Assembly: GCA_020851115.1 (NCBI GenBank)
Contig: JADZDJ010000182.1
Location: 1-39,316 of the forward strand
DNA length: 39,316 bases
Direction of reading: 5' to 3'
From: Pirellulales bacterium
GTDB taxonomy: Bacteria > Planctomycetota > Planctomycetia > Pirellulales > JADZDJ01
The stretch's first letter is position 1. Each line of letters starts with the position of its first letter. Shown here piece by piece: positions 1-39,316 of this stretch. The position numbers and the translations under genes are program-made. Under the pieces are notes generated by a model that saw only the letters and a list, made by a program, of their open reading frames with translations, made no database searches and had not been told where the DNA came from.

Positions 1-74
1 CGTCCCTGGCGCCCGCGAGGATCGGGAATCTGCTGCAAAACTTGCAACAAACTCCCCGCGGGTGCGGGTTGCAC
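1..74 (-). CDS. ISAs1-family transposase, N-terminus only (runs off the left edge)
   Basis: Only about 24 codons are visible, read leftwards from a GTG at 74-72. The start is chosen because an ideal Shine-Dalgarno (AAGGAGGT, 88-81) lies 6 nt upstream; the nearby ATG at 79-77 is in another frame and too close to it. The peptide contains SLLQVLQQIPDPRGRQG, which matches the start of the DDE_Tnp_1-associated domain of ISAs1 / H-repeat transposases (a leucine-rich helix followed by the DPR-x-x-x-G motif). The catalytic DDE domain would lie outside the window, so it cannot be judged whether the element is intact. The terminal inverted repeat, expected to the right of this start, was not recognised. 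Identification rests on one short motif. Confidence 0.55.
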   Translation of the reverse strand, partial: MQPAPAGSLLQVLQQIPDPRGRQG

Positions 75-535
75 AGCATAACCTCCTTGAAAAAGGCTCC
101 TTACCAATACTGTGCAATCCTACGCTTCAACGTCAAATTGGAAAAGTGAAAGGCCCTGGCAGGTCCACCAGGACGATTGCAAAGTCCCACCTGGATAATG
201 AGAGGAGCTATCCGAACTGGGTGATGCGGCACACTTGAGCGTAAGGCGGACTTTATGCCAGCCGTGTCGTGTATACTGTCATTCATGGCGGAGTTGTCGA
301 AGGTTGCCGAAGCACGTGTGCGGCCATGGGCAGGTGGAGAACAGCCTGCTCTTCGTCCAAGACCGCTGGTGGGACGAAGACCGAAGCTGGAGTCGTCGGT
401 CAGGATTGACGCTGCGGCTGGCAAGCCTCACCGGCATTGCCCGTACCCTGTTACGTCTGGCCTGCCCCAAAGATCGCCGGCCGCTTCGAGCTTGCGTCGA
501 TGTACTCTGCTGGCACTCGAACTACCCACTTAAAC
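75..535. other. gene-free stretch between the transposase start and clpB
   Basis: About 460 bases without a convincing gene. It holds the transposase ribosome-binding site (81-88) and presumably its promoter and the IS end. Short open frames exist on both strands, but none resembles a known protein or has a good ribosome-binding site. No terminator hairpin was seen directly after the clpB stop. Confidence 0.5.
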
Positions 536-3238
<2,703 letters not shown>

Positions 3239-3253
3239 TGTTGTTTTTTTGTC

Positions 3254-3290
3254 AGTGGTCGGTGATCGGTGGTGGGCAGCAAGCAGGAGT
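3254..3290. repeat. GGTCGGTG-type intergenic repeat
   Basis: Short G/T-rich tandem-like stretch (gtggtcggtgatcggtggtg) directly upstream of clpB. A similar string recurs at 19845-19890 between tadB and tadA. It looks like a member of a dispersed intergenic repeat family; only two examples are visible here. Confidence 0.35.
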
Positions 3291-3326
3291 AGGTCTCACC
3301 CGCAACTCCCAACGGACGATTTCATG

Positions 3327-3354
3327 AAAAAACCCCGGCCAGGATGGGCCGGGG
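3327..3354 (-). terminator. Rho-independent terminator of dnaK
   Basis: Perfect 8-bp GC stem (CCCCGGCC / GGCCGGGG) with a 6-nt loop followed on the minus strand by six T residues. It starts about 30 nt past the dnaK stop and separates dnaK from clpB. Confidence 0.9.
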
Positions 3355-3386
3355 CATAACGGGTTTCGTTGTCTTCCGGCCGTGCG

Positions 3387-5306
3387 TCACTCCTTGACTT
3401 CGAATTCGGCATCAATGGCATCTTCTTCGGCTGGCTTCGGTTGCGGACCGTCGTTCGGCGCCCCACCGGCGGCTGCAGCCCCTGCTGCTCCAGCGGCTTG
3501 GGTGGCTTCGTAGAGCGTCTTGCTGAAGGCGTGCGAGGCTTGTTCAAGCTGGTCAATGGCTGACTTGATTGCGTCGGCGTTGTCTTCCTTCGCTGCGTCG
3601 CGCACCTTCTTAATCGCCGCTTCGAGGGCCGACTTGTCCGTCTCCTTTAGCTTATCGGCGTGCTCCTTCATCATTTTCTCAAGCTGGAAGCACATCGACT
3701 CGCCGCGGTTGCGCTGCTCGGCCAAATCGCGCTTGCGTTTATCCTCTTCAGCGTGCAACTCGGCGTCTTTCTGCATCTTCTGAATTTCGGTTTCGTTCAA
3801 GCCGCTCGATTGTTCGATGCGAACTTTAGCTTCTTTGCCCGTGCCGAGGTCTTTGGCCGACACATTCAAAATGCCGTTGGCGTCGATATCGAACTTGACC
3901 TCGATCTGTGGCATGCCGCGCGGGGCCGGCGGAATGCCCTCAAGGTTAAATTGACCGAGCAAGCGATTGTCGCGGGCCATCGGGCGTTCGCCCTGGAATA
4001 CGCTCACGGTGACGGCCGATTGATTATCGGCCGCCGTGCTGAACACCTGCTTGCGTTCGGTCGGAATGGTGGTGTTGCGCTCGACGAGCTTGGTGAAAAT
4101 GCCACCTTCGGTCTCGATCCCCAGGCTGAGTGGCGTGACGTCGAGTAGCAACACGTCCTGGACTTCGCCGGCGAGCACGCCGCCTTGAATGGCAGCGCCG
4201 ACCGCAACGACTTCGTCGGGGTTCACACCTTTGTGCGGCTCTTTGTTGAAGATTTTCTTGACGAGTTCGACGACCTTCGGAATGCGAGTCGAACCGCCGA
4301 CCAGCACGACTTCATCGATCTGTGATGGGGTGAGTTTGGCATCCTTCATCGCCTGCTCGACCGGCTTGCGACAGCGTTCGATGAGATGATCGACGAGTTG
4401 CTCGAATTTTGAGCGAGTGATGTTGACTTGCAAGTGCTTCGGTCCATTGGCATCGGCCGTGATGAATGGCAGATTGATGTCCGTCGAACTGGCCGAACTG
4501 AGTTCTTTCTTTGCCTTTTCGCAGGCTTCTTGCAGACGTTGGAGCGCCATCGGATCGTTACGCAGATCGATGCCGTTTTCCTTCTTGAATTCATCGGCGA
4601 CGTGGTTGATGAGCACCTGGTCGAAATCATCGCCGCCGAGGTGCGTATCGCCGTTGGTGCTGACGACTTGGAACACGCCGTCGGCAACGTCGAGGACCGA
4701 GACGTCGAACGTGCCGCCACCGAGGTCGAAGACGACGATTTTTTCGTTCTTCTTCTTGTCGAGGCCGTAGGCTAGCGCGGCCGCAGTTGGCTCGTTGATG
4801 ATGCGGGCCACTTCGAGGCCGGCGATTTGGCCGGCGTCTTTGGTGGCTTGTCGCTGGGCGTCGTTGAAATAGGCCGGCACGGTGATGACGGCCTTATTTA
4901 CCTTGTGGCCAAGGTAAGCTTCTGCGGCTTCCTTTAATTTACGAAGGATGCGGGCCGAGATTTCCGGTGGTGTGTAATCCTTGTCGCCGACTTTGACCTT
5001 TACGTATTCTTCGGCTCCGCCGACGACTTGGTAGGGTACGATCTTCTCTTCGGACGCCACTTCATTGTGGCGACGTCCCATGAATCGTTTGATCGAGTAG
5101 ACCGTCTTCTTGGGATTTGTGACGGCCTGTCGGCGAGCCAATTCGCCTACCAAGATATCTCCCTTGTCGGTGAAGGCGACGACGCTCGGTGTCAGCCGGT
5201 TGCCCTCTTGATTGGGGATGACCTTGGCTTCTTTGCCTTCCATCACGGCAACCACCGAATTGGTAGTGCCTAAATCGATACCGATGATTTTCTCGCCTGC
5301 TGCCAT
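3387..5306 (-). CDS. dnaK: Hsp70 chaperone DnaK
   Basis: ATP-driven cytoplasmic chaperone that binds exposed hydrophobic segments of client proteins and hands aggregates to ClpB. 639 residues, the usual length. Visible signatures: nucleotide-binding start [16 protein letters not shown], the central [15 protein letters not shown] phosphate loop, [13 protein letters not shown], the substrate domain starting near [13 protein letters not shown], and the acidic C-terminus [13 protein letters not shown] typical of bacterial DnaK. No grpE or dnaJ is adjacent, unlike the common grpE-dnaK-dnaJ order; here the partner is clpB downstream. No CIRCE inverted repeat was found upstream. A sigma-70-like promoter is proposed at 5564-5592, leaving a leader of roughly 250 nt. 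Confidence 0.98.
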
Positions 5307-5563
5307 TGAAAAACTCCTTGAAATTCGCGAGCCGCGAGCGCAAACGACCGGAAGTCGCAGATGGCCTCTATTCCGGGCGCTTGCGCTTCCGGCTCGCTGA
5401 GCTGGATGTGCCTAAGTTCGATATTTACTTCTGGATTTTGACCGATGCTTTTTGGGTCATGCTGGACCAAAGCAAAGGCCGTGCCGAGATTTCGGCTGAC
5501 GGGGCCGATCTGTAAGTCTAGAGTGGAATTGGGATTGCGTCGAGGAAGTGAGCGATTGGGCCA

Positions 5564-5592
5564 ATATAAATAGAAGTGAAATCCCGAATCAA
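5564..5592 (-). promoter_or_regulatory. candidate dnaK promoter
   Basis: On the minus strand TTGATT (5592-5587), 17 nt, TATATT (5569-5564): 4/6 and 5/6 matches to the -35 and -10 consensus at ideal spacing. The start of transcription would be near 5557. Pattern match only; a heat-shock sigma-32-type site was not clear. Confidence 0.4.
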
Positions 5593-6087
5593 GCTGCCAT
5601 TTTGACACCTTTTGCGGTCATGCGATGGAAATGCGATTTGGGCGGGAGTGGGCACGGAAAAACGATTTTTCACGTAGCGCAAAGATTTTTTACACGCGTT
5701 TACTCAGTGTAATTGGGATGTGACGTGCGCCGTTCAGGGCTATGATTCAGGGCTATAGTTTTAGCGGTTCTCGCGAATCTGTGAGGGGCCTGAAAGATCG
5801 AAAGCAAGGAATCCTTCCGAGATTTTGCCACAATCACAGTTCCGATGGCGATATGATTCACCTCCCTTTGGCAACATCGGGGTTGTAGGTGAATCGCAAA
5901 TGCCGCTTAGCAGGATTGTTTACTTTCTTGACAACATCGGTTGCGCACAAGTACAAGGGAAACGCTTTTCGACGAATGTCGTCGGGTGATCGATCCGGAG
6001 TTCCCGCGAGCCGCGCGGAACTTGAAGCGGATATCGTTCGACAAATCACAGTGACACTCGGCTCGCGGCACGAACTGCTCGCCCAAT
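5593..6087. other. divergent dnaK-pheA intergenic region
   Basis: About 495 bases between dnaK (minus) and pheA (plus). It contains a 13-nt tandem repeat (5733-5758) whose units include TATGAT/TATAGT, and a TTGACA at 5602-5607. A 73-codon plus-strand frame starting with GTG at 5889 overlaps the pheA start; it has no good ribosome-binding site and no recognisable similarity, so it is not called as a gene. Confidence 0.5.
5733..5758 (+). repeat. 13-nt tandem repeat upstream of pheA
   Basis: Two head-to-tail copies of ttcagggctatg(a/ag), 12 of 13 bases identical. Each contains a -10-like hexamer. It could be an operator or duplicated promoter element for pheA; function unknown. Confidence 0.5.
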
Positions 6088-7209
6088 ATGGCAAAATCGA
6101 AACCGCCTGAGCGGGCTGCAAGAACGGGGTCTCGCGTGGTGACACTGGCATCGCTGCGCGCAAAAATCGATCGCCTCGACCGCGAGTTGGTGTCGTTGAT
6201 GAACCAGCGAGCAAAGTTGGCGCATCAAATCGGCAAGGTCAAGGAAGCGAACGGTCAGCACGCATATGATCCGGCTCGCGAGGAAGAAGTCCTTACGCGG
6301 GTCCGCGAAAACAATCGTGGGCCACTCTCGAATTATTGCTTGAACGGCGTGTTTCGCGAACTCATCAGTGGTTCGCGGGCGCTGGAAAAAACGTTGCGCG
6401 TGGCCTATCTCGGTCCGGCCTATACGTACAGTCATTTGGCAGCAATTCAGCGTTTTGGACAAAGTGTCGAGTTCGTGCCCGTGGGAACCATCGCAGCCGT
6501 ATTCGAGGAGGTTCACCGCGGCCATTGCAACTTCGGCTTGGTGCCGGTGGAAAACAGTACGGACGGCCGCATTGCGGACACCCTGGACATGTTCACGCGG
6601 CTGCCGGTGCAAATCTGCGGCGAAGCGAATTTGTCGATTCACCATTGCTTGCTCGCCACTTGCACGCGCAGTGAGGTTCAAGAAGTTTATAGCAAGGCGC
6701 AGCCACTTTCGCAGTGTCGCAATTGGCTGGCGAAGCATTTGCCGCAAGCACTGACCATTGAAGTGACTAGCTCTGGCACGGCGGCTCAATTGGCGAAAGA
6801 CAAACCGGGTGCCGCAGCGATCGCCAGCGTGCAGGCAGCGGTGCATCACGGATTGAATGTGTTAGCGGAGAATATCGAAGATCTATCGGGAAATGTGACG
6901 CGGTTTGCCGTCATCGGCCAGCATCCGGGGCCAAAGACCGGTAGCGACAAGACGGCGATGATGTTTGAAGTGCCGCATCAGCCAGGTTCGCTGGCCGATG
7001 CGCTGAATATCTTCAAACGCGCCCGTCTCAATTTGACTTGGATCGAGTCGTTTCCGATCGCACGGCCTGAGGGCGGGTACTTCTTTTTTGTTGAGTTGGA
7101 AGGCTATCACGGCGACCGGCGCGTGCTAAAGGCGATTGCGAAGCTGTCACAGCGGGCAGTGCGGCTGACGGTGCTTGGGTCATATGCAAAGGCGGCTCCA
7201 GCGGAGTAG
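6088..7209 (+). CDS. pheA: bifunctional chorismate mutase / prephenate dehydratase (P-protein)
   Basis: Converts chorismate to prephenate and then to phenylpyruvate, the committed steps to phenylalanine, in the cytoplasm. Three domains in order: AroQ chorismate mutase helices (about 18-100, with LRAKIDRLDRELVSLMNQRA), prephenate dehydratase (about 105-280, with VPVENSTDGR and the catalytic NVTRF motif), and a C-terminal ACT domain (about 285-365). 373 residues, close to other P-proteins. The ACT domain has WIESFP where the usual phenylalanine-binding motif is ESRP, and GSLA where GALV is usual, so feedback control may differ. The ATG at 6088 gives a short basic lead before the mutase domain; Shine-Dalgarno is weak. 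Confidence 0.96.
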   Translation: MAKSKPPERAARTGSRVVTLASLRAKIDRLDRELVSLMNQRAKLAHQIGKVKEANGQHAYDPAREEEVLTRVRENNRGPLSNYCLNGVFRELISGSRALEKTLRVAYLGPAYTYSHLAAIQRFGQSVEFVPVGTIAAVFEEVHRGHCNFGLVPVENSTDGRIADTLDMFTRLPVQICGEANLSIHHCLLATCTRSEVQEVYSKAQPLSQCRNWLAKHLPQALTIEVTSSGTAAQLAKDKPGAAAIASVQAAVHHGLNVLAENIEDLSGNVTRFAVIGQHPGPKTGSDKTAMMFEVPHQPGSLADALNIFKRARLNLTWIESFPIARPEGGYFFFVELEGYHGDRRVLKAIAKLSQRAVRLTVLGSYAKAAPAE

Positions 7210-7213
7210 AGCC

Positions 7214-7300
7214 GACGACGATTTTCTCGCGCAGAGACACAAAGGTGCAGAGATTTTGAAGATTTCCGGTTTCTTCGCGCCTTCGCGCCTTTGCGAGGGG
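7214..7300. repeat. cgcagag-type intergenic inverted repeat
   Basis: Between pheA and tpiA. The left part ctcgcgcagagacacaaagg and the right part gcgccttcgcgcctttgcga are imperfect inverted copies of a G/A-rich sequence. This resembles an intergenic repeat type familiar from many bacterial genomes. Non-coding. Confidence 0.5.
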
Positions 7301-7365
7301 CCTCTATCATTCTCTTCTCCGCGACTCAGCGTTTCTGCAGTTTAAGTGGACAAATTGAAGCAGCC

Positions 7366-8145
7366 ATGCGAACGAAGTTTATTGCTGGAAATTGGAAGAT
7401 GAACCTCGACCGGGCTGGCGCGGTGGCGCTGGCCAAAGGGATCGTCGCGCGTACCGGTGAGTTTCCCGATGTCGAAATGGCCGTTTGTCCGTCGTTCGTA
7501 TACTTGGAGGCGGTGCAAAAAGTGGTTGCCGGAACGCCGGTCGGACTGGGTGGGCAGAACATTTATCCAGAAGAAAAAGGAGCATTCACGGGTGAAATTA
7601 GCGCTGCCATGTTGCTTGATAGCGGATGTCAGTACGTCATTCTCGGCCATAGCGAGCGGCGAGATTTGCTGGGAGAAACGAATTCCGATGTCAACCGCAA
7701 GCTGCTTGCTGCGTTAGCGGCCGGGCTAAAGCCGATTGTGTGCGTGGGCGAACACTTGGAAGAACGGGAAGCAAGCCAAACCTCGATCGTTATCCGCGAT
7801 CAATTCGAAGGCTCTTTTACCAATGTTTCTGCCGATCAAATGGCCAGATGTGTCGTTGCCTACGAGCCGGTTTGGGCCATTGGAACGGGAAAAGTCGCCA
7901 CTCCCGGCGAGGCCGAAGCAGTGCATGCCGACCTTCGCAAATTAATCGAAGTTCGTTACAATGCAGAAGTTGCATCAATGGTTCGAATTCAATATGGCGG
8001 CAGTGTTAAGCCGTCGAACGCTGCCGAATTGATGTCCCAGCCCAACATCGATGGGGCACTGGTCGGCGGTGCGAGCCTGGTGGCAAGCGATTTTCTGGGC
8101 ATCGTCGCTAGCTGCGCAAGACAGCCTCGCGAAGCATCTACTTAG
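7366..8145 (+). CDS. tpiA: triosephosphate isomerase
   Basis: Interconverts dihydroxyacetone phosphate and glyceraldehyde 3-phosphate in glycolysis. 259 residues, TIM-barrel length. Diagnostic motifs: FIAGNWKMN (substrate lysine), HSERR with the electrophilic histidine, the active-site glutamate in [11 protein letters not shown] (mobile loop 6 follows) and [11 protein letters not shown] with the phosphate-binding VGGASL. An upstream in-frame ATG at 7291 exists, but the start at 7366 is chosen because it gives the canonical [13 protein letters not shown]. secG follows after 16 nt, a pairing seen in many bacteria. Confidence 0.98.
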
Positions 8146-8161
8146 GGAGTAATCCATCGTT

Positions 8162-8632
8162 ATGAACGTCCTTCTTGGCATTTTGATGGTCCTGACGGCA
8201 GTATTCCTTGTTTTACTCGTGCTTGTACAGCGCGGTCGCGGCGGCGGCTTGGCTGGGGCACTCGGCGGCATGGGAGGGCAAAGCGCATTCGGCACGAAAG
8301 CCGGCGATTTGTTTACGCGAGTCACCATTTGGACAGCTGCTTTTTGGATTTTTTTGTTGATTTTGTCGGTGAAAGTGATGAGCGGCGGCGGCAGCAAAGT
8401 AGCAACCGGCGGCAGCTCAGCGACTACATCACCGAGCAATTCAGAGTCGGGCTTGGAGACGAAACCAGGCGACAAGTCGTCGCTCTCAAAGGAGTCTGCC
8501 GGCAGTGGCGCAGCGGCATCACCAGCCAACGATAGCGGCTCTGCCGCGCCAGCAAAAACCGCTGACGACGTCCCTGCGACTGGCGGCACAAGACCTGACG
8601 GAGAAGCAACATCGACAACGGACAAGAAATAG
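8162..8632 (+). CDS. secG: preprotein translocase subunit SecG
   Basis: Small inner-membrane partner of SecYE that assists SecA-driven export. Two hydrophobic segments (about 2-22 and 53-73) flank the conserved cytosolic loop VLVQRGRGGGLAGALGG and the following SAFGTKAGD. At 156 residues it is longer than E. coli SecG (110) because of a Ser/Ala/Thr-rich low-complexity tail from about residue 80. It starts 16 nt after tpiA and is probably cotranscribed with it. Confidence 0.95.
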   Translation: MNVLLGILMVLTAVFLVLLVLVQRGRGGGLAGALGGMGGQSAFGTKAGDLFTRVTIWTAAFWIFLLILSVKVMSGGGSKVATGGSSATTSPSNSESGLETKPGDKSSLSKESAGSGAAASPANDSGSAAPAKTADDVPATGGTRPDGEATSTTDKK

Positions 8633-8750
8633 CTGGACATTCAATGGTAGATTCGATCATTTCTATCTCATCCCGGCCCGTTTTAATGACGCCGACTTGA
8701 TTTGCTTTGCTCGATCGCGCTCGGTTAGTTTACTCGCAGGAGAGTGTTCT

Positions 8751-9635
8751 TTGCTCTTGAGCATGACCGGTTTTGGAGAAGCCCATCAGCAGGCCGACGG
8801 TTTGGCGGTGGCAATCGAGGTGCGCACTATCAACAATCGGTACTTCAAGTTTTCGATGCGCTCGGGCGAAGGCTACGCGGCTTTGGAATCGCAGGTCGAG
8901 TCGCTGATTCGAGAGCAGATTAAACGCGGCACCGTACAAGTGAATCTGCGGGTCGATCGAGAGACGGCGGAGGAGGATTACTCGGTCAACGCCGCCGTAG
9001 TGCAAGGCTACCGCAAGCAACTTCAAGCGTTGCAGGCGAACTGGGGGGAAAAACGAGAAATTCCCGTCGAAAGCCTGTTGCCGCTGCCCGGCGTGGTGAA
9101 CGAACGGCATTCGGATCCCAGCATGGCCGCGGCCGATTGGCCGGCGATTCAGCAGACGCTGAAGACAGCGCTAGCGAATCTCGACAACATGCGACGGCAA
9201 GAAGGCCGGGCGATGGCCGACGATTTGGCGACGAATTGTCGAACCATTGGTGAAGCCGTCAAGAAAATTGCCGGTCGAGCGCCACTCGTGTTGGAAGTCT
9301 ACCGATCGCGGCTCGCTGAACGAGTTCGTAAAGCGCTGGACGAGCATGAATTGGAACTCAATCCCTCCGATGTTGTGCGAGAAGTCGCGATCTACGCCGA
9401 GCGCAGCGACATCTCCGAAGAAATCGTGCGGCTCGACAGCCATTTGCAACAGTTCGATAAGATCATGAAGTCGGAAGACGGCGTCGGCCGCAAATTAGAG
9501 TTTCTGACTCAAGAAATGCACCGCGAAGTGAACACCATCGGCTCGAAAAGCAGCGACGTGGACATTGCCCGGGAGGTGATCGAAATCAAGGCAGCGATCG
9601 AGCGGCTCCGAGAAATGATTCAGAATGTCGAATGA
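8751..9635 (+). CDS. yicC: YicC/YloC-family endoribonuclease
   Basis: Homologues in E. coli (YicC) and Bacillus (YloC) are endoribonucleases involved in RNA turnover. The N-terminal motif SMTGFGEA and the C-terminal DUF1732 segment with KLEFLTQEMHREVNTIGSKS are both clear. A TTG start at 8751 is chosen (MLLSMTGFGEAHQQ): AGGAG at 8738-8742 sits 8 nt upstream, whereas the ATG at 8763 would be 20 nt away and would remove the usual residues before SMTGFG. Length 294 residues (E. coli 287). It heads the yicC-gmk-rpoZ-coaC-coaB order, which matches the yloC-gmk-rpoZ-coaBC gene order of Bacillus. Confidence 0.93.
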   Translation: MLLSMTGFGEAHQQADGLAVAIEVRTINNRYFKFSMRSGEGYAALESQVESLIREQIKRGTVQVNLRVDRETAEEDYSVNAAVVQGYRKQLQALQANWGEKREIPVESLLPLPGVVNERHSDPSMAAADWPAIQQTLKTALANLDNMRRQEGRAMADDLATNCRTIGEAVKKIAGRAPLVLEVYRSRLAERVRKALDEHELELNPSDVVREVAIYAERSDISEEIVRLDSHLQQFDKIMKSEDGVGRKLEFLTQEMHREVNTIGSKSSDVDIAREVIEIKAAIERLREMIQNVE

Positions 9636-9796
9636 CGAAAGCGAATCTTTCCATGAAAATTCATCGATCAAACACGAAAGTTTTGAGATTGGCCTCTTGA
9701 TCATTCTCTAGCCGTTCGAGTTTCGCCGTTCGTTAGGAATTCGTCATTTGTCGTGGTAAGGAATGCAATTGCTCAATCGAGTTAAACCAATCAAAA

Positions 9797-10378
9797 ATGC
9801 CCGCCAGCACGCCGCCAGGTCGCGTCATCGTCATTTCCGGACCATCCGGGGCGGGCAAAACCACGGTCCTACGGAAGCTCTTGCAGCGATGCGATCGGTT
9901 GGTTGTCAGTATTTCGGCAACCACCCGGCCGCCTCGGCCTGGGGAGGTGAATGACGAGGATTATCATTTCCTCACCCAAGATGAATTCGCCCTCCGTCGA
10001 AGACGGGGCGAATTCCTGGAATGTGCCGAAGTCTTCAATCGTGGTGTCTGGTACGGCACGCTGGAAAGTGAAGTTGGGCCTCGACTTGCGGCAGGAAAAT
10101 GGGTAGTCTTAGAGATTGATGTGGAGGGCACTCGGTCGGTTCTGAAGCGGCACCCCGACGCCCTCACCATCTTCGTCCGGCCCGAATCGGTTGACGAATT
10201 GGAACGCCGATTGCGTGCCCGAGGAACGGAAGACGAAGCGAGCTTACAGAGGCGGCTCGAAATTGCTCGCCAGGAATTGGCCGCAGCCGACCTCTATCGA
10301 TACCAGGTAACGAATAAAACCGTCGATCAGGCGGTCGATAAGATCCTTGAGATTTTGAAACATTCGGAGGGTTGCTGA
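9797..10378 (+). CDS. gmk: guanylate kinase
   Basis: Phosphorylates GMP to GDP with ATP. P-loop [17 protein letters not shown] near the N-terminus, the GMP-binding [19 protein letters not shown] segment, and the lid-region [11 protein letters not shown]. 193 residues, slightly short of E. coli Gmk (207). It is followed by rpoZ with two bases between the stop (10376-10378) and the proposed rpoZ ATG; rpoZ's ribosome-binding site lies inside the gmk 3' end, suggesting coupled translation. Relevant to second-messenger supply in a general way, since GDP/GTP feeds c-di-GMP synthesis. Confidence 0.97.
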
Positions 10379-10380
10379 GC

Positions 10381-10644
10381 ATGCTCGAAGAACTGAAGGA
10401 AGAAGAGATCGTCAACAAAGTTGGGGGGCGGTTCAAGCTTTCGACCCTCATTCAAAAGCGGTTGGTTGCGCTGAACGCCGGTAGCCGACAGCTTGTTGAG
10501 TTGGAATCGGACAACAAGCTCGAGATTGTCGTCCGCGAGATCATTGAAGACAAAATCTACCTCGATGCCGAGGCCAAGGTTCAGATTGCCGGCGAAGAAG
10601 ATGGCATCGGCGGGCCGCCGGAACTCGATTTGTCGGATCTATAG
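10381..10644 (+). CDS. rpoZ: DNA-directed RNA polymerase omega subunit
   Basis: Small subunit that stabilises the beta-prime subunit. 87 residues with [21 protein letters not shown], the omega core that contacts beta-prime. The ATG at 10381 is preferred over the upstream TTG at 10372 because CGGAGG (10365-10370) lies 10 nt before the ATG but only 1 nt before the TTG. Its position between gmk and the coenzyme A genes is the conserved one. The C-terminal half is short and acidic, with less similarity to proteobacterial omega. Confidence 0.88.
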
Positions 10645-10647
10645 TCT

Positions 10648-11196
10648 ATGCAAGGCCGTAAACTGCTCATCGGTGTGACCGGCGGGGTTGCGGCCTACAA
10701 GACGGCGGCATTAGTCAGCAAGTTAGTCCAGAACGGCGCCGATGTGACGGTAGTACTTACCGACTCAGCACGCCAATTCATTGGTGCATCCACCTTTGAA
10801 GCCCTCACCGGTCGGCCAGTTCCACGCAACATGTTTTGCGAGGGAGATTTTCCACTCGGAGCACATATTGAACTGGCGCGACGCGCCGAAGTGTTGTGTA
10901 TCGCTCCGGCGACTGCCAACTTCTTGGCGAAGGCAGCCGTTGGACTAGCGGACGACCTGCTGAGCACGCTCTATTTGGCATTTGACGGCCCCGTTGTCAT
11001 GGCCCCGGCCATGAACTCGCAAATGTGGGCCAAGTCGCCGGTGGGAAGGAGTCTCGCCCAGTTGTTGGCCGACGGCGTGAAGATCGTTGATCCCGAGGAT
11101 GGCTGGTTGAGTTGTCGCGATCATGGGAAAGGGCGGATGGCGGACCCAGAGAAGATACGCGCGGCAATCGACGCTGCTTTGAAACAGACTCAGTAA
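10648..11196 (+). CDS. coaC: phosphopantothenoylcysteine decarboxylase (CoaC-type flavoprotein)
   Basis: FMN enzyme that decarboxylates 4'-phosphopantothenoylcysteine in coenzyme A synthesis. 182 residues covering only the flavoprotein domain: GVTGGVAAYKTAALVSKL at the N-terminus, the substrate-side APAMNSQMW motif (PAMNxxMW of PPC decarboxylases) and IAPATANFLAKAAVGLADDL. In most bacteria this domain is fused to CoaB; here the reading frame stops at 11196 and CoaB is a separate gene starting 10 nt later. The split looks natural rather than a frameshift, since both ends are clean. Confidence 0.93.
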   Translation: MQGRKLLIGVTGGVAAYKTAALVSKLVQNGADVTVVLTDSARQFIGASTFEALTGRPVPRNMFCEGDFPLGAHIELARRAEVLCIAPATANFLAKAAVGLADDLLSTLYLAFDGPVVMAPAMNSQMWAKSPVGRSLAQLLADGVKIVDPEDGWLSCRDHGKGRMADPEKIRAAIDAALKQTQ

Positions 11197-11206
11197 CGCA
11201 TACGCC

Positions 11207-11869
11207 GTGGCCCGCATTCTCATTACTTCCGGACCCACGCGACAGCATCTCGATCCGGTGCGGTATCTGACCAATGCCTCGAGCGGGCGGATGGGGCAAT
11301 CGCTGGCGCAAGCGGCGGTCGATGCCGGCCACGCGGTGATCGTCGTCAGTGGGCCGGTGGAAATTGACTATCCGCCGCGGTGTGAAGTCATTTCGGTGAT
11401 TTCGACGGAAGAGATGCTCGCGACTTGCGAGCGAGTTTTTTCCAATTGCGATGGTTTAATTGGTGTCGCAGCGCCGTGCGATTATCGTCCCGTGAAAGTT
11501 GAAGAGCACAAAATAAAGAAAACCGGAGAGCCGCTCGTGCTGCACCTGGTCGAGACTCCCGATATTGTGGCAACGTTGGCGGTCTCGAAGCGGCCGACTC
11601 AATGGGTCGTTGGTTTTGCGCTGGAGACCGAAGATCAGCGGTTCCGAGCGATTACGAAAATGGAGCAGAAAAGCTGCGACTTAATGGTACTCAACGGGCC
11701 GGAAGCAATCAGCTCGCAAGACAACTCAATCGAAGTCCTCGCGCGCAACGGCGAAGCGGTCGCGAAGATCGTCGGCTCAAAGGGCGATGTCTCTCGGCAG
11801 TTATTTGCCGTTATCGACGAGCGGCTGATTCGAGGTTCAAGCAAAATATCCGACACGCCGCTCGACTAG
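11207..11869 (+). CDS. coaB: phosphopantothenate-cysteine ligase (CoaB domain, stand-alone)
   Basis: Joins cysteine to 4'-phosphopantothenate using a nucleotide triphosphate, the step before CoaC. 220 residues corresponding to the C-terminal half of CoaBC: ILITSGPTRQHLDPVRYLTNASSGRMGQ (nucleotide-binding start), AAPCDYRPVKVEEHKIKK, and FALETED near the catalytic core. A GTG start at 11207 is used; no ATG gives the full N-terminus and no clear Shine-Dalgarno is visible, consistent with translational coupling to coaC 10 nt upstream. Confidence 0.9.
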   Translation: MARILITSGPTRQHLDPVRYLTNASSGRMGQSLAQAAVDAGHAVIVVSGPVEIDYPPRCEVISVISTEEMLATCERVFSNCDGLIGVAAPCDYRPVKVEEHKIKKTGEPLVLHLVETPDIVATLAVSKRPTQWVVGFALETEDQRFRAITKMEQKSCDLMVLNGPEAISSQDNSIEVLARNGEAVAKIVGSKGDVSRQLFAVIDERLIRGSSKISDTPLD

Positions 11870-12397
11870 ACCTTTGATCAACATGTCTGGCCGGAGAGTC
11901 TTGCTGAGGCGACAACAACAAGTGCATCGACAAACGCGGCTTTCCTGCTTGTTGCTTGATTTCATACCCTGATAACCCCATCGGGAAAACGGCAATGATC
12001 GGGGCCGAGGGCACATCACCGATCATCGGTCAAGTTTTCTATCACGATCGGACGTATATGCAATCCCGCCGCAGAAATACGATTGGCGCGGAAGCCACAA
12101 GAAAACGGATCGAACCGCTTTTGATACTAAAGTGGCAGTCTTTCCGCTATGCTATTCTTGACAAGTGACGCGGCCGTCGGCAGATCGGCAGTGACATCGT
12201 TTAAGGTAAACGTCTCACTCCACGAGGCGAAAAAACCTCGGCTAGAGCAAGAGGCCCACATTTTACCTTGCAAACGACACCACGACCGGAAGAATTGGAG
12301 AGTTGCCGTGTCAACACCGGTCCTTTATATTCGCAGGTTCTTTCCGATTTAAGACCCGCGAGCCGGTCAGACGGCATTATTTTTTCGATAACCTGCT
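11870..12397. other. gene-free stretch before the MFS gene
   Basis: About 530 bases with only short frames that do not look coding. A small inverted repeat (cgagg/cctcg around an A-rich loop) is at about 12222-12240, and TTGACA occurs at 12155-12160 without a convincing -10. It presumably contains the promoter for the downstream gene. Confidence 0.5.
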
Positions 12398-14608
12398 GTG
12401 TCTTTGCCATCCGATTCCACCATTTCCGGTACGGCAGTGCGTGCTTCAGCGGATCCCGACACCGTGGGGAGCGCTTCGAGCCTGGGCGCTGCAACAACCG
12501 TAAAAGTGGGCTATGAAAAATTTAGGCCGTCGGCAACGCTCAAATCGCGCAGCTACGTCGGCTTGCTACTATCGCAGTTTCTGGCGGCGTTTAACGATCA
12601 GGCCAGCCATATCGTGGCGCTTTTTTATGCTACCGATATGCTGGTGCGGTTTGCCAAAGTCGCTCCGGACCACATCGATACGAAAGCGTTGATTTCGATC
12701 GTGACCGCGTGCTTTATCACGCCATTTTTTCTGTTCTCGCCGCTGGCGGGCGTTCTGGCCGACAAATACAGCAAGCGCTCGATCATTGTGTTTTGGAAGT
12801 TGGCCGAAGTCTTTATCATGACGATCGCGCTGGTCGGATTTTTGTTGCCACATGCCGCGGGATTGGGCTTCGCTTCGGCAGATACGCTGGCGATTTGGAG
12901 TTCGATTCTCGTCATTTCGGTCGTGTTTATGATGGGGACGCATAGCACATTTTTCATTCCGGCTAAATATGGAGTCATGCCCGAGCTATTGCATACATCG
13001 ATCCTCTCTCGCGGCAACGGCTTGCTCGAAGGGACTAGCTTCGCGGCGAATATTCTCGGCACCGTGTTTGGTGGCTGGCTGTATGGAACCGAGTTCATCA
13101 AGTCGAACATCGAAGTGTCGGGGGCTGCAACCGTGCTGCATCCGGGAAGAGAGTGGATCATCGGTACCGTGTTGCTCGGTTTTGCGGTGCTGGGAGTCAT
13201 CAGCTCGCTGCTGGTGGAGCACATTCCGCCGGCCGCGCCGCATAAGCCGATGATTTGGGAACCGTGGACTCCGATGAAGCAAAATCTCGGCCTGCTACGG
13301 AAATCGAAGTCGCTGGTACTGGCAACCATTGGGATTGCATTTTTCTTATTTATGACACTCTATTTGCGGCAGACGCTGTTGTTTCAAGGCGAAACCAAGG
13401 AAGAAGTCCAGCGCGCGATCAAATTGAATCCAGCGATCGCCGAAGAGGTCGGATTGGAGAAATCGGCGAACCCGGAGCAACTTGGCAAACACGCCAAAGA
13501 TGCGAAAACCGAATTCGAAGTGGCGCTGCTGATCGGCTTTGTCGGGCTAGGCGTCGGTATCGGATGCTCGCTCGCAGGTTATTTCTCTGGAAATCGGCTG
13601 GAGTTGGGGTTGGTGCCCATTGGACTGGCACTGTTGATCGTTTGCACTGCGACAATGGCTGTGGTCGTGCCCCACAAAGCGAGAATGATTGCCTGTTTGA
13701 TCGCGGTGGGCACCGCAGCCGGACTATATATCGTGCCGCTGTATACGCTGCTGCAACACCGCGCGCCGAAGGAGAGCAAAGGAAGCCTGGTGGCGACGAG
13801 CAATTTCTTGAACGTGACCGGCGGGCTGATTGCAGTGATCGTGTTCTTTTTGGCAACCGCCGGTTTGCAGTTCGTGCTCGATTTGAAGCTGCACTATGCC
13901 GATGCGCGGAGCGATCCGCTGAAGGTGACGGCCTATCTGCACCAATTGGTGCGCGAAAGCCAGATTCCAAAACTACTGTTTTTGGGCGCGAGCCTGGTGA
14001 CAATCGGCATGTTGCTGCTGCTTTGGTGGCAACGGCCCGACTTCATGTTGCGAGCGATTTCGTGGCTTCGCTCGTCGCGACGTCGACATTTACAAGCACT
14101 TGGGCTTGACAACATTCCGGCCAACGGCCAAGTGATCTTGGTAAGCAACTGCCGCGACTTTAATCATTGGGTATTGGTAGTATCGACCTTGGACCGCTTT
14201 GCGCGATTTGTGGCGCCGCACGATACGGGCGGCGACGATTTTTTGCGCAGTCTGGCTGTACGGAATGGGGTAATGATCGCCGCGGGTCCAAAGATTCGCC
14301 TGGCCGAAGAAGATCATGCGCTGGCACGTGGTTTGGTTACCCTGGGGCAAGGCAATATTCTCGGCCTTAGTCTTGAAGATGGCTATGTCGGCGACCACGG
14401 ACAGCAGTTTTCCGGCGAGCACTTGCTGGCTGAACTCCGCAACAAAGTTCCGGCCGGCATCTTGCCGGTTTACTGCGGCGAGAACCCGATTCATCCCGAA
14501 GCCGGTTGGAAATCCGACGGCCGCACGTTCGTCGCCATTGGCGAACCGCTGGCGGCCAACGCGCATGTCGAGGAAATTCGTGCAGCGATTGCCGCGCTCG
14601 GGAGTTGA
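12398..14608 (+). CDS. MFS transporter fused to a degenerate PlsC-type acyltransferase domain (LplT-Aas-like)
   Basis: The N-terminal ~540 residues form a 12-helix major facilitator like LplT, the lysophospholipid flippase (AFNDQASHIVALFYATD, SPLAGVLADKYSKRSIIVF). The last ~175 residues align with the PlsC domain that follows in Aas-type fusions (GQVILVSN..., ...PAGILPVYCGENP). The acyltransferase catalytic HX4D box reads NCRDFNH and the FPEG box reads SLEDG, so both key motifs are missing; the domain is unlikely to be an active acyltransferase. Start GTG at 12398 is tentative. Expected role: moving lysophospholipids across the inner membrane, with the C-terminal domain possibly a binding or regulatory remnant. 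Confidence 0.8.
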   Translation: MSLPSDSTISGTAVRASADPDTVGSASSLGAATTVKVGYEKFRPSATLKSRSYVGLLLSQFLAAFNDQASHIVALFYATDMLVRFAKVAPDHIDTKALISIVTACFITPFFLFSPLAGVLADKYSKRSIIVFWKLAEVFIMTIALVGFLLPHAAGLGFASADTLAIWSSILVISVVFMMGTHSTFFIPAKYGVMPELLHTSILSRGNGLLEGTSFAANILGTVFGGWLYGTEFIKSNIEVSGAATVLHPGREWIIGTVLLGFAVLGVISSLLVEHIPPAAPHKPMIWEPWTPMKQNLGLLRKSKSLVLATIGIAFFLFMTLYLRQTLLFQGETKEEVQRAIKLNPAIAEEVGLEKSANPEQLGKHAKDAKTEFEVALLIGFVGLGVGIGCSLAGYFSGNRLELGLVPIGLALLIVCTATMAVVVPHKARMIACLIAVGTAAGLYIVPLYTLLQHRAPKESKGSLVATSNFLNVTGGLIAVIVFFLATAGLQFVLDLKLHYADARSDPLKVTAYLHQLVRESQIPKLLFLGASLVTIGMLLLLWWQRPDFMLRAISWLRSSRRRHLQALGLDNIPANGQVILVSNCRDFNHWVLVVSTLDRFARFVAPHDTGGDDFLRSLAVRNGVMIAAGPKIRLAEEDHALARGLVTLGQGNILGLSLEDGYVGDHGQQFSGEHLLAELRNKVPAGILPVYCGENPIHPEAGWKSDGRTFVAIGEPLAANAHVEEIRAAIAALGS

Positions 14609-14641
14609 ACTTTGAATGGACGAGTGGTCGAGATTCGTGGA

Positions 14642-15229
14642 ATGCCATTGATGCAGCCTCCCTTTCCACGCACGCTAATTTTAGCCAGCCGCTCGCCGCG
14701 TCGGCGGGAATTGTTGGCCGCGGCAGGATACGAGTTCGAGGTGGTTCCCGCGGACGAGTCGGTCGAATGCAACGGGGCGTGCAGCCGAGAAAGTCCAGCC
14801 GAATTGGTTGCCCGGCTGGCTTATGCAAAAGCGGCCGACGTGGCACAAAGGGTCGGCCGCAGCATGATCGTGGCCTGCGATACGGTCGCCGAGTGCGACG
14901 GCCAAATTCTCGGCAAGCCGCCTGACGTGAATCTTGCCCGGAGAATGCTGGAAATGCTTCGGGGTCGGGAACATCGCGTTCTGACCGGGTTGTGCGTGTG
15001 GGATTATCCCGACCGGCCGCCAGAGACGCGCGTGGCGGTGACGCGGTTGCGAATGGATTTTCTCAGCGACGCACAGATCGACGAATACTTGGAATCGTAT
15101 CTGTGGGAAGGTAAATCGGGGGCGTTCGGCTATCAAGACCGCCACGGCTGGTTGCAAATCGTCGAGGGGAGCGAGTCGAATGTCGTTGGGCTGCCAATGG
15201 AGTTGCTGGGGAAGATGCTGGGAGAATGA
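14642..15229 (+). CDS. maf: Maf-family nucleoside triphosphate pyrophosphatase
   Basis: House-cleaning enzyme that hydrolyses non-canonical or surplus nucleotides to monophosphates. Motifs: LILASRSPRRRELL, ADESVE, VACDTVAECDGQILGKP and the C-terminal EGKSGAFGYQDRHGW. About 195 residues, the normal size. Three starts are possible: TTG 14612, ATG 14642, ATG 14651. ATG 14642 is taken as a compromise because family members begin a few residues before LILASRSP; none has a strong ribosome-binding site. Which substrate subgroup (dTTP/UTP or m7GTP) cannot be decided by eye. Confidence 0.93.
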   Translation: MPLMQPPFPRTLILASRSPRRRELLAAAGYEFEVVPADESVECNGACSRESPAELVARLAYAKAADVAQRVGRSMIVACDTVAECDGQILGKPPDVNLARRMLEMLRGREHRVLTGLCVWDYPDRPPETRVAVTRLRMDFLSDAQIDEYLESYLWEGKSGAFGYQDRHGWLQIVEGSESNVVGLPMELLGKMLGE

Positions 15230-15387
15230 AAAAGCAAAATGTAGAACGACAGTTTCTATGGCGGTCGAGTGCTTGCTTTCTTGGATTGGTGAAAATGGAA
15301 AGCGATGCTCAGGTCTAATTGCAGCCGAGCAGAAAAATAAGGCGCAAGCGCACTACTTTCCGCTTGGCCAAGCGTGAGAAGTCTCTG

Positions 15388-15417
15388 AAAAAAGCAGGGG
15401 CGTCGTAATGCCGCCCC
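15388..15417 (-). terminator. Rho-independent terminator of the Cys-rich gene pair
   Basis: On the minus strand GGGGCG / CGCCCC stem with a 9-nt loop, then TG C and six T residues. It lies about 35 nt beyond the stop of the Cys-rich gene at 15452. Confidence 0.75.
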
Positions 15418-15451
15418 CGCCGTACTTGACAATCGTCGTGATCTTCATTGA

Positions 15452-15850
15452 TTACGACTTCTTGCAGCCGCACTTGCCGCACTTGCAGACATCGCAAGAG
15501 CAACTCTCGCCGTTGCAATTGGGGCACTTGCAGTCTTCGCATCCGCAATCGGCAGCAGTGGCGGCAGCAGTCGCCGCTACGGCTGGCGCGATCAGAGTAT
15601 CACAGCACGACGCCTGCGGCTTCGAGCAGCAGGACGCCGCGGCGGTTGTCGTCGCCGCTTTGCAGCCGCAACTCCCGCACTCGCAATCGACACAAGAGCA
15701 TGTGCCATCGCAATTGGGGCAGGCACAATCGACGCAACCGCATTCGGCCTTAGCCAAATTGCTCGAAACGCGATTGCCGGCGAAGGCAAATGCGTACGTC
15801 AGCCCCATCGCCGCTACCAAGAGTAGGGCGATCACAGATAAACGCTTCAT
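15452..15850 (-). CDS. exported metallothionein-like Cys-rich protein with duplicated Cys module
   Basis: 132 residues with a clear signal peptide (MKRLSVIALLLVAAMG... to about AFA at residue 24). The mature part has 26 cysteines: two modules of 11, each following CGCxDCxCPNC...CSCxxCxCGxCGCK, joined by an Ala/Thr linker with two CC pairs. This pattern suggests dense binding of soft metals (Cu, Zn, Cd) or a disulfide-knotted secreted peptide. Shine-Dalgarno AAGGAG lies 7 nt before the ATG. It is 73 nt downstream of another exported Cys-rich gene and ends at a terminator. Exported metallothionein-like proteins are unusual because classical ones are cytosolic. Not assigned to a named family. 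Confidence 0.85.
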   Translation of the reverse strand: MKRLSVIALLLVAAMGLTYAFAFAGNRVSSNLAKAECGCVDCACPNCDGTCSCVDCECGSCGCKAATTTAAASCCSKPQASCCDTLIAPAVAATAAATAADCGCEDCKCPNCNGESCSCDVCKCGKCGCKKS

Positions 15851-15923
15851 GGAAAAACTCCTTAGAGAAAAAATGGTTGAGAACTCACCTGACGAACTGA
15901 TCTAAAAGCGCAGTTGAAGCGAG

Positions 15924-16376
15924 TCATTTCAACCAAATGCAATAGAGGGCCAGCAGCGGCGGGCCCGTGGGAGTTTTCGCCCGATCGATTAACAGACTAC
16001 ACTTGGCCTCGGCGACTCGATCGACAGTCGCTGCCAAGTGCGCCGTCAGCCCAAAAAAGTGATCTAGGGACGTTTGCGTGAGTTTATCGCGAACTAGCAC
16101 CTGCGGCGATAATTTCACACACGTACAATGAGTCGGTTGGGTTTCAGCGGATTGGGCCGCCTTCGCCTTACCGCAGCACAACCGATCGCACGATTGGCAG
16201 CCATTGGTCTCGGTTTTTTCAGCAACCGATTCCTTATTTTCAGTTGCCTGACAATCCGAACATTTGGAACGAACGCCATTGCTATAGCAGCAGCAAGGCA
16301 AAAGTGCCGCCGCCAGCGGGTTCACCGCTAGCGCAAACACTAAAAACGACAACGTAATTGCTCGAAAGAATTGCAT
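15924..16376 (-). CDS. exported Cys-rich protein, unknown function
   Basis: 150 residues with an N-terminal signal peptide (hydrophobic 6-24, AAA near 22-24). It has 13 cysteines, including a CCC triplet right after the signal, CSDC, CQSC, LCC and CTC; the second half is Cys-poor with a hydrophobic stretch (HFFGLTAHLAA). It is probably cotranscribed with the metallothionein-like gene 73 nt downstream. The CxxC pairs suggest metal or thiol chemistry in the periplasm, by analogy only. No strong Shine-Dalgarno precedes the ATG at 16376. Confidence 0.75.
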   Translation of the reverse strand: MQFFRAITLSFLVFALAVNPLAAALLPCCCYSNGVRSKCSDCQATENKESVAEKTETNGCQSCDRLCCGKAKAAQSAETQPTHCTCVKLSPQVLVRDKLTQTSLDHFFGLTAHLAATVDRVAEAKCSLLIDRAKTPTGPPLLALYCIWLK

Positions 16377-16751
16377 CGCAGTCGATCAGACCATCGTCAC
16401 GGTTCGACAAGTACACGGATTCGATGCACCGCGCAGTAGGGCGACCGATACATCGGCTCCATTGCAGCCTCCAAGCTTATGATGAGGGCTTGGAATCCTC
16501 AATCGATTATAGGGAAACCGGCGGGAATGGCAAGTCCGAGTTTACCGTAACCAGAAGTGGCAGAAGTGGCGTGTTAAGGCTAACCCAAGATAAAGAGTTT
16601 GGGTTCGATTTTCAGAATTTTGAGACTCGAATCGAACACAAGTCCAATGGTGCTGGGGCGTGAAACGTCGAAAGGCGAAATAGTGAAGACCTACTTCGTT
16701 GACTTCTCTCCAAGCCGTGGCTTGCTGAACTGCTGGACGTGACCTCGAATC

Positions 16752-16853
16752 TCACAACACGCTGAATCGCTGATCGACGGTGAGCGTATTCAGCCGGTTG
16801 CCGAAGGCGTCGTATTGGGCGTGGTCCAGAGGTTCCACCACACCGCCAACAGC
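16752..16853 (-). pseudogene. scrap of an RHS/YD-repeat protein gene
   Basis: A 33-codon window between two in-frame stops encodes DHAQYDAFGNRLNTLTVDQ, in which YDAFGNR is the hallmark of RHS/YD-repeat proteins. There is no start, no further repeats and no continuation, so it is a decayed fragment. It lies in a gene-free stretch (16377-16903) that otherwise shows only a small duplicated agaagtggc and short palindromes. Confidence 0.55.
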
Positions 16854-16903
16854 TTATGCCAAGTCGGGCAGCCTTTTTCTATAGGAGCAGTGAGAATTGC
16901 AGG

Positions 16904-17452
16904 CTAGTTCGCGTTCCCCACGTCGATCGATTGCGGCGGCGGCAGTTTGACGGCCGGCAAGTTCTGATAGTAGCTGTTCTTGACGGCGTTGACGTACTCC
17001 GCCGGCGTGCCCAACACTTGCGAATCGGAAACCAGCACTTCCGGCATGGGGCCTTGGACTAATTGAGCGACTGCTTGCTGTGCGGCGTCCAGCCGCTTGG
17101 CGGTGGCTTCTTGGGTCCAGGCTCGTTCAATAAACACGGTGCGGAAGTCTGGTGGGGGTTGCGTTAAGATCGTGCGCAGTTTGGCCATCCCCGCAGGAGA
17201 GAGTTTGTCGCCGCTGGGATCGAAATGTGCCGGACCAAGCAAGTTTTGCATCTGCCAGCCTTTCGCCACCTGGGCGTCGTACACGCACCAGACGCTAGCA
17301 CGGTCAGGATAGACGAACGGCTCGGGCCAGCAATTGTTGCGATGCCAGTCGGTCCAGAAATTTTGCCAACAATCGGTAAACCAATCGGCGGCCGATCCCG
17401 TTGCGACGGCAGCGGACCAAACCACGAATGCTAGCACGATGCGGCAAGCCAT
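16904..17452 (-). CDS. exported protein downstream of tadC, possibly OmpA-like
   Basis: 182 residues. The start at 17452 is chosen because AGGAG lies about 9 nt upstream and gives a good signal peptide (MACRIVLAFVVWSAAVATGSA). The mature N-terminus is rich in Trp and Cys (DWFTDCWQNFWTDWHRNNCW). The middle part, HFDPSGDKLSPAGMAKLRTI, resembles the F-x-x-G-x-x-L-s-x-x-g-x-x-x-L pattern of OmpA-type peptidoglycan-binding domains, but the domain is too short and diverged to be sure. As the last gene behind the Tad cluster it might help anchor the machine in the envelope; this is inference from position. Confidence 0.65.
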   Translation of the reverse strand: MACRIVLAFVVWSAAVATGSAADWFTDCWQNFWTDWHRNNCWPEPFVYPDRASVWCVYDAQVAKGWQMQNLLGPAHFDPSGDKLSPAGMAKLRTILTQPPPDFRTVFIERAWTQEATAKRLDAAQQAVAQLVQGPMPEVLVSDSQVLGTPAEYVNAVKNSYYQNLPAVKLPPPQSIDVGNAN

Positions 17453-17742
17453 AAAGGCATCTCCTGTCCAAGTAGCCGAGTCTCTACGAGACTCGCGTCG
17501 ATATTCTGGCGAAGGCCGATCCGCCCTCAAATCCACACGCCTGAGCGAGACTCGGTTGCACGACGATTGTCGGCCATCATGGCCTATCGGCAGGAAAATG
17601 CCGCAGACTCCGCAGTGGCAAGATCAATCGGTAGCCACGGAATAATCGGCAGAGTTTAACAGGGGATGTTTCGTGTTTCGCATCTTGCGAGCGCACAAGC
17701 GAAGCATCGGTCGTCCGAGACTCGCAGCGAACCCTGAAATCT

Positions 17743-18735
17743 CTATCGCGCTCCCATGACGGGGAACATTTCGCGAACCATCGTGATTGCCGCAGGGCCA
17801 ACGAGTACGACGAAAATGCCTGGAAAGATGAAGATCACCAGCGGAAAGATAAGCTTAACCGCGGTTTTTGCCGCCTTTTCCTCCGCCAATTGACGTCTTC
17901 GCGTTCGCATCGCGTCGCTTTGCACGCGTAACGCTTGCGCAACACTGGAGCCGAATTTGTCGGCTTGAATCAGAATCGCGGCCAGGCTACGGAGGTCGTC
18001 GACGCCGGTGCGCTCGCCCAGGTCGTGCAACACTTCGGTGCGGGCCTTACCCATTTGCAAATGGAAATTGCACAAACTGAATTCTTCGGAAATTACGCGC
18101 GCGGTGCGCTTCATTTCTTCGGCGACTTTCCGCATCGCCTGATCGAGCCCCAGTCCGGCCTCGACGCACACCACGAGCAGATCGAGTGCATCGGGCAGAC
18201 CGAGAAATATCTGCTGCTTGCGACCGCGTCCCATGAACCAAACAACCAGATCGGGCAAATAGAACAAAAAAGCCGCGATGCACACTGTGTACATCAGTGC
18301 ATTTTTACCCGCGCCGTAGGCGATCAGCGTGCCTCCGCCACCCAAAAACAAGCCGGCAATCAGGCCGGCGAACTTGAGGCCGAGGAACATCGTCGCAGCA
18401 CCGTCGCCACGAAATCCGGCCTGCGACAATTTTCGGCGGAGCTTGCTGGTTTCGCCTTCACTTTTCGGCTGTAACGGTTTCGACAGCACGGGAGACGCCT
18501 TTTCCAACACCTTGGACATCGTGTCTCCTTTTTTTCCTTTGCCTGCCACGACGTCTCGGCGGCGTGCGAGCGGATTTTTCAGTTCATCGAGTCGTTCGTG
18601 TACTCGGGTCGGCCGCCCGGCGACGACTTCCAACATCCAGAACGCCGCGACGGCAAACAGCCCGAAGACAGCGAACGGAACCAATTTTTCCCAGCTAATC
18701 AGGGCGGCAGCGACGATGATGGATGCGTTATTCAT
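17743..18735 (-). CDS. tadC: Tad pilus platform protein TadC (type II secretion F domain)
   Basis: Inner-membrane platform protein of the type IVc (Flp) pilus machine, working with TadB. 330 residues from ATG 18735: an N-terminal helix (about 12-35), a basic cytosolic region, paired helices at about 110-165, then the T2SF domain with LPDALDLLVVCVEAGLGLDQA and ILIQADKFGSSVAQALRVQSD, ending with a hydrophobic segment (IFPLVIFIFPGIFVVLVGP). A longer frame from a TTG at 18777 is less likely. It follows tadB by 126 nt. Confidence 0.93.
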   Translation of the reverse strand: MNNASIIVAAALISWEKLVPFAVFGLFAVAAFWMLEVVAGRPTRVHERLDELKNPLARRRDVVAGKGKKGDTMSKVLEKASPVLSKPLQPKSEGETSKLRRKLSQAGFRGDGAATMFLGLKFAGLIAGLFLGGGGTLIAYGAGKNALMYTVCIAAFLFYLPDLVVWFMGRGRKQQIFLGLPDALDLLVVCVEAGLGLDQAMRKVAEEMKRTARVISEEFSLCNFHLQMGKARTEVLHDLGERTGVDDLRSLAAILIQADKFGSSVAQALRVQSDAMRTRRRQLAEEKAAKTAVKLIFPLVIFIFPGIFVVLVGPAAITMVREMFPVMGAR

Positions 18736-18861
18736 AGCAGTCGGTCGCGCACATCGATTGTGCGTCAGCACTGACAATCAATTTGGATCGTGATTGCCAA
18801 GATTGAAACAAATGACTGGAAAGACCATTCCTTTCACGCATCGAGTCGCGCGACCCATGCG

Positions 18862-19827
18862 TTACACTTTGATATTCACAATTTTTCTGATTACCAATGC
18901 ACCTAAAATCTGCATCACCACGCCGCCGGCGAGCATTTTCTTGCCGATCGGATCGGTGAATAGCACGGCAACATAATCGGGGTTCAAGTACCACACGGCA
19001 ATGAACAGCAGCGGCGGTAGCGCCAGCAGCACGATACCCGACAGCCGGCCTTCACCCGTGAGGGCTTGCACTTGGCCCCAAATCTGAAACCGTTCGCGAA
19101 TCAGGTGGCCGATTTTGTCGAGAATCTCGGCCAAATCGCCACCGGTCTGCTTCTGCAAGATCACCGCGGTGGCAAAGAATCGCAAGTCGAGATTTGGAAC
19201 CCGCTCCGTCAGGCTTTGCAGGGCGTCGTTCATGGCGATGCCGAGGTTTTGTTCCTCGTGTACACGGTTGAATTCCACGTTGATCGGTTCCGACATTTCC
19301 TCGGCGACCAGGTGAAAACCAGCCGACAAGCTGTGTCCCGCTCGCAAGGCGCGGGCCATCAACTCCAAAGCGTCGGGGAGTTGTTTGGCGAAATTCCGCA
19401 GTCGCTTGCGACGCCGCAAAATGAGCCACAACATCGGTAAGATGCCGGTGAGGATCGCGAACGCCGGAACGATCGCCGCATTGACGCGCGTCGCCGCTCC
19501 GGCGACGGCGCCGGCCGCAGCCATGCACGCGGTAATGATCAAGAATTTCGGCGGCGTGAGATTGGTATCGGCCTGCTCGAACAGCAAGCTCAAATTGCGG
19601 AACTTCGCCAGAAACTCCGCGATGGCGCCTTGAGTCGAGTCGAGCGGTTGCGCCAAAACGCCGCTCTCGACAATACTTGCCTTGGCACCGCTCGCTTTGC
19701 CGGCCGCGATAAATGCCAGCCGTTCCTCCGCGCGCGAGCTTTCGCTGCCGCGAAACATCATCGCCACGGCGCCGACCAGTGCGGCAACGCCGAAAAAGGC
19801 GGCAAGGGAAATTAATAGTGGAGACAT
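18862..19827 (-). CDS. tadB: Tad pilus platform protein TadB (type II secretion F domain)
   Basis: Inner-membrane platform partner of TadC. 321 residues from ATG 19827 (MSPLLISLAAFFGVAALVGAV, an N-terminal membrane helix). Paired helices at about 95-140 precede the T2SF signature FAKQLPDALELMARALRAG and LQKQTGGDLAEILDKIGHLI. The frame is open further upstream but those residues are not helix-like and are excluded. The gap to tadA (103 nt) carries a GGTCGGTG-type repeat. Confidence 0.94.
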   Translation of the reverse strand: MSPLLISLAAFFGVAALVGAVAMMFRGSESSRAEERLAFIAAGKASGAKASIVESGVLAQPLDSTQGAIAEFLAKFRNLSLLFEQADTNLTPPKFLIITACMAAAGAVAGAATRVNAAIVPAFAILTGILPMLWLILRRRKRLRNFAKQLPDALELMARALRAGHSLSAGFHLVAEEMSEPINVEFNRVHEEQNLGIAMNDALQSLTERVPNLDLRFFATAVILQKQTGGDLAEILDKIGHLIRERFQIWGQVQALTGEGRLSGIVLLALPPLLFIAVWYLNPDYVAVLFTDPIGKKMLAGGVVMQILGALVIRKIVNIKV

Positions 19828-19842
19828 GGGTAAGCAGCGACT

Positions 19843-19930
19843 CGACGATCGGTGGTTGAATGTTCTTTGCCAGCGGTCGGTGGTCGTCGGATTCGCAACA
19901 GACGGCTGACCACAGACCACGGACGATCGA
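19843..19930. repeat. imperfect palindromic intergenic repeat between tadA and tadB
   Basis: The left side (cgatcggtggtt...ggtcggtggtcgtc) and right side (gaccacagaccacggacgat) are imperfect inverted copies. A related string is at 3254-3290. It would form a hairpin in the tad transcript; a role in processing or graded expression is possible but not shown. Confidence 0.45.
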
Positions 19931-21262
19931 TCAATCTTGCAGCATAGTGCGTTGGCGGAACGCGCTGGCGGGCAGTCGCACTCCGGCTTGTTCCAAGTGA
20001 TCCATAAACGTGGGGCGAATTCCAGTGGCTTCAAATCGGCCCACTGCGCGGCCGGTTTCGTCGATGCCGTCTTGGCAGTAGTGGTAGATGTCCTGCATCA
20101 CCACCGTGTCCTGCTCCATGCCGACGATTTCGGTGATATGCGTAATTTTGCGCACGCCGCCTTGCAGTCGATTGGCCTGAATAATGAGATCGACCGAGCT
20201 GGCGATTTGCTGGCGCATCGCTTTCAAGGGCAGTTCGAAGCCGGCCATTGTAATCATGGTCTCGATGCGCGCGATGGCGTCGCGCGGCGCGTTGGCGTGC
20301 AGCGTGGTCATCGAGCCTTCGTGGCCCGTGTTCATGGCTTGCAGCATGTCGAGCGTTTCTGCGCCGCGGCACTCGCCGATAATGACTCGTTCGGGCCGCA
20401 TGCGCAGGGCGTTTTTCACCAGGTCGGTGGCCGTGATCGCGCCTTTGCCTTCGATGTTCGGTGGCCGCGTTTCAAGCCGTACGACGTGCTCCTGTTGAAG
20501 CTGCAATTCCGCCGCGTCTTCGATGGTCACGATGCGCTCGTGATTGGGGATGAAGCTCGACAGCGTGTTGAGCAGCGTCGTTTTTCCAGAGCCGGTACCT
20601 CCGGAAATGATGATGTTCAAGCGGGCTTTAATTGAGCCTTCGAGCAGCATCACCATTTCCGGGGTGAACGCTTTGTAGTTGAGCAGGTCTTCCAGCTTCA
20701 GCGGGTTGGCGCCGAAGCGGCGAATGGAAACCGCCGGGCCGTCGAGCGCGAGCGGCGGGATGATGGCATTCACGCGGCTGCCATCCGGCAGGCGGGCGTC
20801 GACCATCGGGCAGACTTCGTCGACTCGGCGACCAACTTTCGAGACGATGCGATCGATGATTTGCAGTAGGTGCGAATTGTCGCGGAATTGCACCGTGGTT
20901 CGCTCAAGCTTGCCGCGGCGCTCGACGTAAATGCTTTTCGGGCCGTTGATCAAAATATCGCTGATCGTCGCATCTTTCAGCAGCAATTCCAGCGGGCCCA
21001 GGCCGAAGGTTTCGTCCAACACCTCCTCGACAAGCCGATCGCGCTCGGTGCGATTGAGCAAATGGTCTTCGGTGTCGCAGAGATGCTCTACGACGAGCCG
21101 GATTTCGCGGCGCAGCACATCTCCTTCTAATTCGCTGACTTTCGACAGATCGAGCTTGTCCACGAGCTTGGTGTGAATACGCCGTTTGAGCGATTCAAAT
21201 TCGCCGGTGGAAGTTTTATCGCCGGAGCGAGCGGGCAGCGGAGGCGGCTTGAGCGTGGCCAT
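19931..21262 (-). CDS. tadA: Tad pilus assembly ATPase TadA/CpaF
   Basis: Cytoplasmic hexameric secretion ATPase that powers Flp pilus extension and retraction. 443 residues from ATG 21262 (a TTG two codons upstream is also possible). Motifs: N-terminal CpaF domain, [15 protein letters not shown], Walker [16 protein letters not shown], Asp-box region [11 protein letters not shown], Walker B with [16 protein letters not shown] and the His-box [13 protein letters not shown]. All catalytic motifs are intact. Confidence 0.97.
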
Positions 21263-21310
21263 GGGCAACGTGGCGGAGTGGCTAGTGAATTGGCGGCTAG
21301 TAACTAAATC

Positions 21311-21332
21311 GACTGGTCGCGTGCGACCAGTC
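21311..21332 (-). repeat. perfect 10-bp palindrome in the cpaE-tadA gap
   Basis: gactggtcgc and gcgaccagtc are separated by two bases, giving a 10-bp perfect stem. It sits in the largest spacer of the tad cluster (297 bp), about 50 nt before tadA. There is no T-tract, so it is not a classical terminator. Confidence 0.6.
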
Positions 21333-21559
21333 TTATCCTAGGCAACCATAGCTTACCGTTGGCCACATGCATGTTGCGAAAAGGCAACGCGAGAGCCTTC
21401 CAGCGGGATTCCGGCGGAACGGAATTGGAATTGATAAATCAGATCAAGCCGCAGAGCGGTTGGAAATCCGTGAGCAGCAGTAAAGTTCGATCCAATCGGT
21501 TCACGATTGCGTGGCGTCCTGCTGCGTTACGCCTGAGGCGCAAGCCCCTCTACTCGGGC

Positions 21560-22777
21560 TCATTTCTTTCCGCTGAACATCGTCCGCCACCGCGACTTGG
21601 AGAGTCTTGCGCTCAGCGAGCTTTCGTCGGCCGATTTTTCCGCGCCGCCGACCGTAAAGAAGTCGGCCATTTCGACAATCGACTGCGTGATCGCCGCCTT
21701 GGGCGCTTGCTCGATCAGCGGCACGCCGTTGTTGCGGACTTCCGACATCGTGCGATAGTCGTTGGGCAACTGCCGAAAGATTTCGCAGCCGATCGTCTCT
21801 TGCGCCCGTTTGAGGCTGATTTGCGAGCCATCCAGTCCGACTCGATTGACGACGACTTTGACTTTGTCCTTCATGCCAGCGATTTCGCCGAACGACACCA
21901 TCAACCGCACTACGTTGCGCAAACACGGCAGGTCGAGTTGCGTCACCATCAGCACATGCATCGCCAATTCGAGGGCGGCCATATCGATGGCGCTGTATGC
22001 CTTCGACAAGTCGAGAATCAAGTGCGTGAAGGTGGCCTTCAACAAACCGATCACCCGCTGCATATCGTCGGCGTTTACCAGCGCGGCGTCTTCGAGCTGC
22101 ACGGGACGCGGTAGCAGAAACAAACCCGACGAGTGTTTGGTCAACGATCGTTTGAGCAACGTGAAATCGAGGCGCGTTACGTTTTGCGCGACATCGATCA
22201 AGGTGTAGTCGGGAATCGTGTCCAGAAACACGTCGGCGTCGCCGAGGCTCAGATCGAGATCGACCAGGCAGACCGAATTTTGTTCGTTGGACGCCAGCGC
22301 GCAACCCAGGTTTACCGCGAGGCTCGTTGCGCCAACGCCGCCGGTGGCGCCGCAAACCGCGATAACTTGGCAGCCGCGCGATTTTCCGTCTCCTTTGCCG
22401 AATTGCCGTTCGCTGAGACGTTCTAGTGCGCCGACGAGATCTTCGATGCGAACAGGCTTTGGCAGGAATTCCTTGGCGCCGGCACGCATCGCGCGCAGAA
22501 TCAGAGTGCCATCGGTCGAACCACTAATCACCAAAATGCTGCACTGCGGTGCGGTGGCGGCAAGCTGTTCGACGAGTTGCAGGGCTTTGTCGGAGTCGGC
22601 GTCCAGCGCCACAATGCCAATATCGGGGTGGGTTTGAGCGACGACGTCCGAGAAGAATTCGTAGCGCGAACATTCCGCTTCGAGCCAGACCATGTCCAGG
22701 CCGAGCAGCATCGTTTTCAGCGATTCGCGAGCGCCATCGCTGGGATCAACAATGGCCAGTCGGAGCACGTTGGTCAT
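21560..22777 (-). CDS. cpaE: CpaE/TadZ-type pilus localisation ATPase with receiver domain
   Basis: 405 residues: an N-terminal response-regulator receiver fold (about 5-125; Asp59 at the phospho-acceptor position in VALD, conserved Lys107 in LPKPV) followed by a MinD/ParA-like ATPase domain. The P-loop region 143-152 is GATGGVGATS: the signature and catalytic lysines of the deviant Walker A are replaced, as is common in the TadZ/CpaE group, while VCLVDLDLSLGD keeps the Walker A-prime and B character. In characterised systems the protein places the Tad machine at the pole or a membrane site. It lies between the secretin gene and tadA. Confidence 0.93.
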   Translation of the reverse strand: MTNVLRLAIVDPSDGARESLKTMLLGLDMVWLEAECSRYEFFSDVVAQTHPDIGIVALDADSDKALQLVEQLAATAPQCSILVISGSTDGTLILRAMRAGAKEFLPKPVRIEDLVGALERLSERQFGKGDGKSRGCQVIAVCGATGGVGATSLAVNLGCALASNEQNSVCLVDLDLSLGDADVFLDTIPDYTLIDVAQNVTRLDFTLLKRSLTKHSSGLFLLPRPVQLEDAALVNADDMQRVIGLLKATFTHLILDLSKAYSAIDMAALELAMHVLMVTQLDLPCLRNVVRLMVSFGEIAGMKDKVKVVVNRVGLDGSQISLKRAQETIGCEIFRQLPNDYRTMSEVRNNGVPLIEQAPKAAITQSIVEMADFFTVGGAEKSADESSLSARLSKSRWRTMFSGKK

Positions 22778-22789
22778 GGGGGTGCAAAG

Positions 22790-22866
22790 TTCAGGGTGGT
22801 GGGATCAGGGTTCAGCGTGCAAGGCGGGCGCTGTGTCCAATTTCTGAACTCCAAACCCTGAACCCC
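22790..22866. repeat. ttcaggg-type inverted repeat between cpaC and cpaE
   Basis: Imperfect inverted arms built from ttcaggg/ccctgaa (22790-22815 and 22844-22866) fill almost the entire 101-bp gap. It is non-coding and could fold into a long hairpin in the tad transcript. Confidence 0.5.
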
Positions 22867-22878
22867 AATGATGCCCCT

Positions 22879-24747
22879 CTAGTTCTTTACGTCATAACCC
22901 ACCGGCCCGATGAAGCCAGGAGCCGCCGATACTGGTTTCATCTCCCCAGCGGCGGCCGGATTTTGTGGAAGAGTCGGATGGTAGCGATCATTCGCGTTGG
23001 TAGTCGTAGGTGAATTGTTGCCGGTCGTCGGACTGGGTCGCATCGATGTCGCTGGAGTCTTCTTGGGGGGGCGAATCGACATCGGCCCTCGGCTGGCGTT
23101 CGGCGCTGAGGGGCCTTGCGTGCCTGGCGGAATCACTTCGTAGCCCGGCGATGGAGGTGCCTGGACCGCCGGTGAACCGTCGGAGTAGCACGCGGCAGGA
23201 TCCACGGCCGGAGTGGGGCAGCATCCCTTCGGGCCACACGGCCCTTTGGACGGCACTTCGATGTACCCCTTCCAGACCATTTCGCAATCGTTCGGCACGT
23301 CGGTGTGCATGCCTGGCAAGCACTTGGGCACTTCACAAGGATCAAGCCCCGCAGCAAGTTCGGGCGTGACGAGAATTACCAACTCGATCTCTTCTTCCCG
23401 CTGTCGAACGGTTCGGAACGGAGCACCGACATACGGCAGTTCGCTGAGCCACGGGATGCCGCGCACACGACCTTCAATTCGAGTTTGCACCAGGCCCGCG
23501 AGTGCGAGCGTCTGCCCAGGTTTCATTTCGACGCCAGTATCCACCTGGCGAACTCGCAAGCCCGGCACCGTGGTGCCATTGATTGTAAGCGCGCGCGTTT
23601 CATCGATTTCACTGACGCGCGGGCGCACTTCCAAGCGAATATTCCCATTGCCCATCACGATCGGCACAAAATCGAGTTGCGTGCCGAATTCCTTGTATTG
23701 AATCGAGACCGTACCTAAGCTCTGTGGTACGAGAATCGGAAACTCGCCGCCGACGATGAATGAGGCGGCGCGCCCGCTGACGGTGGTCACCGTCGGATCC
23801 GACAGGATTTTCAAAATTTCTTCCTGTCGCAGCGCTTCCAGGAACCCAAAAAAGGAGTTGTTGCCATCAACAACGCCGAATCGCACCGTATCGCCAGCGC
23901 CCGCTGGCACGGCTCCGCTTCGCACGCTTGCCGCGCTAATCAAGCCGCTGATGCTGGAGACGACAAAACTGCCGTTGTCGGCGATATTGGCAAAGTCGAA
24001 GCCGACTTCTCGCAATTTATTTCGATCGACTTCGGCCACTTTGCAGTGCAATAGCACTTGCTGCACGCTGGCGACTTCGACGGTCGATTGAACATCTGGA
24101 TAATAGTTCTTGGCAATGTTGATAATGGTGGTGACCTGATCGTCGCGATCGATGTACCCCGTCAAAAGAACGCCGGTTCCGATCGGATGTACCTGGATGT
24201 TCGCATTGGGAAAGAGCGAGCGGATCGTTTCGGAAAGCTCGCGCGCGTCGGCCGACACGATGCAATCGATCGTAAAGAGCTGGCCTTTGTCGTTCCACAG
24301 ATTGATCTGTGTGACTCCAGGTTTCTTGGCGAACACCTGAATTTCGCGCGGCGACAATGGGGTAAGTTCTAAAATTTCCTTGTTGTTCACCTGGGCGCGC
24401 GGAATGTTTTGATCGAGCGTCAGCACTCGGCTCGAATTGGCGATGATGTCCATCCGCTCGTTGGCCGCGCGAACGTGATGAATCGCGGATTCAGCCAGTT
24501 GGGGATCGATCGCCGGCCCGGCGGACTGAACTGCGCTCGGCGCACTCATCGACCCTGGCGTTTGGATCGGACCGGGCGCCTGCATGGGGCCTGGAGTTTG
24601 AAATTCATTGAGGCTCTGATCGGTGCTAGGCGATTGCGGCGGCAGACTGATTTCTTGTCCGCGAGCGATGCCTGACAGACCAATGGCGAAAATTAGTGGA
24701 GCGCAAAAGCGCAAATAGGGCAGCCGCCCGATACGGTGCGAGAACAT
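22879..24747 (-). CDS. cpaC: Tad outer-membrane secretin CpaC/RcpA
   Basis: Forms the outer-membrane channel for the Flp pilus. 622 residues from ATG 24747, preceded by a G-rich ribosome-binding site. Order: signal peptide (to about residue 30, ARGQ), a proline-rich repeated stretch (TPGPMQAPGPIQTPG), pilus-secretin N-domain (about 98-165), BON-like domain (about 168-235) and the secretin domain (about 310-463, with RVRGIPWLSELPYVGAPF, the family signature). After residue 470 there is a roughly 150-residue Cys/Pro-rich extension with seven cysteines (GPCGPKGCCPTP) not found in Caulobacter CpaC. Longer upstream frame rejected because it would bury the signal peptide. Confidence 0.95.
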   Translation of the reverse strand: MFSHRIGRLPYLRFCAPLIFAIGLSGIARGQEISLPPQSPSTDQSLNEFQTPGPMQAPGPIQTPGSMSAPSAVQSAGPAIDPQLAESAIHHVRAANERMDIIANSSRVLTLDQNIPRAQVNNKEILELTPLSPREIQVFAKKPGVTQINLWNDKGQLFTIDCIVSADARELSETIRSLFPNANIQVHPIGTGVLLTGYIDRDDQVTTIINIAKNYYPDVQSTVEVASVQQVLLHCKVAEVDRNKLREVGFDFANIADNGSFVVSSISGLISAASVRSGAVPAGAGDTVRFGVVDGNNSFFGFLEALRQEEILKILSDPTVTTVSGRAASFIVGGEFPILVPQSLGTVSIQYKEFGTQLDFVPIVMGNGNIRLEVRPRVSEIDETRALTINGTTVPGLRVRQVDTGVEMKPGQTLALAGLVQTRIEGRVRGIPWLSELPYVGAPFRTVRQREEEIELVILVTPELAAGLDPCEVPKCLPGMHTDVPNDCEMVWKGYIEVPSKGPCGPKGCCPTPAVDPAACYSDGSPAVQAPPSPGYEVIPPGTQGPSAPNASRGPMSIRPPKKTPATSMRPSPTTGNNSPTTTNANDRYHPTLPQNPAAAGEMKPVSAAPGFIGPVGYDVKN

Positions 24748-24895
24748 CCTTGTCCCCCTGTAGATCGATCCGATCCGAACGAAAAGTATTGGTTTGAAGC
24801 TTACAAAACGATGAGATTTGCGTGACACCAACCCGCTGCGCGAGCAAGCTTCCATCGCTGCTTGCCATCTCGTGCGCGCTAGGGCTGGCGAATGC

Positions 24896-25945
24896 TCAAT
24901 TGGTTACGCCGGTTGCGCCAGTCGTTGGATCATCCGGCGTCGGCGCGCCGACCGTAGGATCGGCAGCCCCTTGAAAGCTGCCGCCGCCGGTCGTCTCAGT
25001 CTGCCAACGGCCGTCCTTTCCCTTTTTCGTAAATTCGACGCGACTGACTTCTTCGCCTTTCAACAATTCCATCCAAAAATGCTGTTCTTCCTCCGGCGAC
25101 GGTTCCGCGGCCGCGATCTTTGGCTCAGCAGCCGGCGGCTGTTTGTTGGCTTTGAGAAAATTGAGGATTCCTCCCCCTGCGCCTGAATTGGTTTGTTTGT
25201 TTTCTCCCCATTCCTTGGCTCTGTCGCCATTGCCGTCGCCGCCAAACAGATCTTTGGCATCTTTGCCGCCAGTCTGCGCGATCTTGTCATCATCGGGATG
25301 GCGCAAAACCAAGCGGATTCGTCCCATTTCGGCGGCGAGCGTCACCAATTCGACTTGATCTGGAGTCACCAGTAGCGACACCGTCCGCGCGGCGATGGCT
25401 TCGGCGTCTTTCGATTCGTCCGTTCTCCAGTGTTCGTTAACGGCAAACACGCGGACGTCTTGCAGTACGGTCTTGGCCAGCGGCTGGTCAATTCCCGCCT
25501 GCACGTTGCGAGTGACATACACGATGACGTCTACGCGATCGCCTGGCTGCAACAGGTGGCCGGTCGAACTCACTGCGTCGGCCGGAACCGCTACCACGCG
25601 ATAGCCCGGCGGAATTTCATTCATTCGTGTGTCGTTGGCAAACTTTCCCTTGCGAATCGGCTCGCCTTGCAAAATTGTGCTGCCAGCATGTTGATTTTCC
25701 AGTTCTTTCAGTTCCCGCACTGCGTCGGCCGGAACCCTGTCCTTCGGCCAATCTTCGAGGACGAGGTTTTGCGGATTGAGCGGCTCGTTGACGCGAATGT
25801 CCTTTTTAGCGACATAGATTTTCTCCATCTCCGCCGGTGGCGTTTGAGCCTGATTGCGGTGCTCCATCACCTGGCTAATACCGATCGAAGCGACTAGGCC
25901 GCAACCTAGCGCCAACAGCAGCAATAGCAGGGACTTAGGACGCAT
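24896..25945 (-). CDS. cpaB: Tad pilus periplasmic protein CpaB/RcpC
   Basis: 349 residues; an N-terminal membrane anchor (LLLLLLALGCGLVASIGISQV) is followed by a SAF-type domain (about 43-105: VYVAKKDIRVNEPL-like IYVAKKDIRVNEP, then GEPIRKGKF) and the RcpC domain with GYRVVAVPADAVSSTGHLLQPGDRVDVIVYV. Works with the secretin in the outer-membrane subcomplex. The last ~110 residues are low-complexity (Gly/Ala/Pro/Glu) and end in a Thr/Gly-rich tail. No strong Shine-Dalgarno precedes ATG 25945. Confidence 0.94.
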   Translation of the reverse strand: MRPKSLLLLLLALGCGLVASIGISQVMEHRNQAQTPPAEMEKIYVAKKDIRVNEPLNPQNLVLEDWPKDRVPADAVRELKELENQHAGSTILQGEPIRKGKFANDTRMNEIPPGYRVVAVPADAVSSTGHLLQPGDRVDVIVYVTRNVQAGIDQPLAKTVLQDVRVFAVNEHWRTDESKDAEAIAARTVSLLVTPDQVELVTLAAEMGRIRLVLRHPDDDKIAQTGGKDAKDLFGGDGNGDRAKEWGENKQTNSGAGGGILNFLKANKQPPAAEPKIAAAEPSPEEEQHFWMELLKGEEVSRVEFTKKGKDGRWQTETTGGGSFQGAADPTVGAPTPDDPTTGATGVTN

Positions 25946-26035
25946 AGTGTGTTAGGAGTGTCTGGTGTGTCTGGTATCTTTTGACTGGTGGACGGTTTTG
26001 AAACTGAGAACCACACGTCAGCCTATCTGGCCGAT

Positions 26036-26623
26036 TTATTGAACCGCTTCTCTCCGCATCACGCTTGTTGCTGACATCGTCTTGCCCCCGAGGAACAACG
26101 GCGACGGCAGCCAACTGACTTGATTAAAAGGCACCGAGACCGTAACCGTCACCGGCGCGCCATAACCGGCATTGCTGGGCGGGCTAGGACTCACGGTCGT
26201 CGTCGCCCCCGAAATCTTGGCGCTCGTTAAATAGTCACCGACTTTGGTTTGCACATCACTCGCGGTCGCCCCGTCGAGCACGGCCACGCGTGCGCCCTCG
26301 CGGGACGCATTCGTGATTACTTGTTGAACCATCACCATCCGGCCGTATTCGATCATGCCGAACACCAGCAGAAAGAAGACCGGCGCAACGACCGCGAACT
26401 CGACGACAGCGGCCCCCCGTCGGTTTCTTCGGCACGATCGGCAGAAATTCTCCACCTTGAGATTTACTCGACTCGGATTTAACTGGCCGGCCGGTTGGGT
26501 GTTGGCTGGAAATCTCGCTCCAGAATTGGTCGCCGCAGGCGATTGTCGGCGAAGGGATTCGTCTCCTGCCGATTTTCTTGAGGAATGCCTTAAGTTACGT
26601 GCTATCAAAGAATTGCGATTCAT
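26036..26623 (-). CDS. tadE: TadE-like pseudopilin
   Basis: Minor pilin-like protein of the Tad system. The start at 26623 is supported by an ATGA overlap with the tadV stop (26622-26620) and a GGCGGGGA ribosome-binding site. 195 residues: an unusually long basic N-terminal region (about 70 residues), then the TadE motif RRGAAVVEFAVVAPVFFLLV with Glu at the +5-type position and YGRMVMVQQVITNASREGAR. Only this one TadE/TadF/TadG-type protein is in the window. The long pre-helix segment is atypical, so a shorter product from an internal start is possible. Confidence 0.9.
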   Translation of the reverse strand: MNRNSLIARNLRHSSRKSAGDESLRRQSPAATNSGARFPANTQPAGQLNPSRVNLKVENFCRSCRRNRRGAAVVEFAVVAPVFFLLVFGMIEYGRMVMVQQVITNASREGARVAVLDGATASDVQTKVGDYLTSAKISGATTTVSPSPPSNAGYGAPVTVTVSVPFNQVSWLPSPLFLGGKTMSATSVMRREAVQ

Positions 26624-27204
26624 ATCAACATCCCCGCCCAAATAAAGTAAGCGATCGAGCCAATGGCAATGGGAATTCCATACGGCAAGAGCAGCATGGA
26701 GCTTTTTCGCTTGGCAGCAATCGTTGCTAGCTCAGTCGGATTGCCAATCGTAACCATCTCATTGACGATCGTAAGGAACTGGTCCTTGTGTTTTCTCCAA
26801 CTCCGCCGAAACAGCACCATCGTCAGTGCTAGCACTCCGCCAACCAGTGCTGAAACGAAAAACGCGTAGAACGTCGTTACCACGCCCTCCATCAAGTAGG
26901 CGGCAGCGAGCCACGATCCCACTCCTGCTAATAGCTTCACATCGCCTGCACCCATTCCGCCAATGGCGTAGGCCGGCAGCAACAAGGCGAGTCCCACGGC
27001 GGTTCCCAGCAGGCTCAATCCCAAGCCTTCCCATCCATGGGCATACGCACCAAGCGCCCAACCGCTGAGGATCATGGGGAACGTCAGCCAGTTGGGAACT
27101 TTTAGCTTGTATCCATCGATCACCGCGGCCACGACCAGGGTAATGGCCACCAGCCACACGGGGGCATGCTGTTGGAAGGCGGTCAAAATACGTTCGACGA
27201 ACAT
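26620..27204 (-). CDS. tadV: Flp prepilin peptidase TadV/CpaA
   Basis: Inner-membrane aspartyl protease that removes the leader of Flp and TadE-like pilins. 194 residues, about six membrane helices, and no N-methylase domain, as usual for the CpaA type. Both catalytic aspartates are present: Asp30 in VIDGYKLKVPNW and Asp88 in GMGAGDVK. AGGAG lies 5 nt before the ATG. Its stop overlaps the tadE start by four bases (ATGA), indicating translational coupling. Confidence 0.95.
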   Translation of the reverse strand: MFVERILTAFQQHAPVWLVAITLVVAAVIDGYKLKVPNWLTFPMILSGWALGAYAHGWEGLGLSLLGTAVGLALLLPAYAIGGMGAGDVKLLAGVGSWLAAAYLMEGVVTTFYAFFVSALVGGVLALTMVLFRRSWRKHKDQFLTIVNEMVTIGNPTELATIAAKRKSSMLLLPYGIPIAIGSIAYFIWAGMLI

Positions 27205-27225
27205 GATTGCTCCTAATTTTATTTT

Positions 27226-27296
27226 GCGGGGCAGGCATTCTTGCCGGCCTCTTGCGGATGCGTGATTCTGACAGGCAGGAAAGCCTGCCCCACTAG
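27226..27296. repeat. REP-like palindrome, copy A (gggcaggcattc family)
   Basis: Inverted arms at 27229-27245 and 27274-27290 pair over 17 positions with 2 mismatches around a 28-nt spacer. Both arms and the flanking cacta resemble the element at 35303-35366, so the two form a dispersed repeat family. The right end overlaps the stop codon of the 36-residue reading frame. Confidence 0.7.
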
Positions 27297-27403
27297 GCTT
27301 GGCCGGTCAGGAAAACGCTGACCACCAGAGCAAGGAATGTGAAAAAGTAGCTTACAAATTCAACAACGCCCGAGAGAACCTCGGGGGGAACCGTCAGGGG
27401 CAT
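27293..27403 (-). CDS. 36-residue hydrophobic peptide between flp1 and tadV
   Basis: ATG at 27403, TAG at 27295-27293. The product starts MPLTVPPEVLSG and continues with one membrane-spanning segment (VVEFVSYFFTFLALVVSVFL) ending TGQA. AGAGG lies 6 nt before the ATG. It is placed between flp1 and the prepilin peptidase gene, in the same direction, in a region otherwise without genes. It could be a small membrane partner of the pilus machine. Evidence is the start context, the clean hydrophobic profile and position; no homologue is known to me. Confidence 0.5.
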   Translation of the reverse strand: MPLTVPPEVLSGVVEFVSYFFTFLALVVSVFLTGQA

Positions 27404-27561
27404 GGCGAACCTCTATTGCAAGCATACGTTAGAAACTGGAACTAGGGGCTAGAGGTATGAGATTAGGACATTTTGGGTTTGTGCAAGCGCGATTGCGAAA
27501 ACGTACCAGGACATGGTTGAGTCGTTTGCAATGAGTTGTTCCTTTTAGCTCCTCGCCTCTA

Positions 27562-27598
27562 GAAAACAACCAAGCCCAGGGGGACACCCCCTGGGCTT
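27562..27598 (-). terminator. terminator of flp1
   Basis: Perfect 12-bp stem (27572-27583 / 27587-27598) with a 3-nt loop, followed on the minus strand by GGTTGTTTTCT. It starts 37 nt after the flp1 stop and would keep the abundant pilin message largely separate from the machine genes. Confidence 0.8.
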
Positions 27599-27635
27599 GC
27601 GGTCGAGACGGGGCAATGAAACCTCCCGCGGCGAA

Positions 27636-27818
27636 CTAGCTGCCGCCGCCTAGCGAGTTGGCCACGTTTTCGAACGTGGCTTTCGCGTTGGTGCCGATCG
27701 AGCCGATTGCCGCCAAGCAAACGATCACGATCAGTGCCAACATGACGGCATATTCCACGGCGGTGGGACCGTCTTCCGCAACCAGAAACCGACGCACTTT
27801 CGAGGCGAAGCACACCAT
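27636..27818 (-). CDS. flp1: Flp-family type IVc pilin 1
   Basis: Major pilin of the Tad pilus, processed by TadV. 60 residues from ATG 27818 with GGAGG 7-8 nt upstream. A basic leader (KVRRFLVAEDG) is followed by PTAVEYAVMLALIVIVC: cleavage after Gly17 leaves Glu at +5 and Tyr at +6, the Flp hallmark. It is identical to flp2 at 51 of 60 residues, all of the hydrophobic core being unchanged. It is the first gene of the tad cluster, with a c-di-GMP riboswitch in its leader and its own terminator. Frames extending upstream are read through the leader and rejected. Confidence 0.96.
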   Translation of the reverse strand: MVCFASKVRRFLVAEDGPTAVEYAVMLALIVIVCLAAIGSIGTNAKATFENVANSLGGGS

Positions 27819-27916
27819 CGTACACCTCCGATTTCGACGAGCACGGGCCGGCGACGGGCCGGCGAAGCGCTTGCCGAAGGGCAAAAAGGAAAAGTGGATT
27901 TGTCGGATGCAGCGCC

Positions 27917-27944
27917 GGCCCACGCGGTTTCACCCGTGCGCGGC
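27917..27944 (-). promoter_or_regulatory. GC-rich leader hairpin of flp1 (possible expression platform)
   Basis: ggcc...ggcc outer arms with an inner cacg/cgtg and ggt/acc stem, ending 98 nt before the flp1 start. A hairpin of different sequence sits at the matching place (95 nt) before flp2. A T-rich stretch follows about 20-30 nt later, not directly, so termination is uncertain. Confidence 0.4.
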
Positions 27945-28042
27945 CACCGCCTGCCTGCTATCCATCCCAAAACAAATCCTGATACCAGTTATGTGTGGTA
28001 CCTCGCCCCGAAATAGAAAGAACGTCTTCCGCTGACGCCGCA

Positions 28043-28134
28043 TTGGTATTGGCAGGCCTACATCGTAGGCCTTTTGCTCCGCGAAAGGAGTTCGTCTCGC
28101 GGAGCGAGACGTCTACATTCGCGGCGCGGCAACC
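28043..28134. mobile_element. palindromic insertion in the flp1 leader
   Basis: Contains two perfect hairpins: ggcctac-atc-gtaggcc (28057-28073) and gtctcgc-gga-gcgagac (28095-28111). Sequence on both sides aligns with the flp2 leader, where this block is absent; that explains why the aptamer-to-start distance is about 97 nt longer in copy 1. It looks like a REP/MITE-like insertion. Exact ends are uncertain by several bases. Confidence 0.6.
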
Positions 28135-28151
28135 TAGCGGGTCAAGCGTCG

Positions 28152-28256
28152 AACACCCCTTCGGCGGTCTGGCGACCGGCGAGCCGTTTTTCAAGCTCGA
28201 CGGCCCATGACTTTGCGTCCCAGCCTTGCGACTGGTTTGCCTTTATCGAGGATGCG
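28152..28256 (-). ncRNA. cyclic-di-GMP-I (GEMM-I) riboswitch, copy 1, upstream of flp1
   Basis: On the minus strand the RNA reads AAGGCAAACC, then a 6-bp stem closed by a GCAA tetraloop (CCAGUC-GCAA-GGCUGG), then GGACGCAAAG followed by UCAUGGGCC, a variable P3 stem, and GGUCGCCAGACCGCCGAA. These are the conserved blocks of the GEMM-I aptamer (GGGCAAACC, GNRA loop, GGGACGCAAAGCC, GCCGGGUUGCCGAA-like end). P1 can form between GCAUCCU and GGGGUGU. The position equivalent to G20 of the Vibrio Vc2 aptamer is G, favouring c-di-GMP over 3',3'-cGAMP. The flp1 start is about 330 nt downstream. Assignment is by consensus; the expression platform is not resolved. Confidence 0.9.
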
Positions 28257-28349
28257 AAGGTCCAGCAGGCGAAACAGCATTGCGTGTCGCGTTTCGGTCG
28301 GAGGATCATACGACAAGGTTGGCTTCCGACGATTCCGCAATCGCTTTAC

Positions 28350-28367
28350 CACGGCCCGATCGCCGTG
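28350..28367 (-). promoter_or_regulatory. conserved hairpin between promoter and riboswitch, copy 1
   Basis: cacggc / gccgtg stem with a 6-nt loop, flanked by tcgctttac and tcacaag. The same flanks and stem occur upstream of riboswitch copy 2 (32965-32982), where the loop differs and the stem is one pair longer. Confidence 0.55.
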
Positions 28368-28421
28368 TCACAAGGACAAAATCGGTGGAATTGCTCCCAA
28401 CATTTCTCGTTGTGCAATTGA

Positions 28422-28449
28422 ACCCTACTACAGGGCCACGGAATGTCAA
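28422..28449 (-). promoter_or_regulatory. candidate flp1 promoter
   Basis: Minus strand TTGACA (28449-28444), 16 nt, TAGGGT (28427-28422). The same -35, spacing and a near-identical -10 (TAGGTT) occur upstream of flp2, although the spacer sequences differ. Transcription would start near 28415 and give a leader of about 600 nt that includes the riboswitch. Confidence 0.6.
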
Positions 28450-28651
28450 ACCGTCGGCCGCCACTCCGCTGGGTGTGAAATATGTTTAAGGGGCAATTGC
28501 CAAGCCGCTTTGGCTTGGTCATGGCGGGGCGCCGACATTTTCGGCAAAACCCGCTCGCTCAAACCGCCATCGTGTGGAATCCGCCAAGGTGGAATTGTGC
28601 CGTGACACAGCTTTGCCTGCCAAGGTGGCGTCATCCGACCAATGATTGTCA

Positions 28652-30808
28652 ATGTTCAGCCTATTTGCGACCCTTAAAGCTCGTCCGAAGCAGCACTCTG
28701 TCCCATTGCATGCGCCTGCGGAAGACGAAATGTTGCAGCGGAGTGCGGCATGGCAGCGCCCCGCCGATGCCGAAACGGCGACGTCACGATTTATCGGTTG
28801 GTTGTCGGCGTTGGCCACCAGTTCGCGGAGCTTATTGCTTGCAACGCTTGTCGTCAATTCGCTGGTGATGCCGTACCGCAGTCGGTATCACGATTCAATC
28901 CTCTACGGCATGCAAGTCGCCAATCGCGCGGAGCATCAGCGTTTTGCAGACGATTTGTTTCTGGCCTACGGCTCCCAAGATCAGTTTTCTCTTTTTTCGT
29001 CGATCGTCGCTCCATTGGCACATTGCTTGGGGGTGCCAACTTGCTTTTTTTTACTCTATTTGCTGGGGACGACCGCTTATTTTGTGGCTCTCCAGCGATT
29101 GCTGCGGGCGCTGATTCCAAACCGGATCCTTGTGGCGGTCGCCTTGCTCGGCTTGGCGGTATATTCGCCTCCGATTGGAGGCCTTGGCATATTTCACATA
29201 ACCGAGAATTTCCTGACGCCCCGACTCTTCAGTAGCAGTCTAACGCTATTCGCTCTGGAGCGAATACTTGTAGGTCACCATCTGATGCCGGCGATCCTAC
29301 TGGCGGCTGCCACGGCGGTACATCCGATTGTGGCCTTTGGCGGCTGGCTCGTTCTTGTTAGTTGCTGGTTGCTGCGCGTCATCCCCAGACCATACTTTTG
29401 CGGTTTGGCGTGCGCGATCTCTGCCGGCACTTTGCTGCTGGTTGTCGCACCGTCCTTGGGTATTCGGATTTTCGGTAACTTAGATCCAGTCTGGCAAGCG
29501 GAAGTGCGAATGTCGCTCCCTTGTCTATTCGCGACGGAATGGGAATTCGGCGATTGGTTGCAAGTGGCGGTCTCCACGGCAATTCTGCTCGCGAGCCTGC
29601 GCTGTTTTGCATGGGACGCTCCGCCGAGAGATTTTCTGACGGCGGTGCTCCTAACAACGCTGTTGGCCATCGCAGGCACGGCGATCGCCAGTTTCATGCC
29701 GTTCGCGCTGTTGGTGCAAGGACAGCCGTTTCGAGCCTTTTGGATCATACAAACGCTGCAACTGCCGCTGGCGCTTTTACTCGTTAGAAAGTGGTGGTTA
29801 TCGGGTGGTTGGCTCGGTCAAACTGGCTCGGTCGCGCTGCTGGGTTACTTGGGAACTGCACAATTCCAGTTCGTCGATTTGGCGGCGGTATTGGCCGTTT
29901 TTGCCGCCGTTGTGGTATTGTGGCGGCGCTGTGAACCGAATTCCGACGGTTGGATTTGGATGTGGAGAGCTTTGGCAATCAGCGTGACGGCGGGCCTTGC
30001 CTTTCGCACGGTTTCGCACGAGGGGCAGATCCTTTTGCATTGGCGCTGGTTGACTGGGACGTTGGATTATGACGTCTGTTTGCGTGCATTGGTGGTCGTG
30101 CTTGACCCGCTCGTACTCTTTGCACTGATCGTCGCACTGCTTGCACTACTCAGTCGCCTCACCGGCCTCGGACGGCGATTCCAGCGCGTGGTGTTGGCAA
30201 TCTTTCTCGCGGCCCAAATCGGAAGTTTTGCAGCTCAAGAGATTCCCTGTCTACGAGCCATAAATCAACCGCGTTATGGTGATATTCAATTTGTACAACA
30301 ATTCTTGCGGAACCGACCTGCTTCCGATCGTCGTGTGCCCACCGTCTATTGGCCGAGCGGCCATTATGAAGACGTGTGGATGGACTTGAACGCGAATTCC
30401 TATTTTTCGCTGGAGCAGTCGGTTGGAAATGTCTTCTCTCGCGCAACGGCCATCGAAGGTCGGCGTCGGGCCGATCTAGCGCAGCCGTTCGAGATCGACC
30501 TACTTCGGCATCGACATTTGCCGTTCTCGCAACGTCGCACCGAAAATATCGAAGAATCGTTGCATGCGACTACCGATGCCCAGCCCCCGTCGATCGACGA
30601 TTTATTGCACCTGTGCGCCGACCAGCGGCTCGACTTTGTCGTGTTACGCCAGGCGTTTCCGGGCTGGTACGCCGCACACAATGCGAACTGGTTCATTTAT
30701 GACGGTCGGACAGTTCGCTCGCGCGCTCCGTTGATTGATCCTCAAGCAATCGGCAATCGCAATGCCAGTCCGCGCGCGGCTGATGCAGCTCGCTTGAACA
30801 AACGATGA
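28652..30808 (+). CDS. large polytopic membrane protein, unknown function
   Basis: About 718 residues from ATG 28652 (a TTG two codons upstream and an ATG at 28730 are alternatives). A soluble N-terminal stretch of about 60 residues is followed by roughly 12 membrane helices to about residue 535, then a soluble C-terminal domain (about 540-718) with LDFVVLRQAFPGWYAAHNANWFIYDG. The layout resembles GT-C-type glycosyltransferases or related lipid-linked sugar enzymes, but no signature motif was found, so no function is assigned. It is 40 nt upstream of a UDP-galactopyranose-mutase-like gene and probably cotranscribed with it. Confidence 0.8.
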   Translation: MFSLFATLKARPKQHSVPLHAPAEDEMLQRSAAWQRPADAETATSRFIGWLSALATSSRSLLLATLVVNSLVMPYRSRYHDSILYGMQVANRAEHQRFADDLFLAYGSQDQFSLFSSIVAPLAHCLGVPTCFFLLYLLGTTAYFVALQRLLRALIPNRILVAVALLGLAVYSPPIGGLGIFHITENFLTPRLFSSSLTLFALERILVGHHLMPAILLAAATAVHPIVAFGGWLVLVSCWLLRVIPRPYFCGLACAISAGTLLLVVAPSLGIRIFGNLDPVWQAEVRMSLPCLFATEWEFGDWLQVAVSTAILLASLRCFAWDAPPRDFLTAVLLTTLLAIAGTAIASFMPFALLVQGQPFRAFWIIQTLQLPLALLLVRKWWLSGGWLGQTGSVALLGYLGTAQFQFVDLAAVLAVFAAVVVLWRRCEPNSDGWIWMWRALAISVTAGLAFRTVSHEGQILLHWRWLTGTLDYDVCLRALVVVLDPLVLFALIVALLALLSRLTGLGRRFQRVVLAIFLAAQIGSFAAQEIPCLRAINQPRYGDIQFVQQFLRNRPASDRRVPTVYWPSGHYEDVWMDLNANSYFSLEQSVGNVFSRATAIEGRRRADLAQPFEIDLLRHRHLPFSQRRTENIEESLHATTDAQPPSIDDLLHLCADQRLDFVVLRQAFPGWYAAHNANWFIYDGRTVRSRAPLIDPQAIGNRNASPRAADAARLNKR

Positions 30809-30848
30809 AATTTGAACAAACCATTACAACGAAACGAGGAATCAGAGG

Positions 30849-32282
30849 ATGCGAATAGCAATCATCGGCACAGGTCCGGCGGGAGTCACGGCTGGTTATC
30901 AATTGGCCCGAGGAGGCGCGGACGTCGAACTTTACGAAGCGTCCAACAGCATTGGCGGAATGGCCCGTTCGTTCAAACTGTGGGGGCAAACTGTGGATCT
31001 CGGCCCGCATCGCTTTTTTAGCAACGACGCCCGCGTCAACCGTTTATGGCTGGAAGTCATCGGCCGCGATTACCGCATGATCGAGCGTCTGACGCGGATC
31101 TATTACGAACGGTGTTTTTTTCATTACCCTTTGAAGCCGGCCAATGCCCTGTGGAACATGGGTCCGTGGGAAGCCGCGCGCTGCATCGGCAGTTATCTGA
31201 GAGAACGATGTTCTCTATCAGCCGCCGCGGACAACCCGCCGACCTTCGAATCGTGGGTGGTGCGCAGGTTCGGCCGTCGTCTATTTGAAATGTTTTTCAA
31301 GTCGTACAGCGAAAAATTGTGGGGAATCCCCTGCCGTGAGCTGGACGCGGACTTTGCCGCCCAGCGGATCAAAAAGTTTTCGCTCGGGGAAGCCATCAAA
31401 AGCGCCGTGGGGATTGGTGGTGCGCGGCACAAGACGCTAGTCGATCGTTTTGCCTACCCGCTGGGAGGAAGCGGAATGGTCTATGAGCGGATGGCCGAAC
31501 GGATTCGAGACGCCGGCGGCCTTGTGCAATTACGACGACCGGTGCAACGGGTGCTTCACGACGATCGGCACGTGCATGGGCTTGAGTTTGCCGATGGAGA
31601 GCAGCGATTCTTCGATCACGTCATTTCTACCATGCCGCTCACATTGCTGGTGCGGGGGCTGGGCGATTTGCCGCTGGCGGTGGAGCGGGCGGTCGATTCG
31701 CTGGACTTTCGCAATACGGTGCTGGTGTATCTCAATGTCGATCGGCGCGACCTGTTTCCAGACCAATGGCTGTACGTCCATTCGCCTGAGCTGCGCATGG
31801 GGCGCGTGACGAACTTCCGAAACTGGGCGCCCGAATTATACGGCGATCAGCAGACGTCGATCCTGGCCCTCGAGTACTGGTGCTATGACGAAGATCCCCT
31901 CTGGTTCGAGTCTCACGATCGGCTGGTCGAGCTTGCCAGCGAAGAAATTCGCTCGACCGGATTGATCGGTGAAGCGGCTATTTTGGCGGGCGAAGTCGTC
32001 CGCGTCCGCCGCTGCTATCCGGTCTACCGCACGGGTTACAAGCAACATCTGACGGCGATCGAATCGTATTTGCGGACCTTTCGCGGCCTGATGCCGATCG
32101 GTAGATATGGATCGTTCAAATACAACAACCAGGACCACAGTATCTTGATGGGGTTATTGGCCGCCGAGAATCTGCTCCAGGAGCGGTCGCACGATCTGTG
32201 GCGCGTCAACACCGATTATGATTCGTATCAGGAGACAGCGGAGATTTCCGAAACGGGCTTGCAGCCGGTGGGGGCGGAATAA
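30849..32282 (+). CDS. FAD-dependent oxidoreductase, UDP-galactopyranose-mutase/amine-oxidase type
   Basis: 477 residues. Rossmann FAD fold at the start (IAIIGTGPAGVTAGYQLA, acidic end LYEAS, then IGGMARSF) and DLGPHRFFSND, typical of UDP-galactopyranose mutase and protoporphyrinogen-oxidase-like flavoproteins. Further features: KLWGIPCRELDADFAAQRI and YPLGGSGMVYERMAERI. Substrate unknown; the surrounding glycosyltransferase and membrane genes make a sugar-nucleotide or lipid-linked glycan substrate plausible. GAGG lies just upstream of ATG 30849. Its 3' end meets a palindrome (32290-32314) that may serve as terminator for it as well as for flp2. Confidence 0.88.
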   Translation: MRIAIIGTGPAGVTAGYQLARGGADVELYEASNSIGGMARSFKLWGQTVDLGPHRFFSNDARVNRLWLEVIGRDYRMIERLTRIYYERCFFHYPLKPANALWNMGPWEAARCIGSYLRERCSLSAAADNPPTFESWVVRRFGRRLFEMFFKSYSEKLWGIPCRELDADFAAQRIKKFSLGEAIKSAVGIGGARHKTLVDRFAYPLGGSGMVYERMAERIRDAGGLVQLRRPVQRVLHDDRHVHGLEFADGEQRFFDHVISTMPLTLLVRGLGDLPLAVERAVDSLDFRNTVLVYLNVDRRDLFPDQWLYVHSPELRMGRVTNFRNWAPELYGDQQTSILALEYWCYDEDPLWFESHDRLVELASEEIRSTGLIGEAAILAGEVVRVRRCYPVYRTGYKQHLTAIESYLRTFRGLMPIGRYGSFKYNNQDHSILMGLLAAENLLQERSHDLWRVNTDYDSYQETAEISETGLQPVGAE

Positions 32283-32314
32283 ACACCAAGCCCCGAGGTG
32301 AAGCACCTCGGGGC
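32279..32314 (-). terminator. terminator of flp2 (possibly bidirectional)
   Basis: Perfect 11-bp stem (GCCCCGAGGTG / CACCTCGGGGC) with a 3-nt loop, followed on the minus strand by TTGGTGTTTATT. It sits 39 nt after the flp2 stop, the same place as the flp1 terminator, and also abuts the stop of the plus-strand flavoprotein gene. Confidence 0.7.
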
Positions 32315-32353
32315 CTGGCTGGAGTGAAACAGGGAGGGAAAACACTGATCCAA

Positions 32354-32536
32354 CTAGCTGCCGCCCGCGAGCGAGGTGGCGACGTTTTGAAACGTGTTCT
32401 TGGCATTCGTGCCGATCGAACCGATTGCTGCCAAGCAGACGATCACAATCAGGGCCAACATCACGGCGTACTCGACCGCGGTGGGGCCATCTTCCGAAAC
32501 CAGGAACTTACGAACTTTCAAAGCAAAACTGGACAT
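32354..32536 (-). CDS. flp2: Flp-family type IVc pilin 2
   Basis: 60 residues from ATG 32536 with GGAGG 8 nt upstream. Leader KVRKFLVSEDG, cleavage before PTAVEYAVMLALIVIVC, and C-terminus TSLAGGS. Compared with flp1, 51 of 60 residues are identical; the differences lie in the leader and surface-exposed tail, while many silent codon positions differ, which indicates an older duplication kept by purifying selection. It is a stand-alone transcription unit with its own promoter, riboswitch and terminator, separated from the tad cluster by two plus-strand genes. Confidence 0.96.
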   Translation of the reverse strand: MSSFALKVRKFLVSEDGPTAVEYAVMLALIVIVCLAAIGSIGTNAKNTFQNVATSLAGGS

Positions 32537-32631
32537 GAAACGAACCTCCAAAAATTCTGACCATTGAGCGTCATGGTATGGCTGCGCCAAAGGGTCAGGA
32601 AGACAAGGGAATGTGGGAAATCGCTGGGTGT

Positions 32632-32659
32632 GGCGCCGGCCGTTTTTGCGGCCGGCGCC
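32632..32659 (-). promoter_or_regulatory. GC-rich leader hairpin of flp2 (possible expression platform)
   Basis: Perfect 11-bp stem (ggcgccggccg / cggccggcgcc) with a 6-nt loop ending 95 nt before the flp2 start. It matches the position, but not the sequence, of the flp1 hairpin. No T-tract follows in the direction of transcription, so a plain intrinsic terminator is unlikely. Confidence 0.5.
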
Positions 32660-32772
32660 GACCTGCGATACACCCGAGCAAAAACCCTGTTACCGTAAAC
32701 AAGTGGTGCCTCGCCTCGAATCTAGAAAAGAACGTCGTCCACTGTTCTCCGCGTAAGCGGGTTCAAGCGTCC

Positions 32773-32872
32773 AACACCCCTTCGGCAGTCTGGCGACCAT
32801 CGAGTTCGTCGGCTCGACGGCCCATAACTTTGCGCCCCAGCCTTGCGACTGGTTTGCCTTTATCGAGGATGC
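32773..32872 (-). ncRNA. cyclic-di-GMP-I (GEMM-I) riboswitch, copy 2, upstream of flp2
   Basis: Shares a 42-nt identical run with copy 1 (32836-32877 versus 28219-28260), covering AAGGCAAACC, the GCAA-capped stem and P1. The block GGGACGCAAAG is changed to GGGGCGCAAAG (position 32835), then UUAUGGGCC follows; P3 has a different arm (UCGAG / CUCGA) and the 3' end GGUCGCCAGACUGCCGAA is conserved. The position equivalent to Vc2 G20 is G. The flp2 start is about 237 nt downstream. Confidence 0.87.
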
Positions 32873-32964
32873 GAAGGCCCAGCAGGCCAAAAACGTTGCG
32901 AACTGCTTTCCGACCGGTTCGATTACGAATAGTGAATGCCCGGCGGTTGGCAGCATCGCTTTAC

Positions 32965-32982
32965 CACGGCCGGAAGGCCGTG
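32965..32982 (-). promoter_or_regulatory. conserved hairpin between promoter and riboswitch, copy 2
   Basis: cacggcc / ggccgtg stem with a ggaa loop; flanks tcgctttac and tcacaag are as in copy 1 (28350-28367). Confidence 0.55.
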
Positions 32983-33032
32983 TTCACAAGTCGTCGCACT
33001 CGAACGTTCGAGTGCATTTGCTTGTGCAATGA

Positions 33033-33060
33033 AACCTATGTCGCACGCATGGCATGTCAA
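33033..33060 (-). promoter_or_regulatory. candidate flp2 promoter
   Basis: Minus strand TTGACA (33060-33055), 16 nt, TAGGTT (33038-33033); an A/T-rich run (33061-33081) lies just upstream of the -35. Conserved with the flp1 promoter. Predicted start near 33026, leader about 490 nt. Confidence 0.62.
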
Positions 33061-33328
33061 ATTAAAAATTGAGAAAATTTTTGGGTGAGCCACAACATTT
33101 CTCACTAGGCATGGTCACTCGACCGCTGCGTTGCGTTTGATCGTCAAGACCCATTCTCAAATCTTCAGCAATCCGCTGCCTTGGCGAAAGCTATTCTTGA
33201 ATTGTTGATAAACCGCAACACGCGCGCATGAATGCGGCGCGCTCGATCGGCAACTAAATTCGCAAAGATTTCCGCAGCGCCAGCGACGGGCGCGGAACTT
33301 AGCATCCATCCTGATGCGATCCCTCGCC

Positions 33329-34240
33329 ATGAATTTGATCAAACCTGCGATCGACGACTTGCTCGATCGACTCGTGCCGCTGCCCTGCGGATACCAGCGC
33401 GGCGGGCCTCCGGCCGCCGAGCCGACCGCGCTGGCGGTGCTGGCCTTGTGCGGCGGACGTCGATTCGACGCCGCGCGCGTCGGAGCAAGTTGGCTGGCAA
33501 GCGTACAATCACTCGATGGTCGCGTGCCGCCGCTGGCCGATTTGAATTGGCCGGCCTGGCCGACGCCGCTGGCAGTTCTGGCCGTGCTGGCGGCAAGAAA
33601 CGAAGATCGAGGGGACGTTTCAAAATCGTTCGATGTGGATCGGGCGACCCAATGGTTGTTAACAAGCGCCGGCAAGCCGATTCCAACTTCGACGGAGTTC
33701 GGCCACGATGGTCGGCTGATCGGCTGGTCTTGGGCCGCCGGAACGCATGCTTGGGTCGAGCCAACCGCCTGGTCGGTGTTGGCTCTCAAGGCTCTCGGTT
33801 TGTCGGATCACCGTCGTACGCGAGAGGGGGTGAAGCTGCTCGTCGATCGACTGCTATCGACGGGCGGCTGTAATTATGGCAACACGGTTGTCTTGGGCCA
33901 GCGGCTGCGGTCTCACATCGAGCCGACTGGACTCACTCTCCTCGCGCTGGCTGATGAGACCATCGCTGACCCGCGAATCGATCTCTCTTTGCGATTCTTA
34001 CAGAGCGCGCTTTCGGCGGAGACAACGCCCATCTCGCTGGCTTACGGTTTGCTTGGATTGGCCGCGTTTGAACGGACCTCCACCGATGCGGCCGATTGGC
34101 TTGTCCGCCAAAGCCGGCGAGTCGTTGGCGATGATGGCTCGCCGCTCAAGCTTGCGCTGCTCGCGATGGCGTCTCAGGGAGCCAGTGGGGTGTTAATTCG
34201 ATCCGCGTGCGCGCAACGAACAGCGAGCTTAGGTGCTTAG
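33329..34240 (+). CDS. prenyltransferase/squalene-oxidase-repeat protein
   Basis: About 303 residues from ATG 33329 (ATG 33314 also possible). It carries at least four repeats of a helix pattern xPTxxxVLAL (EPTALAVLAL, TPLAVLAVLA, EPTAWSVLALKAL, EPTGLTLLALAD), typical of the alpha/alpha-barrel found in terpene cyclases and protein prenyltransferases. It is much shorter than a squalene-hopene cyclase and lacks a visible DXDD cyclase motif, so catalysis is unproven. It ends 3 nt before the DUF362 gene, so the two are almost certainly cotranscribed. Confidence 0.8.
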   Translation: MNLIKPAIDDLLDRLVPLPCGYQRGGPPAAEPTALAVLALCGGRRFDAARVGASWLASVQSLDGRVPPLADLNWPAWPTPLAVLAVLAARNEDRGDVSKSFDVDRATQWLLTSAGKPIPTSTEFGHDGRLIGWSWAAGTHAWVEPTAWSVLALKALGLSDHRRTREGVKLLVDRLLSTGGCNYGNTVVLGQRLRSHIEPTGLTLLALADETIADPRIDLSLRFLQSALSAETTPISLAYGLLGLAAFERTSTDAADWLVRQSRRVVGDDGSPLKLALLAMASQGASGVLIRSACAQRTASLGA

Positions 34241-34243
34241 AAG

Positions 34244-35305
34244 ATGAACATGAAAAATAGAACCGACAAACTGCCGAACCCCAGAGGAAATGTCGCGTCT
34301 CAGGCAGACCGATTCGATCGTCGTGCTTTGTTGGTCGGGACGAGCGCTGTTGCGCTCGGAGCAATTGGCTATGCGGTGCTGAATCGCAACGGATCGCCAA
34401 AGCAGCCGGTATTCATCGCTCGCAACCAACGCTACGACGGGCCGCTGACCGTCACGATTCGCGATGGTCTTGTTGCAACCGGAATGACGCCCGATTTGCT
34501 TCGTGGCAAGCGCGTCCTGCTCAAACCCAATCTCGTTGAACCAACGCGCCGTGCTCCACACATGACGACGCATCCGGCAATGGTCGTCGCCGCAGCGGAG
34601 GTGTTTCGCGACTTTGGTGCTCGAGTTGTCGTTGGCGAAGCTCCAGGGCATGTGCGAGACACCGAAATGGCGCTCGTCGAGGGAGGCATGCACGAAGCCC
34701 TCCGCGCCGCCAAACTGGAATTTTCCGATCTGAATTACGAAGACGTGGTTTGGACGCCGAATCGCGGCCGAACCAGCCAGCTCGACGGATTCTATTTTCC
34801 GCGCAGCGTGGCCAGCGCCGACCTCGTCGTTTCGATGCCGAAAATGAAAACTCACCACTGGGTCGGTGTCACGGCAGCGATGAAAAATCTCTATGGAGTC
34901 ATTCCTGGCATCGTTTATGGCTGGCCAAAAAACGTGCTGCATCACGCAGGCATACCGCAAACGGTCTTCGACATCAACGCTTCGCTACCGCCGACGCTGG
35001 CGATTGCCGATGGCATCTTGTGCATGGAAGGGGACGGACCGATCATGGGTAGCCCTAAGCCGATGGGCTTGGTAATTGTTGGCCCTAACGCGACCGCCGT
35101 CGATGCGACGATTGCAAGAATCATGAATCTGCGGCCGGAAAATGTCAGTTATTTAGCGCTGGCGGCAAATCGGTTGGGACCAATCGCCGATTCGCGCATC
35201 GAACAACGCGGTGAAAGGTGGCAGGACTTGGTCAGCCCGTTTTCGATCATCGATAGCCCTCATTTGCGCTCGTTGCCGCTCGATCCAGGCGCGTTGATTT
35301 CCTAG
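34244..35305 (+). CDS. DUF362-domain protein with probable Tat signal
   Basis: 353 residues. An N-terminal FDRRALLVGTSAVALGAIGYA looks like a twin-arginine export signal. The rest is a DUF362 domain with VLLKPNLVEPT, VVVGEAPGH, VVSMPKMKTHHWVGVTAAMKNLYGVIPG and ADGILCMEGDGP. No ferredoxin-type Cys clusters are present, unlike some DUF362 proteins. Function is unknown for the family; the 3-nt spacing to the upstream repeat protein suggests a shared, probably periplasmic, task. It is followed by a REP-like palindrome. Confidence 0.87.
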   Translation: MNMKNRTDKLPNPRGNVASQADRFDRRALLVGTSAVALGAIGYAVLNRNGSPKQPVFIARNQRYDGPLTVTIRDGLVATGMTPDLLRGKRVLLKPNLVEPTRRAPHMTTHPAMVVAAAEVFRDFGARVVVGEAPGHVRDTEMALVEGGMHEALRAAKLEFSDLNYEDVVWTPNRGRTSQLDGFYFPRSVASADLVVSMPKMKTHHWVGVTAAMKNLYGVIPGIVYGWPKNVLHHAGIPQTVFDINASLPPTLAIADGILCMEGDGPIMGSPKPMGLVIVGPNATAVDATIARIMNLRPENVSYLALAANRLGPIADSRIEQRGERWQDLVSPFSIIDSPHLRSLPLDPGALIS

Positions 35306-35366
35306 TGGGACCGGCATTCCTGCCTATCGAATTCGCGTCGACGACGGGCAGGAATGCCGGCACTAC
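35303..35366. repeat. REP-like palindrome, copy B
   Basis: Perfect 14-bp arms ccggcattcctgcc (35311-35324) and ggcaggaatgccgg (35347-35360) with a 22-nt spacer. Arms and flanks (tagtggg..., cacta) match the family of the element at 27226-27296. It may also act as a 3' barrier for the DUF362 transcript. Confidence 0.75.
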
Positions 35367-35423
35367 GGGCTTCGCTCCAAATTTGACGTAAAGAATCGCC
35401 TCCTACCATTGCAAGACTCTAAA

Positions 35424-37664
35424 ATGCACCGTGGCCAGCCGACAAACGTTGCCATCTTTGCCGCGGTCGCACTGCTGGCGATCCTCGCAGCGCCAATGGT
35501 TCTCGGCCGCGTTTATATGGCCGACGATCTCGGCGAATTTCATCTTCCGTTAAGAGAGTTCTATGCCAATCAGCTCTCGCGCAATGAACCGTTCGATTGG
35601 TGTCCCGATTTGTATTGCGGCTTTTACTTGACTGGCGAAGGCCAAGTTGGAGCTTACCATCCACTACATTGGTTGCTGTATCGCACGCTGCCGCTGACCT
35701 TGGCGTTCGATTTGGAATGCTGGTTGAGTTATCCGGCGATGCTGGCCGGCATGGTAGTGCTGCTCGTGCGTCTGAGACTGCGATTTCCGGCCGCGATGTT
35801 TGGCGCAATCTCCTTTACGTTTGGCAGTTTCAACTTCATGCACTTCGTACACCCGAATGCAATCGCGGTCATCGCTCATTTGCCGTGGTTGTTGTGGGCC
35901 ATCGACGTGATGCTTCGCGACGATGACGCGCGTCGCCGCAGTTTGGCTTGGGCGGCGGTTGTGGCTCTGACCGGGTCGCAGTTGCTACTGGGTTACCCGC
36001 AATACGTGTTTTTCTCGCTCATGGTGGAAGCCGGCTACGTGGCATTCTCGCAATGCCTGTTTTGCGCTCGAAATAACGCGGCCGGATCCAGCAATTTACC
36101 CTTGAGAACGCCTGCGCCGACTTCGCGGTGCTCGCGGATTGCAATAAGTTCATTATCCTGGCTGGCAGCCATCGCGGTCGCCGCGTTCATTGGCGGCGTG
36201 CAATTGCTGCCAACCTTCGATGCATTGCAGCACTCCGTCCGGAAATTGCCTGCCGCGGAATTGACGGACCCCGGTTCGTTGCATCCACTCAATCTGGTGC
36301 AGTGGATCGGACCGTATTTGTTCAATCATCGCGTCGCCGGACAGAACACGCATGAATTGGCGATCTACCTTGGCGCTGCTCCGCTCGTGCTAGCGATTCT
36401 CGGCGCATACGGCGGAATGCGGCAAAAGCGATACCGCCCCACGGTCATCGCAGCGCTGACGGGCGCGCTATTCGGGTTGCTGTGGTCGCTGGGCATCAAT
36501 GGCCCAATGGGTTGGCTGCAAACGCACTTCCCCTTGATTGACAGATTTCGCCTGCCGTGTCGGGCGATGATGATTGTTCAATTGGCCACCGCAACGCTGG
36601 CGGCGGTTGGATTTGAACTGTTGATGCGGCAAGTTGCACTTCGGTGCAATACAAAATCTAGTCCTGCCAGTCGTACGGTTGGTTCGACACTGCTTGCTAC
36701 GCAGCACTTGTCGATGTTGATACTTGTCAGTTTATTCGCAGCCGCAATGGCTCCATTGTTTTGGCCCGAACACGCTTCGATTTGGACCTGTCGAATGGTG
36801 GGACCGGCGTTAATTGCAATCGCGGTGACATCGTCACAATTCGCAGCGCGCGGCAAGACATGGGCATTGACGGTGCTGTTCGTGCTGGCGGCTGCGGATT
36901 TATGCTCCTATGGCATAAGCCACATCATCGTCGGCCATACGGCTTCGCTCGATGCTTTCATCCAATCGACGAATACGCCGCCTGGCAAGCCCGAAGGTCG
37001 AGTTGCGCTCGATCTCGTTGCCGGAACCGAGGCCGCTCCCGGCGATCGCGGCGTCCGTGTTGGCAATCGGATTCTGCTCGCGGGCTGGATGCGCGTCGAT
37101 GGTTACGCCGGATTGGAACCTTCGCGGCGATTGGATTACCGACAACCGGCCGCGCTTCGCTTGGCCGGCGCAAGCTGGAAGCTGCAAAACCCGTCCGATC
37201 CAACTTCGTGGATCCGTCTTTCGGAGGAGCGGCCGCGCGCTTGGCTCGTGACTTCTGTCATCCAGGGCCAGGGTTTCACGGCAGATCTCGACGCTTTGGC
37301 GACCGGTCAAGCTGCCGTCGTCGATGAGCACTTAGAATTACCCGCTGGAATGCCAGGACAAGTCATCGTCGGCCGCGATCGTCCAGGAGAATTTGTGTGT
37401 CAGACGACCTGCAAAACGCGGCAATTGCTCTTCGTTAATGAAAGTTATCACTCCGGTTGGCAGGCCCAGATCGATGGCCGATATGCCGAGGTTTTGCGGG
37501 TCAATGCCGACTTTTTAGGCGTCGCCGTTCCTGCCGGCGAGCATGAAATTCGACTGCAATTTAGGCCTGTCAGCCTGAAAATCGGCCGCCTCCTATCGGG
37601 TTGTGGACTAGGTTTGCTAGTGGCCGCGTTGTTGATGGCAACAGGCCATACTCGACGCCAATAA
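35424..37664 (+). CDS. YfhO-family membrane protein
   Basis: 746 residues from ATG 35424 (a TTG five codons upstream is less likely). About 12-13 membrane helices in a GT-C-like arrangement, with an early acidic DDLGEFHLP loop (FxDD-type position) and the diagnostic YfhO C-terminus: SYHSGWQAQIDGRYAEVLRV followed by VPAGEHEIRLQFRP. YfhO proteins in Firmicutes glycosylate lipoteichoic acid; here the acceptor is unknown. The glycosyltransferase 40 nt downstream could supply a polyprenyl-phosphate-linked sugar for it, the usual two-gene logic. Confidence 0.88.
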   Translation: MHRGQPTNVAIFAAVALLAILAAPMVLGRVYMADDLGEFHLPLREFYANQLSRNEPFDWCPDLYCGFYLTGEGQVGAYHPLHWLLYRTLPLTLAFDLECWLSYPAMLAGMVVLLVRLRLRFPAAMFGAISFTFGSFNFMHFVHPNAIAVIAHLPWLLWAIDVMLRDDDARRRSLAWAAVVALTGSQLLLGYPQYVFFSLMVEAGYVAFSQCLFCARNNAAGSSNLPLRTPAPTSRCSRIAISSLSWLAAIAVAAFIGGVQLLPTFDALQHSVRKLPAAELTDPGSLHPLNLVQWIGPYLFNHRVAGQNTHELAIYLGAAPLVLAILGAYGGMRQKRYRPTVIAALTGALFGLLWSLGINGPMGWLQTHFPLIDRFRLPCRAMMIVQLATATLAAVGFELLMRQVALRCNTKSSPASRTVGSTLLATQHLSMLILVSLFAAAMAPLFWPEHASIWTCRMVGPALIAIAVTSSQFAARGKTWALTVLFVLAAADLCSYGISHIIVGHTASLDAFIQSTNTPPGKPEGRVALDLVAGTEAAPGDRGVRVGNRILLAGWMRVDGYAGLEPSRRLDYRQPAALRLAGASWKLQNPSDPTSWIRLSEERPRAWLVTSVIQGQGFTADLDALATGQAAVVDEHLELPAGMPGQVIVGRDRPGEFVCQTTCKTRQLLFVNESYHSGWQAQIDGRYAEVLRVNADFLGVAVPAGEHEIRLQFRPVSLKIGRLLSGCGLGLLVAALLMATGHTRRQ

Positions 37665-37704
37665 ATTTCCCTCCCAGCGTTTCCCCGCCGGTTCCAAATC
37701 CGCG

Positions 37705-39018
37705 ATGACCAACGGCTATTCGCCTCCCACCCGGCCGCCAGTTTCCGACTCGCTGATTAGCGTGGTCTTGCCGGTTTTCAATGAAGTGGCTGTCCTGGAG
37801 ACGCTTTGTCGGCGGCTGCAAACGGCGCTGACCCTGTGCCGCACGACGTTTGAAATCATTTTCGTCAATGACGGCTCGCGCGACGGCAGCGCCGAATTGC
37901 TCGATCGCCTTGCAATGACACATGCCGAAGTGCGCGTGGTCCACCTATCGCGGAATTTTGGACATCAAGCGGCAATTCTCGCCGGGCTGGAACATGCTCG
38001 CGGCGACGCGGTCGTGCTGTTGGATAGCGATTTACAAGATCCGCCAGAAGCGATCAGCAAACTGCTCGACGGTTGGCAGGGCGGCTACGACGTCGTCTAC
38101 GCGATTCGTACGAGCCGCAAAGAAGCCCTCTGGAAGCGAATGCTGTTCGGCGCGTTTCACCGAGTGCTCTCCTCGATCGCTCACACGGCGATCCCCGTCG
38201 ATGCCGGAAATTTTGGGCTCATCGACGCCCGCGTCGCAAAAGCGCTGATCTCGTGCGGCGAACGCGACCGCTACTTACCTGGTTTGCGCTCCTGGGTGGG
38301 ATTCAAACAAATCGGCGTGCCGGTGGAACGCGGCAGCCGCTACGACGACCATCCCCGGGTGCCCCTGGGTGGTTTGTTTCGCTTGGCGAAGACGGCGATA
38401 TTTTCATTTTCGTCGCTGCCGCTGTCGATGTTCGGCTGGATCGGCTGGATTGCGTTCATCATGTTTTTGACAGTGAGTGGCTACTCCGTCTACTGTAAAC
38501 TCTGCACCGATTGGGCAGTTCCAGGCTGGACCTCTGAATTGGTGACCATGAGTTTTTTCGCCTCGCTGAATGCGCTGGGAATCAGCATGCTCGGCGAATA
38601 TGTCGTGCGAATTTACGACCAGGTCCGCGGTCGACCTTCGTACTTAGTCGACCGTACCATCAACATGATGCACTCATTGGAGGCACCCTCGACCGATACG
38701 GCCGATCCAACCGCGGCGGAAATCGACGCGATCGACTTGGAGCACCTCGATCCCATCGAACTCGATGCCCAGTGGGACGGCGCCTATCAGCACTTGCTCT
38801 CGCAAGCCAACGACCTACTGGAACTCGGTACGCTAATGCGGTCGGAATCGGACGATCTTGCCGAGTTTTCTCAGATCGGCACCTCACGGAAAGGCTTTAC
38901 CTCGATCGACGACGACAACGTGGGATTCGCCGAAGCCACAACCGCCGTAGGCTCCGACATGGCTGACGATGATAAGCCAATGCTCATTAAAATGCCACTG
39001 CCGCGCGACCGACGCTAG
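37705..39018 (+). CDS. DPM1/ArnC-like family 2 glycosyltransferase with acidic tail
   Basis: 437 residues. GT2 catalytic domain: SVVLPVFNEVAVLETL, IIFVNDGSRDGSAELL and the metal-binding DSDLQDPPE, followed by NFGHQAAILAGLEHARGD, a pattern of undecaprenyl-phosphate sugar transferases. Two C-terminal membrane helices (about 240-270 and 275-300) precede GEYVVRIYDQVRGRPSY. After about residue 320 comes an extra ~115-residue acidic extension (clusters of Asp/Glu) not usual in ArnC or DPM1. Probably transfers a sugar to a lipid carrier at the cytoplasmic face for the YfhO-type protein upstream. Confidence 0.93.
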   Translation: MTNGYSPPTRPPVSDSLISVVLPVFNEVAVLETLCRRLQTALTLCRTTFEIIFVNDGSRDGSAELLDRLAMTHAEVRVVHLSRNFGHQAAILAGLEHARGDAVVLLDSDLQDPPEAISKLLDGWQGGYDVVYAIRTSRKEALWKRMLFGAFHRVLSSIAHTAIPVDAGNFGLIDARVAKALISCGERDRYLPGLRSWVGFKQIGVPVERGSRYDDHPRVPLGGLFRLAKTAIFSFSSLPLSMFGWIGWIAFIMFLTVSGYSVYCKLCTDWAVPGWTSELVTMSFFASLNALGISMLGEYVVRIYDQVRGRPSYLVDRTINMMHSLEAPSTDTADPTAAEIDAIDLEHLDPIELDAQWDGAYQHLLSQANDLLELGTLMRSESDDLAEFSQIGTSRKGFTSIDDDNVGFAEATTAVGSDMADDDKPMLIKMPLPRDRR

Positions 39019-39316
39019 TCGAAATACGGTTCAGGCAAATGTCCAGATTTGACAACCTGGGAAATCGCTCGCGAAGGGTGCTTTCGCTGGGCGGCGATGT
39101 AGTCAATTCGGCAAGAAAGAATTTCCATTGCATTCCCAGGGTTTGCCTGGCGGTTGAGTCTTGGGCATCGGGGGATAACGCTTGCGGCGTGGTAGTGTCC
39201 TAAGACTGTGGTCCTGTACGAAAAGCTAGGGCGCAACCTAGAACTTTTCTAATCCGCGCTGACCGCTTGCCGACAGTGGTTTTGTGATTTTCAGGCCACC
39301 GACCGCACTTGTGCCA
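39019..39316. other. right-edge stretch without a confident gene
   Basis: A minus-strand frame (39236-39015) exists, with a possible 37-codon peptide starting inside it at MEILSCRIDY, but it has no clear ribosome-binding site. A palindrome ctagg-gcgcaa-cctag is at 39226-39241. From 39241 to the edge a minus-strand frame is open, ending in LEKF and a stop; it could be the C-terminus of a gene beyond the window. Confidence 0.35.

Follow-up and report, generated by a model that had tools for sequence, protein, structure and literature searches.

Metallothioneins are small proteins that are rich in Cys residues and CxC motifs, contain few or no aromatic residues, and hold several metal ions in thiolate clusters. 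To our knowledge, the known bacterial metallothioneins are few and cytosolic; a study of the Pseudomonas metallothionein PmtA reportedly uses the term extracellular metallothionein. Csp1 is an exported Cys-rich copper store. In the figure legend of a review, bacterial metallothioneins are drawn as cytosolic (PMC7558416). CutF of Rhodobacter capsulatus (cutFOG) is described as an exported sensor that acts while nascent; it carries a Cu-binding motif and, at its C-terminus, a stalling-like motif, and it opens a stem-loop that covers the next gene's ribosome-binding site. It is reported to act in cis and not to be detectable as a stable protein (PMC9973294). In the CruR system of Bordetella, copper is reported to act in the opposite way to CutF, through a RAPP motif, and a few CruR homologs are stated to occur in Planctomycetes (PMC9426467). 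In this study, a two-gene cassette of a planctomycete was compared with these systems.

The window, the whole stretch of DNA analysed (39,316 nt), is one whole contig of a 5.2-Mb assembly, and its nearest named relatives are planctomycete MAGs. Two Cys-rich ORFs are located at the coordinates of the original prediction, 15452-15850 and 15924-16376, both on the minus strand. The companion ORF (16376-15924) lies 5' of the metallothionein (MT)-like ORF (15850-15452). Since a convergent Maf-like ORF (by reading) follows 3' of the MT-like ORF and the next same-strand ORF upstream of the companion ends 527 nt away, the locus looks like a two-gene unit. No intrinsic terminator was found on the minus strand of the gap. 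A candidate sigma-70 promoter, TTGCCA-16-TATAAT (11/12), at 16506-16533 of the minus strand is weak evidence at chance level (one found vs 0.8 expected). The Rfam search gave a single line (E 0.78, 14 bits vs a cutoff of 108), and no copper gene was recognized by reading among the window's own ORFs. Elsewhere in the window, reading of the ORFs revealed a Tad/Flp pilus-type cluster at 17743-27204 of the minus strand (TadC/TadB-, CpaF-, CpaE-, secretin-, CpaB-, and prepilin-peptidase-like ORFs), the flavoprotein decarboxylase half and the synthetase half of CoaBC as two separate adjacent ORFs at 10648-11869 of the plus strand, and a 736-aa MFS-type transporter fused to a C-terminal acyltransferase-like part at 12398-14608 of the plus strand.

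The MT-like protein (15452-15850, minus strand) has a signal-peptide-like N-terminus by hydropathy and charge (KR, a hydrophobic core, and AFA; 15779-15850) and is probably cleaved near residue 24. It contains Cys module 1 (residues 37-63, 15662-15742, 11 Cys), a linker with two CC pairs (residues 74-83, 15602-15631, 4 Cys at 74/75/82/83), and Cys module 2 (residues 102-129, 15464-15547, 11 Cys). The two module copies are CGCVDCACPNCDGTCSCVDCECGSCGC and CGCEDCKCPNCNGESCSCDVCKCGKCGC. The original prediction, 26 Cys in a 132-residue signal-bearing protein with two 11-Cys copies, was confirmed, and the four linker Cys complete the count. The protein has no His, and its two Met and three aromatic residues are all within the signal-like region. 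In composition it is metallothionein-like: small, Cys-rich, CxC-rich, and with few or no aromatics. In the six frames of the window, at least 16 Cys occur in 31 of 14,380 open 100-residue stretches, with up to 26.

The MT-like protein of the window matched no Pfam family at E<=10, and the NCBIfam search gave only two lines, far below cutoff. Among the 17 MT-like members described below, no metallothionein family of Pfam or NCBIfam (SmtA-type) was found; the only Pfam line over cutoff was DUF326, for the Csp-like part of one member (L013). The sequence search with the module profile found no solved structure. As far as the Pfam and NCBIfam searches go, neither window protein matches a described family; the MT-like protein resembles metallothioneins in composition and falls outside their described families.

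The adjoining second Cys-rich ORF was also confirmed. This companion (15924-16376, minus strand) lies 73 nt upstream of the MT-like ORF and encodes 150 aa with 13 Cys, a CCC motif, and a signal-like N-terminus by reading; it is the proposed metal-sensing leader. The N-termini of the companions are hydrophobic by reading, and the number of Cys per companion ranges from 8 to 18. AlphaFold2 with a 9-row alignment gave no folded core for the companion (mean pLDDT 44.7) and placed a helix at residues 2-18. The identity of the other companions to that of the window is only 16-29%; the Cys clusters are conserved, with C68 and C84 invariant in 17. Outside the Cys residues, the best conserved part is the extreme C-terminus, with Trp at -3 in 17/17, Leu at -7 in 14, Cys at -5 in 12, and Asn at -1 in 11, giving the consensus L-x-x-x-W-[LR]-[NK]. 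The C-terminus of the window's companion, PPLLALYCIWLK, is encoded together with the stop codon at 15924-15962 of the minus strand. PP is present in the last 15 residues of 4/17 companions, that of the window included, and the RAPP motif in none of the 17. DUF2946 (PF11162) matched 0/17 companions at E<=10, and the companions matched no Pfam family of weight and no solved structure. PF11162 matches other proteins in 4/57 related genomes, with RAPP-like ends by reading.

With the MT-like protein as the query, a match was found in 5/57 relatives, its own genome included. A five-row MT profile matched 12/396 genomes of the order (one judged spurious) and 5/392 of the phylum, the draws overlapping, and a scan of named genomes gave 10 loci, eight of them planctomycete. 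The family is patchy, being absent from the two other genomes of the window's own family, and tblastn of the MT-like protein against a plasmid collection revealed no plasmid copies. A short Cys-bearing companion is located directly upstream on the same strand in 17/17 distinct planctomycete loci, which are not fully independent (four from one genus, g17; three from another, g14; two from Schlesneria MAGs). The duplicates L009/L040, L011/L038, and L015/L039 were counted once. Excluded from the 17 were L017 (a short match with no ORF seen), L028 (E 9.8e-4, not an MT-like ORF), and L018 (from Ignavibacteria, where the module is fused to YHS domains and the protein upstream is unrelated). L104 and L106 encode the same proteins as L010 and L013, and L107 and L108 are further module-plus-companion loci outside the 17. 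The gap between companion and MT-like gene is 56-90 nt in 15/17 and 157 and 187 nt in the other two; gaps of 60-76 nt also follow eight additional companions that precede Cys-rich proteins.

The MT-like proteins of the 17 loci carry one, two, or three canonical module copies with the pattern CxCxxCxCPxCxGxxCxCxxCxCxxCxC, which L016 and L034 fit only partly. The original prediction had named the lack of a conserved Cys pattern as a finding that would speak against it, and the opposite was observed: the aligned Cys are fully kept in five of seven pairwise comparisons (13/13, 22/22, 22/22, 24/24, and 25/25) and number 24/25 in the other two, vs 43-82% for the non-Cys mature residues of the same seven pairs (gaps uncounted). 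This conservation is the strongest evidence against a chance origin of the Cys-rich ORF, and a chance ORF is ruled out by the Cys conservation together with the recurrent two-gene order.

The profile of the 17 companions matched 27/396 genomes of the order and 31/297 of the class, in overlapping draws whose weakest matches are not companion-like; the weak ones in L060, L061, L064, and L066 lack the W-x-x ending, and L062/L095 was left out of the tests. Where the CxCPxC module is lacking, the gene after the companion encodes a CusB-type adaptor, a YHS protein, or a Cys-rich protein of another Cys pattern (e.g., L052, L053, L055-L058, L063, L065, and L111-L113). The constant element is therefore the companion, not the module. 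In L090 and L098, the companion is followed by an HMBD-bearing CusB-type adaptor and then by an AcrB-type pump, and in L054 by a YHS protein; YHS-like proteins were also recognized by reading in L109 and L110. Tandem companions occur in L088 (and L054), one before a YHS protein and the second 69 nt before a 26-Cys, CC-rich protein of a different pattern. The protein behind the companion in L096 and L063 (970-1425, minus strand) is built of CCxxGxxCC-type repeats, with 24 Cys among its 126 residues, and does not resemble the MT module.

Copper-type genes recur next to the MT-like genes. A Csp-like protein is encoded directly 3' in L014 and L036, in both with a twin-arginine-type start by reading. 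That of L014 has its best PDB sequence matches in 3lmf (E 7e-14), RkCSP3 (E 1e-11), and Csp1 5fjd (E 8e-9); it matched TIGR04401 at E 8e-14, with 52 bits vs a cutoff of 100, and no Pfam family. That of L036 is just over the DUF326 cutoff. In L013 (2062-2928, plus strand), a single 288-aa protein with 51 Cys combines three MT-like modules and a DUF326/Csp-like region in one fusion, which offers a convenient link of the MT module to copper storage. In L040, the gene directly 3' encodes a Cu P-type ATPase that has YHS and HMBD domains (TIGR01511, 568 bits vs a cutoff of 397), and the ignavibacterial MAG locus L018 has a module-like stretch fused to YHS domains. These neighbours (Csp-like, Cu-ATPase, and YHS) support, by association, a probable metal role of the MT-like protein.

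The two Schlesneria MAGs speak against a specificity for copper, since in them an ars-type operon is divergent from the cassette (L010, 3937-5283, minus strand; L012, 3316-5516, minus strand). ArsR, DUF6428, and LMWPc were identified by scanning in L010 and MIP in L012, where neighbours were also assigned by reading. Thiolate clusters bind many soft metals. The same leader-sponge architecture may thus serve As(III), Zn, Cd, or Hg, a proposal that overlaps the copper reading in everything except the metal. We regard it as possible yet doubtful, because the neighbours and fusions in L013, L014, L036, and L040, and the genes behind the related companions in L090 and L098, are of the copper type. 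It is improbable, in turn, that the MT-like protein is an exported disulfide-rich peptide, either an envelope component or bacteriocin-like, that binds no metal. It does look exported, Cys-rich, and short, and a sub-threshold Pfam line to the putative bacteriocin family YxzE (E 0.07) was obtained for 1/17 members; against such a peptide stand the CxC-dense repeats, the presence of one to three module copies with an odd number of Cys (11) in each, the fusions to Csp-like and YHS domains, and the copper neighbours.

At the junction of the two genes, a predicted RNA hairpin starts in the companion stop codon (15882-15925, minus strand), and the Shine-Dalgarno sequence AAGGAG of the MT-like gene is located at 15858-15863. 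When at least 60 nt of the companion ORF were folded, the predicted anti-Shine-Dalgarno was gaaaactcc at 15970-15978, inside the ORF; with only 30 nt, a second candidate appeared at 15946-15949. With 60 nt folded, the predicted main partner of the Shine-Dalgarno sequence lies in the companion codons in 14/15 short-gap loci; it is 20-31 nt before the companion end in 12/15, and for the window and L016 this distance is approximately 50 nt. In folds of the gap, a hairpin began at base 1, 2, or 3 of the companion stop codon in 14/15 short-gap loci. The corresponding position statistic, picked after the folds were seen, was 0.50-0.98 in these 15 loci vs 0.35 for shuffles (17 loci) and a mean of 0.32 for 102 control gene pairs. 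A universal stop-codon hairpin was rejected, since it fails in L036, L034, and most of 14 held-out rows (mean 0.40 vs control 0.32), one of which (L018) is an unrelated ORF.

Recoding of the last nine companion codons with the peptide fixed weakened the folding with the gap in 17/17 loci (mean z -2.39; Fisher p 4e-8 with one locus per genus, 11 loci). For 103 control gene pairs, recoded slightly differently (70 nt after the stop, 60 recodings, and codon usage of the upstream gene only), the mean z was -0.18, and the Mann-Whitney comparison with the cassette, one per genus, gave p 2e-5. As 9.7% of the control pairs had p<=0.05, the Fisher values are optimistic. Permutation of the companion's synonymous codons with codon composition preserved gave Fisher p 2e-6 (30 nt) and 3e-5 (60 nt); the counts for the window were 13/150 at 30 nt and 0/150 (z -3.77) at 60 nt. 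Individual loci differed: p was >0.05 in 6/17 by recoding (the window with 39/300, L010, L012, L016, L036, and narrowly L034), and in 7/17 and 8/17 by permutation at 30 and 60 nt, respectively. Thirteen held-out companions were grouped by gap length after the gaps were seen; for the three whose gaps were 60-76 nt, k was 0, 0, and 1 of 100, and the ten with longer gaps were mixed (z 0.91 to -2.55). Five later short-gap loci (L107, L108, L111, L112, and L113) kept gaps of 64-69 nt and U-richness and were weak (z -1.31, -1.40, -0.83, -1.34, and 0.05; Fisher p 0.066); L010, another weak locus, is of the same genus as L107 and L108. Across four g17 genomes, two base pairs were changed on both sides and still paired. 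Peptide-independent selection for RNA pairing at the junction is therefore supported for the first 17 loci as a set, not for each locus, and the RNA lock, supported for the set, is strong in some lineages and unproved in others.

Given the CutF/CruR layout, a leader-controlled exported sponge was adopted as the reading of the cassette. We consider the chances about even that it is a bicistronic metal-responsive unit in which an exported, probably Cu(I)-binding sponge is gated by a metal-sensing leader. The second gene would provide the exported MT-like protein, whose clustered module thiols would act outside the cytoplasm as chelators of a soft metal, with Cu(I) as the likeliest one. The first gene would encode a secreted, largely unfolded Cys-rich leader, similar in action to CutF, CruR, and CopL. 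In the resting mRNA, the last codons of the leader would pair both with the intergenic RNA and with the MT ribosome-binding site. During export, metal would load the Cys residues of the nascent leader, ribosomes would slow near its C-terminal L-x-x-x-W-[LR]-[NK] end, the RNA would open, and the sponge would be translated. Derepression by metal, as in CutF, is proposed since the product would be protective. The weakest step is the site of the ribosome pause. When positions -18..+14 were blocked as by a stalled ribosome, the mean predicted pairing of the Shine-Dalgarno sequence decreased only from 0.88 to 0.77 (15 loci), so that its release by a ribosome parked exactly at the stop codon is weakly supported; a pause several codons earlier or simple ribosome passage fits better.

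The RNA data are explained just as well by plain translational coupling that involves no metal sensing. The two genes may encode structural partners, both periplasmic metal binders (e.g., a chaperone handing metal to the sponge), or be plainly coupled; they would be co-transcribed, with the RNA pairing serving as ordinary coupling and no sensing of metal by the leader. Simple coupling agrees with all RNA evidence, which in several loci is weak, and the 8-18 Cys and conserved C-terminus of the companion could bind a partner. Such an arrangement appears rather unlikely to us. CusB-type/AcrB-type genes and genes for YHS proteins or differently patterned Cys-rich proteins also follow companions, which argues that the companion is not partnered to one protein; AlphaFold2 gave it no folded core, with only nine rows in the alignment; and similar Cys-bearing exported leaders are regulators in the reports on CutF and CruR (PMC9973294; PMC9426467). 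Of the original prediction, the signal-bearing duplicated metallothionein-like module with its conserved Cys pattern was retained, whereas the pair of Cys-rich proteins is better described as a putative leader and its effector. This view is based on the conserved C-terminus of the companion, the CusB/CusA-type or YHS genes that it heads without the module, and the folding of its last codons against the gap and the MT ribosome-binding site in many loci. Extending the leader-sponge reading beyond the window, we tentatively suggest that planctomycetes may possess an undescribed family of metal-sensing nascent-chain leaders that end in L-x-x-x-W-[LR]-[NK]-stop, use their own last codons as an RNA lock on the next gene, and control not only exported, differently patterned MT-like copper sponges but also copper genes of the CusBA, YHS, and Csp-like types.

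Compared with SmtA/BmtA and MymT, the MT-like protein of the window is likewise small, Cys-dense, and CxC-rich, and its mature part lacks aromatics and His; it differs from them in its signal-like N-terminus, its modular 11-Cys repeats, and the lack of a Pfam match. In contrast to Csp1, the MT-like module is no four-helix Csp; in three loci, the module has a Csp-like protein next to it or is fused to one. Among the matches listed from the open-licence literature, there was no description of an exported bacterial metallothionein family in planctomycetes and no report of CutF-like leaders paired with metallothioneins. A modular exported metallothionein family would mean metal sequestration by a thiolate protein in an oxidising compartment.

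With CutF and CruR, with which CopL is grouped, the cassette shares a short, exported-looking, Cys-bearing first gene with a conserved extreme C-terminus, a short gap between the genes, a second-gene Shine-Dalgarno sequence that is predicted to be masked by RNA pairing, and a metal-handling gene downstream. CutF and CruR end in RAPP or are proline-rich at the end, whereas the companions end in L-x-x-x-W-[LR]-[NK], contain several Cys clusters, and lack a DUF2946 match in all 17 loci. The downstream gene is MT-like here, and the word metallothionein has 0 occurrences in the main text of PMC9973294; some companions may already figure among the CutF-like proteins listed with that article. The companions have the same layout and fall outside DUF2946 by profile; they would work like CutF/CruR without necessarily being members, and they resemble leaders of the CutF/CruR type more than a second sponge. 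Should the proposed mechanism hold, nascent-chain metal sensing would extend beyond DUF2946 with a new C-terminal motif, and the cassette would be a compact two-gene test system. Its signature (Trp at -3, Cys clusters, and a 60-76-nt U-rich gap) is a handle for other uncharacterised planctomycete metal genes.
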